From the NCBI RefSeq assembly GCF_025642155.1, contig NZ_CP106798.1, positions 6,262,001 to 6,326,000 on the forward strand: a DNA stretch of 64,000 bases, written 5' to 3'. The notes beneath the pieces were generated by a model. It was not told the DNA's origin. It did no database searches and saw nothing but the letters and a program-made list of their open reading frames with translations. Positions 1 through 64,000 of the stretch are shown one piece after another; within the stretch, counting starts at the first letter, position 1; every line of letters starts with the position of its first letter. The stretch is from Streptomyces sp. HUAS 15-9 (GTDB lineage Bacteria; Actinomycetota; Actinomycetes; Streptomycetales; Streptomycetaceae). Both the position numbers and the translations under genes were made by a program.

Positions 1-1329
1 CTGAAGATCGTCAACGACGAGCTCGTCACCATCCTGGGCGGCGAGACCCGGCGCCTGCGCTTCGCCAAGCAGCCCCCCACCGTGATCATGCTGGCAGGTC
101 TGCAGGGTGCCGGTAAGACCACCCTCGCGGGTAAGCTGGGCCACTGGCTCAAGGGGCAGGGCCACTCGCCGCTGCTCGTAGCCGCCGACCTCCAGCGCCC
201 CAACGCCGTCAACCAGCTGAGCGTCGTCGCCGAGCGCGCCGGTGTCGCGGTCTTCGCGCCCGAGCCGGGCAACGGCGTCGGCGACCCGGTCAAGGTCGCC
301 AAGGACTCCATCGAGCACGCGAGGACCAAGGTCCACGACATCGTGATCGTGGACACCGCGGGCCGCCTGGGCATCGACCAGGAGATGATGCAGCAGGCCG
401 CGGACATCCGGGACGCGGTCTCCCCGGACGAGATCCTCTTCGTCGTCGACGCGATGATCGGTCAGGACGCCGTCAACACCGCGGAGGCCTTCCGCGACGG
501 CGTCGGTTTCGACGGTGTGGTGCTCTCCAAGCTCGACGGTGACGCCCGCGGTGGTGCGGCCCTGTCGATCCGCCAGATCACCGGCAAGCCGATCATGTTC
601 GCGTCGAACGGCGAGAAGCTCGACGACTTCGACGCGTTCCACCCTGACCGGATGGCCTCCCGCATCCTCGACATGGGTGACCTGCTCACCCTGATCGAGC
701 AGGCGGAGAAGACGTTCAGCCAGGAAGAGGCCGAGAAGATGGCCTCCAAGCTGGCGTCCAAGAAGGGCCAGGACTTCACCCTGGACGACTTCCTGGCCCA
801 GATGGAGCAGGTCAGGAAGATGGGCAGCATCAGCAAGCTGCTCGGCATGCTTCCGGGCATGGGCCAGATCAAGGACCAGATCAACAACCTGGACGAGCGG
901 GACGTCGACCGCACGGCCGCGATCATCAAGTCGATGACCCCGGGCGAGCGCCAGGAGCCGACGATCATCAACGGCTCCCGTCGCGCCCGTATCGCCAAGG
1001 GCTCCGGCGTCGAGGTCAGCGCCGTGAAGAACCTGGTCGAGCGGTTCTTCGAGGCCCGCAAGATGATGTCCCGCATGGCCCAGGGCGGCGGCATGCCCGG
1101 TATGCCGGGGATCCCGGGCATGGGCGGCGGCCCCGGCCGCACCAAGAAGCAGCCCAAGAAGGCCAAGGGCAAGCAGCGCTCCGGCAACCCGATGAAGCGC
1201 AAGCAGCAGGAGCTGGAGGAGGCCCAGCGCCGTGAGGCGGCCGCCCAGGGCGGTGGCGCCTTCGGCCTGCCGCAGCAGGGCGGCAAGGACTTCGAGCTGC
1301 CGGACGAGTTCAAGAAGTTCATGGGCTGA
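1..1329 (+). CDS. ffh: Signal recognition particle protein Ffh (5' end outside window)
   Basis: GTPase subunit of the signal recognition particle; it binds signal sequences and SRP RNA and delivers ribosomes to FtsY at the membrane. The frame is open from base 1, so the N domain is cut off by the window edge. Visible are the G1 loop GLQGAGKTT, DTAGRLG (G3), and SKLDGDARGG (G4 region), followed by the methionine-rich M domain from about base 700 (MGSISKLLGMLPGMG) and a Met/Gly/Pro-rich, Lys-rich tail typical of actinobacterial Ffh. The gene stops at TGA 1327-1329 and is followed by a strong hairpin. Assignment is secure; only the start is missing. Confidence 0.97.
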   Translation: MKIVNDELVTILGGETRRLRFAKQPPTVIMLAGLQGAGKTTLAGKLGHWLKGQGHSPLLVAADLQRPNAVNQLSVVAERAGVAVFAPEPGNGVGDPVKVAKDSIEHARTKVHDIVIVDTAGRLGIDQEMMQQAADIRDAVSPDEILFVVDAMIGQDAVNTAEAFRDGVGFDGVVLSKLDGDARGGAALSIRQITGKPIMFASNGEKLDDFDAFHPDRMASRILDMGDLLTLIEQAEKTFSQEEAEKMASKLASKKGQDFTLDDFLAQMEQVRKMGSISKLLGMLPGMGQIKDQINNLDERDVDRTAAIIKSMTPGERQEPTIINGSRRARIAKGSGVEVSAVKNLVERFFEARKMMSRMAQGGGMPGMPGIPGMGGGPGRTKKQPKKAKGKQRSGNPMKRKQQELEEAQRREAAAQGGGAFGLPQQGGKDFELPDEFKKFMG

Positions 1330-1370
1330 CCCGACGGTCACGGCCCGGCGCGTACCCACGTCGTACGGCA

Positions 1371-1405
1371 CTGAGGGCGTCCTCCTTCGAGGAGGGCGCC
1401 CTCAG
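1371..1405 (+). terminator. Hairpin terminator after ffh
   Basis: CTGAGGGCG and CCTCC pair with GGAGG and CGCCCTCAG around a TTCGA loop, with one unpaired base on each side. It lies 41 bases after the ffh stop and before the FtsH-type gene, so it probably ends the ffh transcript. There is no long T-tract, as is usual in Streptomyces. Confidence 0.75.
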
Positions 1406-1443
1406 CGCGTGCCGCGGCTCGCTGTGTGCCGTAACGTCCAGAT

Positions 1444-3375
<1,932 letters not shown>

Positions 3376-3381
<6 letters not shown>

Positions 3382-3519
3382 GGGACGCTCTGGGCGTGAG
3401 GGACGCTCAGGATGTGCGTGATGCTCTGGGCGTGCGCGACGCTCAGGGTGTGCGTGATGCTCTGGGCGTGCGCGACGCTCTGGGCGTGCGCGACGCTCAG
3501 GGTGTGCGGGCGATCAGAT
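3376..3519. repeat. 18-bp tandem repeat, seven copies plus a decayed eighth
   Basis: Consecutive 18-base units of the form GCGTGCGCGACGCTCTGG run from 3376; copies 3 and 5 carry the variant start ATGTGCGTGATG or GTGTGCGTGATG, and the eighth unit (3502-3519) is degenerate. The array begins inside the ftsH stop codon region and runs into the 3' end of the convergent methyltransferase gene. There are no spacers, so it is not a CRISPR. It is probably replication-slippage expansion in a convergent intergenic space. Confidence 0.9.
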
Positions 3520-4354
3520 AGCGGAACACGTTCGGCATCCACACCGTCCCGTCCGGCCGCTGGTACGGGTGCAGTGCCTCCCTCAGCTCCTTGTCCACCT
3601 GCTCCTGGTCCGTGGCCGCGATCGCCGCGTCGAACAGGCCCGTCGACAGCAGGCCCCGTACGGCACTGTCGGGATCGGCGTACCCGAACGGACAGGCGAC
3701 CCGGCCCGATCCGTCCGGCTTCAGGCCGGCCCGCTGGGCGACCTCCTCCAGGTCGTCGCGCAGGGCGGGGCGCCAACTGCCCGCGCTGCGCAGCGGATCG
3801 GCCAGTTTCGTGGCCACCCGCAGCACGGACGACGTGGCGCAGCGTTCCGGTGGGCCCCAGCCGACCAGCACCACCGGCGCTCCGCGCTCGGCGAGCGGTG
3901 TCGCGGAGGCGAGCATCTCACCGAGTCCTTCCGAGTCGCCCGCCAGGCATCCGATCGGCTCGAAGGCCGTCACAAGGGTGTACGCGGACGTCCTGGTGCC
4001 GGCCGTGTCCCCGGGTAAGCGCTCGGCGATCCGGGTGGCCGCACGCGCGCGCGTGCCCCAGGTGTCGGGCAGCAGCCGGGCCCGTGCGAGGACGAGCCGT
4101 TCGGGACGGGCGGAGTCGACACCGGTGATGGCCGCTCCTCTGGAGGCCGCCATCAGCAGGGCGAGCCCGGAGCCGCAGCCGAGGCCCAGCAGCCTGCTGG
4201 CGGGGCCCACTTCAAGTCGCTCGTAGACGGCCTCGTAGAGCGGGACGAGCATCCGCTCCTGGATCTCGGACCAGTCACGCGCGCGTGCGTCCAGGTTCAC
4301 GCGGGGTGCGGATCCCGCGTGAGACAGGGTGTGCCGCACGAGCGTAGGTGTCAT
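3497..4354 (-). CDS. Class I SAM-dependent methyltransferase
   Basis: Predicted soluble methyltransferase of unknown substrate, 285 residues from the ATG at 4354. The SAM-binding motif I is LLGLGCGSGLALLMAA at about 60, followed by the acidic end of strand 2 (GVDSARPERL) and a motif resembling post-I sequences. The N-terminus fits proteins that act on small molecules rather than RNA, but that is weak inference. A longer frame opens at 4426 (24 codons upstream); the internal ATG was preferred because the extra N-terminus looks non-coding. The last codons lie within the 18-bp tandem repeat, so its C-terminus may have been altered by repeat growth. Confidence 0.75.
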   Translation of the reverse strand: MTPTLVRHTLSHAGSAPRVNLDARARDWSEIQERMLVPLYEAVYERLEVGPASRLLGLGCGSGLALLMAASRGAAITGVDSARPERLVLARARLLPDTWGTRARAATRIAERLPGDTAGTRTSAYTLVTAFEPIGCLAGDSEGLGEMLASATPLAERGAPVVLVGWGPPERCATSSVLRVATKLADPLRSAGSWRPALRDDLEEVAQRAGLKPDGSGRVACPFGYADPDSAVRGLLSTGLFDAAIAATDQEQVDKELREALHPYQRPDGTVWMPNVFRYLIARTP

Positions 4355-4553
4355 AGGTAAGCGCCCCAATCCGCCGAGAGTTGGTGGTGTGCCCGATTCC
4401 GTGGCCCCCGTGATGTGCGCTCGCACTCCCCACGTATGTCAGGTAACTCCCGGCTCGCGGTGACGTCCAGGGGTCCAGGGGCCCTCCTTGTGGGTTCGCG
4501 GCGCCCGTGGCGAGATTTCACATGCCCGCAACCTGAGCCCGTAGCATCGCGCC

Positions 4554-5969
4554 ATGGCAAAGGCATCCATTCTCACCCCCAGGGCGGACGACTTTCCGCG
4601 CTGGTACCAGGACCTGATCGCCAAGGCCGAGCTGGCCGACAACGGGCCGGTGCGCGGCACCATGGTGATCCGGCCGTACGGTTACGGGCTGTGGGAGCGG
4701 ATGCAGGCGGAGATGGACGCCCGCATCAAGGAGACGGGCACTCAGAACGCGTACTTCCCGCTGCTGATCCCGCAGTCGTACCTCACCCGGGAGGCCGACC
4801 ACGTCGAGGGGTTCGCGCCCGAACTCGCGGTGGTCACGCACGGCGGCGGCAAGGAGCTGGAGGAGCCCGCGGTCGTCCGTCCCACGTCGGAGACCATCGT
4901 CAACGAGTACTTCTCGAAGTGGGTGCAGAGCTACCGGGACCTGCCCCTGCTCATCAACCAGTGGGCGAACGTGGTCCGCTGGGAGCTGCGTCCGCGTCTG
5001 TTCCTGCGCACCTCCGAGTTCCTGTGGCAGGAGGGACACACCGCGCACGCCACGTACGAGGAGGCGCGGGAGTTCGCCGCGCACATCCAGCGCGACGTCT
5101 ACGGGGACTTCCTGGAGCACGTGCTCGCGATGGACTTCGTCTCCGGCCGCAAGACGCTCAAGGAGCGTTTCGCGGGCGCCGTCAACACCCTCACGCTCGA
5201 GAGCATGATGGGGGACGGCAAGGCCCTGCAGATGGTCACCAGCCATGAGCTGGGCCAGAACTTCGCCAAGCCGTTCAACACCCGGTATCTGTCCAAGGAC
5301 GGTACGCAGGAGTACGTCTGGCAGACCTCCTGGGGCTCGACGACCCGCATGATCGGCGCGCTGGTGATGACGCACGGCGACGACAACGGCCTGCGGGTCC
5401 CGCCGCGGCTGGCGCAGATCCAGGCGGTCGTCCTCGCGATCAAGGGCGAGGAGGCGGTTCTGGCCAAGGTCCGTGAGATCGGCGAGCGGCTCAGGGCGAC
5501 GGGCATCCGGGTTCACGTGGACGACCGCACCGACATCCCCTTCGGCCGCCGCGCCGTCGACTGGGAGCTGAAGGGGGTGCCCGTCCGTGTCGAGGTCGGC
5601 CCCCGTGACCTGGAGAACGGCACGGCGATGCTGGTCCGCCGCATCCCGGGCGGCAAGGAACCGGTGGCCCTGGACGCCGTGGCCGGGCTCCTCCCGGCGA
5701 TCCTCCAGGAGGACCAGGCGCTGCTGCTGAAGCAGTCCCGGGAGCGCCGTGAGTCGCGCACCGCGGACGTGTCGACGATCGGGGAGGCTGTCGAGGCGGT
5801 CACCGCCGGCGGCTGGGCGCGCATCCCGTGGGCCACGCTCGGCGAGGAGGGCGAGGCCGCGCTGGCCGAGCACGCGATGACCGTACGGTGTCTGCTCGCC
5901 GAGGACGGGTCGGTGCCGGAGGACGGGGACGCCCCGAGTAACGTCGCGGTCGTCGCGCGCGCTTACTGA
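4554..5969 (+). CDS. proS: Prolyl-tRNA synthetase, archaeal/eukaryal type
   Basis: Class II aminoacyl-tRNA synthetase that charges tRNA-Pro. The 471 residues match the short archaeal/eukaryal-type ProRS: motif 1 near the N-terminus, VVRPTSETI, motif 2 RWELRPRLFLRTSEFLWQEG (about residues 142-161), motif 3 region GALVMTHGDDNGL, then the anticodon-binding domain and a C-terminal domain ending in Tyr, as this type does. It lacks the editing insertion of the bacterial type. The zinc cysteines found in archaeal members are mostly absent (a single Cys in TVRCLL). Many Streptomyces also have a bacterial-type ProRS elsewhere, so this may be an additional, acquired copy. It stands alone, with its own short upstream region. 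Confidence 0.93.
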   Translation: MAKASILTPRADDFPRWYQDLIAKAELADNGPVRGTMVIRPYGYGLWERMQAEMDARIKETGTQNAYFPLLIPQSYLTREADHVEGFAPELAVVTHGGGKELEEPAVVRPTSETIVNEYFSKWVQSYRDLPLLINQWANVVRWELRPRLFLRTSEFLWQEGHTAHATYEEAREFAAHIQRDVYGDFLEHVLAMDFVSGRKTLKERFAGAVNTLTLESMMGDGKALQMVTSHELGQNFAKPFNTRYLSKDGTQEYVWQTSWGSTTRMIGALVMTHGDDNGLRVPPRLAQIQAVVLAIKGEEAVLAKVREIGERLRATGIRVHVDDRTDIPFGRRAVDWELKGVPVRVEVGPRDLENGTAMLVRRIPGGKEPVALDAVAGLLPAILQEDQALLLKQSRERRESRTADVSTIGEAVEAVTAGGWARIPWATLGEEGEAALAEHAMTVRCLLAEDGSVPEDGDAPSNVAVVARAY

Positions 5970-6229
5970 AGTAGCGACCTTCGCCACGAGAGCGACCGAA
6001 ACGCCTCTTGCGCAACCGCCGACTACGCCCGCCCCGGCGCGCGGACTTCTTCTACGCGCTGGGTCGTACGTCAGGCTACGCACCGGCTTGGTATGAGCTG
6101 TGAGGCTTCTCCGCAGATCAGCGCACCCGCCCTCGTCAGGACGCATCAGCGGCAACTGACGGGTAAGTGCAAATTATTTGGGATGGCCCGGAATCGGAAC
6201 ACTGGAGCCCTCAGGCTCGTTGTCATTAC

Positions 6230-6832
6230 GTGAGCACGACACAGACACCACCTGTTCTCGCCGCAGAGCTGGCACAGGCGTGGGCCGACATTCAGCGGTA
6301 CCACCCCGAACTGCCTGACCTTGCCGCGCCAGAGTCCCTGATCGGGGAGTCGTCGTCCGCCTGCGGTCACGAGCTCTCCTTCGAACGACTGCTCCATGAG
6401 GCAGTCCACGGCATCGCTGCCGCGCGCGGGGTCCGCGACACCTCCCGCGCCGGCCGCTACCACAACCGCAGGTTCCTCGCGATCGCCGAGGAACTGGGCC
6501 TGGACCACCCCGACGAACCGCACCCCAGCAGTGGCTTCTCCCTGGTCACGCTGAACGCCGAGGCGAAGCGGCGTTACCGGCCGACGATCGAACGCCTTCA
6601 GCGCGCCCTGAAGGCCCACACGGTGGCCACGTCCGCCGACACCACCCGCACCTTCCGCGGCCCGGCCGCCCGCCACGGCTCCTCCGGCGGCGGCGTCCGT
6701 GTCAAGGCGGTCTGCGACTGCGGCCGCAACGTCCGGGTGGTTCCGTCGGTCCTGGCCCAGGCCCCGATCGTGTGCGGCGGCTGCGGAAAGCCGTTCCGCA
6801 TCCCGGAGGTCGTGGGAGCGGCGGCGAGCTGA
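6230..6832 (+). CDS. SprT-like zinc metalloprotein
   Basis: A 200-residue protein with the metallopeptidase-type motif HEAVH at about residues 54-58, followed by ARGVRDTSRAGRYHNRRF, which resembles the SprT-like domain, and a C-terminal zinc ribbon with CDCG and CGGCGKPF. SprT-like proteins include DNA-protein crosslink proteases, but the substrate here is unknown. The GTG at 6230 was chosen because the preceding codons in frame (from 6167) look non-coding and homologous proteins commonly start with MSTTQTP-like sequence. It lies between proS and the rpsP operon with a 260-base upstream gap. Confidence 0.65.
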   Translation: MSTTQTPPVLAAELAQAWADIQRYHPELPDLAAPESLIGESSSACGHELSFERLLHEAVHGIAAARGVRDTSRAGRYHNRRFLAIAEELGLDHPDEPHPSSGFSLVTLNAEAKRRYRPTIERLQRALKAHTVATSADTTRTFRGPAARHGSSGGGVRVKAVCDCGRNVRVVPSVLAQAPIVCGGCGKPFRIPEVVGAAAS

Positions 6833-7126
6833 GGCCGCGGCTGCTCGTGGCAGTCGCGGCCGGCAGGCCCCGCAGGTGCCGAGTGGCGCACCCGACGTAC
6901 GGTCACCTCCACGCCGGGTGCCCCCCAGGCATGCCCAAGATCACCCGCCCGGACCCCTCGGCCAAAAGCGACCCGCGGGGTGTGGCACAATGGCTAGCTG
7001 TACTCGACAGCCGCACAGGACCCCTCTCTCCTCCGGCTGACGCGTCCATCGGGCACTCGGGTACCGCAACCCCACGCGGCAGTCTCGCCGTGCCCAACCA
7101 CGTCAAATCCAGGAGAATCCACTCCC

Positions 7127-7546
7127 GTGGCAGTCAAGATCAAGCTGAAGCGTCTGGGTAAGATCCGTTCGCCTCACTACCGCATCGTCGTCGCCGACTC
7201 CCGCACCCGTCGTGACGGCCGTGCGATCGAGGAGATCGGCAAGTACCACCCGACCTACAACCCGTCGGTCATGGAGGTGGACGCCGAGCGCGTGGCGTAC
7301 TGGCTGGGTGTCGGCGCGCAGCCGACCGAGCCCGTCCTCGCCATCCTGAAGAAGACCGGCGACTGGCAGAAGTTCAAGGGCGAGCCCGCCCCGGCGCCGC
7401 TGCTCGTCGCCGAGTCGAAGGCCACGCGTCCGTCGTTCGAGGCTCTCGGCGGTGACGACGAGGGCAAGGGTGAGGCCATCACCCAGAAGAAGAAGGCTGA
7501 GAAGAAGGACGAGGCCGCGGCTGAGTCCGAGTCGACCGAGGCCTGA
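7127..7546 (+). CDS. rpsP: 30S ribosomal protein bS16
   Basis: Small-subunit protein needed for 16S rRNA folding. The N-terminal 80 residues are the canonical bS16 domain (start [20 protein letters not shown], then [15 protein letters not shown]), and the last 55 form a charged Ala/Glu/Lys tail typical of actinobacteria. The GTG start at 7127 follows AGGAG at 7111-7115. It is the first gene of the rpsP-KH-rimM-trmD-rplS cluster; an AT-richer stretch near 6980-7010 (GTGGCACAATGGC) is a candidate promoter -10 region. Confidence 0.97.
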
Positions 7547-7551
7547 GCAGC

Positions 7552-7791
7552 ATGCTCGAAGAGGCGCTTGAGCACCTCGTGAAGGGCATCGTCGACAACC
7601 CTGACGATGTGCAGGTGGCCTCGCGCAACCTGCGCCGCGGGCGCGTTCTCGAGGTCCGGGTGCACCCCGACGACCTCGGCAAGGTGATCGGCCGCAACGG
7701 CCGCACCGCGCGCGCCCTGCGCACCGTCGTGGGCGCCATCGGCGGCCGCGGTGTCCGTGTCGACCTCGTCGACGTGGACCACGTCCGCTGA
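7552..7791 (+). CDS. khpA: KH-domain RNA-binding protein (KhpA/YlqC family)
   Basis: A 79-residue single-KH-domain protein, the usual partner between rpsP and rimM in Gram-positive bacteria. The nucleic-acid-binding loop reads GKVIGRNGRTARALRTVV, matching the KH signature with GxxG as GRNG. In other bacteria KhpA acts with KhpB as an RNA chaperone affecting cell division and translation; that role is family knowledge, not shown here. It starts five bases after rpsP, so co-translation is likely. Confidence 0.93.
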   Translation: MLEEALEHLVKGIVDNPDDVQVASRNLRRGRVLEVRVHPDDLGKVIGRNGRTARALRTVVGAIGGRGVRVDLVDVDHVR

Positions 7792-7809
7792 CGTTTCGCA
7801 GCACCGGCT

Positions 7810-7845
7810 CGGGCCGGGGAGGGCCACTGGGCCGTCCCCGGCCCG
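7810..7845 (+). terminator. Hairpin between khpA and rimM
   Basis: CGGGCCGGGGA (7810-7820) pairs perfectly with TCCCCGGCCCG (7835-7845) across a 14-base loop. It sits in the only sizeable gap inside the rpsP-trmD cluster and could attenuate transcription into rimM or mark a processing site. Confidence 0.6.
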
Positions 7846-7872
7846 CAGTCGTATGACAGGAGAGCAAGCACA

Positions 7873-8457
7873 GTGCAGCTGGTAGTCGCGCGGATCGGCC
7901 GCGCCCACGGCATCAAGGGCGAGGTCACCGTGGAGGTCCGTACCGACGAGCCGGAACTCAGGCTCGGCCCCGGCGCCGTACTCGCCACCGATCCCGCCTC
8001 CGTGGGGCCGCTGACCATCGCGGCGGGCCGGGTGCACAGCGGTCGGCTCCTCCTGCGGTTCGAGGGAGTCACCGATCGCACCGGCGCCGAGGCGCTGCGC
8101 AACACGATCCTGATCGCCGAGGTCGACCCCGACGAGCTCCCCGAGGACGAGGACGAGTACTACGACCACCAGCTCATCGACCTCGACGTGGTGACCGAGG
8201 ACGGCACGGAGGTCGGCCGGATCACGGAGATCTCGCACCTGCCCTCGCAGGACCTGTTCATCGTGGAGCGGCCGGACGGCACCGAGGTCATGATCCCGTT
8301 CGTCCAGGAGATCGTCACCGAGATCGACCTGGAGGAGCAGCGGGCGGTCGTCGCCCCGCCGCCGGGCCTGATCGACGACCGGGCCGAGATCGCCTCCTCC
8401 CGGGAACCGGGGGACGAGCAGGACGCGGCGCAGGACTCGGCGGGAGAGGCGTCCTGA
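7873..8457 (+). CDS. rimM: Ribosome maturation factor RimM
   Basis: Assists late maturation of the 30S head by binding uS19. The N-terminal RimM domain is clear ([19 protein letters not shown]), as is the PRC-barrel domain ([42 protein letters not shown]). An acidic, Ala/Glu-rich tail of about 30 residues follows. GTG start 7873 is preceded by GACAGGAGAGC, a good ribosome site. Its stop TGA overlaps the trmD ATG by one base (TGATG), indicating translational coupling. Confidence 0.95.
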
Positions 8458-9290
8458 TGCGGCTCGACGTCGTCACGATCTTCCCCGAATACCTGGAGCC
8501 GCTGAACGTCTCCCTGGTCGGCAAGGCACGCGCGCGTGGACAGCTGAACGTGCACGTGCACGACCTGCGCTCCTGGACGTACGACCGGCACAACACGGTC
8601 GACGACACGCCGTACGGCGGCGGCCCCGGCATGGTCATGAAGACCGACCCCTGGGGCGACGCCCTGGACTCCGTCCTCGCCGACGGCTACGAGACGGGCT
8701 CCCACGCGCCGGCGCTGATCGTCCCCACCCCCAGCGGCCGCCCGTTCACCCAGGAACTGGCCGTGGAGCTCTCCGAGCGCCCCTGGCTGATCTTCACGCC
8801 GGCCCGCTACGAGGGCATCGACCGGCGCGTCATGGACGAGTACGCCACCCGGATACCGGTGTACGAGGTGTCCATCGGCGACTACGTCCTGGCCGGCGGC
8901 GAGGCGGCCGTGCTCGTCGTCACCGAGGCCGTCGCCCGGCTGCTGCCCGGCGTCCTCGGCAACGCCGAGTCCCACCGGGACGACTCGTTCGCGCCCGGCG
9001 CGATGGCGAGCCTCCTGGAGGGCCCCGTCTACACCAAGCCGCCCGTCTGGCGCGGCCGTGACATCCCGGACGTGCTGCTCAGCGGCCACCACGGCAAGAT
9101 CGCCCGCTGGCGCCGGGACGAGGCCCTCAGGCGTACGTCGGCCAACCGGCCCGATCTCATCGAGCGCTGCGACCCCAAGGCCTTCGACAAGAAGGACCGC
9201 GAGATGCTCTCCATCCTGGGCTGGGCCCCGGACCCGGACGGGGAGCCGTACGGCCGATTTTGGCGCAGGCCAGAGGGCATGGAAGAATAG
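8457..9290 (+). CDS. trmD: tRNA (guanine-N1)-methyltransferase TrmD
   Basis: SPOUT-fold enzyme that makes m1G37 in tRNAs, preventing frameshifting. The 277 residues include the N-terminal [12 protein letters not shown], the conserved DDTPYGGGPGMVM, the SAM-binding trefoil knot region (LIFTPARYEGIDRRV; IGDYVLAGGEAAVLV) and the C-terminal RGRDIPDVLLSGHHGKI. Length and motifs are typical. It overlaps rimM by one base. Confidence 0.97.
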   Translation: MRLDVVTIFPEYLEPLNVSLVGKARARGQLNVHVHDLRSWTYDRHNTVDDTPYGGGPGMVMKTDPWGDALDSVLADGYETGSHAPALIVPTPSGRPFTQELAVELSERPWLIFTPARYEGIDRRVMDEYATRIPVYEVSIGDYVLAGGEAAVLVVTEAVARLLPGVLGNAESHRDDSFAPGAMASLLEGPVYTKPPVWRGRDIPDVLLSGHHGKIARWRRDEALRRTSANRPDLIERCDPKAFDKKDREMLSILGWAPDPDGEPYGRFWRRPEGMEE

Positions 9291-9425
9291 ACCGCTGCTG
9301 TGCGTCCGTCCGGCGAGCGCCCCTGCCACAGGGGGACACGACGCCCGCCCCGACCCGCACGGCAGTCCTCATGGAAACCTAGTTCCCGTTGATGACCTGT
9401 GGCATCAGCGAAGAAAGCAGACGAA

Positions 9426-9776
9426 ATGTCTCACCTGCTCGACTCCGTCGACTCCGCGTCGCTGCGCAGCGACATCCCGGCCTTCCGCCCGGGTGACACC
9501 GTCAACGTCCACGTCCGCGTCATCGAGGGCAACCGCTCCCGTGTGCAGCAGTTCAAGGGCGTTGTGATCCGCCGCCAGGGCTCCGGTGTCCGTGAGACCT
9601 TCACGGTCCGCAAGGTCTCGTTCTCCGTCGGCGTCGAGCGCACCTTCCCGGTGCACACCCCGATCGTCGAGAAGATCGAGCTCGTCACCCGTGGTGACGT
9701 GCGTCGCGCGAAGCTGTACTACCTGCGCGAGCTGCGTGGCAAGGCCGCGAAGATCAAGGAGAAGCGCGAGAGCTGA
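9426..9776 (+). CDS. rplS: 50S ribosomal protein bL19
   Basis: Large-subunit protein at the subunit interface. The 116 residues start [18 protein letters not shown] and contain the canonical [12 protein letters not shown] and [19 protein letters not shown] longer frame opens at a GTG at 9399, but the ATG at 9426 with GAAAG upstream matches the family length and N-terminus. The 135-base gap after trmD is larger than others in the cluster and may hold a separate promoter. Confidence 0.96.
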
Positions 9777-9821
9777 GCGCTTCTGGGACGTCACAGCGGA
9801 GCCGGATAACATCTGGCTCCG

Positions 9822-10517
9822 ATGGACACCGAAGCACAGCCGACGGAGCGCGACCGCTCCTCCCGCCCCGACACGGGGGCCGCGGAGGAACGGTCGCGTT
9901 TCGCGTTGGTGTCGCGGATCACCGAGTGGCTGCCGGGCGGGTGGATCACCCTCACCCTCTTCGTCTGCCTGCTGTTTTTGCTGCTTCTCAACACTTTCGT
10001 GGTGCAACCCTTCCAGATTCCCAGCGGATCCATGGAACAGGGATTGAGGATCGGGGACCGCGTTCTCGTAAATAAGTTGGCGTACCGTTTCGGTGCCGAG
10101 CCGCGGCGCGGCGACATCGTCGTGTTCGACGGCACCGGGTATTTCGGGGACGCCGACTACATCAAGCGCGTTGTAGGTGTGGGGGGAGACCACGTGGTCT
10201 GCTGCGACCAGAAGGGGAGGATCGAAGTGAACGGCCGGCCGGTCGACGAGACGGCGTTCCTCCATCCGGGGGACAGCGCCTCCGCCGTCCCCTTCGACGT
10301 CGTCGTGCCCGACGGCACACTGTTCGTCCTGGGCGACCACCGCAGCGACTCCAGTGACTCCCGTGACCACCTGGGCTCTCCGGGCGGCGGCATGATCCCG
10401 GTCGGGGACGTCATCGGCCGCGCCGACTGGATCGTCTGGCCGACGGGCCACGTCAGGCACCTGAACCGCCCCGCCGCCTACGCGCGCGTGCCCGCGGCGG
10501 AGGGCGCGCATGGGTAA
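9822..10517 (+). CDS. sipW: Type I signal peptidase SipW
   Basis: Membrane serine protease that removes signal peptides from secreted preproteins. One membrane segment at about 42-62 precedes the catalytic box IPSGSM (nucleophile about Ser70); the general-base lysine is in YIKRVVGVGGD (about Lys115); GDHRSDSSDSR is box E. There is no C-terminal membrane segment, unlike most Streptomyces paralogues, matching the S. lividans/S. coelicolor sip cluster pattern as I recall it. First of four consecutive signal peptidase genes; its end overlaps sipX by eight bases. Confidence 0.93.
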   Translation: MDTEAQPTERDRSSRPDTGAAEERSRFALVSRITEWLPGGWITLTLFVCLLFLLLLNTFVVQPFQIPSGSMEQGLRIGDRVLVNKLAYRFGAEPRRGDIVVFDGTGYFGDADYIKRVVGVGGDHVVCCDQKGRIEVNGRPVDETAFLHPGDSASAVPFDVVVPDGTLFVLGDHRSDSSDSRDHLGSPGGGMIPVGDVIGRADWIVWPTGHVRHLNRPAAYARVPAAEGAHG

Positions 10518-11601
10518 CCGCGGAAAACCGCGCGGTATGCCGAGCAGCGCCGCGGACAACCTGCTGCCCACCGGGAGCCGGCGCGCCGCGAGCCCGGCCG
10601 GCGGCCGTTCCCGCGCGGAGCGGCGCAAACTCCAGCGTAAGGTCAAGCGCAAGCGCAGGCGCAGCGCGGCCCGTGAGATACCGCTGCTGGTCGGTGTGGC
10701 CGTCCTGATAGCCCTCGTACTGAAGACGTTCCTCGTCCAGGCCTTCGTCATCCCGTCGGGCTCCATGGAGCAGACGATCCGGATCGGCGACCGTGTCCTG
10801 GTCGACAAGTTCACCCCGTGGTTCGGCTCCAAGCCGCAGCGCGGGGACGTCGTCGTGTTCCACGACCCGGGCGGCTGGCTGGCGGACGAGCAGACCACGA
10901 AGAAGAACGACCCGGTGGTCGTCAAGCAGTTCAAGGAAGGGCTCACCTTCATCGGTCTGTTGCCCTCCGACAACGAGAAGGACCTCATCAAGCGGGTCAT
11001 CGGTGTCGGCGGAGACCACGTCAAGTGCTGTGACGCACAGGGACGCGTGACCGTCAACGGCGTGCCCCTCACCGAGGGTGACTATCTGTTTCCCGGCAAC
11101 GCCCCCTCCACCACCCCGTTCGACATCACCGTCCCCCAGGGACGGCTGTGGGTGATGGGCGACCACCGGGGCAACTCCGCCGACTCCCGCGCGCACCAGA
11201 ACACCGACTACGGCGGCACGGTCTCCGTGGACTCCGTGGTGGGCCGGGCCATGGTGATCGGCTGGCCCGTCGACCACTGGACCAGGCTGCAGGAACCTAA
11301 AACCTTCGCAAGCGTGTCGAACTCCGTGTCGGGGTCGACCGCCGCTCCCGAACTGTCGCATAGGGTTGCCTCCGACGAACCGAACGGATTCATCCAACTC
11401 CCGACCCCTGCGGAACTCCCGCTCGTTATGGGAGTGGTGGGCCTGCGTCGTGCACGGGGCAGGCGGCGGCACAGAGTAAGGAGTTGGCGTGGGGGATGTA
11501 GCGGTTGGCGCACGGTCGGGACACGACGGCGAGGAGCACCCCGGGCGCCCCGCGGAAGACAGTGTCCCCGGCCTGGACGGAGACATGACCTCAGGGAATG
11601 A
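10510..11601 (+). CDS. sipX: Type I signal peptidase SipX
   Basis: Second signal peptidase. A basic N-terminus (residues 1-55), one membrane segment at about 58-78, the catalytic IPSGSM (about Ser85), the base in LIKRVIGVGGD (about Lys161), and GDHRGNSADSR are all present. After about residue 300 the sequence becomes Arg/Gly/Pro-rich (GRRRHRVRSWRGGC), and the frame runs 113 bases into sipY. Either the tail is genuinely long or a small indel has extended it; the hydrophobic segment ELPLVMGVVG is all that is seen where a C-terminal anchor would be expected. Confidence 0.88.
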   Translation: MGNRGKPRGMPSSAADNLLPTGSRRAASPAGGRSRAERRKLQRKVKRKRRRSAAREIPLLVGVAVLIALVLKTFLVQAFVIPSGSMEQTIRIGDRVLVDKFTPWFGSKPQRGDVVVFHDPGGWLADEQTTKKNDPVVVKQFKEGLTFIGLLPSDNEKDLIKRVIGVGGDHVKCCDAQGRVTVNGVPLTEGDYLFPGNAPSTTPFDITVPQGRLWVMGDHRGNSADSRAHQNTDYGGTVSVDSVVGRAMVIGWPVDHWTRLQEPKTFASVSNSVSGSTAAPELSHRVASDEPNGFIQLPTPAELPLVMGVVGLRRARGRRRHRVRSWRGGCSGWRTVGTRRRGAPRAPRGRQCPRPGRRHDLRE

Positions 11602-12484
11602 GCCCGGACCGGCCGGTGGCGGCCCGTCCTCGGGCGGGCAGCAGCCGGGGAGCGGGGACGACGGGCCGGGCGGCTCGGCCGCCGGGCCCCAAAAGCCCCG
11701 CTCCTTCTGGAAGGAGCTGCCGATCCTGGTCGGCATCGCGCTGGTGCTGGCGCTGCTGATCAAGACGTTCCTGGTGCAGGCGTTCTCGATCCCGTCCGAC
11801 TCGATGCAGAACACCCTCCAGCAGGGTGACCGCGTCCTGGTGGACAAGCTCACCCCGTGGTTCGGCTCCGAGCCCGAGCGCGGCGAGGTCGTCGTCTTCC
11901 ACGACCCGGCCGAGTGGCTGAAGGGCGAGCCCACGCCCACCCCCAACGCCGTGCAGAAGGTCCTCAGCTGGATCGGCCTGATGCCCTCCGCCGAGGAGAA
12001 GGACCTGATCAAGCGGGTCATCGGCGTCGGCGGTGACACGATCGAGTGCAAGGGCTCGGGCCCGCTGAAGGTCAACGGCAAGGCGCTGAACGAGCCCTAC
12101 GTCTACCCCGGCAACACGCCGTGCAGCGTCGACGACCAGGGCGGCCAGTTCAAGGTGAAGGTCCCCGAGGGCTACATCTGGGTGATGGGCGACCACCGCC
12201 AGAACTCCCGTGACTCCCGCTACAACCAGGACGACAAGAACCACGGCATGGTCCCGGTCGACAAGGTCGTCGGCCGTGCCATCGTCAAGGCCTGGCCGAT
12301 CAACCGCTGGGGCACGCTGCCGGTCCCGGACACCTTCGACCAGCCCCTCGACCAGCAGTCCTCCGCCGCCTCGTCCCTCCCGGTCGCGCCGCAGGCCCTC
12401 GCGCTCGTGGGCGTGCTGCCGGTGGCGGTGTGGCGGCGCAGGCGCACCGCCGCCCGGTCGGCATCGGCCGGCACCAAGGCGTAG
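11489..12484 (+). CDS. sipY: Type I signal peptidase SipY
   Basis: Third signal peptidase, 331 residues from the GTG at 11489, which follows a strong AAGGAG at about 11478-11483. An in-frame ATG at 11585 is an alternative that would nearly remove the overlap with sipX. A Gly/Pro-rich N-terminus leads into a membrane segment at about 78-98; the nucleophile is in IPSDSM (about Ser105) and the base in LIKRVIGVGGD (about Lys175). A C-terminal hydrophobic segment (PQALALVGVLPVAVW) followed by RRRR is a second membrane anchor. Confidence 0.92.
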   Translation: MGDVAVGARSGHDGEEHPGRPAEDSVPGLDGDMTSGNEPGPAGGGPSSGGQQPGSGDDGPGGSAAGPQKPRSFWKELPILVGIALVLALLIKTFLVQAFSIPSDSMQNTLQQGDRVLVDKLTPWFGSEPERGEVVVFHDPAEWLKGEPTPTPNAVQKVLSWIGLMPSAEEKDLIKRVIGVGGDTIECKGSGPLKVNGKALNEPYVYPGNTPCSVDDQGGQFKVKVPEGYIWVMGDHRQNSRDSRYNQDDKNHGMVPVDKVVGRAIVKAWPINRWGTLPVPDTFDQPLDQQSSAASSLPVAPQALALVGVLPVAVWRRRRTAARSASAGTKA

Positions 12485-12507
12485 GCCGCGAGCGGCGGCC
12501 TCCATGC

Positions 12508-12538
12508 GGCCCCCCGGTCCCGTGACGGGTCGGGGGCC
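12508..12538 (+). terminator. Hairpin after sipY
   Basis: GGCCCCC at 12508 pairs with GGGGGCC ending at 12538, with further partial pairing in between. It follows the sipY stop by about 25 bases and precedes sipZ by about 130, so it may separate sipW-X-Y from sipZ. Confidence 0.6.
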
Positions 12539-12671
12539 CACGCATGACGCTCGTGACACCTCAGAAGGCGGTGAAGCCCTCCGGAAGCGGTGAAAGCTTT
12601 GGAGAGCTTGTGACCGGGGTCGCGAAAGAGGGGCTCCCCCGGTCCCGTACCGCCGGGTAGGGTGCGGGTCC

Positions 12672-13451
12672 ATGGGTGGCGAGAGCACTACACGTACGGC
12701 CCCGCGCAGCGGCGGCAGAGGCACGGCGCAGGTCGGCAGCCGGCTGGGACAGCGGTTGTCGGGGCTGGCCGTCGCGCTGGGCCTGGTGCTGTTCCTCGGC
12801 GGATTCGTGTGGGCAGCGGTGGTCTACCGGCCGTACACCGTGCCCACCAGCTCGATGGAGCCGACGATCACCATGGGCGACCGCGTCCTGGCCCAGCGCA
12901 TCGACGGCAACGAGGTGCGCCGCGGTGACGTCGTCGTCTTCCGCGACAAGTCCTGGGTCACCAACGCGAACGTGGTCAAGCGCGTGGTCGCCGTCGGCGG
13001 TGACACGGTCTCCTGCTGCACCGACGGAAAGCTCACCGTCAACGGCAAGCAGATCGAGGAGCCGTATCTGCCCAAGGGCAGTCTGGCCGAGGTCAAGAAC
13101 ATCCCGACCGTGAAGGTCCCCGAGGGCCGGCTCTTCCTCCTCGGCGACGAGCGCCGGGGCTCCCTGGACTCCACCGCCCACCTCACGGACGCGGCCAGCG
13201 GCACCGTCTCGCGCAACGCCGTGAGCGCCCGCGTGGACGCCGTCATCTGGCCGATGAACGGCATGCTCAAGCGCCCCACCGGCTTCGAGGACCTCGGCGC
13301 CCTGTCCCAGCCCGGCCCGCTGCGCATCATCTTCTCTTGCGTCGTCGGCGGTGCGGTCCTCGTCCTGGGCGGCGGCGCGTACGGCCCGATCGCCAAGCGG
13401 ATGGCCCGCTCCCGCGCCGGTAAGCGGCCGGAGCCCACCAGTGCCAGCTGA
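12672..13451 (+). CDS. sipZ: Type I signal peptidase SipZ
   Basis: Fourth signal peptidase, 259 residues, with membrane segment at about 31-52, nucleophile in VPTSSM (about Ser61), and base in VVKRVVAVGGD (about Lys103); box E is GDERRGSLDS rather than the usual GDHR/GDN form. A C-terminal hydrophobic segment (IIFSCVVGGAVLVLGGG) provides a second anchor. The coding end overlaps the downstream Nudix gene by eleven bases. Confidence 0.92.
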   Translation: MGGESTTRTAPRSGGRGTAQVGSRLGQRLSGLAVALGLVLFLGGFVWAAVVYRPYTVPTSSMEPTITMGDRVLAQRIDGNEVRRGDVVVFRDKSWVTNANVVKRVVAVGGDTVSCCTDGKLTVNGKQIEEPYLPKGSLAEVKNIPTVKVPEGRLFLLGDERRGSLDSTAHLTDAASGTVSRNAVSARVDAVIWPMNGMLKRPTGFEDLGALSQPGPLRIIFSCVVGGAVLVLGGGAYGPIAKRMARSRAGKRPEPTSAS

Positions 13452-14007
13452 GGCCACGGACGCGGGCGAGACGGCCGCCAGGGACGACGGGGGCCCCGCA
13501 AACGCGTACGAGGACTCGTACCAGGGCGGTCTGCGCAAGGTCGCCAGGGTCGTCCTGCTCGACGCCGAGGACCGTATCCTGCTGCTGCACGGGCACGAGC
13601 CGGACGATCCGGCCGACGACTGGTGGTTCACTCCGGGCGGCGGCCTGGAGGGCGACGAGACCCGTGAACAGGCCGCGCTGCGGGAACTCACCGAGGAGAC
13701 GGGTATCACCGAGGTCGAACTCGGCCCCGTGCTGTGGCGGCGCGTGTGTTCGTTCCCGTTCGCGGGCCGCCACTGGGACCAGGACGAGTGGTACTACTTG
13801 GCTCGTACGGCCCAGACGGTGACCGCGGCGGCCGGTCTGACCGAGCTGGAGCGGCGCAGCGTCGCAGGAGCTCGATGGTGGACGTGCCAGGAACTGACCC
13901 GGGCGCATGAGACGGTGTATCCGACCAGACTTGCCGAGCTGCTGCGGAGGCTGCTCGACGAAGGTCCCCCGGCCGGGCCCGTGACCCTTGACCCGGAAAT
14001 CGTCTAG
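13441..14007 (+). CDS. Nudix hydrolase
   Basis: A 188-residue Nudix-fold pyrophosphohydrolase of unknown nucleotide or nucleotide-sugar substrate. The Nudix box is complete: GGGLEGDETREQAALRELTE followed by ETGI, with the metal-binding RExxEE as RELTEE. The GTG at 13441 (VPAEATDAG) is the best start, since an upstream ATG at 13351 would place 90 bases inside sipZ. It sits in the conserved sip-Nudix-DUF2469-YraN order of Streptomyces and is likely co-transcribed with sipZ. Confidence 0.85.
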   Translation: MPAEATDAGETAARDDGGPANAYEDSYQGGLRKVARVVLLDAEDRILLLHGHEPDDPADDWWFTPGGGLEGDETREQAALRELTEETGITEVELGPVLWRRVCSFPFAGRHWDQDEWYYLARTAQTVTAAAGLTELERRSVAGARWWTCQELTRAHETVYPTRLAELLRRLLDEGPPAGPVTLDPEIV

Positions 14008-14063
14008 GGGCCCGCGGGACTGGCGCACAATGGTGGGATCGCACGGGTGAAGGGGAACATGCC

Positions 14064-14372
14064 ATGAGCGCCGAGGACCTCGAGAAGTACGAGACCGAGA
14101 TGGAGCTCAAGCTCTACCGGGAGTACCGCGATGTCGTCGGTCTGTTCAAATACGTGATCGAGACCGAGCGGCGCTTCTACCTCACCAACGACTACGAGAT
14201 GCAGGTGCACTCGGTACAGGGCGAGGTGTTCTTCGAGGTGTCGATGGCCGACGCCTGGGTCTGGGACATGTACCGGCCCGCCCGCTTCGTGAAGCAGGTG
14301 CGTGTCCTCACATTCAAGGACGTGAACATCGAGGAGCTGAACAAGACCGATCTGGAGCTTCCGGGCGGGTGA
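14064..14372 (+). CDS. DUF2469 family protein
   Basis: A 102-residue acidic protein starting MSAEDLEKYETEMELKLYRE, matching the DUF2469 family, which is almost universal in actinobacteria and always near yraN and ribonuclease HII-type genes. Function is unknown. No membrane segment or known active site is visible. The ATG at 14064 follows AAGGGGAAC. Confidence 0.88.
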   Translation: MSAEDLEKYETEMELKLYREYRDVVGLFKYVIETERRFYLTNDYEMQVHSVQGEVFFEVSMADAWVWDMYRPARFVKQVRVLTFKDVNIEELNKTDLELPGG

Positions 14373-14460
14373 CGGAGTTGTCCACAACGGCTGAGCCGTC
14401 CACCAAGATCCACTTCTTGGGGACGGATGCGTGAACGTTGGCGCCGGAGGTGGTGCCGAC

Positions 14461-14823
14461 ATGAACGCACGCGGTGCACTCGGCAGGTACGGCGAGGAAC
14501 TGGCCGCACGGCGGCTGGCCGAGGCCGGGATGACGGTCCTGGAGCGCAACTGGCGCGGAGGCAGGACGGGCGAGATCGACATCGTTGCCAGGGACGGCGA
14601 CGTGCTGGTCGTCTGCGAGGTGAAGACCCGCAGGAGCGGTGGCTTCGAGCATCCGATGGCGGCGGTCACGCCCGAGAAGGCAGGCCGACTGCGCGGCCTG
14701 GCCGAACGGTGGATCCACGCCCACGGCGGGGCCCCACCGGGAGGCGTCCGGATCGACCTCGTCGGCATCCTCCTGCCCGACCGCGGCGCCCCGGTCGTCG
14801 AACATGCGCGGGGGGTGGCCTGA
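14461..14823 (+). CDS. YraN/UPF0102 nuclease-like protein
   Basis: A 120-residue protein of the UPF0102 family with a restriction-endonuclease-like core: the motif [20 protein letters not shown] carries the D...ExK metal-binding pattern. A possible role in recombination or competence is inferred from the fold and from its position just before comM and dprA. A GTG at 14431 also opens the frame, but GGAGG lies at a proper distance before the ATG at 14461. It ends one base before the comM ATG. Confidence 0.87.
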
Positions 14824-14824
14824 C

Positions 14825-16447
14825 ATGGGATTCGCCCGTACGTGCTCGGTGGCGCTGGTGGGCGTCGAGGGCGTGGTGGTCGAGGTCCAGGCAGACCTGG
14901 AACCCGGGGTGGCGGCGTTCACCCTGGTGGGGCTGCCGGACAAGAGCCTGACGGAGAGTAAGGACCGGGTGAGGGCGGCCGTGGTCAACTCCGGCGCCTC
15001 CTGGCCGTCGAAGAAGCTCACGGTCGGCCTGAGCCCGGCGTCGGTGCCCAAGGCGGGCAGCGGGTTCGACCTCGCCATCGCCTGCGCGGTGCTCGGCGCC
15101 GCCGAGCGGATCGACCCGCGAGTGCTCGCCGACATCGTGATGATCGGAGAGCTGGGGCTGGACGGCCGGGTGCGCCCGGTCCGGGGTGTCCTGCCGGCGG
15201 TGCTGGCCGCGGCCGACGCCGGATACGAGCAGGTGGTGGTGCCGGAGTGCGCCGCCGCGGAGGCCTCACTAGTGCCCGGGGTGTCGGTGCTGGGCATCCG
15301 CAGCCTGCGGCAGCTGATCGCCGTGCTGACGGACGAGCCGGTGCCCGAGGAGGAGCCGGACGAGCAGGGCCGCCCCGATCCGCTCCTGGCCGGACTGCGC
15401 GTGCCCGGCACCGGAGCCGCCACCGGCATGCACCTGGGCACCGGCCGCCACGAGCAGGACCACGACCTGGCCGACGTGGTGGGCCAGCGCTCGGCGCGCA
15501 CGGCGGTGGAGGTGTCCGCCGCGGGCGGCCATCACCTCTTCCTGGAGGGGCCGCCCGGTGCCGGCAAGACGATGCTCGCGGAGCGGCTGCCCGCCGTCCT
15601 GCCCCGGCTCACCCGCGAGGAGTCCCTGGAGGTCACCGCCGTCCACTCGGTGGCCGGACTCCTGCCGCCTGGCAAGCCGCTCATCGGCGTCGCCCCCTAC
15701 TGCGCCCCGCACCACTCGGCCACCATGCAGTCGCTGGTCGGCGGCGGCCAGGGCATCGCACGGCCCGGAGCCGTGTCACTGGCCCACCGGGGAGTGCTCT
15801 TCCTCGACGAGGCCCCGGAGTTCCACGGCCAGACCCTCGACGCCCTGCGCCAGCCCCTGGAGTCGGGGCACGTCGTGATCGCGCGCAGCGCGGGCGTGGT
15901 GCGGTTCCCGGCGAGGTTTCTCATGGTGCTCGCGGCCAACCCGTGCCCCTGCGGCCGCTTCTCCCGGCGGGACACCCTGTGCGAATGCCCGCCGTCGGCG
16001 ATCCGCCGCTATCAGGCGCGGCTGTCCGGCCCTCTGCTCGACCGGGTCGACCTCCGCGTCGAGGTCGACCCCGTGACCCGGGCACAGCTCACCGAGCCCG
16101 GCGCCCGGGGCGAGTCCACCGCGACGGTCTCCGACCGGGTCCGGGAAGCCCGGGAACGAGCGGCGGCACGCCTCGTCGGAACCCCGTGGCGGACCAACAG
16201 CGAGGTGCCGGGCCGGGAACTGCGCGGCACCTGGCACGCGGCGACCGGCGCCATGGACGAGGCGGAGCGGAACCTGGAGCGAGGCGTATTGACCGCCCGC
16301 GGGCTGGATCGCGTCCTGCGGGTCGCCTGGACGGTCGCGGACCTCGCCGGCCACGACCGGCCCGACGCCACGGACGTCGCCCTCGCCCTGCAACTGCGCA
16401 CCGGAGTCCCACGGGGCGTGCCCATGGCCATCGGGGCACTGACGTGA
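14825..16447 (+). CDS. comM: ComM/YifB-family AAA ATPase (magnesium-chelatase-like)
   Basis: ATPase of the ComM family, a branch-migration helicase aiding natural transformation in other bacteria (family knowledge). The 540 residues start MGFARTCSVALVGVEG (an S5-type domain), with a middle AAA domain showing Walker A GPPGAGKT and Walker B HRGVLFLDEAPEF, and a C-terminal Mg-chelatase domain. ANPCPCGRF and the two following cysteines are the typical zinc-binding insert. The ATG at 14825 is one base after the yraN stop; the end overlaps dprA by four bases (GTGA). Confidence 0.9.
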   Translation: MGFARTCSVALVGVEGVVVEVQADLEPGVAAFTLVGLPDKSLTESKDRVRAAVVNSGASWPSKKLTVGLSPASVPKAGSGFDLAIACAVLGAAERIDPRVLADIVMIGELGLDGRVRPVRGVLPAVLAAADAGYEQVVVPECAAAEASLVPGVSVLGIRSLRQLIAVLTDEPVPEEEPDEQGRPDPLLAGLRVPGTGAATGMHLGTGRHEQDHDLADVVGQRSARTAVEVSAAGGHHLFLEGPPGAGKTMLAERLPAVLPRLTREESLEVTAVHSVAGLLPPGKPLIGVAPYCAPHHSATMQSLVGGGQGIARPGAVSLAHRGVLFLDEAPEFHGQTLDALRQPLESGHVVIARSAGVVRFPARFLMVLAANPCPCGRFSRRDTLCECPPSAIRRYQARLSGPLLDRVDLRVEVDPVTRAQLTEPGARGESTATVSDRVREARERAAARLVGTPWRTNSEVPGRELRGTWHAATGAMDEAERNLERGVLTARGLDRVLRVAWTVADLAGHDRPDATDVALALQLRTGVPRGVPMAIGALT

Positions 16448-17691
16448 CCGCGGGCGAGGGTCCCGGCGGCGATCCGCGGCCCTGTGATCCGCCGCCCTGC
16501 GATCCGCAGTCCCGTGACCTGCGGTCCCGCGATCGCCCCCGCGATCCGCACTCGTGCGATCTGCTCTGCCGCGTCCTGCTCACCCGTGTCATCGAACCCG
16601 GCGACGAGGTCGGTGGCCGCTGGCTGCGGGAGTACGGGGTGCGGGAGGTCGTCCGGCGGTTGCGGGTCGGTGGGGAGCCGCTGCCGGGGGTGAGCGGGAC
16701 GCGCTGGGCGGGGCTGGTGGCGCGGGCCGCGCAGGCCGAGCCACGACGGGATCTGGACACCGCGCGGGAGGCCGGCGTGCGGTTCGTGTACCCCGGGGGC
16801 GGCGAGTGGCCCGCCCAGCTCGACGACCTGGGGGACGCCCGGCCCATGGGACTGTGGGTGCGCGGCAGTCCCAGCCTGCGGATATGGGCGCTCCGCTCGG
16901 TCGCCGTCGTCGGGGCCAGGGCCTGTACCGAATACGGCGCCCACATGGCGTCCACGCTGGCCGCGGGGCTCGCCGAGCGCGGGTGGGTGGTGGTGTCCGG
17001 CGGCGCCTACGGGGTCGACGGCGCCGCTCACCGGGGTGCCCTCGGCGCGAGCGGCGCCACCGTCGCCGTACTGGCCTGCGGGGTCGACCGGCCCTATCCG
17101 CGCGGGCACACCGAGCTGATCGCGAGGATCGCGGAACAGGGGCTGGTGGTCGGGGAGTTGCCGCCCGGTGATCATCCGACGCCGAGCCGGTTCGTCCTGC
17201 GGAACAGAGTGATCGCGGCGCTCACCAGGGGCACGGTGGTCGTGGAGGCCGCCTACCGCAGCGGTTCGCTGGTCACGGCGCGGGCGGCGCAGCGCCTGGG
17301 GCGGTTCACCATGGGTGTGCCCGGACCCGTCACCAGCGGACTCTCCGCGGGCGTGCACGAGCTGCTGCGCGGGGAGGCGGCCTTGGTCACCGATGCCGCG
17401 GAAGTCGTCGAGCTGGTCGGCGACATGGGTGAGCTGGCCCCGGTCCGGCGCGGCCCGGTGCTGCCGCGCGACCTGCTGGAACCGGCCGCGCGGCAGGTCC
17501 TGGCCGCCGTGCCCGGGAGCCGCGCCGCACGGCCCGGGGAGATCGCGCGCGGCGCGCAGACGACGGAGGACGAGGCGATCGCGAGGCTGTACGAACTCCG
17601 ATCACTTGGCTATGTCGAACGACACGACGATGGCTGGAAGTTGACACGCCAGGCGCTGATCTCGGTCCGTGACGGTCACGGTCGGTGCTGA
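16444..17691 (+). CDS. dprA: DNA-processing protein DprA/Smf
   Basis: Loads RecA on incoming single-stranded DNA in naturally competent bacteria; its role in Streptomyces is unproven. The Rossmann-fold core includes [43 protein letters not shown] and [16 protein letters not shown]; a C-terminal winged-helix-like domain ([21 protein letters not shown]) follows. The start overlaps the comM stop. The first 40 or so residues are unusual: Asp/Pro/Cys/Arg repeats described separately. Length is 415 residues. Confidence 0.9.
16471..16572 (+). repeat. 15-bp imperfect tandem repeats in the dprA N-terminus
   Basis: Seven consecutive units beginning GAT or GAC (15 bases each except a 12-base fifth unit) encode [29 protein letters not shown] and DLLCR. 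They lie before the conserved DprA core and look like slippage-driven expansion. Confidence 0.8.
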
Positions 17692-17983
17692 CCGAATGGG
17701 TTCGGCCGTCCGGGGGAATCCCCGACGCCCTTGGGATTTCGCCCAGTTGACACTTCCGCTCCGTCACGCAGAGCGACGTGCGGAGCTCGGTGGGGCGCGC
17801 CTCGGAGGGGGTTCGCGCAGGGGTGGTGCCTCGTTGTTCGCACACCGCGACTCCCCAGTCACGCTACGCTCACGAAGACCCCGACGCGGACCGCGCCAAC
17901 TCGACACCAGACCGACAGCTCACGCAGGCACTCTCCTTCACCCTTATCCCGGCACTTCACTGCAGAACGGCACAAGGCGACGA

Positions 17984-18826
17984 ATGCCCCAGCACACCTC
18001 CGGGTCCGACCGGGCGGCGATCCCCCCAGCCGCCCGCGACGGTGGCAGCGTGCGGCCGCCCGCTCCGTCGACGCTCGACGAGCTGTGGCGGTCCTACAAG
18101 GCGACGGGGGACGATCGGCTGCGGGAGCAGCTGATCCTGCACTACTCGCCGCTGGTGAAGTATGTGGCGGGACGGGTGAGCGTCGGGCTGCCGCCGAACG
18201 TGGAGCAGGCCGACTTCGTGTCCTCGGGGGTGTTCGGGCTGATCGACGCGATCGAGAAGTTCGACATCGAGCGGGAGATCAAGTTCGAGACGTACGCGAT
18301 CACCCGGATCCGTGGCGCCATGATCGACGAGCTGCGGGCGCTGGACTGGATCCCCCGGTCGGTGCGGCAGAAGGCGCGGAACGTGGAGCGGGCGTACGCC
18401 ACGCTGGAGGCGCGGCTCAGACGCACCCCCTCGGAGTACGAGGTGGCGTCGGAGCTGGGCATCGAGGTCGACGAACTCCACGCGGTGTTCAGTCAGTTGT
18501 CGCTGGCCAACGTGGTGGCCCTGGAGGAGCTGCTGCATGTCGGCGGTGAGGGCGGGGACCGGCTGAGCCTGATGGACACGCTGGAGGACACCGCCGCGGA
18601 CGATCCGGTGGAGGTGGCCGAGGACCGGGAGCTGCGGCGGTTCCTGGCGCGGGCGATCAACACGCTGCCGGAGCGGGAGAAGACCGTCGTCACCCTCTAC
18701 TACTACGAGGGCCTCACCCTCGCCGAGATCGGGAACGTGCTGGGGGTCACCGAGAGCCGGGTGAGTCAGATCCACACCAAGTCGGTGCTCCAGCTGCGGG
18801 CGAAGCTGGCGAGCTTCGGTCGGTGA
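17984..18826 (+). CDS. whiG: Sporulation sigma factor WhiG
   Basis: FliA-like RNA polymerase sigma factor that commits aerial hyphae to sporulation in Streptomyces. The 280 residues start [12 protein letters not shown], followed by [20 protein letters not shown], region 2 ([38 protein letters not shown]), and region 4 ([38 protein letters not shown]). The frame opens earlier (17669), but the ATG at 17984 matches the known WhiG N-terminus. The 290-base upstream gap is the presumed promoter region. WhiG activity is held by an anti-sigma factor in the genus. Confidence 0.97.
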
Positions 18827-18886
18827 AGGGGCGGAAACGCCGTGTGAGGGCGGAGCGCCTCCCGTCCGGGGTGATACATCCGTAAA

Positions 18887-19477
18887 GTGGTTGACGTGCC
18901 AAGGATTCGAGCGGCCTCCGTGGCCGAGCACCGGTCGATGCAGCGAGCCGCCCTGTTGGACGCGGCACGGTCCCTGCTGTCCGAGGGCGGGACGGAGGCA
19001 CTGACCTTCCCGGCCCTCGCCGAGCGGACGGGTCTCGCGCGGTCGTCCGTGTACGAGTACTTCCGGTCACGGGCCGCCGTGGTCCAGGAGCTGTGCGAGG
19101 TCGACTTCCCGGTGTGGGCGGCCGAGGTCTCGGCGGCGATGGAGCGGGCGGAGTCGGCCGAGGCCAAGGTCGAGGCGTATGTGCGCCGGCAGCTGGCGCT
19201 GGTGGGGGACCGCCGGCACCGGGCCGTCGTGGCGATCTCGGCCAGTGAGCTGGACGCGGGGGCACGCGAGAGGATCAGGGCCGCGCACGGCGGGCTCGTC
19301 GCGATGATCGTCGAGGCGCTGGGGGACATGGGACACGCGCAGCCCCGGCTGGCGGCGATGCTGCTCCAGGGGGTCGTGGACGCGGCGGTGCGCCGTATCG
19401 AGCTGGGTGCGGCCGAGGACCCTGCCGACATCACGGACGCGGCTGTGGCGATGGCGCTGCGGGGTGTGCGGGGCTGA
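18887..19477 (+). CDS. TetR/AcrR-family transcriptional regulator
   Basis: A 196-residue helix-turn-helix repressor. The TetR DNA-binding domain is at about residues 15-62 ([39 protein letters not shown]). The ligand domain gives no clue to the effector. A second GTG at 18896 would start at VPRIRAAS; no strong ribosome site separates the two. It is 60 bases after whiG in the same direction, so read-through from whiG is possible. Confidence 0.85.
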
Positions 19478-19484
19478 GCCCCGC

Positions 19485-20066
19485 TCAGCTGGGCAGCGGC
19501 ACGCCCAGCACCGGGAGCAGTCTCGACGGCCCCCGGTTCAGCAGCCACGGCGGCAGCAGGGACAGCGGGTCCAGATAGGTCTCGCCCCGGATGAGGCCCC
19601 AGTGCAGGCACGCGCTTTTGCAGTGCGATCCCGTCGGCTCCAGGGTCCCCACCACCTCCCCGGCCGCCACCTCGTCGCCCTTCCTCACCGACGGGCGTAC
19701 GGGCTCGTAGGTCGTCCGCAGGTCCGTTCCCGCCAGCTCCACGGCGACCACCCCTCTCCCCGCAACCCGGCCCGCGAAGGACACCCGGCCCGCCGCCACC
19801 GAGCGGACCGGTGTCCCGGGTGCCGCCGCCAGGTCCACTCCGCGATGGCCGGGACCGTACGGTGTCGCCGGGGGCTCCCAGCCCCGTACCACCGAAGGGC
19901 GGGTCCCCACCGGCCAGGCGCGGCCGATCGCGGGTACCGGCGGTGGCGGAGCCGGCGGCGGTACGTCCGCCCGGGCGAACGGGGCGAGCAGCACCGCCGC
20001 CGGTCCCAGGAGCAACCCCGCCCACGTCCACCCGCAAGACTTCGCTCGTCGCATCACTCGTCGCAT
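19485..20066 (-). CDS. Secreted M23 (LytM-type) peptidase
   Basis: Predicted secreted peptidoglycan endopeptidase or cell-wall factor of 193 residues. A basic start and hydrophobic stretch ([19 protein letters not shown]) form a signal peptide, then a proline-rich linker. The LytM core has GHRGVDLAA (metal ligands His and Asp) and the catalytic/metal motif HWG (CLHWGLIRG). The C-terminal portion is short. It is convergent with the TetR gene and divergent from rpsB. Confidence 0.85.
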
Positions 20067-20336
20067 GTCAGAACGGTCCCGCAGCCTCGTCGATCATGGC
20101 CGGGATCTGTGGACAACTCACCGGTTGTGGACAGCGGCGTCACCCGGTGCCTCGCGGGTCCCGTACACTTCTTTTGGCGATCCGGGCCACCGGGTCGACT
20201 TCGCACGCCCCGACACCTGAAGATCACAAACAGGTGTCAGCGCCTCTCGGTCCCTCGCGGCAAGGCGCACTCGGGCGTCAGGCGCGGGTGCCGGCCGGTA
20301 CCCGCGGCACAACCGAGAAACTCAAGGAGAACGGCC

Positions 20337-21248
20337 ATGGCCGTCGTCACGATGCGGGAGCTGCTGGAGAGCGGCGTCCACTTCGGTCACCAGACCCGTC
20401 GCTGGAACCCGAAGATGAAGCGCTTCATCTTCACCGAGCGCAACGGCATCTACATCATCGACCTGCTCCAGTCGCTGTCGTACATCGACCGCGCCTACGA
20501 GTTCGTCAAGGAGACCGTCGCCCACGGCGGCACGGTCATGTTCGTCGGTACGAAGAAGCAGGCGCAGGAGGCCATCGCCGAGCAGGCCACCCGCGTCGGC
20601 ATGCCCTACGTCAACCAGCGCTGGCTGGGCGGCATGCTCACCAACTTCTCGACCGTCTACAAGCGTCTGCAGCGCCTCAAGGAGCTCGAGCAGATCGACT
20701 TCGAGGACGTCGCCGCCTCCGGTCTGACCAAGAAGGAGCTTCTCGTGCTCTCGCGCGAGAAGGCCAAGCTGGAGAAGACCCTCGGTGGTATCCGCGAGAT
20801 GCAGAAGGTGCCCAGCGCCGTCTGGATCGTGGACACCAAGAAGGAGCACATCGCGGTCGGTGAGGCCCGGAAGCTCAACATCCCGGTCGTCGCCATCCTC
20901 GACACCAACTGCGACCCCGACGAGGTCGACTACAAGATCCCGGGCAACGACGACGCGATCCGCTCCGTCACCCTGCTCACCCGTGTGATCGCCGACGCCG
21001 TCGCCGAGGGCCTCATCGCCCGCTCCGGCGTCGCCACCGGCGACAAGGGCGAGAAGGCCGCCGGCGAGCCGCTCGCCGAGTGGGAGCGCGACCTGCTCGA
21101 GGGCGAGAAGAAGGACGAGGCTCCGGTTGCCGAGGCTGCCGCGGCCCCCGCCGCTGAGGCTCCGGCCGCTGAGGCCCCCGCCGCCGAGGCTCCTGCCGCC
21201 GAGGCACCCGCCGCCGAGGCCCCGGCCGCCGAGGACGAGCAGGCCTGA
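20337..21248 (+). CDS. rpsB: 30S ribosomal protein uS2
   Basis: Small-subunit protein needed for bS1 docking. The 303 residues contain [32 protein letters not shown] and [12 protein letters not shown], and [15 protein letters not shown]. The last 45 residues are an Ala/Glu/Pro tail (AAEAP repeated about six times) ending EDEQA, longer than in most bacteria. The ATG at 20337 follows AAGGAG at 20324-20329. First gene of rpsB-tsf. Confidence 0.97.
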
Positions 21249-21268
21249 CCCCGCCAGCGTCAGTGTTG

Positions 21269-21329
21269 ACGGCGGGGGCGGCACTGCACCCAACCGCGCC
21301 TCCGGCGCGGTGAAGTCCGCCCCCGCCGT
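21269..21329 (+). terminator. Double hairpin between rpsB and tsf
   Basis: ACGGCGGGGGCGG (21269-21281) pairs with CCGCCCCCGCCGT (21317-21329); inside the loop ACCGCGCC (21293-21300) pairs with GGCGCGGT (21304-21311). This is a strong terminator or attenuator that could reduce tsf expression relative to rpsB, a conserved feature of the rpsB-tsf operon in many bacteria. Confidence 0.8.
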
Positions 21330-21429
21330 TCACCCGCGGATCAGCGGCGCGTCAGCAGCCCCGGCTACATGGGAACTGCAGATCCCCTGATCTTCGATCC
21401 TCCAGACTTCGAGAAAGATTCACAGACTC

Positions 21430-22266
21430 ATGGCGAACTACACCGCCGCCGACGTCAAGAAGCTTCGTGAGCTCACTGGCGCCGGCATGATGGACTGCAA
21501 GAAGGCGCTGGACGAGGCCGAGGGCAACGTCGAGAAGGCCGTCGAGGCGCTGCGCATCAAGGGCCAGAAGGGCGTCGCCAAGCGCGAGGGCCGCTCCGCC
21601 GAGAACGGCGCCGTGGTCTCCATCATCGCCGACGACAACTCCTCCGGCGTTCTCGTCGAGCTGAAGTGCGAGACGGACTTCGTCGCCAAGGGCGACAAGT
21701 TCCAGGCCGTGGCCAACACCATCGCCGCGCACGTCGCCAAGACCTCCCCGGCCGACCTCGAGGCCCTGCTCGCCTCCGAGATCGAGCCCGGCAAGACCGT
21801 CCAGGCGTTCGTGGACGAGGCCAACGCCAACCTCGGCGAGAAGATCGTCCTGGACCGCTTCGCGCAGTTCTCCGACGGCTTCGTCACCGCCTACATGCAC
21901 CGCACGATGCCCGACCTGCCCCCGCAGATCGGTGTCCTCGTCGAGCTCGACAAGCCCAACGCCGAGGTCGCCAAGGGCGTCGCCCAGCACATCGCCGCCT
22001 TCGCGCCGAAGTACCTCTCCAAGGAAGACGTCCCGGCCGAGGTCGTCGAGTCCGAGCGCCGCATCGCCGAGGAGACCACCCGCGCCGAGGGCAAGCCCGA
22101 GGCCGCGATCGCCAAGATCGTCGAGGGTCGTGTCAACGGCTTCTTCAAGGACGCCACGCTGCTCGGCCAGCCGTACGCGCTCGACAACAAGAAGTCGGTC
22201 CAGAAGGTGCTGGACGAGGCCGGTGTCACCCTGAAGCGCTTCACGCGCATCAAGGTCGGCATCTGA
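21430..22266 (+). CDS. tsf: Elongation factor Ts
   Basis: Guanine-nucleotide exchange factor for EF-Tu. The 278 residues start MANYTAADVKKLRELTGAGM and continue MDCKKALDEAEGN, the canonical UBA-like domain, followed by the core with CETDFVAKGDKF and HIAAFAPKYLSKEDVP. Length and motifs are typical of actinobacterial EF-Ts. Confidence 0.97.
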   Translation: MANYTAADVKKLRELTGAGMMDCKKALDEAEGNVEKAVEALRIKGQKGVAKREGRSAENGAVVSIIADDNSSGVLVELKCETDFVAKGDKFQAVANTIAAHVAKTSPADLEALLASEIEPGKTVQAFVDEANANLGEKIVLDRFAQFSDGFVTAYMHRTMPDLPPQIGVLVELDKPNAEVAKGVAQHIAAFAPKYLSKEDVPAEVVESERRIAEETTRAEGKPEAAIAKIVEGRVNGFFKDATLLGQPYALDNKKSVQKVLDEAGVTLKRFTRIKVGI

Positions 22267-22379
22267 GTCCGTACCGCGATCGACGCCCGACCCCGATAGG
22301 GTCGACAGCAGTCGGCCGTTCCGTTCGCGTATGCCGCCCCGCACACGCGCGTGACGGACGACAGCAGATCTGACGAGGA

Positions 22380-22427
22380 GGCCATTGCCGCGCATGGGAG
22401 CGAAAAACGACCCCATCGGCAATGGCC
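22380..22427 (+). terminator. Terminator between tsf and pyrH
   Basis: GGCCATTGCCG (22380-22390) pairs perfectly with CGGCAATGGCC (22417-22427), and inside it ATGGG pairs with CCCAT around an A-rich loop (GCGAAAAACGA). TTCTTCG follows. It ends the rpsB-tsf unit about 40 bases before pyrH. Confidence 0.85.
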
Positions 22428-22466
22428 TTCTTCGTATGTGCAAGACGTGAAAGAGGCGGGATCTCC

Positions 22467-23225
22467 ATGACCACCAAGGCCCAGAAGAGCGACGACGGCA
22501 AAGTACACGGCCGGTTTCTGCTGAAGCTGTCCGGTGAGGCATTCTCCGGCGGCGGGGGCCTGGGCGTGGACCCCGACGTGGTACACAAGATCGCCCGCGA
22601 GATCGCGGCCGTCGTGCGGGACGGCGCGGAGATCGCCGTCGTCATCGGCGGCGGCAACTTCTTCCGCGGCGCCGAACTCCAGCAGCGCGGCATGGACCGG
22701 GCCCGCTCGGACTACATGGGCATGCTCGGCACCGTGATGAACTGCCTCGCCCTCCAGGACTTCCTGGAGAAGGAGGGCATCGACAGCCGGGTGCAGACCG
22801 CCATCACCATGGGCCAGGTCGCCGAGCCGTACATCCCGCTGCGCGCCGTGCGCCACCTGGAGAAGGGCCGTGTGGTCATCTTCGGCGCCGGTATGGGCAT
22901 GCCGTACTTCTCCACCGACACCACCGCCGCCCAGCGCGCGCTGGAGATCGACGCCGAGGCGCTGCTGATGGGCAAGAACGGCGTGGACGGGGTCTACGAC
23001 TCCGACCCCAAGACCAACCCGGACGCCGTCAAGTTCGACTCCCTCGGCTACGGCGAGGTCATCACGCGCGACCTCAAGGTCGCCGACGCCACCGCCATCA
23101 CGCTGTGCCGCGACAACAAGCTGCCGATCCTCGTGTTCGAGCTCCTCGGGGAGGGCAATATCGCGCGGGCCGTCAAGGGTGAGAAGATCGGCACGCTGGT
23201 GGGTGACCAGGGCACCCGGGACTGA
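22467..23225 (+). CDS. pyrH: UMP kinase
   Basis: Phosphorylates UMP to UDP in pyrimidine nucleotide synthesis. The 252 residues show [28 protein letters not shown], and [16 protein letters not shown], all hallmarks of the amino-acid-kinase-fold PyrH. The ATG at 22467 follows GAGGCGGG; an earlier frame opening at 22422 lies inside the terminator. Conserved order tsf-pyrH-frr-cdsA. Confidence 0.97.
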
Positions 23226-23368
23226 CCGTAGATGCACCCGGTCCCTGACCGGGGGATGGACAATGTCCTGCCGGTCGGGAACCGTGCAGGAAGAAGACGC
23301 GACGCAGCCGGCCGCCGCCACCGCCAAGGAACGCAGCCGGGCCTACTCAAGACACGCAGGAGCAAGTG

Positions 23369-23926
23369 GTGATCGAAGAGACCCTCCTCGAAGCCGAGGA
23401 GAAGATGGAGAAGGCCGTCGTGGTCGCCAAGGAGGACTTCGCCGCGATCCGCACCGGCCGTGCGCACCCGGCGATGTTCAACAAGATCGTGGCCGACTAC
23501 TACGGCGCGCCGACGCCGATCAACCAGCTGGCTTCGTTCTCCGTGCCGGAGCCGCGCATGGCGGTCGTGACCCCGTTCGACAAGAGCGCCCTGCGCAACA
23601 TCGAGCAGGCGATCCGCGACTCCGACCTGGGCGTCAACCCGAGCAACGACGGCAACATCATCCGCGTGGTGTTCCCCGAGCTCACCGAGGAGCGCCGCCG
23701 CGACTACATCAAGGTCGCCAAGGGCAAGGCCGAGGACGCGCGCGTGTCCATCCGCTCCGTCCGTCGCAAGGCCAAGGACGCGATCGACAAGCTGATCAAG
23801 GACGGCGAGACCGGCGAGGACGAGGGTCGCCGCGCCGAGAAGGAACTCGACGACACCACGCACAAGTACGTGGCCCAGGTGGACGAGCTCCTCAAGCACA
23901 AGGAAGCGGAGCTGCTCGAGGTCTGA
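23369..23926 (+). CDS. frr: Ribosome recycling factor
   Basis: Splits post-termination ribosomes with EF-G. The 185 residues include [38 protein letters not shown] and the C-terminal coiled region [20 protein letters not shown]. Two adjacent GTG codons (23366, 23369) can start it; the second gives the usual length. GCAGGAGCAA precedes them. Its stop overlaps the cdsA ATG by one base. Confidence 0.96.
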
Positions 23927-25077
23927 TGAACGACTCTTCCTGGGGGGCGCCGCCACAGACCGGGTACTGGGGGCCCACCGACCAGGGGCATGTCCACGGC
24001 TACGCCCAAGGCCATGCCCCGGGAGCCGCCCCGGCGGGTCCCACGTACGATGCGCATGACGCGCAGCACACTCGCCCCATGCCCATCGTGCCCGACGACG
24101 TACCCGCGTACGGCGGAGACCAGGATGAGGACCGGGGGGCCGCCCGGCTGAGCGGCCCCTTGTTCCGAGACGAGACCCCGACGGCGCAGCCACACCCGGT
24201 GGCGCCGCAGAATCCGGAGCCCATGCCCGACGCCCCGCAGCCGGCGCCCGCACCGCAGAAGAAGAGTGCGGGCCGCGATCTGAGTGCTGCCATAGGCGTC
24301 GGCGTCGGACTCGGTGTGGTGATCGTCGCCTCTCTGTTCATCGTCAAGGCCGTCTTCGTCGGCGTCGTAGCGGTCGCCGTCGTGGTGGGCCTGTGGGAGC
24401 TGACCAGCCGCCTCCAAGAGCGCAAGGGCATCAAGGCGCCCCTGGTGCCGCTCGCGGTCGGTGGCGCGGCGATGGTCGTCGCCGGGTACGTCCGGGGCGT
24501 CGAGGGCGCCTGGGTGGCGATGGCGCTGACGTCGCTCGCGGTGCTGGTCTGGCGTATGACGGAGCCGCCCGAGGGGTACCTCAAGGACGTCACGGCCGGT
24601 GTCTTCGCGGCGTTCTACGTGCCGTTCCTGGCCACGTTCGTCTCGCTGATGCTCACGGCCGACGACGGCCCGTTCCGCGTCCTGACCTTCCTCCTGCTGA
24701 CGGTCGTCAGCGACACCGGCGCGTACGCCGTCGGCTGGCGCTTCGGCAGGACGAAGCTCGCCCCGCGCATCAGCCCCGGCAAGACCCGCGAGGGCCTGCT
24801 CGGTGCGGTCGGCTTCGCGATGGTGGCCGGCGCGCTGTGCATGCAGTTCCTGATCGACGGCGGCAGCTGGTGGCAGGGCCTCCTGCTGGGCCTCGCGGTC
24901 GCGGCCAGCGCCACGCTCGGCGACCTGGGCGAATCCATGATCAAGCGGGACCTGGGCATCAAGGACATGGGCACCTTGCTCCCCGGCCACGGCGGCATCA
25001 TGGACCGCCTGGACTCACTACTGCCGACGGCACCGGTGGTATGGCTCCTGCTGGTCCTGTTCGTCGGCTCGGCATAA
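23926..25077 (+). CDS. cdsA: Phosphatidate cytidylyltransferase
   Basis: Integral membrane enzyme making CDP-diacylglycerol from phosphatidate and CTP, the branch point of phospholipid synthesis. The C-terminal signature is visible (ATLGDLGESMIKRDLGIKD followed by MGTLLPGHGGIMDRLDSL). About eight membrane segments follow residue 120; the first 120 residues are Gln/Pro/His-rich and likely disordered, a common actinobacterial extension. Starts on the frr stop codon. Confidence 0.95.
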   Translation: MNDSSWGAPPQTGYWGPTDQGHVHGYAQGHAPGAAPAGPTYDAHDAQHTRPMPIVPDDVPAYGGDQDEDRGAARLSGPLFRDETPTAQPHPVAPQNPEPMPDAPQPAPAPQKKSAGRDLSAAIGVGVGLGVVIVASLFIVKAVFVGVVAVAVVVGLWELTSRLQERKGIKAPLVPLAVGGAAMVVAGYVRGVEGAWVAMALTSLAVLVWRMTEPPEGYLKDVTAGVFAAFYVPFLATFVSLMLTADDGPFRVLTFLLLTVVSDTGAYAVGWRFGRTKLAPRISPGKTREGLLGAVGFAMVAGALCMQFLIDGGSWWQGLLLGLAVAASATLGDLGESMIKRDLGIKDMGTLLPGHGGIMDRLDSLLPTAPVVWLLLVLFVGSA

Positions 25078-25199
25078 CCACGACCCACCATCCCGAGCGA
25101 GCCCCTGCCCTCACCGATGAGGACGGAGGCTCGTCGGCGTACGCGGTGATCGGCTGAGCACGCGGGTCACCCATGTGGATCTGCGACACTGGTACAGCC

Positions 25200-26306
25200 A
25201 TGCCTAAGCCCGGAGAACTCACATTCGTCGCCCCCCGCGGAGCCAAGCAGCCGCCGCGGCATCTCGCCGATCTTTCGCCCGCCGAGCGCAAGGACGCCGT
25301 TGCCGCGGTCGGGGAGAAGCCGTTTCGTGCCAAGCAGCTGTCTCAGCACTACTTCGCGCGGTACGCGCATGACCCGGCGGAGTGGACGGACATTCCGGCC
25401 GGCTCGCGTGCCAAGCTGCAGGAGGCGCTGCTTCCCGAGCTGATGACCGTCGTGCGGCATCTGTCGACCGACCAGGGGACCACGCGCAAGACACTGTGGC
25501 GGCTGTTCGACGGGACGCTCGTCGAGTCGGTGCTGATGCGGTACCCGGACCGGGTGACGATGTGCATCAGCTCGCAGGCGGGGTGCGGTATGAACTGCCC
25601 CTTCTGCGCGACCGGGCAGGCGGGTCTCGACCGGAATCTGTCCACCGCCGAGATCGTGCACCAGATCGTGGACGGGATGCGGGCGCTCAGGGACGGCGAG
25701 GTGCCCGGCGGCCCGGCCCGGCTGTCCAACATCGTGTTCATGGGCATGGGCGAACCGCTCGCCAACTACAAGCGGGTCGTGGCGGCGATCCGTGCGCTCA
25801 CCGATCCCGAGCCGGACGGGCTCGGGCTGTCGCAGCGCGGAATCACCGTGTCGACGGTCGGGCTCGTGCCGGCCATCCACCGCTTCGCCGACGAGGGCTT
25901 CAAGTGCCGGCTGGCGATCTCCCTGCATGCTCCCGACGACGAGCTGCGAGACACCCTCGTCCCCGTGAACACGCGGTGGAAGGTGCGCGAGGTGCTGGAC
26001 GCCGGGTTCGAGTACGTCGCCAGGTCCGGGCGCCGGCTGTCCATCGAGTACGCGCTGATCCGGGACATCAACGACCAGGCCTGGCGCGGCGACCGGCTCG
26101 GCCGGCTGCTCAAGGGCAAGCCCGTGCACGTCAACCTCATCCCGCTGAACCCGACGCCGGGGTCCAAGTGGACCGCGTCGCGGCCCGAGGACGAGAAGGC
26201 GTTCGTCGAGGCCATCGCCGCCCATGGGGTGCCGGTCACCATCCGGGACACCCGTGGCCAGGAGATTGACGGGGCGTGTGGTCAGCTCGCGGCCACCGAG
26301 CGGTAA
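25200..26306 (+). CDS. rlmN: Dual-specificity 23S rRNA/tRNA (adenine-C2) methyltransferase RlmN
   Basis: Radical-SAM enzyme that methylates A2503 of 23S rRNA and A37 of some tRNAs. The cluster motif is [11 protein letters not shown] (CxxxCxxC), and [10 protein letters not shown] and GCGM-type flanks match the RlmN/Cfr family; HVNLIPLNP lies near the C-terminus. The ATG at 25200 gives 368 residues; an upstream in-frame ATG at 25173 would add nine. The resistance variant Cfr is not indicated; sequence fits housekeeping RlmN. Confidence 0.95.
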
Positions 26307-26335
26307 TCTGGTCGCGTCTTACCACATCTTCATAT

Positions 26336-26427
26336 TCCGACAGGGGAGCGCCACAGCGCTGAGAGTGCGGCGATCGGGCCGCAGACCCTCTGAACCTCGC
26401 CCAGGTCATTCTGGGTAGGAAGTTCGG
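26336..26427 (+). promoter_or_regulatory. TPP (thi-box) riboswitch
   Basis: The thi-box core is easily read: AGGGGAGCG, GCTGAGAGTGCGG, ACCCTCTGAACCT, CAGGTCATTCTGGGTAGGAAG, closed by a P1 stem of CCGA with TCGG. It lies about 80 bases before thiB. Binding of thiamine pyrophosphate would reduce expression of the thiBPQ importer. The element is complete as far as can be judged by eye. Confidence 0.93.
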
Positions 26428-26446
26428 TCACTACTCAAGCTGTTGC

Positions 26447-26473
26447 GCCCTGCCCGGACAATCCGGGCAGGGC
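26447..26473 (+). terminator. Perfect hairpin downstream of the TPP aptamer
   Basis: GCCCTGCCCGGA (26447-26458) pairs with TCCGGGCAGGGC (26462-26473) around a three-base loop. It sits between aptamer and ribosome site, as expected for a riboswitch expression platform by transcription termination; an anti-terminator partner was not traced. Confidence 0.7.
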
Positions 26474-26508
26474 CGCGTCTCTTCCTGGTCCACCCCAGGA
26501 GGAATCCA

Positions 26509-27585
26509 GTGCACAACAAGACCTTTGTCGCCGTCGCCGTCGGGCTCGGCCTCGTCACGCTGTCCGCGTGCGGGTCGTCCGGCGACAAGGAGCCGGCGGC
26601 GGACTCCAAGACCGTCACCCTCGTCAGCCACAACTCGTGGGCCATCTCGAAGAACGTGCTCAAGGACTTCGAGAAGCAGTCCGGGTACAAGGTCAAGTTC
26701 CTCGAGGACGGCGACGCCGGCCAGGCCGTCAACAAGGCGATCCTGACCAAGGACAACCCACAGGGTGACGTCTTCTTCGGCGTCGACAACACCCTGCTCT
26801 CCCGCGCCCTCGACAACGGGCTGTTCCAGCCGTACGAGGCCAAGGGGCTCGGCACGGTCGGTGCCGAGTACCAACTCGACCAGGGCAAGCACCGGGTCAC
26901 ACCCATCGACTACGGCGACATCTGCGTCAACTACGACAAAACGTACTTCAGCAAGCACAAGCTGACCCCGCCGCAGTCCTTCGACGACCTGGTCAAGCCC
27001 GAGTACAAGAACCTCCTCGTCACCGAGAACGCGTCCACGTCCTCGCCAGGCCTCGGCTTCCTGCTCGGCAGCGCCGCCAAGTACGGCGACGGGGGCTGGC
27101 AGGACTACTGGAAGAAGCTGAAGGCCAACGGCGTCAAGGTCGTCGACGGCTGGGAGCAGGCGTACAACGAGGAGTTCTCCGGGTCGGCCGGAGGCAGGAA
27201 GGCGCACGGCGACCGGCCGCTCGTCGTGTCGTACGCCTCCTCCCCGCCCGCCGAGGTCATCTATGCGAAGCCGAAGCCCGACACGGCCCCGACCGGAGTG
27301 TCGTACGGCACCTGCTTCCGGCAGATCGAGTTCGCCGGGCTGCTGAGCAACGCGAAGAACACCGAGGGCGGCAAGGCGCTCATCGACTTCCTGGTCGCCA
27401 AGGAGTTCCAGGAGGACATGCCGCTCAACATGTTCGTCTACCCGGTGGTCCAGGGCGCGAAGACGCCCGCCGACTTCACGAAGTACGGCTCTGCCGCCAA
27501 GGACCCCGAGACCATGGCCCCCGACAAGATCGCCGCCAACCGTGACCAGTGGGTCAAGTCGTGGACCTCGCTCGTACTGAAGTAG
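26509..27585 (+). CDS. thiB: Thiamine ABC transporter substrate-binding lipoprotein
   Basis: Extracellular binding protein that captures thiamine or thiamine phosphates. The 358 residues have a lipobox LSAC at about 18-21 after a hydrophobic signal, and the ThiB family features (VTLVSHNSWAISKNV; QGDVFFGVDNTLLSRAL; VVSYASSPPAEV). The GTG at 26509 follows AGGAGGAA. First gene of the riboswitch-controlled importer. Confidence 0.93.
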   Translation: MHNKTFVAVAVGLGLVTLSACGSSGDKEPAADSKTVTLVSHNSWAISKNVLKDFEKQSGYKVKFLEDGDAGQAVNKAILTKDNPQGDVFFGVDNTLLSRALDNGLFQPYEAKGLGTVGAEYQLDQGKHRVTPIDYGDICVNYDKTYFSKHKLTPPQSFDDLVKPEYKNLLVTENASTSSPGLGFLLGSAAKYGDGGWQDYWKKLKANGVKVVDGWEQAYNEEFSGSAGGRKAHGDRPLVVSYASSPPAEVIYAKPKPDTAPTGVSYGTCFRQIEFAGLLSNAKNTEGGKALIDFLVAKEFQEDMPLNMFVYPVVQGAKTPADFTKYGSAAKDPETMAPDKIAANRDQWVKSWTSLVLK

Positions 27586-29231
27586 CCCACCGCAAGGGCG
27601 GTACGGGCAACGCGGCACGGCTCGGGCTGATGGCCGGGCCGGTCGCGTTCTTCGCGCTGTTCTTCGCCTACCCCGTCGCCGCGATCGTCGCCCGCGGTCT
27701 GAAGGCCGACGGGGTCTGGCGGTTCGGGCGGATCACGGACGTACTCGCGCAGTCCGACATCCGGCACGTGCTGTGGTTCACCACCTGGCAGGCGCTCGCC
27801 TCCACTGCGCTCACCCTGCTGGTCGCGCTGCCCGCCGCATATGTCTTCGCGCGCCTCGACTTTCCGGGCAAGCAGGTCCTGCGGGCCGTCGTCACCGTCC
27901 CGTTCGTGCTGCCCACCGTCGTCGTCGGCACGGCGTTCCTCGCGCTGGTCGGCCGGGGCGGACTGCTCGACGACCTGTGGGGCGTACGGCTGGACACGAC
28001 CGTGTGGGCGATCCTGCTGGCGCACGTCTTCTTCAACTACGCGGTCGTCGTCCGCACGGTGGGCGGCCTGTGGGCGCAGCTCGACCCGCGCCAGGAGGAG
28101 GCCGCGCGGATGCTGGGCACCTCGCCCCTGACGGCCTGGCGCAAGGTGACCCTCCCGGCGCTCGCCCCCGCCGTGGCCGCCGCCGCCCTGATGGTGTTCC
28201 TGTTCACCTTCACCTCCTTCGGTGTGGTGCAGATCCTCGGCGGTCCCACCTTCTCCACCCTCGAGGTCGAGATCTACCGGCAGACCTCCGAGATCTTCGA
28301 CCTCTCCACGGCCGCGGTCCTCACCATCGTCCAGTTCGTCGCCGTGGGCGCGATCCTCGCCGTGCACGCGTGGACCGTACGACGCCGGGAGACCGCGCTG
28401 CGGCTGGTGGACGCGTCGGTGACGGCGCGCCGGCCGCGCGGGGCGGGGCAGTGGGCGCTGCTGGCCGGTGTGCTCGCCACCGTCGCCGTACTCCTCGTGC
28501 TGCCGCTCGCCGTGCTGGTGCAGCGGTCCCTCGACACCCCCGGCTTCGGCTACTACCGGGCGCTGACCCGCGAGGACGGCGGTACGTTCCTGGTGGCGCC
28601 GATCAGCGCGATCCAGAACTCGCTCCAGTACGCCGTCGCCGCCACCGCCGTCGCGGTGTTCATCGGCGCTCTCGCCGCCGCCGCGCTCGCCCGCCGGGAC
28701 GCCGGCCGGATCGTCCGCGGATTCGACGCGCTGCTGATGCTGCCGCTGGGCGTGTCCGCGGTGACCGTCGGCTTCGGATTCCTCATAGCCCTCGACAAAC
28801 CGCCGCTGGATCTGCGCCAGTCCTGGATCCTCGTACCGCTCGCCCAGGCGCTGGTCGGTGTGCCCTTCGTCGTACGGACCATGCTGCCCGTGCTGCGGGC
28901 GGTGGACGGGCGGCTTCGTGAGGCGGCGGCCGTGCTCGGGGCGTCGCCCTGGCGGGTGTGGCGGGAGGTCGATCTGCCGATGGTGCGGCGGGCGCTGCTG
29001 ATCGCGGCCGGGTTCGCCTTCGCCGTGTCGCTCGGGGAGTTCGGCGCGACCGTGTTCATCGCGCGGCCCGACAACCCGACACTGCCCGTCGCGGTGGCAC
29101 GGCTGCTCGGACGGCCTGGCGATCTCAACTACGGGCAGGCGATGGCCCTGTCGACGATTCTGATGGTGGTGTGCGCGGTGGCGCTGCTGGTCCTCGAGCG
29201 GCTGCGGACCGAGCGGACGGGGGAGTTCTGA
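27561..29231 (+). CDS. thiP: Thiamine ABC transporter permease ThiP
   Basis: Two fused permease halves with about 12 membrane segments. Each half carries an EAA-like motif: EEAARMLGTSPLTAWRKVTL and REAAAVLGASPWRVWREVDL. Such double permeases are typical of ThiP and iron FbpB-like transporters. The frame opens with a GTG at 27549 and a second at 27561; both overlap the 3' end of thiB and neither has a clear ribosome site, so the start is provisional. The last base is shared with the thiQ ATG. Confidence 0.9.
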   Translation: MDLARTEVAHRKGGTGNAARLGLMAGPVAFFALFFAYPVAAIVARGLKADGVWRFGRITDVLAQSDIRHVLWFTTWQALASTALTLLVALPAAYVFARLDFPGKQVLRAVVTVPFVLPTVVVGTAFLALVGRGGLLDDLWGVRLDTTVWAILLAHVFFNYAVVVRTVGGLWAQLDPRQEEAARMLGTSPLTAWRKVTLPALAPAVAAAALMVFLFTFTSFGVVQILGGPTFSTLEVEIYRQTSEIFDLSTAAVLTIVQFVAVGAILAVHAWTVRRRETALRLVDASVTARRPRGAGQWALLAGVLATVAVLLVLPLAVLVQRSLDTPGFGYYRALTREDGGTFLVAPISAIQNSLQYAVAATAVAVFIGALAAAALARRDAGRIVRGFDALLMLPLGVSAVTVGFGFLIALDKPPLDLRQSWILVPLAQALVGVPFVVRTMLPVLRAVDGRLREAAAVLGASPWRVWREVDLPMVRRALLIAAGFAFAVSLGEFGATVFIARPDNPTLPVAVARLLGRPGDLNYGQAMALSTILMVVCAVALLVLERLRTERTGEF

Positions 29232-30253
29232 TGCTGCTGAGCCTTGAGGCCGCGACCGTGCGCTTCGGCGGGCGGGCCGTGCTCGACGCCGTCGACCTCG
29301 AGGTCGCCGAGCACGAGATCGTGTGTGTGCTCGGGCCCAGCGGCAGCGGCAAGTCGACGCTGCTGCGGGCGGTGGCCGGGCTCCAGCCGCTGGACCTCGG
29401 ACGGGTGTCGCTGGACGGGCGCGACCAGGGCGGGGTCCCCGCGCACAAGCGCGGGGTGGGGCTGATGTTCCAGGACCATCAGCTGTTCCCGCAGCGGGAC
29501 GTGGGTGGCAATGTGGCGTTCGGGCTGCGGATGCGCGGGGCGGCCAAGGGGGAACGGGACGCCCAGGTAGGGGAGTTGCTGGAGCTCGTGGGCCTTCCGG
29601 GCGCCGCCCGCCGGGCCGTCGCCGGGCTGTCCGGCGGTGAGCAGCAGCGGGTGGCGCTGGCGCGGGCCCTCGCGCCCCGGCCCCGGCTGCTGATGCTGGA
29701 CGAGCCGCTCGGTCAGCTGGACCGCTCGCTGCGGGAGCGGCTGGTCGTCGAACTCCGGGAGCTCTTCGGCCGGTTGGGCACCACCGTGCTGGCCGTGACG
29801 CACGACCAGGGCGAGGCGTTCGCGCTCGCCGACCGGGTGGTGGTGATGCGGGACGGGCGCATCGCCCAGTCCGGAACGCCCCTCGAGGTCTGGCAGCGCC
29901 CGGCGGACGAGTTCGTGGCCCGCTTCCTCGGCTTCGACAACCTGGTGCCGGCGACGGTCGCGGGGGCGGCCGCGGTCACGCCGTGGGGCAAGCTCCCGGT
30001 GCCGCAGGACGCGCCGCAGGGTGCGTGCTCGCTGCTCGTACGGCCCGCCGGGGTGCGGCTCGTGGCGGCCGACGAGGGACTGCGCTGCACGGTGACCGCC
30101 CGCACCTTCAAGGGCACCCATGTCGCGGTCCATCTCCGGCCCGAGGACGACGGCCCGCGCCTTGAGGCGGCATGCGCGTTGCGGGCGGCGCCGGAGGTCG
30201 GGGCGGCGGTCGGGGTGGAGTTCGACCCGGCCGAGATCGTCGTACTCGGCTGA
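29231..30253 (+). CDS. thiQ: Thiamine ABC transporter ATP-binding protein
   Basis: ATPase of the importer. Walker A GPSGSGKST, Q-loop MFQDHQLFP, signature LSGGEQQRVALARAL, Walker B LLMLDEPLGQLD, and H-loop VTHD are intact. A C-terminal TOBE-like regulatory domain (LVRPAGVRL) makes it 340 residues, longer than enteric ThiQ. ATG start overlaps thiP. Confidence 0.92.
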   Translation: MLLSLEAATVRFGGRAVLDAVDLEVAEHEIVCVLGPSGSGKSTLLRAVAGLQPLDLGRVSLDGRDQGGVPAHKRGVGLMFQDHQLFPQRDVGGNVAFGLRMRGAAKGERDAQVGELLELVGLPGAARRAVAGLSGGEQQRVALARALAPRPRLLMLDEPLGQLDRSLRERLVVELRELFGRLGTTVLAVTHDQGEAFALADRVVVMRDGRIAQSGTPLEVWQRPADEFVARFLGFDNLVPATVAGAAAVTPWGKLPVPQDAPQGACSLLVRPAGVRLVAADEGLRCTVTARTFKGTHVAVHLRPEDDGPRLEAACALRAAPEVGAAVGVEFDPAEIVVLG

Positions 30254-30296
30254 TCATCTGCGCCCTGGAGAAGACCACGTTCGGCTGAACGGCCGA

Positions 30297-30327
30297 GGCC
30301 CGTCCCCCGGGGATACGGGGACGGGCC
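30297..30327. terminator. Bidirectional hairpin between thiQ and the LAETG gene
   Basis: GGCCCGTCCCC (30297-30307) pairs with GGGGACGGGCC (30317-30327) around nine bases. It separates two convergent genes and can terminate both. Confidence 0.8.
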
Positions 30328-30356
30328 ACGACGGTGTACGGGAGTGAAGTGAGGCG

Positions 30357-31043
30357 TCAGCGACCGTTGTTCGCCCCACGGCGGCGCATGCCGAAGAACA
30401 CGGCACCGCCACCGATGACGACCAGGGCGGCCGCGATGCCGGCGATCAGACCGGTGTTGGAGTTCGCACCGGTCTCGGCGAGGTTCGAGTCACCGGCCGC
30501 CGGGGACGGCGCGTTGCTCGAGGTCTGTGCCGGGGCGGTGCTGGTGCTCTGAGAAGCCGACGGGGTCGGGGAGTCGGTCTCGGCCGGAGCGGACTTCGAC
30601 GGCGACGGGGTGGCCGACGGGGTGGGGGTCGGGCTGTCCTCGGCCTTGCAGGCAGTGGACGGGGTGGTCAGGTTCGGCGCGATGTCCGCGTCGACCTGGT
30701 TGCCGGCCTTGACGTGGATACGGTACGTCGCGTTCGGCTTCCAGTCCTCGGCGAAGGTGACCGTGGTGCCTTCCTTGGAGCCCTTGATGTTCTCCGGCTT
30801 GCCGACCTTCTTGGCGTCGGCGCCGTTGTTCTCCAGGAACACGGTGACGACGGCCGGGGTACCGGAGCCGTCCTTGTCGGTGACGACGATGACGCCCTTG
30901 GAGCCGTCACAGGTGGCTTCGGCGGAGAACTCCTTGATGTCGCACGCGAGCGCGTTGCCGGCGAGGCCCAGCACCAGCGCGGCGGAAGCGGAGGCGACAC
31001 CCAGGATGCGCACGGAACGTGCACTGCGGCGGGTTATGGACAC
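30357..31043 (-). CDS. LAETG-anchored secreted surface protein
   Basis: A 228-residue cell-wall protein. A signal peptide (residues 1-33, ending NALA), a compact domain with two cysteines ([17 protein letters not shown]) and a third Cys near 130, a Pro/Ser/Thr-rich stalk (about 133-180), then LAETG, a membrane segment and RRRGANNGR. LAxTG is the class E sortase signal in Streptomyces. The domain's function is not recognised. ATG at 31043; an AT-rich region follows upstream. Confidence 0.9.
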
Positions 31044-31503
31044 GTTTGTCCTTTACGTATTGCACAACTGCGGGGGGTTGAGGGGCAGATGAAGCAGTGA
31101 TGAGGTGAGGCTCCAGCGCCCCAGGTGACTCACAGGTTTATAAGCGCTCCATCGGCAGTGTCAATGCATATGCCGCCTACAGGTGTTGACTTTGCCCGCT
31201 CGTTAACCGCCGAGACGTTTCAACGCCTCCGGAGCCTCCTCGATCCGGTCAACCAGGGCGATTCCGGCCTCCATCCGCCGTTCCCCGGCGAGCGCTTGCG
31301 GCAACGGCCAGGCCGGCAGCCGCTCCGTCCAGTGCGCCCGGTCCACCAGCACCATCGGCGTGGGCTCGCCCCGCGACTCGTAGTAGTTGGGAGTCGCGTT
31401 GTCGAATATCTCCTGTACGGTCCCGGCGGCGCCCGGCAGGAACACCACGCCCCCGGTGGCGGGCCGGCAGGCCGTCCTCGCGGACGGAGTTGGCGAAGTA
31501 CTT

Positions 31504-31548
31504 GGTGGGGGTACCCCCTGCTCGAACGAAGTTGAGAGCTTGGGGGAG
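31504..31548. repeat. Interspersed palindromic repeat, copy 1
   Basis: Starts GGTGGGGGTACCCCCTG and ends GAGAGCTTGGGGGAG (plus strand, 45 bases). GGGGGTACCCCC is itself a perfect palindrome, and the CCCCC segment can pair with the terminal GGGGG. It interrupts the LOG-family gene between the codons for the PPN and KYFAN segments. Confidence 0.85.
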
Positions 31549-31878
31549 TGCGCGGCGAGGCGTTGGGCGGTTCATGGCCGTAGAACCAGGTGGGGATGCC
31601 CACGGAGCCCCCGCCGCCCGGCCGGCGGTCGCGCACCTCGAAGGCCGCGCGGGCCCAGTCGGTGACGGACGGCCGGAACGACGGTGCCTTGGCGAGGAGT
31701 TGCAGCGCCTCCGTCAGCATGTCGTCGTCGAACGGGGCGGCGTACGCGCCGAGGTTCGCCGCCTCCATGGCGCCCGGTCCGCCGCCGGTGGCCACCGTGA
31801 GACCGGTGCGCGCCAGCTCACGGCCGAGGCGGGCGGCGCCGCCGTAGGCCTCCGTGCCGCGGGCCATGGCGTGTCCGC

Positions 31879-31922
31879 CCTCCCCCACGCTCGAATCAGC
31901 TCGCGCGGGAGGTGCCCCCATC
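31879..31922. repeat. Interspersed palindromic repeat, copy 2
   Basis: On the minus strand it reads GATGGGGGCACCTCCCGCG then GATTCGAGCGTGGGGGAGG (44 bases). It has the same layout as copy 1 (TGGGGG, ACC, CCC, CGA, GAG, TGGGGGAG) but lies in the opposite orientation. It introduces an in-frame stop just before the GGHAMARG segment of the same gene. Confidence 0.85.
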
Positions 31923-32445
31923 CCCCACCACCCGTGTGTCCACGAGGAGTTCGTCGAGCGCGTCGGAGACGGCGTCGTCGTGGACGGCGCGCGGCATGGA
32001 GGCGTACACGTCCCCGTCGGCCTTCGTCCGCTGGAACCAGCCGTAGGCCCGCGCGTCCGGAGTCGCCTCGTATCCGTTGTCGAGCGAGTCGAACAGTTCG
32101 TCGGGGGAGTAGACGAACCCCCGGTACGGGTCGAAGGGGAGGTCCGGTACGGGCGGGAACACCAGCGCGCCCGCCACCCGCACCCGGGCGGCGGCCTCGG
32201 GGTCCATCGGGCAGCCGAGGAAGACGGCCCCGGTGGAGTCGACGGAGAGCAGGGCGTCCGTACGGCCGGTCAGATCGACGGCCTGGACACGGAACCGGGC
32301 GAGCGAGCCGTGTCCGGCGACGACCTCGTCGAACTCGGCGGGCGACTCGATCTCATGGTCGTGGGCGGCACGGTCGGGCTGGGCGGGTGCCGGATGCACC
32401 CGCCCATGCCGGCACAGGCGTTCGGGGTGGCGAACCGGTATCCCG

Positions 32446-32853
32446 TCAGCCCTGCACCGCGGCCGGGTCCATCCACACGACCTCCCACGTGTGGCCGTCG
32501 AGGTCGTCGAAGGCGCGGCCGTACATGAAGCCCTGGTCCTGGGTCTCGCCGGTCGCCGAGCCGCCGGCCGCGATCGCCTTGTCGACCAGCTCGTCGACCT
32601 TCTCGCGGCTCTCGGCGCTCAGACAGATCAGCACCTCGCTGGTCTTCGTCGAGTCGGCGATCTCCTTCTTCGTGAAGTCGGCGTAGCGCTGCTTGCTCAG
32701 CAGCATCGCGATGATCGTGTCGCTGATCACGACGCAGGCGTTGTCGTCGGTGCTGAACTGCGGGTTGATCGAGTAGCCGAGCTCCGTGAAGAACTTCTTC
32801 GCGGCGTCGACGTCGTTGGTGGCCAGGTTCACGAAGATCATCTGCTGGTACAT
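32446..32853 (-). CDS. VOC-family (glyoxalase/bleomycin-resistance fold) protein
   Basis: A 135-residue protein starting MYQQMIFVNLATNDVDAAKK, with the VOC features FFTELGYS, GGSATGE and the C-terminal DLDGHTWEVVWMD. Such proteins serve as dioxygenases, lyases or resistance proteins; the substrate is not predictable. ATG at 32853 follows GAGGGAGAG. The adjacent ABC genes in the same direction may be unrelated. Confidence 0.88.
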   Translation of the reverse strand: MYQQMIFVNLATNDVDAAKKFFTELGYSINPQFSTDDNACVVISDTIIAMLLSKQRYADFTKKEIADSTKTSEVLICLSAESREKVDELVDKAIAAGGSATGETQDQGFMYGRAFDDLDGHTWEVVWMDPAAVQG

Positions 32854-32948
32854 GCCGTTCTCTCCCTCGGGGGTCGTGCCGTTCGCAGGGGTAGACACCG
32901 GGCCGCCGGAGAAATCATCGGCGGTCCGCGAACTTTTTCCGCGGATTC

Positions 32949-34414
32949 TCAGTGGGCCAGCGGGAGCGCCGTCAGCTGCGCGGTCACCAGCGCGAGCGGG
33001 GCGAAGAGGGCGAGCAGGGCGCCCGCGCGCAGGGCGGCGGCGCTGCGCAGCATGCGCGCGGGCGCACCGAGACGGAGCAGGGCCGCGGTGGTGTCGGCGC
33101 GGGACTGCCTGGCCGCCACGGCCGCCGTGAACAGCGTGGCCGTGGTGCAGCCGGTGACCAGGAGGGTGCCGAGGACGGTCAGCGGGCCGAAGAAGGAGGG
33201 TACGGCGCCGCCGTACAGCGCGGTCATGGCGTACGTGCCCGACGCGACCGCGCAGACCACGCCCACGGGGCGGCCGATGCGGCCGGCCTCCGCCATGAGG
33301 ACACGGCCGGCCAGGAGGCGGAGCGCTCCCGGGTGCGCCGCCTGCAGCAGGCGGCCGCACAGATGGGTGAGGCCCGGGGCGGCCAGGATCAGGCCCAGGG
33401 CCGTCAGGGCCCAGCCGGCCAGTACTCCGGCCGTACCGCCGACGGCGTCGCCGGGGAGGGCCACGGGGCCGGAGCGGCTCGTGTACGCCTCGACGGCGAG
33501 GCCGGCGGCGAGGACGGCGAAGCCCCAGGGGAGCCCGGCCGGGGAGCCGTGCGGGTCGGGAGCGAGGGTGCCGGTCCATCCCGGGGCGTGCGGCGCCGCC
33601 GCGTGGGGGTCGGTCTCGTGGTCCGGGTCGTGCGAGGTGCCGTCGGCCGGTGCGGGGACGCCCGTGGCCGGGGCGCCCGGTGCCGGGACGCTCGTGGCCG
33701 GGTGGGCGTCCGTGGCCGGGTGTGCGTCCGTCTCGGTGTTCCGGCCGCCCGGGGCCGGGCGGCGGCGCCGATCCTCAGGCGTGTGCCGAAGCGGCCGTAC
33801 GCCCCGAAGGTCTCCCGCGATGCCGCGTGGCCGTACGACCCGAAGCGGCCGTCCCCGCGAGCGGTGCGGCCGGCCGCGGGGCGGGTGTCCCGGGGGCGCA
33901 GCGTGAAGGCCACCGCCGCGGACGCGATCCCCGGTACGAGTGCGAGCAGGGTGAGCGTGCCCGGCAGTGGGAGGGGCTCGCCTGCCGCCAGGAACTCCTT
34001 CGCGGCGCCGTCGAAGGGCATGCCGGTGAGGTCGCCGCGCAGATGGAGGAAGAGCAGCAGCGCCAGCATCGAGCCAAGGGCGCAGGACAGGGCCGTCGTG
34101 ACCACGGAGATCGCCATCAGCCGGGCCGGGCCGAGACCGAGGGCCGAGAGGCCGGGGCGGGGTTTTGTGCCGGGGTCGGTGCGGGCGACCCCGACCGCGA
34201 GGTACACCGTGGCCGCCAGGGGCAGCGCGCACCAGGCCAGGCGCAGGGAGCCGGCGGCGGGGGCGGCGGGGGCGGCGGGGTCATCGGGGTGGCTCAGCGC
34301 GTAGCCGAGGGCGGCCAGGAGCAGGAAGCCCGTGCCCGCGGCGGCCGTGGCCACGAGGAGGCGGCGCAGCTGGACCGCGGGGTGGGCGACCCGGGTCAGG
34401 CGGAGAGCGAGCAC
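32949..34414 (-). pseudogene. ABC transporter permease, frameshifted
   Basis: The N-terminal half (GTG at 34414, overlapping the ATPase gene by 19 bases) has membrane segments and reads LALRLTRVAHPAVQLRRLLV to about base 33780. A Pro/Ala/Asp-rich linker (ATDAHPATDAHPAT) and the C-terminal half with five or more membrane segments (LTVLGTLLVTGCTTATLFTA), ending QLTALPLAH, continue in a different frame. One indel in the GC-rich stretch near 33755-33785 explains it. It may be a real mutation or an error in a G/C run. Together with the next gene it formed a FtsE/FtsX-like or lantibiotic-type exporter pair of unknown substrate. Confidence 0.75.
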
Positions 34415-35136
34415 GCGGCCCGGCCTTCCGTATCGGGCGCCGGAGGCAGATGCACGGTGTTCACGCGCCGCCCGTCCAGCAGGGACACCGTGCGGTCGGC
34501 GAGGGCCGCGGTCTCGGCGTCGTGCGTGGCCAGCACCACCGTGATGCCGTGCGAGCGGGCCGCCGTCATCAGCGTGCGCAGGACGTGGGAGCGGTCGGCG
34601 CGGTGCAGCGGCGCCGTCGGCTCGTCGGCGAACAGGACGGTCGGGGCGGGGGCCAGGGCGCGGGCGATGGAGGCGCGCTGCCGTTCGGCCTGGTGCAGTT
34701 GGTGCGGGCGCCTGCGGGCCTTGTCGCCGATGTCGAGACGCTCCAGCCACTCGAGGGCGGCGGTCTTGGCCCGGCGGCGGCTGGTGCCGCGCAGCATCAG
34801 GGGGAGGGCCGCGTTCTCCCAGACGTTCAGCTCGGGCAGGAGCAGCGGTGCCGGATCGATCCAGCTGAAGCGGTCCCGGCGCAGCCGCTCGCGGCCGACG
34901 GGGCCCATGCTGTGCAGGGGCACGCTGTTGAACCAGACCTCGCCGTGCCGCACCGGCACCAGGCCGGACAGACAGCGCAGCAGGGTGGTCTTGCCGCTGC
35001 CGCGCGGGCCGCTGACGGCGAGGATCTCGCCCTCCCGTACGCCGAGCGAGACGCCGGCGAGCGCGGGCGAGCCGTCGGGGTGCCGGTGGTGCAGGGAGCG
35101 TGCCCAGAGCACGTCGTTGTCCGGCGGGGCCTCCAT
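34396..35136 (-). CDS. ABC transporter ATP-binding protein with altered signature motif
   Basis: ATPase of 246 residues from the ATG at 35136 (GAGGTG upstream; a GTG at 35145 is the alternative). Walker A is GPRGSGKTT, Walker B TVLFADEPTAPLH, H-loop LATHD. The signature, usually LSGGERQR, reads LHQAERQRASIARAL, so the conserved Ser-Gly-Gly is lost. With the frameshifted permease this suggests a decaying exporter, or a divergent but working one. Confidence 0.85.
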   Translation of the reverse strand: MEAPPDNDVLWARSLHHRHPDGSPALAGVSLGVREGEILAVSGPRGSGKTTLLRCLSGLVPVRHGEVWFNSVPLHSMGPVGRERLRRDRFSWIDPAPLLLPELNVWENAALPLMLRGTSRRRAKTAALEWLERLDIGDKARRRPHQLHQAERQRASIARALAPAPTVLFADEPTAPLHRADRSHVLRTLMTAARSHGITVVLATHDAETAALADRTVSLLDGRRVNTVHLPPAPDTEGRAACSLSA

Positions 35137-35322
35137 GGCGTACACCTCGGTTCTGATCCGTTTTCCCGTGCTCGATCCCCCGTGAGGCCCCGTCGTCGCA
35201 CGCCCGCCTGCCCTCCGGACGGGCGACGGGAATATGACGAAAGGGCCTTCCGGGGGAACGAAAGCCGGGCCGATCGGTCACTGGCACGCTAGGCAGGTCC
35301 CGGCGGGAGGCCGGACAGCACA

Positions 35323-35368
35323 CGGCCCCGGGCGTCCGTTCTCACTCGAACGGACGGCACCGGGGCCG
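35323..35368 (-). terminator. Terminator after the aminotransferase gene
   Basis: CGGCCCCG and GTCCGTT on the left pair with AACGGAC and CGGGGCCG on the right around CTCACTCG. It lies 24 bases beyond the stop of the minus-strand aminotransferase gene. Confidence 0.75.
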
Positions 35369-35391
35369 ACGTTGATCATCCAGGCGGAAGA

Positions 35392-36774
35392 TCAGAGCTT
35401 CGTCCACGCCTCCGTGAGCGTCGCACGCAGGATCTGCTCGATCTCGTCGAACGTGTCCTGGTCGGAGATCAGCGGCGGGGCGAGCTGGACGACCGGGTCA
35501 CCGCGGTCGTCGGCACGGCAGTACAGGCCGTTCTCGTAGAGCGCCTTGGAGAGGAAGCCGTACAGCACGCGCTCGGTCTCCTCCTCGCTGAAGGACTCCT
35601 TCGTCGCCTTGTCCTTGACGAGCTCGATGCCGTAGAAGAAGCCGTTGCCGCGGACGTCGCCGACGATCGGCAGGTCGTGCAGCTTCTGCAGGGTGGACAG
35701 GAACGCGGACTCGTTGTCGAGGACGTGCTGGTTGAGGCCCTCGCGCTCGAACAGGTCCAGGTTGGCCAGGCCCACGGCCGCGGAGACCGGGTGGCCGCCG
35801 AAGGTGTAGCCGTGCAGGAAGGTGTTGTCGCCCTTGTAGAACGGCTCGGCGAGGCGGTCGGAGATCACGCAGGCGCCGATCGGGGAGTAGCCCGAGGTCA
35901 TGCCCTTGGCGCAGGTGATCATGTCCGGGACGTAGCCGAACTTGTCACAGGCGAACATCGTGCCCAGGCGGCCGAAGGCGCAGATGACCTCGTCCGACAC
36001 GAGCAGCACGTCGTACTGGTCGCAGATCTCGCGGACCCGCTGGAAGTAGCCGGGCGGGGGCGGGAAGCAGCCGCCGGCGTTCTGCACGGGCTCCAGGAAG
36101 ACCGCGGCGACGGTGTCGGGGCCCTCGAAGAGGATCTGCTGCTCGATCTGGTCGGCGGCCCAGCGGCCGAAGGCCTCCGGGTCGTCGCCGAAGATCGGGG
36201 CGCGGTAGATGTTGGTGTTCGGAACCTTGTGCGCGCCCGGCACCAGCGGCTCGAAGGGGGCCTTCAGGCCCGGCAGGCCGGTGATGGACAGGGCGCCCTG
36301 CGGGGTGCCGTGGTAGGCGACTGCGCGGGAGATGACCTTGTACTTGGTCGGCTTGCCGGTGAGCTTGAAGTACTGCTTGGCCAGCTTCCAGGCGGTCTCG
36401 ACCGCCTCGCCGCCGCCAGTGGTGAAGAAGACCTTGTTCAGGTCGCCGGGGGCGTAGTCGGCGATGCGCTCGGCCAGCTCCACGGCCTTCGGGTGGGCGT
36501 AGGACCACACCGGGAAGAACGCCAGCTCCTGGGCCTGCTTGAAGGCGGTCTCGGCGAGCTCCGTGCGGCCGTGACCGGCCTGGACCACGAACAGACCCGC
36601 GAGACCGTCCAGGTAGCGCTTGCCCTTGTCGTCGTAGATGTAGGTGCCCTCGCCCCGGACGATGGTCGGGACGGGGGAGTTCTCGTACGAGGACATGCGG
36701 GTGAAGTGCATCCACAGGTGGTCGTACGCGGTGCGGCTGAGGTCCTTCTGGCTCACGGTTATCGGGTTCCCCAC
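35392..36774 (-). CDS. Class III (omega) aminotransferase, polyamine/GABA type
   Basis: PLP-dependent aminotransferase of 460 residues. It contains the class III features FTTGGGEAVETAWKLA, HGTPQGALSITG, DEVICAFGRLGTMFA and the PLP lysine in TCAKGMTSGYSPIGA. Position next to an Lrp-type regulator, an aminobutyraldehyde dehydrogenase and a polyamine-binding protein indicates putrescine or related diamine catabolism (diamine to aminoaldehyde). Substrate is inferred from neighbours and family. Confidence 0.87.
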   Translation of the reverse strand: MGNPITVSQKDLSRTAYDHLWMHFTRMSSYENSPVPTIVRGEGTYIYDDKGKRYLDGLAGLFVVQAGHGRTELAETAFKQAQELAFFPVWSYAHPKAVELAERIADYAPGDLNKVFFTTGGGEAVETAWKLAKQYFKLTGKPTKYKVISRAVAYHGTPQGALSITGLPGLKAPFEPLVPGAHKVPNTNIYRAPIFGDDPEAFGRWAADQIEQQILFEGPDTVAAVFLEPVQNAGGCFPPPPGYFQRVREICDQYDVLLVSDEVICAFGRLGTMFACDKFGYVPDMITCAKGMTSGYSPIGACVISDRLAEPFYKGDNTFLHGYTFGGHPVSAAVGLANLDLFEREGLNQHVLDNESAFLSTLQKLHDLPIVGDVRGNGFFYGIELVKDKATKESFSEEETERVLYGFLSKALYENGLYCRADDRGDPVVQLAPPLISDQDTFDEIEQILRATLTEAWTKL

Positions 36775-37274
36775 ATATAGGTCTGCTTCTTGAGCTTGAG
36801 GTAGACGAAGCTCTCGGTGGAGCGCACGCCGGGCAGCGCCCGGATGCGTTTGTTGATGACGTCCAGCAGGTGGTCGTCGTCCTCGCAGACGATCTCGGCG
36901 AGGATGTCGAACGAGCCCGCGGTCATCACCACGTACTCGACTTCCGACATGTCAGTCAGCGCTTCCGCGATCGACTCGACATCGCCCTCGGCGTTGATAC
37001 CCACCATCGCCTGCCGCCGGAAGCCCACGGTGAGCGGGTCCGTGACGGCCACGATCTGCATCACGCCCTGGTCCAGCAGCTTCTGGACGCGCTGGCGCAC
37101 GGCCGCCTCGGACAGGCCCACGGCCTTGCCGATGGCGGCGTACGGACGGCGGCCGTCCTCCTGGAGCTGCTGAATGATGGCGAGGGAGACGGCGTCCAGC
37201 TGGGGGGTGCCGTTCCTGGACTCGCGGGAGTCCCTCTGGTCTGCGCTTCGACTGGCCACGAGCTCACTGTGCAC
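36759..37274 (-). CDS. Lrp/AsnC-family regulator of polyamine catabolism
   Basis: A 171-residue regulator with a helix-turn-helix (LDAVSLAIIQQLQEDGRRPY; GLSEAAVRQRVQKLLDQGV) and a RAM effector domain (VMTAGSFDILAEIVCEDDDH). GTG at 37274 gives HSELVASRSADQ as N-terminus; an ATG at 37295 adds seven residues. It overlaps the aminotransferase start by 16 bases and is divergent from the dehydrogenase, so it probably controls both directions. Confidence 0.88.
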   Translation of the reverse strand: MHSELVASRSADQRDSRESRNGTPQLDAVSLAIIQQLQEDGRRPYAAIGKAVGLSEAAVRQRVQKLLDQGVMQIVAVTDPLTVGFRRQAMVGINAEGDVESIAEALTDMSEVEYVVMTAGSFDILAEIVCEDDDHLLDVINKRIRALPGVRSTESFVYLKLKKQTYMWGTR

Positions 37275-37334
37275 GACGTCTCGACACTTCCGCAAGGCCG
37301 TATCGATGAAATTCGTTGTTTGTGTGACCCAGTC

Positions 37335-37349
37335 CTGCGGATTTCGCAG
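37335..37349. promoter_or_regulatory. Palindrome in the Lrp/dehydrogenase divergent region
   Basis: CTGCGGATTTCGCAG: five-base arms around GATTT, in the 170-base space between the divergent regulator and dehydrogenase genes. Size and A/T-rich centre fit an Lrp-type half-operator; binding is inferred. Confidence 0.45.
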
Positions 37350-37444
37350 AAGTGGCCCCGATGGGGGTGTTGAAAACGTGGGACCGCGGATTAGGGTGGG
37401 TGTCTCAGCGATTGGACAGCTTGAACCTGATCAGGAGGCCGGCA

Positions 37445-38893
37445 GTGAGCACCGAGCTGCGTGGGCTGCGCACACTACGGAACTACATTGACGGCGAGTT
37501 CCGGGACGCCGCCGACGGACGGACCACCGAGGTGGTCAACCCCGCGACGGGCGAGGCGTACGCGACCGCACCGCTGTCCGGGCAGGCGGACGTCGACGCC
37601 GCCATGGCGGCCGCCGCCGCGGCCTTCCCCGGCTGGCGCGACACGACGCCCGCGGAGCGGCAGAAGGCCCTCCTGAAGATCGCGGACGCGTTCGAGGAGC
37701 GCGCCGAGGAACTGATCGCGGCCGAGGTGGAGAACACGGGCAAGCCGACCGGGCTGACCCGCTCCGAAGAGATTCCGCCGATGGTCGACCAGATCCGCTT
37801 CTTCGCGGGCGCCGCCCGCATGCTGGAGGGGCGGAGCGCCGGTGAGTACATGGAGGGGATGACCTCCATCGTCCGCCGCGAGCCGGTCGGCGTCTGCGCC
37901 CAGGTCGCGCCGTGGAACTACCCGATGATGATGGCCGTGTGGAAGTTCGCCCCGGCGATCGCCGCGGGCAACACCGTCGTCCTGAAGCCCTCGGACACCA
38001 CCCCGGCCTCCACGGTCCTGATCGCCGAGATCCTCGGCTCGATCCTGCCCAAGGGCGTCTTCAACGTCATCTGCGGCGACCGTGACACCGGCCGCCGGAT
38101 GGTCGAGCACCCCACCCCGGCGATGGCCTCCATCACCGGCTCCGTCCGGGCCGGCATGTCGGTCGCCGAGTCCGCGGCCAAGGACGTCAAGCGCGTCCAC
38201 CTGGAGCTGGGCGGCAAGGCGCCGGTCGTCGTGTTCGACGACACCGACATCGCCAAGGCCGTCGAGGACATCTCCGTGGCGGGCTTCTTCAACGCCGGCC
38301 AGGACTGCACGGCCGCCACCCGCGTCCTCGTCCAGGAGTCCGTCCACGACGAGTTCGTCGCGGCGCTCGCCAAGGCCGCCGCCGAGACGAAGACCGGCCA
38401 GCCGGACGACGAGGACGTGCTGTTCGGCCCGCTCAACAACCCGAACCAGCTCCAGCAGGTCACCGGCTTCATCGAGCGCCTCCCTGCCCACGCCAAGGTC
38501 GAGGCGGGCGGCCACCGGGTCGGCGACAAGGGCTACTTCTACGCCCCGACCGTCGTCTCCGGCCTGAAGCAGGACGACGAGATCATCCAGAACGAGGTCT
38601 TCGGCCCGGTCATCACCGTCCAGTCCTTCACCGACGAGGACCAGGCCGTCGAGTGGGCCAACGGCGTCGAGTACGCCCTCGCCTCCTCCGTCTGGACCAA
38701 GGACCACGGCCGCGCCATGCGGATGTCCAAGAAGCTCGACTTCGGCTGTGTGTGGATCAACACCCACATCCCGCTGGTTGCCGAGATGCCGCACGGCGGC
38801 TTCAAGAAGTCCGGCTACGGCAAGGACCTGTCGGCGTACGGCTTCGACGACTACACCCGCGTCAAGCACGTCATGACGTCGCTGGACGGCTGA
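37445..38893 (+). CDS. Gamma-aminobutyraldehyde dehydrogenase-type aldehyde dehydrogenase
   Basis: NAD-dependent aldehyde dehydrogenase of 482 residues that would oxidise 4-aminobutyraldehyde (from putrescine) to GABA. The catalytic residues are in LELGGKAP (Glu) and FFNAGQDCTAATR (Cys); VAPWNYPMMMAVWKFAPA and NEVFGPVITVQSF are family blocks. GTG at 37445 with AGGAGG at about 37432 is preferred over the ATG at 37352. Substrate is inferred from context. Confidence 0.9.
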   Translation: MSTELRGLRTLRNYIDGEFRDAADGRTTEVVNPATGEAYATAPLSGQADVDAAMAAAAAAFPGWRDTTPAERQKALLKIADAFEERAEELIAAEVENTGKPTGLTRSEEIPPMVDQIRFFAGAARMLEGRSAGEYMEGMTSIVRREPVGVCAQVAPWNYPMMMAVWKFAPAIAAGNTVVLKPSDTTPASTVLIAEILGSILPKGVFNVICGDRDTGRRMVEHPTPAMASITGSVRAGMSVAESAAKDVKRVHLELGGKAPVVVFDDTDIAKAVEDISVAGFFNAGQDCTAATRVLVQESVHDEFVAALAKAAAETKTGQPDDEDVLFGPLNNPNQLQQVTGFIERLPAHAKVEAGGHRVGDKGYFYAPTVVSGLKQDDEIIQNEVFGPVITVQSFTDEDQAVEWANGVEYALASSVWTKDHGRAMRMSKKLDFGCVWINTHIPLVAEMPHGGFKKSGYGKDLSAYGFDDYTRVKHVMTSLDG

Positions 38894-38903
38894 CGCCACA
38901 AAC

Positions 38904-38943
38904 CCGCGGCCCCGGACGGAGGACAGCCCGTCCGGGGCCGCGG
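38904..38943 (+). terminator. Terminator after the dehydrogenase gene
   Basis: CCGCGGCCCCGGACGG (38904-38919) pairs perfectly with CCGTCCGGGGCCGCGG (38928-38943); TGTCTTTCTG follows. Confidence 0.88.
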
Positions 38944-39000
38944 TGTCTTTCTGCGCGGCGGGCGGACCGTCGCGGGGCCGCGCGACGAGGGGGCCCGCCG

Positions 39001-39164
39001 CCCTTGAGGGGGCTGCCGCGGGTGCGGGGGCTGGAGTGCGTCGTGGCCGGAGGCCTGGTCGTCAACATCGCCGACAATGCCGTACGGCATGACCGCCCGG
39101 CGGGGGAGGGCAGTTGGGCTTCTGTCCGGACCGGGCGGACGCGACGCATCCGCACTGCGGGCTG
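39001..39164 (+). pseudogene. Possible histidine-kinase remnant
   Basis: Within the 412-base gap after the dehydrogenase gene, one frame reads LECVVAGGLVVNIADNAVRH, which closely resembles the ATP-binding N box of sensor kinases (LLxNLLDNAVRH). The frame stops at 39163 and no start, H box or G box is found. The rest of the gap (39165-39305) shows no further gene. Confidence 0.4.
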
Positions 39165-39305
39165 ACCGTGGAGGTCGGTCCGGCTCCGGTCGGTCCGCGT
39201 CCCCGCGCGGGGACCTGATCGTATCGACAAGGTGTCGGCTACGTCCGGGCCCGCTCGACGCACCGTCGATTGTCCGGCCGCAGGCCGGGGAGGCATGCTG
39301 CCAGG

Positions 39306-40499
39306 GTGCCCCAGACTTCTTCCCACACGCCCGCGCTCTCCCGCCGCTCCCTGCTGCGCGCGCTGGGCGGCACCGCCGGGCTCGGCGCCCTCGCCGGCTG
39401 CGGGGTGCCCGCCGCGTACGTGAAGCCCGGCGACCGCGCCGTAGCCGATCTGTCCGCCAAGGACAAGAAGCTGACCTGGGCGAACTGGCCCCTCTACATC
39501 GATACGGACGACGACGACCCGAACAAGCGGCCGACGCTCGAGGCCTTCGAGAAGCGCACCGGGATATCCGTCGACTACATCGAGGAGATCAACGACAACG
39601 ACGAGTTCTTCGGCAAGATCAGCCCGTCGTTGATGAACCACCAGTCGACGGGCCGCGACCTGATCGTCATCAGCGACTGGATGTGCGCGCGGTTCGTGCG
39701 GCTGGGCTGGGTCCAGAAGATGGACCGAGCCCGGCAGCCCAACGTGGCGAAGTACCTGGACCCGCTTCTGCGCTCGCCCGCCTTCGACCCCGGCCGCAGG
39801 TTCACGGTGCCGTGGCAGTCCGGCATCACCGGTATCGCGTACAACCGCCGCAAGCTGGGCCGCGAGATCCGTCATGTCTCCGACCTCTGGGCGAGCGACC
39901 TCAAGGGCCGGGTGACCCTCCTGTCCGGCCTGGACGAGGCGTTCGCGCTGCTCATGCAGGGCAACGGCGTGGACATCACCAAGTGGACGGCGGACGACTT
40001 CCACGGGGTGTGCGACCAGGTGGAGAAGGAGGTCCACCGGGGCCAGATCCGCCGCTTCACCGGCAACGACTACACCAAGGACCTGGTCAGCGGGGACGTA
40101 CTGGCCTGCCAGGCCTACTCCGGCGACGTCATCCAGCTCCAGGCCGACAACCCCGACATCCGCTTCGTCGTCCCCGAGGAGGGCGCGGAGCTCTGGTCGG
40201 ACTCCCTGATGATCCCCAACCGCGCCCGCCACAAGGCCAACGCCGAGCGGTTGGTGGACTACTACTACGAGCCCGAGGTCGCCGCGGAACTCGCCGCCTG
40301 GGTCAACTACGTCTGCCCGGTCCCGGCGGCCAGGGACGTCCTGGCGTCCTCCAAGGACAAGGACACCGCGGCCCTCGCGGACAACCCACTGATCTTCCCG
40401 GACACCGCGATGCGCCGCCGCCTGGCGATCGCCCGGGACATCAAGTCCACGGAGCGGGTGGAGTTCGCGAAGCGCTGGAACAAGCTCGTGGGGCTGTGA
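39306..40499 (+). CDS. Polyamine ABC transporter substrate-binding protein (PotD-like)
   Basis: A 397-residue exported binding protein. It starts with a twin-arginine-like signal (SRRSLLRALGGTAGLGALAG) directly followed by a lipobox Cys (AGC), so it is probably a Tat-exported lipoprotein. The PotD-like core includes LTWANWPLYID, RTGISVDYIEEIND and WQSGITGIAYNRR. GTG at 39306. Permease and ATPase genes that usually follow are absent; accessory DNA begins within 15 bases of the stop. Confidence 0.9.
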   Translation: MPQTSSHTPALSRRSLLRALGGTAGLGALAGCGVPAAYVKPGDRAVADLSAKDKKLTWANWPLYIDTDDDDPNKRPTLEAFEKRTGISVDYIEEINDNDEFFGKISPSLMNHQSTGRDLIVISDWMCARFVRLGWVQKMDRARQPNVAKYLDPLLRSPAFDPGRRFTVPWQSGITGIAYNRRKLGREIRHVSDLWASDLKGRVTLLSGLDEAFALLMQGNGVDITKWTADDFHGVCDQVEKEVHRGQIRRFTGNDYTKDLVSGDVLACQAYSGDVIQLQADNPDIRFVVPEEGAELWSDSLMIPNRARHKANAERLVDYYYEPEVAAELAAWVNYVCPVPAARDVLASSKDKDTAALADNPLIFPDTAMRRRLAIARDIKSTERVEFAKRWNKLVGL

Positions 40500-40510
40500 C
40501 GACAGCGATG

Positions 40511-40561
40511 CCGTTGTGTGACGAGGATTTTTAGTTGGCACAAAAGAGGGATAGTTGGCAC
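40511..40561. repeat. Island left-edge sequence with tandem TAGTTGGCAC motifs
   Basis: Starts CCGTTGTGTGACGAGGATTTT, matching the end of the right-edge repeats (GTTGTGACGAGGAGTTTT and GTTGTGGCGAGGATTT). Two exact TAGTTGGCAC motifs follow at 40532 and 40552, spaced 20 bases apart. The same ten bases occur inverted at 58951. Confidence 0.7.
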
Positions 40562-40579
40562 CATGATCGGCTGCCACTT

Positions 40580-40876
40580 GCAGAGTTGACGGCGCATCAC
40601 TTCGATGCACGGCCTGGGCGGCGTTTGAGCGATCTCGCGGATACGGGGTGCCGAGGTTCATTCCGCTGTCGGTGGTGATCGACGCCTGCTGCCAGGCGAG
40701 GTTCATCTGCGCTCCGGCATCTGCTCGGGCCGTAGCGACGAGGGCCGCGTAAGGGCCCGGATGCTTCGATCTGGAGCCGCGGGCGGACCTCAACTCTTGA
40801 CGGCCTCTGCGATCTGCGCATGTTGGGCGAGGCCCGTGCTGATCTCGCGCCAGCACTGCTCGACCAGGACAGTCAT
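40580..40876 (-). pseudogene. Remnant of an unrecognised gene
   Basis: From an ATG at 40876 the strand encodes MTVLVEQCWREISTGLAQHA then a stop after 28 codons; a shifted frame continues with GPYAALVATARADAGAQMNL and AWQQASITTDSG and runs to the island edge. The protein-like composition in two frames suggests one frameshifted gene. The family is not recognised. The rest of the 40500-40949 gap shows nothing else. Confidence 0.4.
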
Positions 40877-40949
40877 GGGCATGTGGCCTGGGCGGCCGGG
40901 TCAGCGTGGAGGACGAAGTGCTGCGGAATGCGGGCCCGGGCGCGTCTTC

Positions 40950-41642
40950 TCAGGAGTGCCGAACCGCTGACTGTCCGGCCGCGATGACACCCGTGCTGGA
41001 CGAGGCATTTCGAGCCTGCCGGTGTGCCGACCTGGCTCCGCTGATCCGGGGAGAGGCCGGCCCTCGCCCGACCTCCCGCGCAGTGGCGACGTAGCCGAGC
41101 CGTACGTCCCAGTGGCCACCTCGCCAGGTGAGGGTGACCGTGGACAGCGGCGGCACAGTGAGGTGCCAGAAGGCTCTTGCCGGTACGCCCAGAGCATGGA
41201 TGAGCGCTGCCCGGATCACGGCTGCTTCGGTGATGGCCACGGTGTGGCCCGTGGCGGGCTCCATGAAGCTCAGCCAGTCCGCTGTTCGGCGGCAGAGCCG
41301 GCGTACGGACTCACCTTCGTGTGGTGCGGCATCCGGATCGGTGAGCCAGGCGGTGAACCCGTCAGGATCGGTTGCGGCGACGTCGTCGACAGTACGACCG
41401 CACCATTCACCGAGGCCGAGATCGCGCAGCGCAGGCTCGGAGACTGCCGCCAGGCCGAGGGCGTCAGCGGTCTGCGTGCAGCGGACCGAAGGGGCCCGGA
41501 CAGTCGGGCCGTGGGGAGGGAGCGCTTCTGCCGCGGCGCCTGCCTTGCGCAGGCTGCACTCGCTCAGGGGAGCGTCACCGAGAACCGGATCCAGGGTGGC
41601 GTCACCGCCGGGCGCACACAGGAACGTCAGGCAGATCGTCAT
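40950..41642 (-). CDS. Histidine-phosphatase-like protein lacking the RHG motif
   Basis: A 230-residue protein from the ATG at 41642 (AAGGAGGTCC upstream). Blocks such as APSVRCTQTADALGL, LRDLGLGEWCGRTV, HEGESVRRLCRRTADWL and VAITEAAVIRAALIHALG match the phosphoglycerate-mutase-like fold, but where the catalytic RHG/RHA should be (after LTFL) the sequence reads CAPGGDATLD, so it is probably not a phosphatase. Related streptomycete proteins are, as I recall, often near cobalt transport (CbtAB) genes. The last 40 residues do not look family-like and suggest loss of the original stop. Confidence 0.7.
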   Translation of the reverse strand: MTICLTFLCAPGGDATLDPVLGDAPLSECSLRKAGAAAEALPPHGPTVRAPSVRCTQTADALGLAAVSEPALRDLGLGEWCGRTVDDVAATDPDGFTAWLTDPDAAPHEGESVRRLCRRTADWLSFMEPATGHTVAITEAAVIRAALIHALGVPARAFWHLTVPPLSTVTLTWRGGHWDVRLGYVATAREVGRGPASPRISGARSAHRQARNASSSTGVIAAGQSAVRHS

Positions 41643-41816
41643 CGGACGGACCTCCTTCTTGGCCCGGCACGGCTGCCGCCACGTCGGGACTCGTGCGCTC
41701 CAGGGTCGTCGGAAACCCTCCCGGCGCACCATCCGCCTGATGTCCGGAACCACCCCGCCAGTCGGCCGACGCGGCTCCGCCACCAGGGCGAACTCGGTGT
41801 GATCCATCCGATCCGC

Positions 41817-41975
41817 TCAGTGAGCCTTGGAGGCGGCGACTGCCGCGGCCGGGGTGTCACGCAGGCCGAGGCGCAGGTGCTCGACGTGATACAGGGCCTG
41901 CTCCAGCAGTTCGGCGACGTGGTTGTCGTACCTCGGAGCGGGCCGCTGCGGGCCCGGCGGGACAGGGAACACGGG
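41817..41975 (-). pseudogene. Possible ArsR-family regulator C-terminal remnant
   Basis: Reads YDNHVAELLEQALYHVEHLR then LGLRDTP before a stop, like the C-terminal helix of ArsR/SmtB metalloregulators (DNHV..LL..AL.H..H). An in-frame TAG lies just upstream and no helix-turn-helix is left. It occupies the 382-base gap 41643-42024, in which nothing else is recognised. Confidence 0.4.
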
Positions 41976-42024
41976 ATGTGCCTGGGCCTATAGGCGAGGA
42001 CACCGGTCAACGCCCCTGCGGTGG

Positions 42025-42957
42025 TTACGCACCCAGGCCGGTGCACGCCAGCCTGCTGTCCACTTTGGCGCAGGCTTCCACTCCTTGGGGTGATGCCACG
42101 GCAAGCATCGGGCTGGCCCAGCCACCCGAACCGTCGCCCGGATACGTCACGGACAGCACGTTGCTCCCGGACCGGACGGAGATGACGCGAGCGGCCGAAC
42201 TCCGCGCCTGGAGCTCGGCCCAAGCGGTGCCGCAGGACGGGGAGTACTCCAGCCGCACCACGTACGAGTCGGCATGGACGTGGGCTTTGGTCTGCGCATC
42301 GCGGTCGCAGTCGGAGAGGTCAGGTAGCTGTCCCTCACAGGCCCTGCCCCGGCACGAGGAGCCCACCGCGGGCCGTTCGCCCGGACCACCGGGCGAGAAG
42401 CCCACGGCGGGCCGCTCGCCTGGATCACCGGAGCGGTTGGCCAGGAATGGGATCACGGCCACCGCAGCAGCAGTGACGACCAGGGCAAACGCCGACAGCA
42501 GCAACCGGGAACGGGCGGGCCGTGCCACGGGGGCGCCGCCCGGCGGCGCCCCCGGGACCAGCGCATGATCGGCCTCCTGCCACCGGACCAGCACCGGCGC
42601 GGGGTCGACGCCCGCCAGCCGGGCGAGTTCCTCCACGGCCGAACGAGGGGGCCGCTGGACGCCGCGGAGATAGCGGTGCCAGGCGGACTTGCTGTACGGG
42701 GTGCGCGCGGCCAGGGCCGAAAGACTGAGACCAGTGCGCACCTTCAGCCCGTGCAGCTCCCTCACAAACGGGTCATCGACCTGCGCGCTGCCCAGCTCGT
42801 GCAGCTCCCGCAGCCGGTTCACGACTCGACCGGTCTTGATCTCCCCCAGACGGATCAGCGGGCGCTTCGGACGCGGCTTCCCGGCCGCCTTCGAGGTCTT
42901 CCTCACCACGCTCGAAGTCTTCGCCACCATCTGGTTCCCAACCTGGGAACCCGCCAT
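42025..42957 (-). CDS. Membrane-anchored XRE-type regulator with DUF2690 domain
   Basis: A 310-residue protein. The N-terminal helix-turn-helix (LKVRTGLSLSALAARTPYSK; WHRYLRGVQRPP) is followed by a membrane segment (RLLLSAFALVVTAAAVAVIP) and an extracytoplasmic DUF2690 domain with four cysteines (CRGRACEG; SDCDRDAQ; SPSCGTAWAELQ). A GERPAVG-containing segment is duplicated. The ATG at 42957 was chosen; another at 42930 lies after a palindrome. DUF2690 proteins are abundant in Streptomyces and uncharacterised. Confidence 0.8.
   Translation of the reverse strand: MAGSQVGNQMVAKTSSVVRKTSKAAGKPRPKRPLIRLGEIKTGRVVNRLRELHELGSAQVDDPFVRELHGLKVRTGLSLSALAARTPYSKSAWHRYLRGVQRPPRSAVEELARLAGVDPAPVLVRWQEADHALVPGAPPGGAPVARPARSRLLLSAFALVVTAAAVAVIPFLANRSGDPGERPAVGFSPGGPGERPAVGSSCRGRACEGQLPDLSDCDRDAQTKAHVHADSYVVRLEYSPSCGTAWAELQARSSAARVISVRSGSNVLSVTYPGDGSGGWASPMLAVASPQGVEACAKVDSRLACTGLGA
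42933..42951. promoter_or_regulatory. 19-bp palindrome at the XRE/DUF2690 gene start
   Basis: GGTTCCCAACCTGGGAACC: eight-base arms around ACC, perfect. It lies between the two candidate start codons of the regulator gene, so it could be an autoregulatory operator if the downstream ATG (42930) is the true start. Confidence 0.55.
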
Positions 42958-43205
42958 GACCACCCAGACCGACGACACCGGCGTACCGCAGTTCGCCGGG
43001 AAACTCGACACTCCATCGTGGGACCTCCACTCCGCAGAGGCCGCGTTTCAGCAGGTCAGCGAATTCCGTCGGTTCGCCACGACCATGCTGCGGTCACCAT
43101 CGGGACGTCCGGACTGGACCCGGGCCGCATGCCGTTTCGGGCAACGAGGCGATGACGAGGGACCTGGCTTGCTCCCGGATGACTCGTACAGATGGTCGAA
43201 CGACT

Positions 43206-43637
43206 TCAGGAGGGGGCGCGCCCTATCAACATGGCCCGGTGGTGGTACTCGTACAGGCCGTCGAAGAGGGGGCCGGTCAGCTCCAGGATCCGCTGGTCGT
43301 CACAGATCATGGACAGGCCGCGCAGGACTGCGTCCACACCGGGGGCTTCGGGGGCGTCGTAGCGTTCGTCGTCGAGGTCGGCCTCGTGGACGATCTCCGC
43401 GAGTTTCCACAGCACGGGGTCGGCCAGCTCGTAGTGGCGCAGGATCGTCTCGAAGGAGCAGTCGCCGCCGTGGTGGCCGAGTTCCACACCGCGCATGTCG
43501 AACGGGGTCGCGTCGTCCGGGACTTCGGCGGGGTCGGTGACGAAGACGAACTGCGCCTCCTTGTCGACGTGCCGGCGGATCAGCCAGGCGCAGGCGGCCC
43601 GGTCGATGTGGATCCCGGCGCGGGTCGCCCACTTCAT
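43206..43637 (-). CDS. Chromate resistance ChrB C-terminal-domain protein
   Basis: A 143-residue protein starting MKWATRAGIHIDRAACAWLI, with RRHVDKEAQFVFV, TPFDMRGVELGHHGGDCSFE and HYELADPVLWKLAEIVHEAD, the pattern of the ChrB C-terminal (chromate resistance exported-like) domain. It starts inside the stop of the upstream gene (ATGA overlap), so the two are co-translated halves of what is elsewhere a single ChrB. No ChrA transporter gene is in the window. Confidence 0.82.
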   Translation of the reverse strand: MKWATRAGIHIDRAACAWLIRRHVDKEAQFVFVTDPAEVPDDATPFDMRGVELGHHGGDCSFETILRHYELADPVLWKLAEIVHEADLDDERYDAPEAPGVDAVLRGLSMICDDQRILELTGPLFDGLYEYHHRAMLIGRAPS

Positions 43638-44182
43638 GCGCTCTTCCCCGGATGGCTTGCGGTCTTCGGCGCTGCGCCGGCTTTGCCGCCTGGCTCGTCG
43701 GCGAGGGCGCGTACGGCGGCATGTGCGCGGTCGCGTTCGAGGGGCGGGAAGAAGTCGCGTCGGCCGATACGTCGCAGTTCGGCGCGCAGCCTGCGGACGA
43801 CCGATGCGGCGTTGGCCGCGCCGGCGGCTTGGGTTGCCTGGTCGATGACGGCTTGGTACTCGGCGGCGCGGGCGGTGGCCATGGCCGTCGCCAGTTCGCG
43901 CTCCTGGGCGTGGGTTGCCGGCCGGGCCAGCCAGATGGAGGCGGAGCCACCGGCTTCGATGGCCTCGTCGGCAATCCACTCCAGCTGTTCGCGGGTGCGG
44001 GCGTCGGCGGGCAGTGTGACCAGGCCGTCGGAGAGCTGGGCGACTCCCAGGCGCTTGAGCTTGCGCCAGATCTTGATGCGGGGCGTGGAGGGTTCTCGGG
44101 GCATCCGGTAGGAGAGCAGGACCCACTCGCCCGGGTTGCGGGTCGGCCGGTCAGCGGTCACGGCGTGTACCGATCCCTGCAT
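43634..44182 (-). CDS. chrB: Chromate-sensing regulator ChrB, N-terminal-domain protein
   Basis: A 182-residue protein with WVLLSYRMPREPSTPRIKIW, RKLKRLGVAQLSDGLVTLP and REQLEWIADEAIEAGG, typical of the ChrB N-terminal domain, which in Ochrobactrum represses the chr operon and senses chromate (family knowledge). The ATG at 44182 and a GTG at 44161 are possible starts; neither has a clear ribosome site. A perfect 18-bp palindrome lies 44 bases upstream of the ATG. Confidence 0.8.
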   Translation of the reverse strand: MQGSVHAVTADRPTRNPGEWVLLSYRMPREPSTPRIKIWRKLKRLGVAQLSDGLVTLPADARTREQLEWIADEAIEAGGSASIWLARPATHAQERELATAMATARAAEYQAVIDQATQAAGAANAASVVRRLRAELRRIGRRDFFPPLERDRAHAAVRALADEPGGKAGAAPKTASHPGKSA

Positions 44183-44225
44183 CGGACGTTGTCCGGCCCA
44201 TCGATGCTCCCCACAGTCAGATCGA

Positions 44226-44243
44226 ATGCAACCATGGTTGCAT
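44226..44243. promoter_or_regulatory. 18-bp palindromic operator upstream of chrB
   Basis: ATGCAACCATGGTTGCAT, a perfect inverted repeat, between the end of the sensor kinase gene and the start of chrB. A near-identical copy (one base different) is at 48735-48752. Confidence 0.75.
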
Positions 44244-44258
44244 GCTGCTTGGGGTGCA

Positions 44259-45341
44259 TCAAGTGGACACGGGCGGGAGCGGAAGGGTGTGGAGGGTGAT
44301 CCATACGACGGCGCCTCCGTCGGGGTGGTTGAAGGCGCCGTACGCGCCATCGGCTGCGCGGGCGATGGCGGCGGTGATGGCCAGTCCGAGGCCGGTTCCC
44401 GTGGTGGCGCGGGAGCGGTCGGCCTGGGTGAAGCGGTCGAAGGCGTGTGGAAGGAAGTCGGGCGGAAAGCCGGGGCCGTGGTCTCGGACCTCGATGCGGA
44501 TCTGCTTCTCGTAGGGGCGGGCGGTCACTTCAACGGGGCCGCGGCCGTGCTGCTGGGCGTTGTGGAGAAGGTTCGTCACCGCTCGCTCCAGCCGGTCGCT
44601 CGGGATGGCGGCGGTCAGTCCGGCGGGGCAGTCGACGGTGACGGCCCTGCCAGGGGAGCCGTTGCGGAGACGGGCGGCCACGCTGCGCAGGAGAGGGGCC
44701 AGGTCGTGCACCGTCGACCCGGCCGGGGTGGTGTCGCGACGGTCGGTGCGGGCCAGGAGCAGCAGGTCCTCGGCGAGCTGGACGAGCCGTTCGGTCTCCT
44801 CGTGCGCGGAGACGAGGGCGGCGTGCAGTTCGGTGGCGCCGCGGGGGTGCCGTAGGGCGAGTTCGATCTCGGTGCGTAGCAGGCTGAGCGGGGTGCGCAG
44901 TTCGTGGCTGGCGTCGGCGACGAAGAGCCGCTCATGGTCCAGGGCGGTCTGAAGCCGGGTGAGCATGTCGTTGAGGGTGGTGGCGAGGCGGGCGATCTCG
45001 TCGCGGCTGGGGGGCACGTCGAGGCGGTAGCCGGGGGTGTCCTCGGTGACGGCGGCGGCTTGGGTGCGCATGCGTTCCACCGGGCGCAGGGCCGCGGCGG
45101 CCAGCAGGTAGGCGCCGATGGCGGCCAGCACGAACACGATGGGCAGTGCCGTGAGCAGCTCGCGCAGCAGGTCGTCGAGGGCTTCCTGCTGGGCCTGTTG
45201 GGCGATGCCGGTGGCGGTGCCGTATTCGCTCTGGGCCTCGCGGAAGCGGCTGAGGGTGAGGTAGCCGGCGCCGGTCAGGACCAGGGCCATCACGGCGGCG
45301 AAGATCGCGGTGAGGCGGATGCGGAGCGGGATGCGGTTCAT
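44259..45341 (-). CDS. Sensor histidine kinase (EnvZ/PhoR type)
   Basis: A 360-residue membrane kinase: segment 1 at about 8-30, a short extracytoplasmic loop, segment 2 at about 66-86, HAMP domain, H box ADASHELRTPLS (His about 146), N box NLLHNAQQHG, and G boxes RDHGPGFPP and GTGLGLAI. The short sensor loop suggests sensing in or at the membrane. ATG start overlaps the response regulator stop by four bases. Confidence 0.92.
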   Translation of the reverse strand: MNRIPLRIRLTAIFAAVMALVLTGAGYLTLSRFREAQSEYGTATGIAQQAQQEALDDLLRELLTALPIVFVLAAIGAYLLAAAALRPVERMRTQAAAVTEDTPGYRLDVPPSRDEIARLATTLNDMLTRLQTALDHERLFVADASHELRTPLSLLRTEIELALRHPRGATELHAALVSAHEETERLVQLAEDLLLLARTDRRDTTPAGSTVHDLAPLLRSVAARLRNGSPGRAVTVDCPAGLTAAIPSDRLERAVTNLLHNAQQHGRGPVEVTARPYEKQIRIEVRDHGPGFPPDFLPHAFDRFTQADRSRATTGTGLGLAITAAIARAADGAYGAFNHPDGGAVVWITLHTLPLPPVST

Positions 45342-46036
45342 GGTGTGCGGGTGGTGGTGCGGCCGCCGTCGCGGCGGATCCGGTATCCGGCGCCGCGGAC
45401 GGTCTCGACGGCCCGGGTGCCGTAGGGGCGGTCGATCTTGTCGCGCAGGGCCTTGATGTGGGCGTCGACCACGTTGGAGCCGGGGCTTGTGCCCAGGTCC
45501 CAGCAGTGCTCGACGAGCATGGCGCGGGTCAGCACGGTGCCGGGGCGGCGCAGGAGCGCCTCCAACAGCGCGTACTCCTTGCCGGTCAGCGAGATCTCCT
45601 CCTCGCCGCGTTGCACAGTGCGCGTGGCCGGGTCCAGACGCAGATCGCCGGCGGTGAGGACGGCCGGGCGCTCGAACGGACCACGGCGGATCATCACCCG
45701 CAGCCGTGCGAAGAGCTCCTCCAGGCTGAACGGTTTGGTCAGGTAGTCGTCCGCTCCTCCGTCCAGGCCGCGCACGCGGTCGGCGACTGCGTCCTTGGCG
45801 GTCAGCATGAGCACCGGCAGCCACACACCGCGTTGCCGGAGGGTTACGCAGACCTCGAAGCCGTCCAGGCCCGGCAGCGTCACGTCCAGCACCATCGCGT
45901 CGTAGGCGGCCACGTCGGTGAGGGCGAGGGCCTGCGGGCCGTCGGGAGCCGTGTCGACGGCATAGCCTTCCTCTGTCAGGGCCCGGCACAGCAGGTCCCG
46001 CATCTTGGGCTCGTCCTCGACCACCAGGATCCGCAT
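45338..46036 (-). CDS. OmpR-family response regulator
   Basis: A 232-residue regulator: receiver domain with phospho-acceptor about Asp51 (MVLDVTLPG) and TKPFS lysine, then a winged-helix DNA-binding domain (LTGKEYALLEALLRRPGTVL; VVDAHIKALRDKI). First gene of the RR-kinase operon; divergent from the DUF1259 lipoprotein gene with a large inverted repeat between them. Confidence 0.93.
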   Translation of the reverse strand: MRILVVEDEPKMRDLLCRALTEEGYAVDTAPDGPQALALTDVAAYDAMVLDVTLPGLDGFEVCVTLRQRGVWLPVLMLTAKDAVADRVRGLDGGADDYLTKPFSLEELFARLRVMIRRGPFERPAVLTAGDLRLDPATRTVQRGEEEISLTGKEYALLEALLRRPGTVLTRAMLVEHCWDLGTSPGSNVVDAHIKALRDKIDRPYGTRAVETVRGAGYRIRRDGGRTTTRTP

Positions 46037-46090
46037 CGCACCTTCCCTCGTCCGCCGTCACCGCGCACGTCGTCGCACCCTTCACGATCC

Positions 46091-46160
46091 CCGCCGCTGA
46101 TGAAGGTGGCATGAAGTCACCCGAGTGGGTGGGTCTTCATGGCAACTTCATCAGCGGCGG
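46091..46160. promoter_or_regulatory. 26-bp inverted repeat in the divergent RR/lipoprotein promoter
   Basis: Left arm 46091-46116 and right arm 46135-46160 are inverse complements except for two mismatches. Each arm contains two ATGAAG (or CTTCAT) hexamers 11 bases apart, the spacing typical of tandem OmpR-family binding sites. It is the likely site by which the regulator controls its own operon and the lipoprotein operon. Confidence 0.65.
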
Positions 46161-46212
46161 CTTCGCTGAGTTACACAGGCACCTTCGACAACGACCCCGA
46201 CGAGGAGTGGTC

Positions 46213-47214
46213 ATGTCACCCCGTTCGCGCACGAAGCCGACCGCAGGGACGGCGGCTGCGCTCCTGCTGGTGGCGAGCACCGGCCTGATGGCAGGCTGCG
46301 GCACCCAGACGAGAAGCCACGCCGGCGGCGGTACCGGTGTCGTCGCGGCGCAGGCCGCCTCCCGGCACCAGCACCTTGAACAGCCCGTCCAGACCACCGA
46401 GGCGGACTGGAAGCCGGTCGCCGATGCCCTCGGCCGCACTGGAACGCTGATGAAGGGCACCGTGTACCGCGTCCCGCTGCCCCGCAAGGACCTCACGGTC
46501 ACCACCCAGGGCGTGACCGTGAAACCGGGCCTGTCGCTCGGCGGCTACGTGGCCTTCGCCAAGTACGAGCACGAGACCATGCTCATGGGCGACCTGGTCG
46601 TCACCGAGGACGAACTGCCCAAGGTCACCGACGCGCTGCAGGCCGCCGGGATCGAGCAGACGGCCCTGCACAAGCACCTGCTCCAGCAGTCCCCAGCGAT
46701 CTGGTGGACGCACATCGACGCCATGGGCAACCCGGTCACTCTGGCCAAGGGCCTGAAGCCCGCGCTCGCCGCCACCGCCATCCCGCCCGCCTCGCCGCCC
46801 CCGGCCACCCAGCCGCCCATCGACCTGAACACCGCCGGCATCGACAAGGCACTCGGTCGCAAGGGCACGGCTGACGGCGGCATCTACAAGTTCTCCATCG
46901 CCCGCGCGAACACCGTCACCGACGGCACCCACGTGCTGCCGCCCGCGCTCGGCATCACCACCGGCATCAACTTCCAGCCCCTGGGCGGCAACAAGGCCGC
47001 CATCAACGGCGACTTCGTGATGACCGCACCTGAGGTGCAGAAGGTCATCCAGGCTCTGCGCAAGGGAGGCATCGATATCGTCGAGCTCCACAACCACTCT
47101 CTGACCGACCAGCCGCGCCTGTTCTACCTGCACTTCTGGGCCACCGGTGACGGCGTCACCCTGGCCAAGGCACTCCGACCGGCCCTTGACGCGACCGCCC
47201 TGGCTCCGGCGTGA
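46213..47214 (+). CDS. Lipoprotein with duplicated DUF1259 (LppY/LpqO-like) domains
   Basis: A 333-residue lipoprotein with lipobox LMAGC at about residues 25-29. Two related halves follow: WKPVADALGRTGTLMKGTVY and IDKALGRKGTADGGIYKFSI each start a DUF1259 domain, with matched HETMLMGDLVVTEDELPKV and AINGDFVMTAPEVQKV blocks and HxH-type motifs (ALHKHLL; ELHNHSL). The function is unknown; conserved histidines hint at metal binding. ATG at 46213 follows GAGGAGTGGTC. Confidence 0.82.
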   Translation: MSPRSRTKPTAGTAAALLLVASTGLMAGCGTQTRSHAGGGTGVVAAQAASRHQHLEQPVQTTEADWKPVADALGRTGTLMKGTVYRVPLPRKDLTVTTQGVTVKPGLSLGGYVAFAKYEHETMLMGDLVVTEDELPKVTDALQAAGIEQTALHKHLLQQSPAIWWTHIDAMGNPVTLAKGLKPALAATAIPPASPPPATQPPIDLNTAGIDKALGRKGTADGGIYKFSIARANTVTDGTHVLPPALGITTGINFQPLGGNKAAINGDFVMTAPEVQKVIQALRKGGIDIVELHNHSLTDQPRLFYLHFWATGDGVTLAKALRPALDATALAPA

Positions 47215-47576
47215 TCGGCTGGGGGCAGATCGTCTACGGCGCCGTGCTGTCGGCCATCTTCGCGGCCGTCCTCATCGCCGCTGCCCGGGGCCGCAGCCGT
47301 GCTGTCCTGGTGACCGGTGCGCTTGCCGCAGCGGTCGGGCCCCTGGCCTGGAACGCGATCCTGCGGGCCGCTCACGGAGATCAGTTCTTCACCGACGCAC
47401 CCGTGATCGTCTTCCCCGTCAGCTGGCAGGACACCGGCTCCGGCGTCTTCACCCTCGCCGCCGCGTCCCTCGGCTACGGGCTCGGCCCGCTGGCCGCGCA
47501 GCCGAGCCGCACCAGCCTCCGCTACGCACTCCTGGCCGCCGCCGCGGCCCTGCTCGTCGACATCTACCTGTACTGA
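47211..47576 (+). CDS. Small membrane protein
   Basis: A 121-residue protein with about four hydrophobic segments (IVYGAVLSAIFAAVLIAAA; AVLVTGALAAAVGPLAW; VFTLAAASLGYGLGPLA; LLAAAAALLVDIYLY). Its GTG start overlaps the lipoprotein stop (GTGA), so the two are coupled. No family recognised. Confidence 0.75.
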   Translation: MIGWGQIVYGAVLSAIFAAVLIAAARGRSRAVLVTGALAAAVGPLAWNAILRAAHGDQFFTDAPVIVFPVSWQDTGSGVFTLAAASLGYGLGPLAAQPSRTSLRYALLAAAAALLVDIYLY

Positions 47577-47585
47577 ACGGCCCTC

Positions 47586-47629
47586 GGTCGTCCCGCCGCT
47601 CTCGGTGGACAGCGAGCGGCGGGACGACC
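47586..47629 (+). terminator. Strong hairpin before the beta-propeller gene
   Basis: GGTCGTCCCGCCGCTC (47586-47601) pairs perfectly with GAGCGGCGGGACGACC (47614-47629); GGCCC and GGGCC extend the stem. It ends the lipoprotein operon or attenuates into the next gene, only 35 bases on. Confidence 0.85.
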
Positions 47630-47664
47630 GGGCCGCTTCACCACCGAACCGGGAAAGCCCGCAC

Positions 47665-48708
47665 ATGATCCGTCGTCCCAGCCCCCGCGCCCTGCTCGCC
47701 CTGACTGCCGGTCTGGTCCTCGCCGTCGTCGCCGCCGTGGCCGGCGTCCTCCTCACGCGGGGCGGTGGCCAGCCGCCCAAGGTGGCGCTGCCGCTCCGCC
47801 TGGTGAAGGAGATCGCCCTGCCGGGCGACAGCTCCCGCTTCGACTACGCGAGCCTCGACCCCGACCGCGGGCTGCTGTTCATCGCCCACCTCGGCGCGAG
47901 CCAGGTCATCGAGGTGGACGTTCACACGGACCGCGTCGTGCGCACCATCGACGGACTGCCCGGCGTCCACGGCGTGCTGGTCGTCCCGTCCCGCCACACG
48001 GTGTACGCCACCTCCACCGACGCCAACCAGGTGGCCGCCATCGACGAGGCCACGGGCACCGTGCTGCACCGAAGCCCCACCGGCGACTACCCCGACGGTT
48101 TGGCCTACGACCCGCTACACGGCACGGTGTGGACCACCAACGAGTCCGGCGGCTCGGAGACCGTCGTCGACGCCGCGACCGGAGCATCCCGCGGCACCGT
48201 CACCCTCGGCGGCGAGGCCGGAAACGTCGCCTACGACCCCACCACCCGGCAGATGCTCGTCGACGTCCAGAGCCGCAACGAACTCGCCGTCATCGACCCG
48301 ACCACCCTCCACATCACCCGCCGCGTGCCCCTGCCCGGCTGCGACCACGACCACGGCCTCACCCTCGCCCCCACCGATCACCTGGCCTTCGTCGCCTGCG
48401 ACGGCAACGCCCGCCTGCTGACCGTCGACCTGACCACCTGGCGCATCACCGGCAGCGACCGGGTCGGGCAGGACCCCGACGTGCTCGCCTACGACCCCGG
48501 CGCCCGCCACTTGTATGTGGCCGCCGAGTCCGGCTGGGTCACCACCGCCGACAACCGAAACGGGCGCCTGACCGTCACCGGCCGCGCCCACCTCGCGGAC
48601 GGCGCCCACGTCGTCGCCGTCGACCCCACCACCCACCGCAGCTACTACCCCGTCCCGGACGGCTCCGACGGACACCCCGCGCTGCTCGTGTACCGGCCCG
48701 GACCGTGA
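47665..48708 (+). CDS. Membrane-anchored YVTN-type beta-propeller protein
   Basis: A 347-residue protein with an N-terminal membrane segment (ALLALTAGLVLAVVAAVAGV) and a repeated propeller fold: GLLFIAHLGASQVIEVDVHT, VYATSTDANQVAAIDEATG, TVWTTNESGGSETVVDAATG and further blades. Related proteins bind metals or act as extracellular redox or assembly factors; the specific role is unknown. ATG at 47665. Confidence 0.82.
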   Translation: MIRRPSPRALLALTAGLVLAVVAAVAGVLLTRGGGQPPKVALPLRLVKEIALPGDSSRFDYASLDPDRGLLFIAHLGASQVIEVDVHTDRVVRTIDGLPGVHGVLVVPSRHTVYATSTDANQVAAIDEATGTVLHRSPTGDYPDGLAYDPLHGTVWTTNESGGSETVVDAATGASRGTVTLGGEAGNVAYDPTTRQMLVDVQSRNELAVIDPTTLHITRRVPLPGCDHDHGLTLAPTDHLAFVACDGNARLLTVDLTTWRITGSDRVGQDPDVLAYDPGARHLYVAAESGWVTTADNRNGRLTVTGRAHLADGAHVVAVDPTTHRSYYPVPDGSDGHPALLVYRPGP

Positions 48709-48734
48709 CCCCTCTGACGGCATCGGCCAAATTG

Positions 48735-48752
48735 ATGTAACCATGGTTGCAT
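48735..48752. promoter_or_regulatory. 18-bp palindrome at the start of the FetA-like gene
   Basis: ATGTAACCATGGTTGCAT differs by one base from the perfect palindrome upstream of chrB. It overlaps the ATG at 48751, so a bound regulator would block the start region of the ABC gene. Confidence 0.75.
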
Positions 48753-49457
48753 GACTGCGGTGATAGGTGGAGATGGGTCCGCGGAGACGAGCGCGTTCGC
48801 CCTGGACCAGGTCACGGTCCGCCGCGGCGACGCGACCCTGCTGGAAGAGATCACCTGCTCCATCCCCGCCTCGGCCTGCACCGCTCTGGTCGGACCGAGC
48901 GGCGCGGGCAAGACCACCCTCCTGCGCCTCCTCAACCGGCTCGAAGAACCCACGACGGGACCGTCGCCTTCCGGGGCCGCCCCCTGCCGGCTTGGAACGT
49001 CCTGACCCTGCGCCGCCAGGTCACCCTCGTAGGCCAGCAACCCGTGCTGCTCACCGACACCGTCCTGAACGACCTGCGCGTCGGCCGCCCCGACCTCGAC
49101 CGGCACGAAGCCGCTGCCCTGCTCGACCGCGCCCACCTGCCCGCCACCTACCTCGACCGCGCCACCACGAACCTCTCCGGCGGCGAAGCCCAACGCGTCT
49201 GCCTGGCCAGAGCCCTCGCCATCACTCCCCAGGCACTGCTCCTGGACGAACCCACCTCCGCCCTCGACGCGGTCGGCACCGCCGCCGTCGAAGGCGTCGT
49301 ACACGAACTGGTCACCGACGGCCTGACCGTGGTCCTGGTCAGCCACAACACCGCACAGGCCCGCCGCCTCTCCGACCACGTCCTCGTCCTCGACGACGGC
49401 CGCCTCGCCGAACAGGGCGAGGCCCACCGCGTCGACTACCTGAAGGAGCCCGCGTGA
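48751..49457 (+). pseudogene. FetA-like ABC transporter ATP-binding gene, frameshifted
   Basis: The ATG at 48751 opens a frame with FALDQVTVRRGDATLLEEIT, Walker A VGPSGAGKTTLLRLLNRLEE, then at about 48957 it runs into stop-prone sequence, while the expected continuation (GTVAFRGRPLPAWNVLTLRR; signature NLSGGEAQRVCLARAL; LLLDEPTSALDAV; VSHN) lies in another frame to 49457. One missing base at GACGGGACC explains it. It may be a real mutation or an assembly error; the rest is well conserved. Confidence 0.85.
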
Positions 49458-50260
49458 ACCCCGCCGTCCCCACCTGGGCGGGAGTCGCCGCCTCCGCCGC
49501 CCTCATCGCCCTCACCATCACCGTGGCCTGGCACGGACGCCTCCACCTGGCCCGTGACATCGCCGTCGCCGCCGTCCGCGCTGCACTTCAACTCGCCGCG
49601 GTCGGTGCCCTGTTGCTGCTGGTGTTCCGTCACACCGGACTGGCGGGTGCCATCGGCTGGCTCGGCATCATGGTGCTCGTCGCCGGGCAGGTGGCCGCCC
49701 GCCGCACCCCCGCCCTGCCCAAAGCCCTCCTCACGGCGACCGTCGCGATCACCCTCGGTACGGCGGCGACCATGGGCACCCTGCTCGCCCTCGGTGTGAT
49801 CGCCACCCAGGCCCGCGTCGTTATCCCCGTCGGCGGCATGGTCGTCTCCGGCGCCATGCAGGCCACCGCCCTCGCCCTGACCCGCCTGCACGACGAGGTC
49901 CGCACGGCCCGCCCTGCCATCGAGGCCCGCCTCAGCCTCGGCCTCTCCGCCACCGACGCCTTCGCCCCGCACCAGCGCACCATCGTCCGTACGGCTCTGA
50001 TCCCTGCCCTCGACTCCACCAAGACCGTCGGCGTCATCAGCCTGCCCGGCGCCATGACCGGCCTCATCCTCGCCGGAGTCGACCCCTTCACGGCGATCCG
50101 CTACCAGATCGTCGTGATGTACATGCTGCTCGCCGCAGCGGCGCTCGCCGCGCTCACTGCCGTCCGCCTCGCCGAACGCGCCCTGTTCGACGATGCCCAC
50201 CGACTGCGTCCCCTTGAAGGGGCTGAAGGCGCCAGGGCCACTTCCGGCTCCCTGGGCTGA
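49454..50260 (+). CDS. FetB-like ABC permease (UPF0014)
   Basis: A 268-residue integral membrane protein with about seven hydrophobic segments. LARDIAVAAVRAALQLAAVG, VVIPVGGMVVSGAMQATALA and LSATDAFAPHQRTIVRTALI then PALDSTKTVGVISLPGAM match the FetB/YbbM family. E. coli FetAB exports iron and protects against peroxide (family knowledge). GTG start overlaps the ATPase stop (GTGA). With the ATPase frameshifted, the transporter may be inactive unless the frameshift is an artefact. Confidence 0.87.
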   Translation: MNPAVPTWAGVAASAALIALTITVAWHGRLHLARDIAVAAVRAALQLAAVGALLLLVFRHTGLAGAIGWLGIMVLVAGQVAARRTPALPKALLTATVAITLGTAATMGTLLALGVIATQARVVIPVGGMVVSGAMQATALALTRLHDEVRTARPAIEARLSLGLSATDAFAPHQRTIVRTALIPALDSTKTVGVISLPGAMTGLILAGVDPFTAIRYQIVVMYMLLAAAALAALTAVRLAERALFDDAHRLRPLEGAEGARATSGSLG

Positions 50261-50487
50261 GAAATGCTGACCCTTTCTCGGGACGCCTCGTTGGTCTGAG
50301 CGCAGTATCTTCGTTGGTGCACCTGTTGTGGGTGAAACTCCGGGACACGCGAGGGAATGAGGAAGAGCGGAAGAGGTTCTTGCACTTCTTCCGTCTCGTT
50401 GACGGTTTGCGTATTGAGGGTTAAACCAGTCAGCCAGATGCGCCGGAAATTGATCCGCCGCACAGCTTCCCGGCGAAGGGATCGCCC

Positions 50488-52944
50488 ATGGCGACCAGTC
50501 TCGTCCCCCAGACCACCGACTTCACCCTGGACGTCCTTGGCCGCTACGTCTGCAACGGCCTTGACGAGGCCCTGGCCAGCACTGATACGACTGCTCATGT
50601 CGATGCACGGCCCTTCGATCTGATCGTGCTGGGTGGCGGGAGTTTCGGGTCGATCCTCGCCGGCCACCTGTTCTACAACGACACTTCGCACGCACATCGA
50701 ATTCTTGTACTAGAGGCTGGGTCGTTCGCGCTCCCGGAACACGTGCAGAATCTCCCGCCCCAGCTGAGCCCCGGAGAAGTGTGGGGAGTTCCGTGGAATT
50801 CGGACAGTCCCCAGCCATGGAATCAGCGCTTCCCCGGTCTCGCCTTCTGTCCGGGCGGCCGGTCGCTGTTCTGGGGCGGATGGTCACCGTATTTCATCGA
50901 CTCCGAACTGGCCGGATGGCCCAAGTCCGTGAGCGACGATCTCACCGCGGGCGGTTACCTCGATACGGCAGCCGAGCAGATCGGCACTGCCCAGACCAAC
51001 GACTTCGTCTACGGCCCATTCCACCAGGCGCTGAAAGAGCGCCTGTTCGACGGATTGCGCGCCCGCGCGAACAACTCGACTGCCCTGGTGGGCAACCGGG
51101 GCACGCCGATGACCGCCAGCCGACCGAAGAAACAACTGCTGCACGAACTCGATGCCCCGCTCGCCGTGCAGTCAGCCTCCCCGCGCCCCGGCTTCTTCCC
51201 GTTCAACAAGTTCAACGCCATGCAACTGCTCATCCGGGCCGCTCGGTTGGCCCAAGCCGAAGCGGAAAACAGCGCCGTGGGCGGTCCCGGCGAGCGGGAC
51301 GTGATGAAGCGGCTCATGCTCGTCGACCGCACCAGGGTCATCCGCCTGGAACGGCAGGGCGGCCGCATCACACGGGTGGTCACCAATCGGGGCACGATCG
51401 ACGTCCCCGCGAGCGGCCACGTCTTCCTCGGCCTGGGCACGGTGGAAAACACCCGGGTCGCCCTGGCCACACTGCCGAACACGCACGGCCTGATCGGCCG
51501 CAACCTCATGGCACACCTGCGCTCCAACGTGACGATCCGCGTGCCGCGCACCGCCCTTGGCAACGCCCTGGCCGGCGTCAAGGAACTCGCCGTCTCAGCC
51601 CTGTTCGTCAAGGGCGTTCACACCCACACCGACGGCAGCCTCGGGCACTTCCACCTCCAGATCACGGCCTCCGGCGTCGGGGCGCTGGGCACCGACTCCG
51701 AGGCGGAGCTGTTCAAGAAGATCCCCGACATCGACACGCTCGACAGCTTCCGCGACCTGACGGACGAGTGGGTCGTCGTGACCTTGCGCGGTATCGGCGA
51801 GATGACCGGCGACAAGACGTCGCCCGACCCGGAGAACCGGGTCGCCCTGGACGTGCTCGGCCCGCAGGGCCCTTACGACTACGGCCAGCCCCGGGCACTC
51901 GTACGCCTGGAGGCGCAGGACCCGGCCGATCCGATCGGACGCAACATGGCGCTGTGGGAGGCTCTGGACCGCGCCGCCGACGAGGTCGCACTGATCCTGG
52001 CGAACGGCGGGCCGGTCCAGTACCTCGGCAGCGGTGGCTGGCAGAACACCCCGCCGTCGACCGACGCCCGCCGCGACGCGCTTTCCTCCACCCACCACGA
52101 GAGCGGCACCCTCTGGATGGGGGAGGACCCGGCATCCTCGGTGACCGATGTCTGGGGTCGTCTGCACGAGAGCGACAACCTCCACGCGGTGGGCCCGTGC
52201 GTCCTGCCGACCATCGGCTCGCCGAACCCCATGCTCTCCGGGGTCGCCCTGTCCCGCCGCACGGCCGACCACATCCAGCCCCGCCCGCAACCTCCGGCTC
52301 CCGAAGCCGGTTTCCGTCACCTCTTCGACGGCACCGACCGGACCTATCGCCTGTGGCGCGGTGTCGGCGGGGGCAGTTTCGCCCTGGTCGACGGCGCCAT
52401 CGTCGCCCAGCCCGGCGGTGCCGAACTGGGGCTGCTCTACTACGCGCGCCAGCCGTTCAGCGACTTCGTCCTCCGGCTGCAATTCCGCATCGGAACGGTC
52501 CAGGACAACTCCGGAATCTTCGTACGCTCTCGCGACCCACGACAGCCCGTCCCCGACCGGGCCGACCCCACCCGCCTGATCCCCTACAACAACCAGCACT
52601 GGGTCGCCGTCGACACCGGCTTCGAGATCCAGATCGACGAAACCGCAGCACCGGACGGCCAGGACATGCACCGCACTGGCGCCGTCTACGGGATTACCGT
52701 CCCGGCCGGCCAGGCTTACCAACGGCCCGCTCCGCTGCTCCCCTCGCAGTGGACGGACTACGAGATCGAGGTCCGCGGCGACACGTACACGGTCCGAGTG
52801 AACGGCACCCAGACCTCGCTGTTCACCAACACCGACACCTGGCGCGGCAAGCCGGCCACCGCAGACCCGACCTCGGGCTTCATCGGACTCCAGGCCCACA
52901 CGGGAAAGGTCGCCTTCCGGAACATCCGCATCAAGGAACTCTGA
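50488..52944 (+). CDS. GMC oxidoreductase fused to a DUF1080 (3-keto-disaccharide hydrolase-type) domain
   Basis: An 818-residue predicted cytoplasmic fusion with no signal peptide. Residues 1-600 are a GMC flavoenzyme: LIVLGGGSFGSILAGHLFYN binds FAD, FPFNKFNAMQLLIRAARLA and TVENTRVALATLPN follow, and the C-terminal catalytic region has THHESGTLWMG and PTIGSPNPML, giving a His and Asn pair near residues 537 and 579. Residues 609-818 are a DUF1080/3-keto-disaccharide hydrolase domain: FRHLFDGT, NSGIFVRSRDP, GFEIQIDETAAP, TGAVYGIT, GFIGLQAHTGKVAFRNIRIK. In known pathways a GMC or similar oxidase makes a 3-keto sugar and DUF1080 enzymes cleave the glycosidic bond. Stand-alone in the island, with its own upstream region and terminator. 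Confidence 0.85.
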   Translation: MATSLVPQTTDFTLDVLGRYVCNGLDEALASTDTTAHVDARPFDLIVLGGGSFGSILAGHLFYNDTSHAHRILVLEAGSFALPEHVQNLPPQLSPGEVWGVPWNSDSPQPWNQRFPGLAFCPGGRSLFWGGWSPYFIDSELAGWPKSVSDDLTAGGYLDTAAEQIGTAQTNDFVYGPFHQALKERLFDGLRARANNSTALVGNRGTPMTASRPKKQLLHELDAPLAVQSASPRPGFFPFNKFNAMQLLIRAARLAQAEAENSAVGGPGERDVMKRLMLVDRTRVIRLERQGGRITRVVTNRGTIDVPASGHVFLGLGTVENTRVALATLPNTHGLIGRNLMAHLRSNVTIRVPRTALGNALAGVKELAVSALFVKGVHTHTDGSLGHFHLQITASGVGALGTDSEAELFKKIPDIDTLDSFRDLTDEWVVVTLRGIGEMTGDKTSPDPENRVALDVLGPQGPYDYGQPRALVRLEAQDPADPIGRNMALWEALDRAADEVALILANGGPVQYLGSGGWQNTPPSTDARRDALSSTHHESGTLWMGEDPASSVTDVWGRLHESDNLHAVGPCVLPTIGSPNPMLSGVALSRRTADHIQPRPQPPAPEAGFRHLFDGTDRTYRLWRGVGGGSFALVDGAIVAQPGGAELGLLYYARQPFSDFVLRLQFRIGTVQDNSGIFVRSRDPRQPVPDRADPTRLIPYNNQHWVAVDTGFEIQIDETAAPDGQDMHRTGAVYGITVPAGQAYQRPAPLLPSQWTDYEIEVRGDTYTVRVNGTQTSLFTNTDTWRGKPATADPTSGFIGLQAHTGKVAFRNIRIKEL

Positions 52945-52985
52945 CACCCGACCCCGAGCCGTGCAGGCGGTCGGTTCGGAAATTG

Positions 52986-53035
52986 GAAAAGGGAACGCTG
53001 CCCTCGCTTCCGCGGGGGTTCAGCGGGCCCTTTTC
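52986..53035 (+). terminator. Terminator after the GMC fusion gene
   Basis: GAAAAGGG, AACGCTG and CCC pair with GGG, CAGCG and CCCTTTTC across the loop; the right arm ends in TTTTCTCTTT, an unusually T-rich tail for this GC content. Confidence 0.85.
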
Positions 53036-53174
53036 TCTTTGCAGCCCTGTCCTGCAGGAGATCGCCAAGACGACGACGGCTACGCGTGCCGCGTGAGACC
53101 GGGACGACCTCGCCGAAGAGCGGGTCAACGACCGGTGCGGCCCGAATACCTCCGTGGGCCGGTGCCCCGGGGCT

Positions 53175-53963
53175 TCAGGATCGGCGTCCGAAGATCCGCA
53201 GGTGGTTGCCGAGGCCGGCCACCAGCAGGCCGACCACGACCCCGCTCGCCCACTGCCCGGTGGTCATCACGCCGCTTGCCCCCAGGACGACGTGTGCGAG
53301 AGCAACCAGGACGCCGGCACCGATGGTGAGAGCGGGGACGTTGACCGGCCGCCGTGCGACGGGCCGTTCCTGCTGCTCGCCCACGCCCGCACCGCGCAGG
53401 GTGAGTTCGAACACGGGGTGCTCTGCAGCGGCCGCGGTGAACGCCTGGGGCGTGGCGCCCGGCGGCAGGGCGAGTGTCCGGCGCAGGACGAAGCCGCCGA
53501 TGGGCCGGGCCAGCCGGGGCCCCAGGACTTCTCGCAGTACCACCGCGGCCTCATCCTGCGACAACTCCACCGCGGTGAAGGCGTAGTGTCGGCGTCCGCG
53601 GGAGACTGATCCCTCGCCGGCCGCACGGAGGTTGCGCACCCACTGCGCGTCCGCGTCGTGGGTGGCGACGAGCCACCGGCGTCCGTCGCGTTCGAACAGG
53701 TCCACCGGGTTGGTGCGCGGCTCGCCGCTCTTGCGGCCGCGCACCGTCAGCATCATCACCGGGCCGAGCCGGACGCCGGAGCGGACCAGGAGCCTGATGG
53801 CGCGCGTTACCTGGGAAAGCACTGCGCGGTCGAAGCGGCTGTGCTGGTGCGGCGCGGCGCCGGTCGGCCGGCTGTGGGCGGACTTCAGCACGCGGTAGAC
53901 GACCGCGAGCACAAGCAGCGTCAACACCGCGACCGCGGTCACAGCTATCGCAAGGTAGATCAC
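53175..53963 (-). CDS. DDN-like F420-dependent nitroreductase-family protein, membrane-anchored
   Basis: A 262-residue protein from the GTG at 53963 (AAGGAG upstream). A membrane segment (IYLAIAVTAVAVLTLLVLAV) is followed by the DUF385/DDN split-beta-barrel fold: VRLGPVMMLTVRGRKSGEPR, NPVDLFERDGRRWLVATH and WVRNLRAAGEGSVSRGRRHY. C-terminal segments are hydrophobic. F420 binding is inferred from the family. Its start overlaps the TetR stop, so the operon is read small membrane protein, TetR, reductase. Confidence 0.82.
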   Translation of the reverse strand: MIYLAIAVTAVAVLTLLVLAVVYRVLKSAHSRPTGAAPHQHSRFDRAVLSQVTRAIRLLVRSGVRLGPVMMLTVRGRKSGEPRTNPVDLFERDGRRWLVATHDADAQWVRNLRAAGEGSVSRGRRHYAFTAVELSQDEAAVVLREVLGPRLARPIGGFVLRRTLALPPGATPQAFTAAAAEHPVFELTLRGAGVGEQQERPVARRPVNVPALTIGAGVLVALAHVVLGASGVMTTGQWASGVVVGLLVAGLGNHLRIFGRRS

Positions 53964-54610
53964 TTTCCACTCCTTGAGGGTTGGGAGCCGGTCAGCGAGC
54001 GCACGACCAGCTCGATCTCCCGCCGCCGGGACCGCCGCCCCGCGCCGTCCCCGTGCAAATAGCTCTGAAAGGCGTCGTCGTGGCACATGCTCACGACGAT
54101 CGATGCGGCGGCCCTGCAGTCCGCGTCGGCGGCGATGCGGCCGAGACGACGCTCCGCGACGAGGTATTGCTCGACGGCTGTGGCCGGGTCGCTGAGCATG
54201 CCGACTTCCGCCATCCGGCGGCGGACCTCCGCCAGCAGCGCGGTGTCCGAGAACGCGGCGGCGAACAGGGGCACCAGTTCGCCGAGCACCGTCGACGCCT
54301 GGTCGGCGAAGTACTCCAGGTTCTCGGCGAGGGTGCCGATTCCGGCCCGGGCAGGCAGATCGGCGACGGGGTCGGTGATAGTGCGCGCACGGTGGACGAT
54401 CGCGGCGGCCACGAGCCCGACCCGGTTGCCGAAGTAGTTGTACAGCGTGCCGCCCGCCAGGCCCGCTTCCTCGGCGATGGCCCGGGTCGAGGCCGCGGCG
54501 AGCCCGTCCCGGGCGACGACCCGGTAGGCGGCGGTGAGAATGTGCTCGCGTACGGCCTCGGTGTCACCGCCCGTTGCGGACTGGACGCGGGCGGGCAGTG
54601 GTCTGCTCAC
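53960..54610 (-). CDS. TetR-family regulator
   Basis: A 216-residue repressor. The helix-turn-helix covers ILTAAYRVVARDGLAAASTR and EEAGLAGGTLYNYFGNRVGL. The GTG at 54610 with CGGAGGTCCCC upstream was chosen; the start overlaps the stop of the upstream small gene by four bases and its own stop overlaps the next gene's start, giving a tight three-gene operon. Two palindromes upstream of the operon are likely its operators. Confidence 0.88.
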   Translation of the reverse strand: MSRPLPARVQSATGGDTEAVREHILTAAYRVVARDGLAAASTRAIAEEAGLAGGTLYNYFGNRVGLVAAAIVHRARTITDPVADLPARAGIGTLAENLEYFADQASTVLGELVPLFAAAFSDTALLAEVRRRMAEVGMLSDPATAVEQYLVAERRLGRIAADADCRAAASIVVSMCHDDAFQSYLHGDGAGRRSRRREIELVVRSLTGSQPSRSGK

Positions 54611-54819
54611 GGGGACCTCCGTCCGCGGCGCACGGCGAGCCGACGGAAGGCGGCCACGTGCAGGGCGGCCGCGACGGCGACCAGCAGCCCGACAGTGATG
54701 CCGCCGAGCCACCGTTGGCCCACCCGCACGATTTCCAAGGTCAGCAGGACGTGCACGAGCACGACCACCGCAATCGCGGACACCGCGATGACCAGGTCCC
54801 GTCGCAGCCTCAACCGCAT
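54607..54819 (-). CDS. Small two-segment membrane protein
   Basis: A 70-residue protein with two hydrophobic segments (LVIAVSAIAVVVLVHVLLTL; LGGITVGLLVAVAAALHVAA) and basic ends. No family recognised. GGGAGGATGC precedes the ATG at 54819. First gene of the TetR operon, whose operators lie 17-64 bases upstream. Confidence 0.75.
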   Translation of the reverse strand: MRLRLRRDLVIAVSAIAVVVLVHVLLTLEIVRVGQRWLGGITVGLLVAVAAALHVAAFRRLAVRRGRRSP

Positions 54820-54835
54820 GCATCCTCCCTGCCAG

Positions 54836-54883
54836 AGTTATGAGCGCAGGCTCATAACTCAATAATGAGCGTGCGTTCATAAC
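54836..54883. promoter_or_regulatory. Tandem TetR-type operators
   Basis: AGTTATGAGCGCAGGCTCATAACT (24 bases, nine-base arms; 54836-54859; read here as AGTTATGAG, spacer, CTCATAACT) and a second, similar palindrome at 54862-54883 with TAATGAGC and GTTCATAA arms. Their spacing places them on one promoter, with the TetR gene one gene downstream; autoregulation is the simplest reading. Confidence 0.75.
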
Positions 54884-54973
54884 GCTGTCAAGACAGTCCT
54901 GCGACGCCCGTGAGAAGGGGCCTGCGATGGCTGAGCGTATGACGGACAGTGCTCGGTCGAATACGCTGCGCAT

Positions 54974-55399
54974 GTGATCGGACTGCGGACCTGCACGGGA
55001 ACCGGCAGGGGTTCGGGCCGGCTCGGCCTGTTGCTCGGCCTCGTTGTGGCAGTCGCTGTTCACCTGGGGGGAGCGGTGCATGGTGCGTCGTTCGAGGGCC
55101 CGCACATCGGCGCCTTGGCGGTCGATGTCTGGGAGCACGCTGCGGACGCCGGCAGGCTCGCTCCCCACCACGCGGACGGGCACATCGATCACGCCGCCGA
55201 CCGGCCGCGGTCCGTAGCCCTCGACGACCGCTTCCTCGAGCCCGCGAGCCACTTCCTTGAGCCCGGGACCGACTGTCTCGCCGTCACCCCGGCCTCGGCG
55301 CCCGGCACGGGCGGCGCCGCGCCGCGCGACCCACCGGGAGTCTCCCGCTCGCCATACTGCTGCTCCGCCCTCGCGCTCCACTGCGTCTGGCGCCAGTAG
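54974..55399 (+). CDS. Hypothetical His/Asp-rich membrane or secreted protein
   Basis: A 141-residue protein from a GTG at 54974. An N-terminal hydrophobic segment (LGLLLGLVVAVAVHLGGAVHG) is followed by a His/Asp-rich stretch (HHADGHIDHAADRP) and a C-terminal part with paired cysteines (YCCSALALHC). Streptomycetes have many such proteins near metal genes, but no family is recognised and the function is unknown. The divergent TetR operators lie upstream. Confidence 0.6.
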   Translation: MIGLRTCTGTGRGSGRLGLLLGLVVAVAVHLGGAVHGASFEGPHIGALAVDVWEHAADAGRLAPHHADGHIDHAADRPRSVALDDRFLEPASHFLEPGTDCLAVTPASAPGTGGAAPRDPPGVSRSPYCCSALALHCVWRQ

Positions 55400-55583
55400 G
55401 CACCCCCGCACGCCCCGGTCCATCCGGATCAGTAAAGAGACGGCTTCGTCCCGATTCTCCGACTTGAAGGGCTCATCCGGGGCGAGGAACGTGATGGCAC
55501 GGCGAGGGGAGAACTCTCGTCCATGGAAGGAGACACCATGAGCGGCTGGGGGCAGCCGAATCCCGCCCTCTCGGCACGGGCGT

Positions 55584-56696
55584 TCACCGGTTCCGCTCGA
55601 CGGGCAGTTCCAGGCAGAGCTCGTAGCCCCCCTGAGGCGTGGGGCCGGATGTGACGGTGCCGCCGAGGAGCTCGGCCCGTTGGGTCAGGCCGACCAGGCC
55701 GTGGTTCGCGCTCGGCAGGGCGAGTGCACTTCGCGTGGGTGCCGTGTTGGTGATGGTGGTCCGGAGGGCGCCGTCCCTGCGGTGGATACGCACGGTCGCT
55801 GTGGCGCCAGGGGCGTGTTTGCGGACGTTGGTCAGCGCTTCCTGCACAGTGCGGTAAACGGCGCGCTGGACCGTGGGTGCAAGCTCGTCGGGCAGGTCGG
55901 TCTCCAACTGCGCTTCGATGCCGCTTGCGTCGACGAGGCGCTTCAGATCGGCGAGGGAAGGCTGGGGGGTGAGTTCCGTGGGACTGCTGCCGGAGGCCCG
56001 CAGAACGCTGACCATGTGCCGCAGTTCCTCCAGGGTCTGTACGCTGAGGCGGCGGATCGTGGCCGCGGCCTGTCTCGTCTCGGCGTCCCGGCCGCCGACC
56101 TGGAGTGCTCCCGCCTGTACGGCGATGAGGCTGACCTGGTGGGAGACCACGTCGTGCATCTCCCGGGCAAGCTGTGCGCGCTCCTTCGCCAGCACGCTCT
56201 GGGCGGTCAGCAGCCGCTCGTGCTCGCGGGCCTCGGAAATCTCGGCGAGCCGCAGAGAAAGTTCGTGCCGGGCCTGGACAAGTTGGCCCAGGAAGACGGG
56301 AGCGGCCGCTGTGGCCAGGGCGAGGCTGACGTGGAACAGGCCGTCCGTCTGGACCAGTTCGGTGGATCTCAGGGACGACCACGGCCACGGCAAGAAGTCG
56401 GTGATCGCATAGCTCAGGGCGCAGCCTCCCAGCAGGAGGCGGTTGCGGCTGAGTGAGGAGAGTGTGTACAGCGCGGCCATGGGGGCGACCGCCGCCTCGG
56501 TGACCAGGGCGGTGGGAAGCGTGAGAAGAAAGGTCGTCAGTGGCAGGTGGCGACGCAACATGAGGGCGAGGGCGCCGAGCAGCGCGCAAGCCGTGGCCGG
56601 TTGCTCCCCGGCATCGACATGAGCCCAGGCGTCCGCCAGCGCGAACGCGACGAGGGCGGTGTCGAGTAGTAGGGCTCGCGTCCGTCGGGCGTTCAC
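55584..56696 (-). CDS. NarL-type sensor histidine kinase
   Basis: A 370-residue kinase of the HisKA_3 type with four or five N-terminal membrane segments, phospho-acceptor box REMHDVVSHQVSLIAVQAG, N box QEALTNVRKHA, and G-like region NHGLVGLTQRAELLGG. GTG at 56696 overlaps the response regulator stop by four bases. Signal unknown. Confidence 0.9.
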   Translation of the reverse strand: MNARRTRALLLDTALVAFALADAWAHVDAGEQPATACALLGALALMLRRHLPLTTFLLTLPTALVTEAAVAPMAALYTLSSLSRNRLLLGGCALSYAITDFLPWPWSSLRSTELVQTDGLFHVSLALATAAAPVFLGQLVQARHELSLRLAEISEAREHERLLTAQSVLAKERAQLAREMHDVVSHQVSLIAVQAGALQVGGRDAETRQAAATIRRLSVQTLEELRHMVSVLRASGSSPTELTPQPSLADLKRLVDASGIEAQLETDLPDELAPTVQRAVYRTVQEALTNVRKHAPGATATVRIHRRDGALRTTITNTAPTRSALALPSANHGLVGLTQRAELLGGTVTSGPTPQGGYELCLELPVERNR

Positions 56697-57361
56697 CGGG
56701 CGCCCTCGTTCTGGGCCGGTGTGAGCAGGCCCGCGCGTTCGGCGATCAGGGCCGCCTGCAGGCGGCTGCTGACCTGTAGTTTGCCGAGGACGTTGGTGAC
56801 GTGGCCCTTGATGGTGCCGGTGCTCAGGTGCAGCCGTTCGCCGATGTCGGGATTGGCGAGTCCTTCGGCCATGAGGAGGAGGACAGCTTGCTCGCGTTCG
56901 GTCAGCCGGGCGGCGAGGCGGACGGCGGCGGGCTCGCGGACGCCGTTGTTGAGGTAGCTGTCCACCACCATGCGCGTGACCTCGGACGACAGCACCGTCC
57001 CGCCCTGGGCCAGGGTGCGCACCAGGTGGGGAAGCTGCTCGGGGTCGGTGTCCTTGAGCAGGAACCCGGCGGCGCCCGAGCGCAGGGCGGTCGCCACGTA
57101 GTCGTCGGTGTCGAACGTGGTGAGCATGGCCACCACCGGGGCCTGTGGCATGCGGCGAAGGTCCGCCAGAATGGTGAGCCCGTCCACGTCCGGCATCCGG
57201 ATGTCGAGCAGGACGATGTCGGGCTGCAGCTCCCGCACCGTCTGCACGGCCTGGCCGCCGGGTACAGCCGCGACGACCTCGATGTCGTCCGCCTTGTTGA
57301 GAATGTGCGTGAAGCCCGTGCGGACCAAGGCTTCGTCGTCGACCACCAGTACACGGATCAC
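56693..57361 (-). CDS. NarL-family response regulator
   Basis: A 222-residue regulator: receiver with Asp about 53 (IVLLDIRMPDVDG) and LLKDTD lysine, and a LuxR-type helix-turn-helix (LTEREQAVLLLMAEGLANPD; GTIKGHVTNVLGKLQV). Starts at a GTG (57361). It and the kinase are divergent from the membrane protein gene at 57520, a possible target. Confidence 0.92.
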   Translation of the reverse strand: MIRVLVVDDEALVRTGFTHILNKADDIEVVAAVPGGQAVQTVRELQPDIVLLDIRMPDVDGLTILADLRRMPQAPVVAMLTTFDTDDYVATALRSGAAGFLLKDTDPEQLPHLVRTLAQGGTVLSSEVTRMVVDSYLNNGVREPAAVRLAARLTEREQAVLLLMAEGLANPDIGERLHLSTGTIKGHVTNVLGKLQVSSRLQAALIAERAGLLTPAQNEGAR

Positions 57362-57519
57362 GTGCGCTCCGCTCGTCGCATGCCTGCTGCTCGATCCCTA
57401 CCCCTGTGGGCGCCACCCGTCCGCGACCGAAGCGAGATTCCCGTCGGTTGGCGGCGTGGCCTCGGCCGGTCGGCGGGGTGCCTCCGGAAAGCTGCCGGGG
57501 AGGATAGGGCGGGTCTTGG

Positions 57520-58797
57520 GTGAATGCATTGGGCATGAGTCAGAAAGCACCGTCGGTGTTCCCGACAGACGTGTCACCGCCGCTTGAGGGTGACCAAACC
57601 TCCGTCCCCTCCGACAGGCCCTCGACGAGGCGACTGATCGGCATCGACCTGGCCCGCGGCCTCGCGGTCTTCGGCATGTACTCCGCCCACGTCGGCCCCG
57701 ACGTGACGGTCGGCGGCCCGGTGGGATTCCTGCTGGAGACGGCACGTGGCCGCTCCTCCGCCCTCTTCGCGCTGCTCGCCGGCTTCTCGGTGGTCATCAT
57801 CACGGGCCGCCCGCATCCCCGGACCGGGCGCTCAGGCCGGCAGGCAGTGGCCAGGATCGTGATCCGTGCCGTCGTCCTCCTCGCGCTCGGCTACGCGTTG
57901 ACCGCCCTGGACACCCAGGTCGACGTGATCCTCAGCTTCTACGCTCTGCTCTTCCTGACCGTCCTCCCGCTGTACCGGTTGCGGGCGGGGACGCTCGCCC
58001 TCATCGCTGCCGCGAGTGCGCTGATACTGCCCCAGGTCCTGTACGTGATCAGAACGTCCATCGACGACGGGAACTGGGCCGACATCGTCACTGCCCGTGA
58101 CCCCTTGGCCCTGACCACCGGCACCGACGGCGTCATCGAACTCCTGTTCAATGGCGAGTATCCGGTGCTCACCTGGATCCCGTTCCTGATCGCGGGCATG
58201 GCGGTTGCCAGGCTTGACCTCGCACGGCCGGGCATCAGATCTCGCCTCGCACTCGCCGGCGGGGCGCTCTCCGTGCTGGGCTACGGCGGCTCCTGGCTTG
58301 CCCTGCGCCTGGTCCCCCACGCCCTGTCCGCCGTCGCCTCCGCCACGGACGGCGGCTCGGCATCGTCCGCGTGGTGGTCCGACACCGTCGGCGAACCCGA
58401 GGACCACCCCCCGCTCGCCTGGCTGCTCGTGGCCGCACCGCACAGCCAGACGACCTTCTCCATCGTCGGTAACACCGGGGTCGCCCTCGCCGTGGTCGCC
58501 GCGTGCCTGACCGTCGCCGACCGGATGCCGCGCCTGACGCGCCTGGCCAGACCCGTTGCCGCGGTGGGCATGATGGCGCTGACCGTCTACGCCCTGCACA
58601 TCGTCGCGCTGTGGTTCTTCAGCGACGTCTGGTACGTGGCCGCGATCGAGGGCCAGACCCTGTCCGCCCTCACGGTGCTGCTCGGCTTCATCGCAGCCGC
58701 CACGCTCCTGGCGACCGTATGGACCCGGCTGTTCCGGCGCGGCCCCCTGGAACAACTTCTCCATCTCGCCACCCGGCCGGCACGGAACATCAAATAA
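57520..58797 (+). CDS. HGSNAT/DUF418-like membrane protein
   Basis: A 425-residue protein with about ten membrane segments. The block RLIGIDLARGLAVFGMYSAH is characteristic of DUF1624/HGSNAT-like (heparan acetyltransferase fold) and DUF418 membrane proteins in actinobacteria; function unknown. GTG at 57520 has GGAGGATAGGG upstream; ATG at 57535 is an alternative. Divergent from the NarL two-component operon. Confidence 0.82.
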   Translation: MNALGMSQKAPSVFPTDVSPPLEGDQTSVPSDRPSTRRLIGIDLARGLAVFGMYSAHVGPDVTVGGPVGFLLETARGRSSALFALLAGFSVVIITGRPHPRTGRSGRQAVARIVIRAVVLLALGYALTALDTQVDVILSFYALLFLTVLPLYRLRAGTLALIAAASALILPQVLYVIRTSIDDGNWADIVTARDPLALTTGTDGVIELLFNGEYPVLTWIPFLIAGMAVARLDLARPGIRSRLALAGGALSVLGYGGSWLALRLVPHALSAVASATDGGSASSAWWSDTVGEPEDHPPLAWLLVAAPHSQTTFSIVGNTGVALAVVAACLTVADRMPRLTRLARPVAAVGMMALTVYALHIVALWFFSDVWYVAAIEGQTLSALTVLLGFIAAATLLATVWTRLFRRGPLEQLLHLATRPARNIK

Positions 58798-58934
58798 GGC
58801 GGCTCCGCTGCCACCGTGCGGGGCTACGCGACGGAAGTCACCGCTGTCGGAGCCAGGTTGGTCCCCTGTCCGGGTCGCCGCCCCGCGCCGGCGACGCCGT
58901 CGAGCGATCCCGGGCTGCGGCGACACGCTCGTGA

Positions 58935-59070
58935 CCTGCGCTGTACCAAAGTGCCAACTATCTCTCTGATTCGGCGCCGCCAGTCAGTGAAGCTACTTGG
59001 CATCAGTGCAGGTCACGAACATTGCCTGATGCCAACTAGCAATCCTGGTCACACGTTGTGGCGAGGATTT
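58935..59070. repeat. Right-edge repeat A
   Basis: A 136-base sequence beginning CCTGCGCTGTACCAAAGTGC and ending GGCGAGGATTT, repeated in diverged form at 59376. It holds GTGCCAACTA (58951, inverse of the left-edge motif) and an inverted repeat CTACTTGGCATCAG (58993-59006) with CTGATGCCAACTAG (59026-59039), one mismatch. The gap 58798-59141 shows no gene. Confidence 0.8.
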
Positions 59071-59141
59071 CTGGGTGACACTCGCAATCGATTCCTGACA
59101 CCAAGATCGACTCTGCGTCAAGGCTGCAGGAAGAGCGGATA

Positions 59142-59351
59142 TCAAGAGTCTTGCGGCCGCCATCGAAGGAGCGCGGGGATGGTGGAGTGGTCGGTGGTCT
59201 CCATAGTGACGATGACTTCTCGGCCCGTGGCAGTTCCCAGCCATGTAACGAAGTCGCGCACAGACTCGAAGGTCTTTGGATCCACAACGTCGCAAGGGTC
59301 GAAGGTGAACTCGATCTCCTCGATCTCGAAGAAGTAGCTCGTGAACCACAT
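59142..59351 (-). CDS. Small hypothetical protein between the edge repeats
   Basis: A 69-residue protein from the ATG at 59351 (CGGAG upstream): MWFTSYFFEIEEIEFTFDPC, then DVVDPKTFESVRDFV and TGREVIVTMETTDH. It is acidic, and its third-codon composition is less GC-biased than neighbours, suggesting transfer. No family recognised; it may be a relict of the mobile element that supplied the repeats. Confidence 0.5.
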   Translation of the reverse strand: MWFTSYFFEIEEIEFTFDPCDVVDPKTFESVRDFVTWLGTATGREVIVTMETTDHSTIPALLRWRPQDS

Positions 59352-59375
59352 GTCTCCGATCGACACCCCTCCTGG

Positions 59376-59514
59376 CCTGCGCTGTACCAAGGTGCCGACC
59401 ATCTCTCTGATGCTGTCCCTGCGGTTGCTGGAACTACTTGGCATCCGCGCAGGTCGCGAAGGGTGCCTTGTGTCAACTAGCAATCCTGGTCACAGCCGTT
59501 GTGACGAGGAGTTT
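59376..59514. repeat. Right-edge repeat B
   Basis: Direct, diverged copy of repeat A (CCTGCGCTGTACCAAGGTGC ... GACGAGGAGTTT). Copies share an identical 19-base core AACTAGCAATCCTGGTCAC (59034-59052 in A, 59474-59492 in B). The last part, CCGTTGTGACGAGGAGTTTT, resembles the left island edge. Confidence 0.8.
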
Positions 59515-59609
59515 TCTCATCCCGGCGCGGTGGGGACGAACCCGACCTGGCTCCACGACGGGCGACGATGAAGCCGGTCTGGTCCAGCGGTGGGCAGCGC
59601 CACGCCCTC

Positions 59610-59790
59610 CTTCAGGGCAACGGTGGAGATGACTACGGCGGCAACCGGGTCGGCCCACGACCAACCCATGAGGGAGTTGGTGAGCAGTCCGGCGAGCGTG
59701 CGGCTGACAGACAGGTGCACAGCACGTCTGCTTCGAGTCGGCGACCGCCGAGGTGGGGCCCAGCCCGCGTCCCGGGCCCACACGGGCACT
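59610..59790 (-). pseudogene. Cation diffusion facilitator (CDF) remnant
   Basis: Two frames together read like the C-terminal part of a CDF-type cation transporter: AVADSKQT then, in a shifted frame, LAGLLTNSLMGWSWADPVAA and VVISTVALKEG. GWSWADPxAA and the following helix are typical of streptomycete CDF relatives. The rest of the protein is absent, and 59791-59989 shows nothing else recognisable. Confidence 0.65.
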
Positions 59791-59989
59791 GACGCTCCGC
59801 TTCTTCCCGCCCGTCGCCCTTCATGCCCTGCGTGGGCGACAGCACTGGACACGGTTTGGGCCGCCCTGATGTGTGTCATGCCCTGGATGCATTCAGATGA
59901 TCAGTCGTTTACCTCTGCTTTGCCAACGCCTGGTCATCTGGCTCCCGTTGGTACCCGCAACTTCCATCGGACGTTCCAGGAGTCATTTC

Positions 59990-61354
59990 ATGCACAGACC
60001 CACCCGCCGTCACCTCATGGTCGCGACTGTCCTGGTCGCCGCGACCACGGCCGCCGTGGCTGTCACCTCCGCCGCCGGTGCCTTCGACAACGCGCAGCAG
60101 ACGAAGGACGCGATCAAGGGCGGGAAGGCGAAGAACGTCATCCTGCTCATCGGTGACGGCATGGGCGACTCGGAGATCACCCTCGCCCGTGACTACACCG
60201 TCGGCGCCAACGGCCGCCTGAACATGGACAAGTTCCCGCTGACCGGCGCCTACACCACGTACGCGGTCCACGCCGACGGCACCCCCGACTACGTCACCGA
60301 CTCCGCCGCCAGCGGCACCGGCTGGGCCACCGGCGTGAAGACCATGAACGGTCGCATCTCCAAGACCCCCGGCACCGACAAGCCGGTGCGGACCCTCCTG
60401 GAGCTGGCGCAGAAGAACGGGTACGCCACCGGCAACGTCACCACCGCCGAACTCACCGACGCCACCCCGGCCGTGCTCGCCTCCCACGCCACCGACCGCT
60501 CCTGCCAGGGTCCGGCCGACATGGCCAAGTGCCCCGCCGACACGATCGCCGCCGACGGTCCGGGCTCGATCGCCGAGCAGGAGGTCAACCACAAGGTCGA
60601 CGTGCTCTTCGGCGGCGGCAAGCAGCGGTTCGACCAGACCGTCACCGACGGCGAGTACAAGGGCCTCACCGTAACCCAGCAGGCGCGGAAGCTGGGTTAC
60701 CAGGTCGTTACCGACAACTCCGGCCTGAAGAGCGTGAAGTCCGGCAAGCCGGTGCTGGGCCTGTTCGCCTCCGGCAACGTCCCGGTCGAGTGGACCGGCA
60801 AGGCGGCGGCCGTCGGCGGCACGGACCCGCAGCGGTGCGTGACCTCCAACCCGAACCGGTCGTCGACGACCCCGAGCCTCGTGGATTCCACCACCAGGGC
60901 AATCCAGCTGCTCGAGGCCAAGCAGAAGCAGAAGCACTCGAAGCAGGGCTTCTTCCTCCAGGTCGAGGGTGCCTCGATCGACAAGCAGGACCACGCCGCC
61001 GACCCCTGTGGCCAGATCGGCGAGACGGCCGCCTTCGACCGTGCGGTGAAGGTCGCCCGCGCCTACGCCGCCAAGCACCCCGACACTCTTGTCGTCACCA
61101 CCGCCGACCACGGCCACACCAGCCAGATCGTCCCGCTGGAGGCCACCCCGCCCGGCCTGTCCTCCACCCTGGTCACCAACGAGGGCCAGCAGCTGAAGGT
61201 CAACTACTCGACCAACACCCCGGGCCGGTCCCAGGAGCACACCGGCACCCAGGTCCGCATCGCTGCCCAGGGCCCGCTGGCCTACCGCGTGCTCGGCGTC
61301 ACCAACCAGACCGACCTGTTCACCACCATCCGCGAGGCACTCCGCCTGCGCTGA
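59990..61354 (+). CDS. phoA: Secreted alkaline phosphatase (PhoA family)
   Basis: A 454-residue exported phosphomonoesterase with a 30-residue signal (RRHLMVATVLVAATTAAVAV ending at AAGA). Active-site serine in DSAASGTGWATG; metal ligands in LLIGDGMGDSE, EGASIDKQDHAADP and TTADHGHTSQ. Length and motifs fit PhoA. The ATG at 59990 with CCAGGAGTC upstream is preferred over earlier in-frame starts. No clear PHO box pair was found upstream, though an A/T-richer stretch at 59900-59960 was examined. First core-like gene after the island. Confidence 0.92.
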   Translation: MHRPTRRHLMVATVLVAATTAAVAVTSAAGAFDNAQQTKDAIKGGKAKNVILLIGDGMGDSEITLARDYTVGANGRLNMDKFPLTGAYTTYAVHADGTPDYVTDSAASGTGWATGVKTMNGRISKTPGTDKPVRTLLELAQKNGYATGNVTTAELTDATPAVLASHATDRSCQGPADMAKCPADTIAADGPGSIAEQEVNHKVDVLFGGGKQRFDQTVTDGEYKGLTVTQQARKLGYQVVTDNSGLKSVKSGKPVLGLFASGNVPVEWTGKAAAVGGTDPQRCVTSNPNRSSTTPSLVDSTTRAIQLLEAKQKQKHSKQGFFLQVEGASIDKQDHAADPCGQIGETAAFDRAVKVARAYAAKHPDTLVVTTADHGHTSQIVPLEATPPGLSSTLVTNEGQQLKVNYSTNTPGRSQEHTGTQVRIAAQGPLAYRVLGVTNQTDLFTTIREALRLR

Positions 61355-61414
61355 CCCCGAAAGAGGGGGAGAGCAACGGCAACCGCCGCCCCCTCTCACC
61401 CCTGCACCAGCGCA

Positions 61415-61444
61415 AGAGCGTGCCGCCCGCCGGCGGCACGCTCT
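61415..61444 (+). terminator. Terminator after phoA
   Basis: AGAGCGTGCCGCC (61415-61427) pairs with GGCGGCACGCTCT (61432-61444) around a four-base loop; it follows the phosphatase stop by 60 bases. Confidence 0.88.
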
Positions 61445-61478
61445 CTCAGTGTCGCGAGACCGACGAGACTCCTCAGTT

Positions 61479-61492
61479 TTGAACATGTTCAA
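61479..61492. promoter_or_regulatory. 14-bp palindrome upstream of a membrane-protein gene
   Basis: TTGAACATGTTCAA, perfect, 22 bases before the ATG at 61514. This is the form of a TetR-type operator for a promoter with little or no leader. No TetR gene is adjacent, so the regulator would act from elsewhere. Confidence 0.65.
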
Positions 61493-61513
61493 TTCTCGGC
61501 GTACGCTCTGCTC

Positions 61514-62035
61514 ATGAGCGACAGAGCCACCCTGCTCAAGGGCATTCGCGTCTGGCTGGTCTTCTTCGTCGTGTGTCTGGTGCTCAGTGGTGCCACCGCC
61601 TTTCCGCTGGTGCACGAACTGCGGTGGACGGAGGACGTCCTGCGGTCCCTGTCCGTGCCGCAGCATCTGCCCGGACTGATGGACTGGATCTCGCGGGTGA
61701 GGCAGGGGCTGGACACCGCCGATGCCGAGTACCCCTTCGTGCTGTACGGCACGGACTGGCTGGCGTTCGCGCACCTCGTCATCGCCGTCGCCTTCTACGG
61801 GCCCTACCGGGATCCGGTCCGCAACATCTGGGTGGTCGAATTCGGGATGATCGCCTGTGCAGGGATCATCCCGCTCGCGCTGATCTGCGGACCGGTCCGT
61901 CAGATCCCCTTCTGGTGGACCCTGATCGACATGTCGTTCGGGGTGTTCGGGGTCGTCCCGCTGTACGTCGTACGGAAGAAGATCAAGCGGCTGGAGGCGC
62001 TGACCCCGGCTCCCGCGACCGCGCTCGCTACCTGA
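61514..62035 (+). CDS. Four-segment membrane protein
   Basis: A 173-residue protein with four hydrophobic segments (VWLVFFVVCLVLSGATAFPL; LAFAHLVIAVAFYG; VEFGMIACAGIIPLALICG; WTLIDMSFGVFGVVPLYVV). No enzyme motif seen. Common unannotated family in streptomycetes. Its stop overlaps the convergent peptidase gene by eight bases. Confidence 0.78.
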   Translation: MSDRATLLKGIRVWLVFFVVCLVLSGATAFPLVHELRWTEDVLRSLSVPQHLPGLMDWISRVRQGLDTADAEYPFVLYGTDWLAFAHLVIAVAFYGPYRDPVRNIWVVEFGMIACAGIIPLALICGPVRQIPFWWTLIDMSFGVFGVVPLYVVRKKIKRLEALTPAPATALAT

Positions 62036-63185
62036 GCGCCGCCAGGGCGATCCGCTGGGCCACCGGGTTCATGTCCTCGCCCTTGGCGTCCGTCGAGCCG
62101 ACCGAGTAGACGAGGGTGCGGCTCAGGTCACGGGTCCCGCCGAGCACCGCGCTGTAGCCGTACCGGGCACCGGACTTGAGCCAGTAGACCCGGCCCTGGT
62201 ACTCGAACCGCTGGAGCCCCGCACTGTAGGTGGCGCCCTTGATGCCCGCCGGGACCGTGAACATCTCCTCCAGCTGCGGTCCGGGCACGATCCGGCCCCG
62301 GAAGAGAGAGGTGAGCAGGCGTTCCAGGTCCGCCGTCGTGGAGATCATGTCACCGGCCGCCCACCGGTCCGCCTGGTTCCACTCCGTCACGTCGACGAAC
62401 TCCGTCGTCCCGTCGGGCCGCTTCACCGTCTGGTAGCCGTGGTTGTGCGGGCCGTGGATACCGGGGTCGGTGCCCGGGAAGTACGTGTCCCGCATTCCGG
62501 CGGGGCGCAGCACGAGCCGCGTGGCCTCCGAGGCGTACGAGTGTCCCGTCACCTTCTCGATCAGCAGGCCGAGGATCGTGTAGTTGATGTTGAGGTAGTC
62601 CTGCTTCCGGCCCGGGCAGAACTCCGGCCCCTTGGCCACCGCCGACCTCACGACCCGCTCCGGGGTGATCGTGTCGAAGCGGTGCGCGTACTGGTCCTCG
62701 AAGGAGTCGCCCCAGCCGTCGCCCGCCCGGATGCCGCTGGTGTGGTTCAGCAGCTGCCGTACCGAGATCGGCTCGAAGGCCGGGGTGAGCAGGTCCGGGA
62801 GGTAGTGCTGGATCGGCGTGTCCAGGTCGATCCGGCCCTGCGCGGCCAGTTCGAGAACGGCCGCCGCCGTCACCACCTTTGTCGTCGAGCCGGCCCGGAA
62901 GCGGGCGTCGGGGTCCGCCGCCCGGCCGCTCGCCAGGTCGTGCACGCCCGCGTTGCCGCGCCAGCTGCCGTCGGTGCCGCCGACCCGGACCAGCGCGACG
63001 GTGGCGTCCGCGTCGGGCAGACTCGCGATCGCGGCGCGCAGGGACTCGGCGTCCGGGGCGGCCTTGGCGGTCATGGTGGGTGCGGAGGCCGGGGCCGTGG
63101 TGGCGAAGGCCGGGGTCGCCGCGAGGGAGAGGGTGAGGACGAGGGAGGAGGCGGCGAGGACGGTGGTGCGGTGACTGACACGCAT
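62028..63185 (-). CDS. Secreted serine hydrolase, beta-lactamase/D-alanyl-D-alanine carboxypeptidase family
   Basis: A 385-residue exported class C-type serine hydrolase. Signal peptide (residues 1-29, AATPAFA cleavage region), SxxK motif GSTTKVVTAAAVLELA, YxN motif in DYLNINYTILGLLIEKVTG, and a C-terminal GARYGYSAVLGG replacing KTG. Acts on D-Ala-D-Ala peptides or as an esterase; the substrate is unknown. Confidence 0.9.
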   Translation of the reverse strand: MRVSHRTTVLAASSLVLTLSLAATPAFATTAPASAPTMTAKAAPDAESLRAAIASLPDADATVALVRVGGTDGSWRGNAGVHDLASGRAADPDARFRAGSTTKVVTAAAVLELAAQGRIDLDTPIQHYLPDLLTPAFEPISVRQLLNHTSGIRAGDGWGDSFEDQYAHRFDTITPERVVRSAVAKGPEFCPGRKQDYLNINYTILGLLIEKVTGHSYASEATRLVLRPAGMRDTYFPGTDPGIHGPHNHGYQTVKRPDGTTEFVDVTEWNQADRWAAGDMISTTADLERLLTSLFRGRIVPGPQLEEMFTVPAGIKGATYSAGLQRFEYQGRVYWLKSGARYGYSAVLGGTRDLSRTLVYSVGSTDAKGEDMNPVAQRIALAALR

Positions 63186-63531
63186 CGGGTGCTCCTGAGG
63201 AGATCGGGGCCGGACTGCGGGAAGTTCGTGATCATCCTCCGGCCGCGCGCCGGCGCCCGGATCGTCGGCGGGGAGGGCATGTGGCCCTGATGTGTCCCCC
63301 CACTAAGTCGCCGGTTCCATAAGGGGGTTGTCCGGGTGGCCCCCTAAGTGCCGCGGATTCCGGAGAAGGCGTCGGACAGCGTGCGCTAGGGCGGAGAGCG
63401 CGGGCGGCGAAAAAGTGTTATTCCGGAGGCACCCACTCCGTCTCCGCACTGTGATCCCGGACATTGCCAACATCACGTCCCCGGTTGAGAGGGTGCGGGC
63501 GTGAGGACGGACGTGCACGGGCGGCAGTGGC
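63186..63531. other. Intergenic region without a recognisable gene
   Basis: The stretch upstream of the serine hydrolase and of the partial end gene holds runs such as CCCCCCACTAAG and CATAAGGGGG and CCCCCTAAG near 63295-63350 but no open frame with family-like features. It likely holds promoters for the divergent genes. Confidence 0.5.
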
Positions 63532-64000
63532 GTGCCACCATCGAGGCCGCGCAGGTGGGTGACCGGCGGGCGCCGTCCGCCTCGCCCTCTGTCCCGCGCC
63601 GGACCGGGAAGGCGGAGCTCTACGGATCGGTCGTCGACGCCGTCGACCGGGCCCCCAGCCCGAGCGCGCGGCCCCGAGACCGGGATCACCAGCACCGGTG
63701 GCGCCAAGGCCGTCATGCAGCACCGCGGGGACAACGTGACCCTCAGCGGCAAGGGGTACGTCCTGGTCCGCTGGCAGATATCGCCGAAGAACCGGTCCGG
63801 AGCACTGGTCATGCGGGCCTGGACCGGACTGGAGGGCAGGCTGTTCCATGTCGCGTCGGGCGGCGGGCGCCGGATGGACGACGCGCTCGCGGGCAGCCCT
63901 GACGGCTACGCGACCGGCATGGGCGGCCCGGCCATCGGGTACGCCGTGCCGCCCGACGGCACCCAGCAGATGTGGCAGAACGAGTACTTCTACCTCGACG
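63532..64000 (+). CDS. Unrecognised gene, 3' end outside window, start uncertain
   Basis: From about 63685 one frame reads ITSTGGAKAVMQHRGDNVTL, SGKGYVLVRWQISPKNRSGA and LVMRAWTGLEG, then GYAVPPDGTQQMWQNEYFYL at the window edge. A GTG at 63532 opens this frame, but its first 50 codons look non-coding (Arg/Pro/Ser-rich), so the start may lie elsewhere or a frameshift may be present near 63670. No family recognised. Confidence 0.45.
   Translation, partial: MPPSRPRRWVTGGRRPPRPLSRAGPGRRSSTDRSSTPSTGPPARARGPETGITSTGGAKAVMQHRGDNVTLSGKGYVLVRWQISPKNRSGALVMRAWTGLEGRLFHVASGGGRRMDDALAGSPDGYATGMGGPAIGYAVPPDGTQQMWQNEYFYLD

Follow-up and report, generated by a model that had tools for sequence, protein, structure and literature searches.

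Can a single polypeptide both oxidise a sugar hydroxyl and break the glycosidic bond of the resulting keto sugar? Cleavage of glycosides by way of 3-keto sugars has only recently been recognised as an alternative to classical hydrolysis, and in the 3-keto routes known to us the oxidoreductase and the DUF1080 protein (or CarBC) are always separate proteins. The question is raised by a gene in Streptomyces sp. HUAS 15-9, within the 64,000-nucleotide stretch of DNA analysed here (the window), which a sequence-only reading had interpreted as a GMC flavoenzyme fused to a DUF1080 domain that could perform both steps.

A GMC flavoprotein and a DUF1080 domain in one frame

The open reading frame contains no internal stop, and its codon-position GC contents of 0.68, 0.49 and 0.86 are coding-like. 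By the same script, the other window frames, which were picked by a filter of GC3 >0.82, have GC3 values of 0.82-0.98, mostly above 0.86. The matching frame of the reverse complement is interrupted by stops. A profile scan (hmmscan) places PF05199 (GMC_oxred_C) at residues 491-588 (E 1.9e-12), followed by PF06439 at 608-816, and the predicted model of the whole protein has a mean pLDDT of 84.0 and a pTM of 0.86. The fusion is therefore confirmed: the frame is intact, both families are matched, and the coordinates, domain order and domain start (near residue 609) given in the sequence-only reading were all correct. A chance or frame artefact was ruled out by the identical layout of all 120 listed database matches. 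A Glyco_hydro_65C match to the same protein was weak (13.1 bits, under the cut-off) and was disregarded.

Table 1. Features of the fusion gene and its upstream neighbours (positions in the window).
Feature	Position	Strand	Basis or remark
GMC-DUF1080 fusion protein, 818 aa	50488..52944	+	ATG ORF, translation, Pfam, relatives
GMC flavoprotein domain, residues about 26-602	50563..52293	+	structure-based limits
His537, proposed GMC catalytic base	52096..52098	+	kept in 49/50 aligned rows, query included
Asn580, partner residue	52225..52227	+	kept in 50/50 aligned rows
PF06439 3-keto-disaccharide hydrolase (DUF1080) domain, residues 608-816	52309..52935	+	Pfam, domain model, folds
E-x-Q-I-D motif (Glu713, Gln715, Asp717)	52624..52638	+	each in 50/50 rows
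ChrB	43206..44126	-	PF09828, E 2.8e-49
Histidine kinase	44259..46112	-	N-terminal part of ORF looks out of frame by eye
DUF1259 (ChrL/LppY-LpqO-like)	46111..47214	+	72% identical to DUF1259 protein of Arthrobacter FB24 chromate determinant
Beta-propeller	47605..48708	+	48% identical to FB24 YncE/WD40 protein; ChrK by gene order
ABC ATPase (FetA-like)	48747..49457	+	similarity changes frame near 48960
FetB-like permease (UPF0014)	49454..50260	+	similarity

For the amino-terminal half, PF00732 (GMC N-terminal) gave no match at E<=0.1 in an hmmscan of the full-length protein. Despite this, the fold alignment of the predicted model spans residues 26-602, so that the N-terminal half of the GMC domain rests on this fold and on a Rossmann FAD motif, GGGSFG at residues 49-54, whose glycines are kept in 45 to 49 of 50 aligned rows. 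The anticipated His/Asn region is likewise conserved (Table 1). Alignment matches His537 to the H-x-x-G-T motif found in pyranose oxidases; it is taken as the counterpart of H440 in PsG3Ox, as Asn580 is of N484. In the predicted model this half has the fold of pyranose and C-glycoside oxidases, its nearest folds being sugar and C-glycoside oxidoreductases. Glycoside 3-oxidases and C-glycoside oxidases (PsG3Ox, 7qf8/7qva; DaCGO1, 8qve; and 7dve, which we take to be CarA) have the same GMC fold and His/Asn pair, but all three are stand-alone enzymes, PsG3Ox having CarB/CarC-type deglycosidases as separate neighbours. They also differ from the fusion in their His-Trp flavinylation-site motif. This motif (His beside Trp, then Thr) is absent here, where LFWGGW stands against IHWTCA in 9fl2; such motifs are listed in the accessible part of PMC10807413.

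Fructose dehydrogenase, choline oxidase and pyranose 2-oxidase are also among the closest folds. The GMC half might instead oxidise C2, C1 or a non-glycoside alcohol, while the DUF1080 domain handles that product in another way or takes a different, unrelated keto-sugar. PsG3Ox, for example, oxidises C2 in glucose but C3 in glycosides, according to an excerpt of PMC10646112. Against this stands the constant pairing with a 3-keto-sugar domain family among the matches listed, and we regard a different oxidation position as rather unlikely.

The carboxy-terminal half matches PF06439 over its full profile (1-187 of 187; E 1.3e-37; 130.1 bits against a cut-off of 26.8), in agreement with the earlier claim of a complete DUF1080 domain. 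The alternative of a lectin-like LamG domain was tested and not borne out: no LamG-type family appeared among the Pfam families listed (E<=0.1), and when the domain was folded alone, 13 of 14 DUF1080 entries outranked every lectin and carbohydrate-binding module (CBM) listed. In this predicted model the domain is closest to 3-keto-glycoside eliminase/hydratases, no lectin being as close among the entries listed, with 18-29% identity to the solved enzymes in structural alignments. These BT2157-type proteins (PF06439; 8rr2, 9fbe, 8tda, 3osd; PDB name probable secreted glycosyl hydrolase) have the same fold and share the N-S-G, E-x-Q and G-L-Q motifs; however, they are separate proteins that need a separate oxidoreductase, whereas here the domain is joined to a GMC flavoprotein. 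Within the fusion clade N-S-G, E-x-Q-I-D and Trp755 show no or almost no variation, and His804 is kept in 44 of 50 rows. Similarly, E-x-Q-I-D is invariant in a 21-row alignment of 19 fusions and two other Streptomyces DUF1080 domains. These comparisons concern family-conserved columns; the available portions of PMC9765024 and PMC11003636 do not give DUF1080 catalytic residues. One might still suppose that the GMC domain is the sole enzyme and that the DUF1080 domain has kept its fold to hold the substrate as a carbohydrate-binding module. The fold ranking, the conserved residues and the motifs common to the solved DUF1080 proteins all argue against this supposition, which we consider unlikely.

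A widespread but sparse family

A database search returned 2492 matches at E<=1e-3, and all 120 listed, query included, contain both PF06439 and PF05199. The same was true of all 120 listed matches when the GMC half alone served as query. Named sources include Streptomyces, Nonomuraea, Chloroflexota, Gemmatimonadaceae, Acidobacteriota, Nitrospira, Nitrosospira, Deltaproteobacteria/Myxococcota, Methylococcaceae and Paraburkholderia, with more distant fusions on Rhizobium and Nostoc plasmids. The fusion is therefore not unique to the window genome, nor is it rare, with at least 120 matches of the same layout across several phyla. The sequence-only reading knew of no described enzyme of this layout; indeed, we found no publication on such a fusion, or on its link to chromate genes, in the open-licence literature searched (title, abstract opening and term counts). 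The layout is not a one-off but that of a broad and apparently unstudied family.

Within genera the fusion is sparse. In genome surveys at E<=1e-60, with the centre genome included, matches were present in 2 of 372 Streptomyces genomes (the window's own and one partial match), 2 of 396 Actinomycetota, 3 of 347 genomes from the phylum of the acidobacterium L015, and 1 of 369 from a class sample around Nitrosospira, as compared to 15 of 81 in its family. No full-length match occurred in 40 relatives of the window genome, and the Streptomyces loci L022, L024 and L025 hold gene remnants only. The genus of Nonomuraea basaltis has matches in 7 of 54 genomes, four of which stop after the GMC part (two of the four were checked by Pfam). 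Two such GMC-only proteins (L041:8174-10252 and L043:8522-10453) share about 36% identity with the window protein; they have no DUF1080 domain, and chromate markers are absent from the flanks examined. In a 34-row tree two GMC-only proteins cluster with fusions L035 and L027 (100/100), suggesting that the DUF1080 domain was either lost there or joined twice, with L027, L035 and L028 being long branches of uncertain position. Streptomyces also contains another DUF1080 fusion, a ThuA-DUF1080 protein (L003:739-2082; PF06283 and PF06439).

Chromate-resistance and other genes near the fusion

The genes upstream of the fusion in the window (43206-50260) form a row resembling a chromate determinant: ChrB, a kinase, DUF1259/ChrL, a ChrK-like propeller and FetAB (Table 1). 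The kinase frame may include a response regulator in another frame at its N-terminal part; the two are separate at locus L056. The FetA-like ATPase is a broken gene or a sequence error, with its Walker A in one frame and the remainder in another. Given that ChrA (PF02417) has no match in the whole window genome, this row is perhaps a reduced or altered determinant. A dedicated glycoside-utilisation locus was looked for and rejected, as the neighbours scanned include no sugar transporter and no glycoside hydrolase. A promoter and terminator scan gave nothing above shuffles. The Arthrobacter FB24 determinant resembles the window in its ChrB, ChrL-like DUF1259 and ChrK-like WD40/YncE propeller (chrK and chrL being matched to the sequence record by gene order), but has chrA and chrJ, and no GMC-DUF1080 gene in the stretch viewed; FetAB and the fusion are features of the window. 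Similarly, Streptomyces mirabilis plasmid pI carries chrA, ChrB, kinase, regulator, DUF1259, FetA, FetB and YncE in one row, with no fusion in the 20 kb viewed, and pChr15 carries kinase, regulator, DUF1259, chrA, ChrB and YncE, again with no fusion in the stretch viewed.

The more surprising part of the finding is that this neighbourhood recurs. We counted ChrA, ChrB and DUF1259 as markers, leaving out MFS, FetAB, propeller and GH13 genes, and found at least one near the fusion in 13 of 41 loci (the window, L010, L013, L015, L018, L022, L024, L035, L047, L052, L054, L058 and L059), with flanks of at most about 10 kb and several loci having short ones. The link is not tight, as the other 28 loci lack a marker in the flanks examined. 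The 41 loci are the window and 40 of 45 scanned, the remainder being the four GMC-only Nonomuraea loci (0/4 with markers) and L063, which seems to lie on the contig of L024; some genomes contribute two loci, L022, L024 and L025 are gene pieces only, and the ChrA of L035 was detected by Pfam and not by tblastn seeds. Five of the positives are from Streptomyces (the window, L010, L013, L022 and L024) and are not independent.

Counted by genome, a marker cluster lies within about 8.5 kb of the fusion in 11 of the 33 genomes with a DUF1080-bearing match or fragment, as compared to 0.21 expected from hand-grouped clusters placed uniformly within each genome. When Streptomyces and a syntenic Nitrosomonadaceae pair are each represented by a single genome, the count is 6 of 26 against 0.19 expected (P ~1.6e-8). 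Three more Nitrosomonadaceae genomes, two with DUF1259 nearby and one without, stand outside the 33-genome calculation. By eye the positives occupy six places in the tree (L035; L015; Streptomyces; L052; L054; L018 with L047), from which L022, L024, L058 and L059 are absent; the tree program's count for the chromate label, set only against four GH13 loci, is 4 changes. Two strains of Nitrosospira multiformis differ, L018 having markers and L016 none. The fusion and the upstream efflux genes are common to both, and strain Nl12 has an MFS-DUF1259-ChrB block beside the fusion (L018:11010-14441) that is not in L016, which suggests a recent gain or loss of this block. Among 72,556 plasmid records, two match at least 80% of the protein, neither with markers.

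Might the protein then be mainly a metal-stress enzyme, with Cr(VI) or a quinone reduced by its flavin or by the reducing keto sugar that it makes, in a place like that of ChrJ (a malate:quinone oxidoreductase) in Arthrobacter? The excess of nearby markers favours this idea, as does the lowered chromate resistance of FB24 upon deletion of chrJ, chrK or chrL (reported in the accessible text of PMC2751784). On the other hand, the marker-free majority of loci, the non-independence of the Streptomyces positives, the plasmid records, the fusion-free determinants of S. mirabilis, FB24 and pChr15 and the missing ChrA of the window genome all weigh against it, and we judge such a role improbable.

Clustering of neighbours without a prior list also revealed alpha-amylase-type (GH13-like) proteins near the fusion at four loci. 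The GH13-like gene of L028 (Rhizobium; 12412-14316) starts at the stop codon of the fusion, or overlaps it when read from its first start codon, and in L017 (Nitrospira) a DUF6209 gene comes first downstream and the GH13-like gene (11745-13622) second. The proteins of this pair, one from a Rhizobium plasmid and the other from a Nitrospira MAG, are 74% identical, whereas their fusions are only about 44% identical, possibly reflecting horizontal spread or a strongly conserved partner. Their best match is malto-oligosyltrehalose trehalohydrolase, far under the family cut-off. A distant relative (26%) occurs at L027, and at L011 a different, TreS-like protein lies more than 6 kb away. DUF6209 (PF19714), which adjoins the fusion in Nitrospira (L017:10740-11459) and is an extra domain in P0073 (996 aa), is a possible functional partner.

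A candidate two-step enzyme and its setting

The family-typical residues and the predicted folds of both domains make oxidation followed by elimination or hydration on one polypeptide the best, and a plausible, reading. A cytoplasmic two-step glycoside-cleaving enzyme is accordingly the explanation that we favour, at a probability of roughly 0.55. The FAD-dependent GMC domain, using His537 and Asn580, would oxidise a glucoside hydroxyl, most likely at C3, to give a 3-keto-glycoside, which the DUF1080 domain would then cleave by elimination or hydration; with both domains on one chain and a linker of roughly a dozen residues, the unstable intermediate would have a shorter path. The same two-step logic appears in the Caulobacter lactose route, where LacABC is followed by a DUF1080 protein (CCNA_01705). 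That route differs in being putatively periplasmic, with separate genes and a three-part dehydrogenase, as described in part of PMC9007349.

The fusion protein is probably cytoplasmic, judging from its sequence: inspection by eye reveals no evident signal peptide, and conservation of the N-terminal region (TLDVxGRYVCNGLDEA) extends as far as the Rossmann strand. Nitrosospira are ammonia oxidisers and chemolithoautotrophs. The absence of an evident signal peptide and the presence of the gene in such organisms favour an internal glycoside over scavenged plant glycosides, and the enzyme probably acts on a small glycoside present in the cell. A trehalose-like or malto-oligosaccharide-like compound would be our guess; BT2157 is described as a 3-ketotrehalose hydrolase in the available section of PMC9007349.

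A far more speculative extension, to which we give little credence, is that the enzyme yields reducing, enediol-type keto sugars (2-hydroxy-3-keto-glycal, 3-keto-glucose) from an internal glycoside, and that the fusion was repeatedly recruited to chromate-resistance gene groups because Cr(VI) and iron in the cytoplasm are reduced or chelated by these products or by the reduced flavin. If true, this would be a sugar-fuelled metal-detoxification step not described before.

For the two-step enzyme itself, a natural fusion ties a given eliminase to the flavoenzyme that supplies it and offers a ready one-protein biocatalyst, and it probably places 3-keto chemistry inside the cell. The chromate link, found also in ammonia oxidisers, which do not depend on plant glycosides, turns attention to which internal glycoside is involved, and why metals are.
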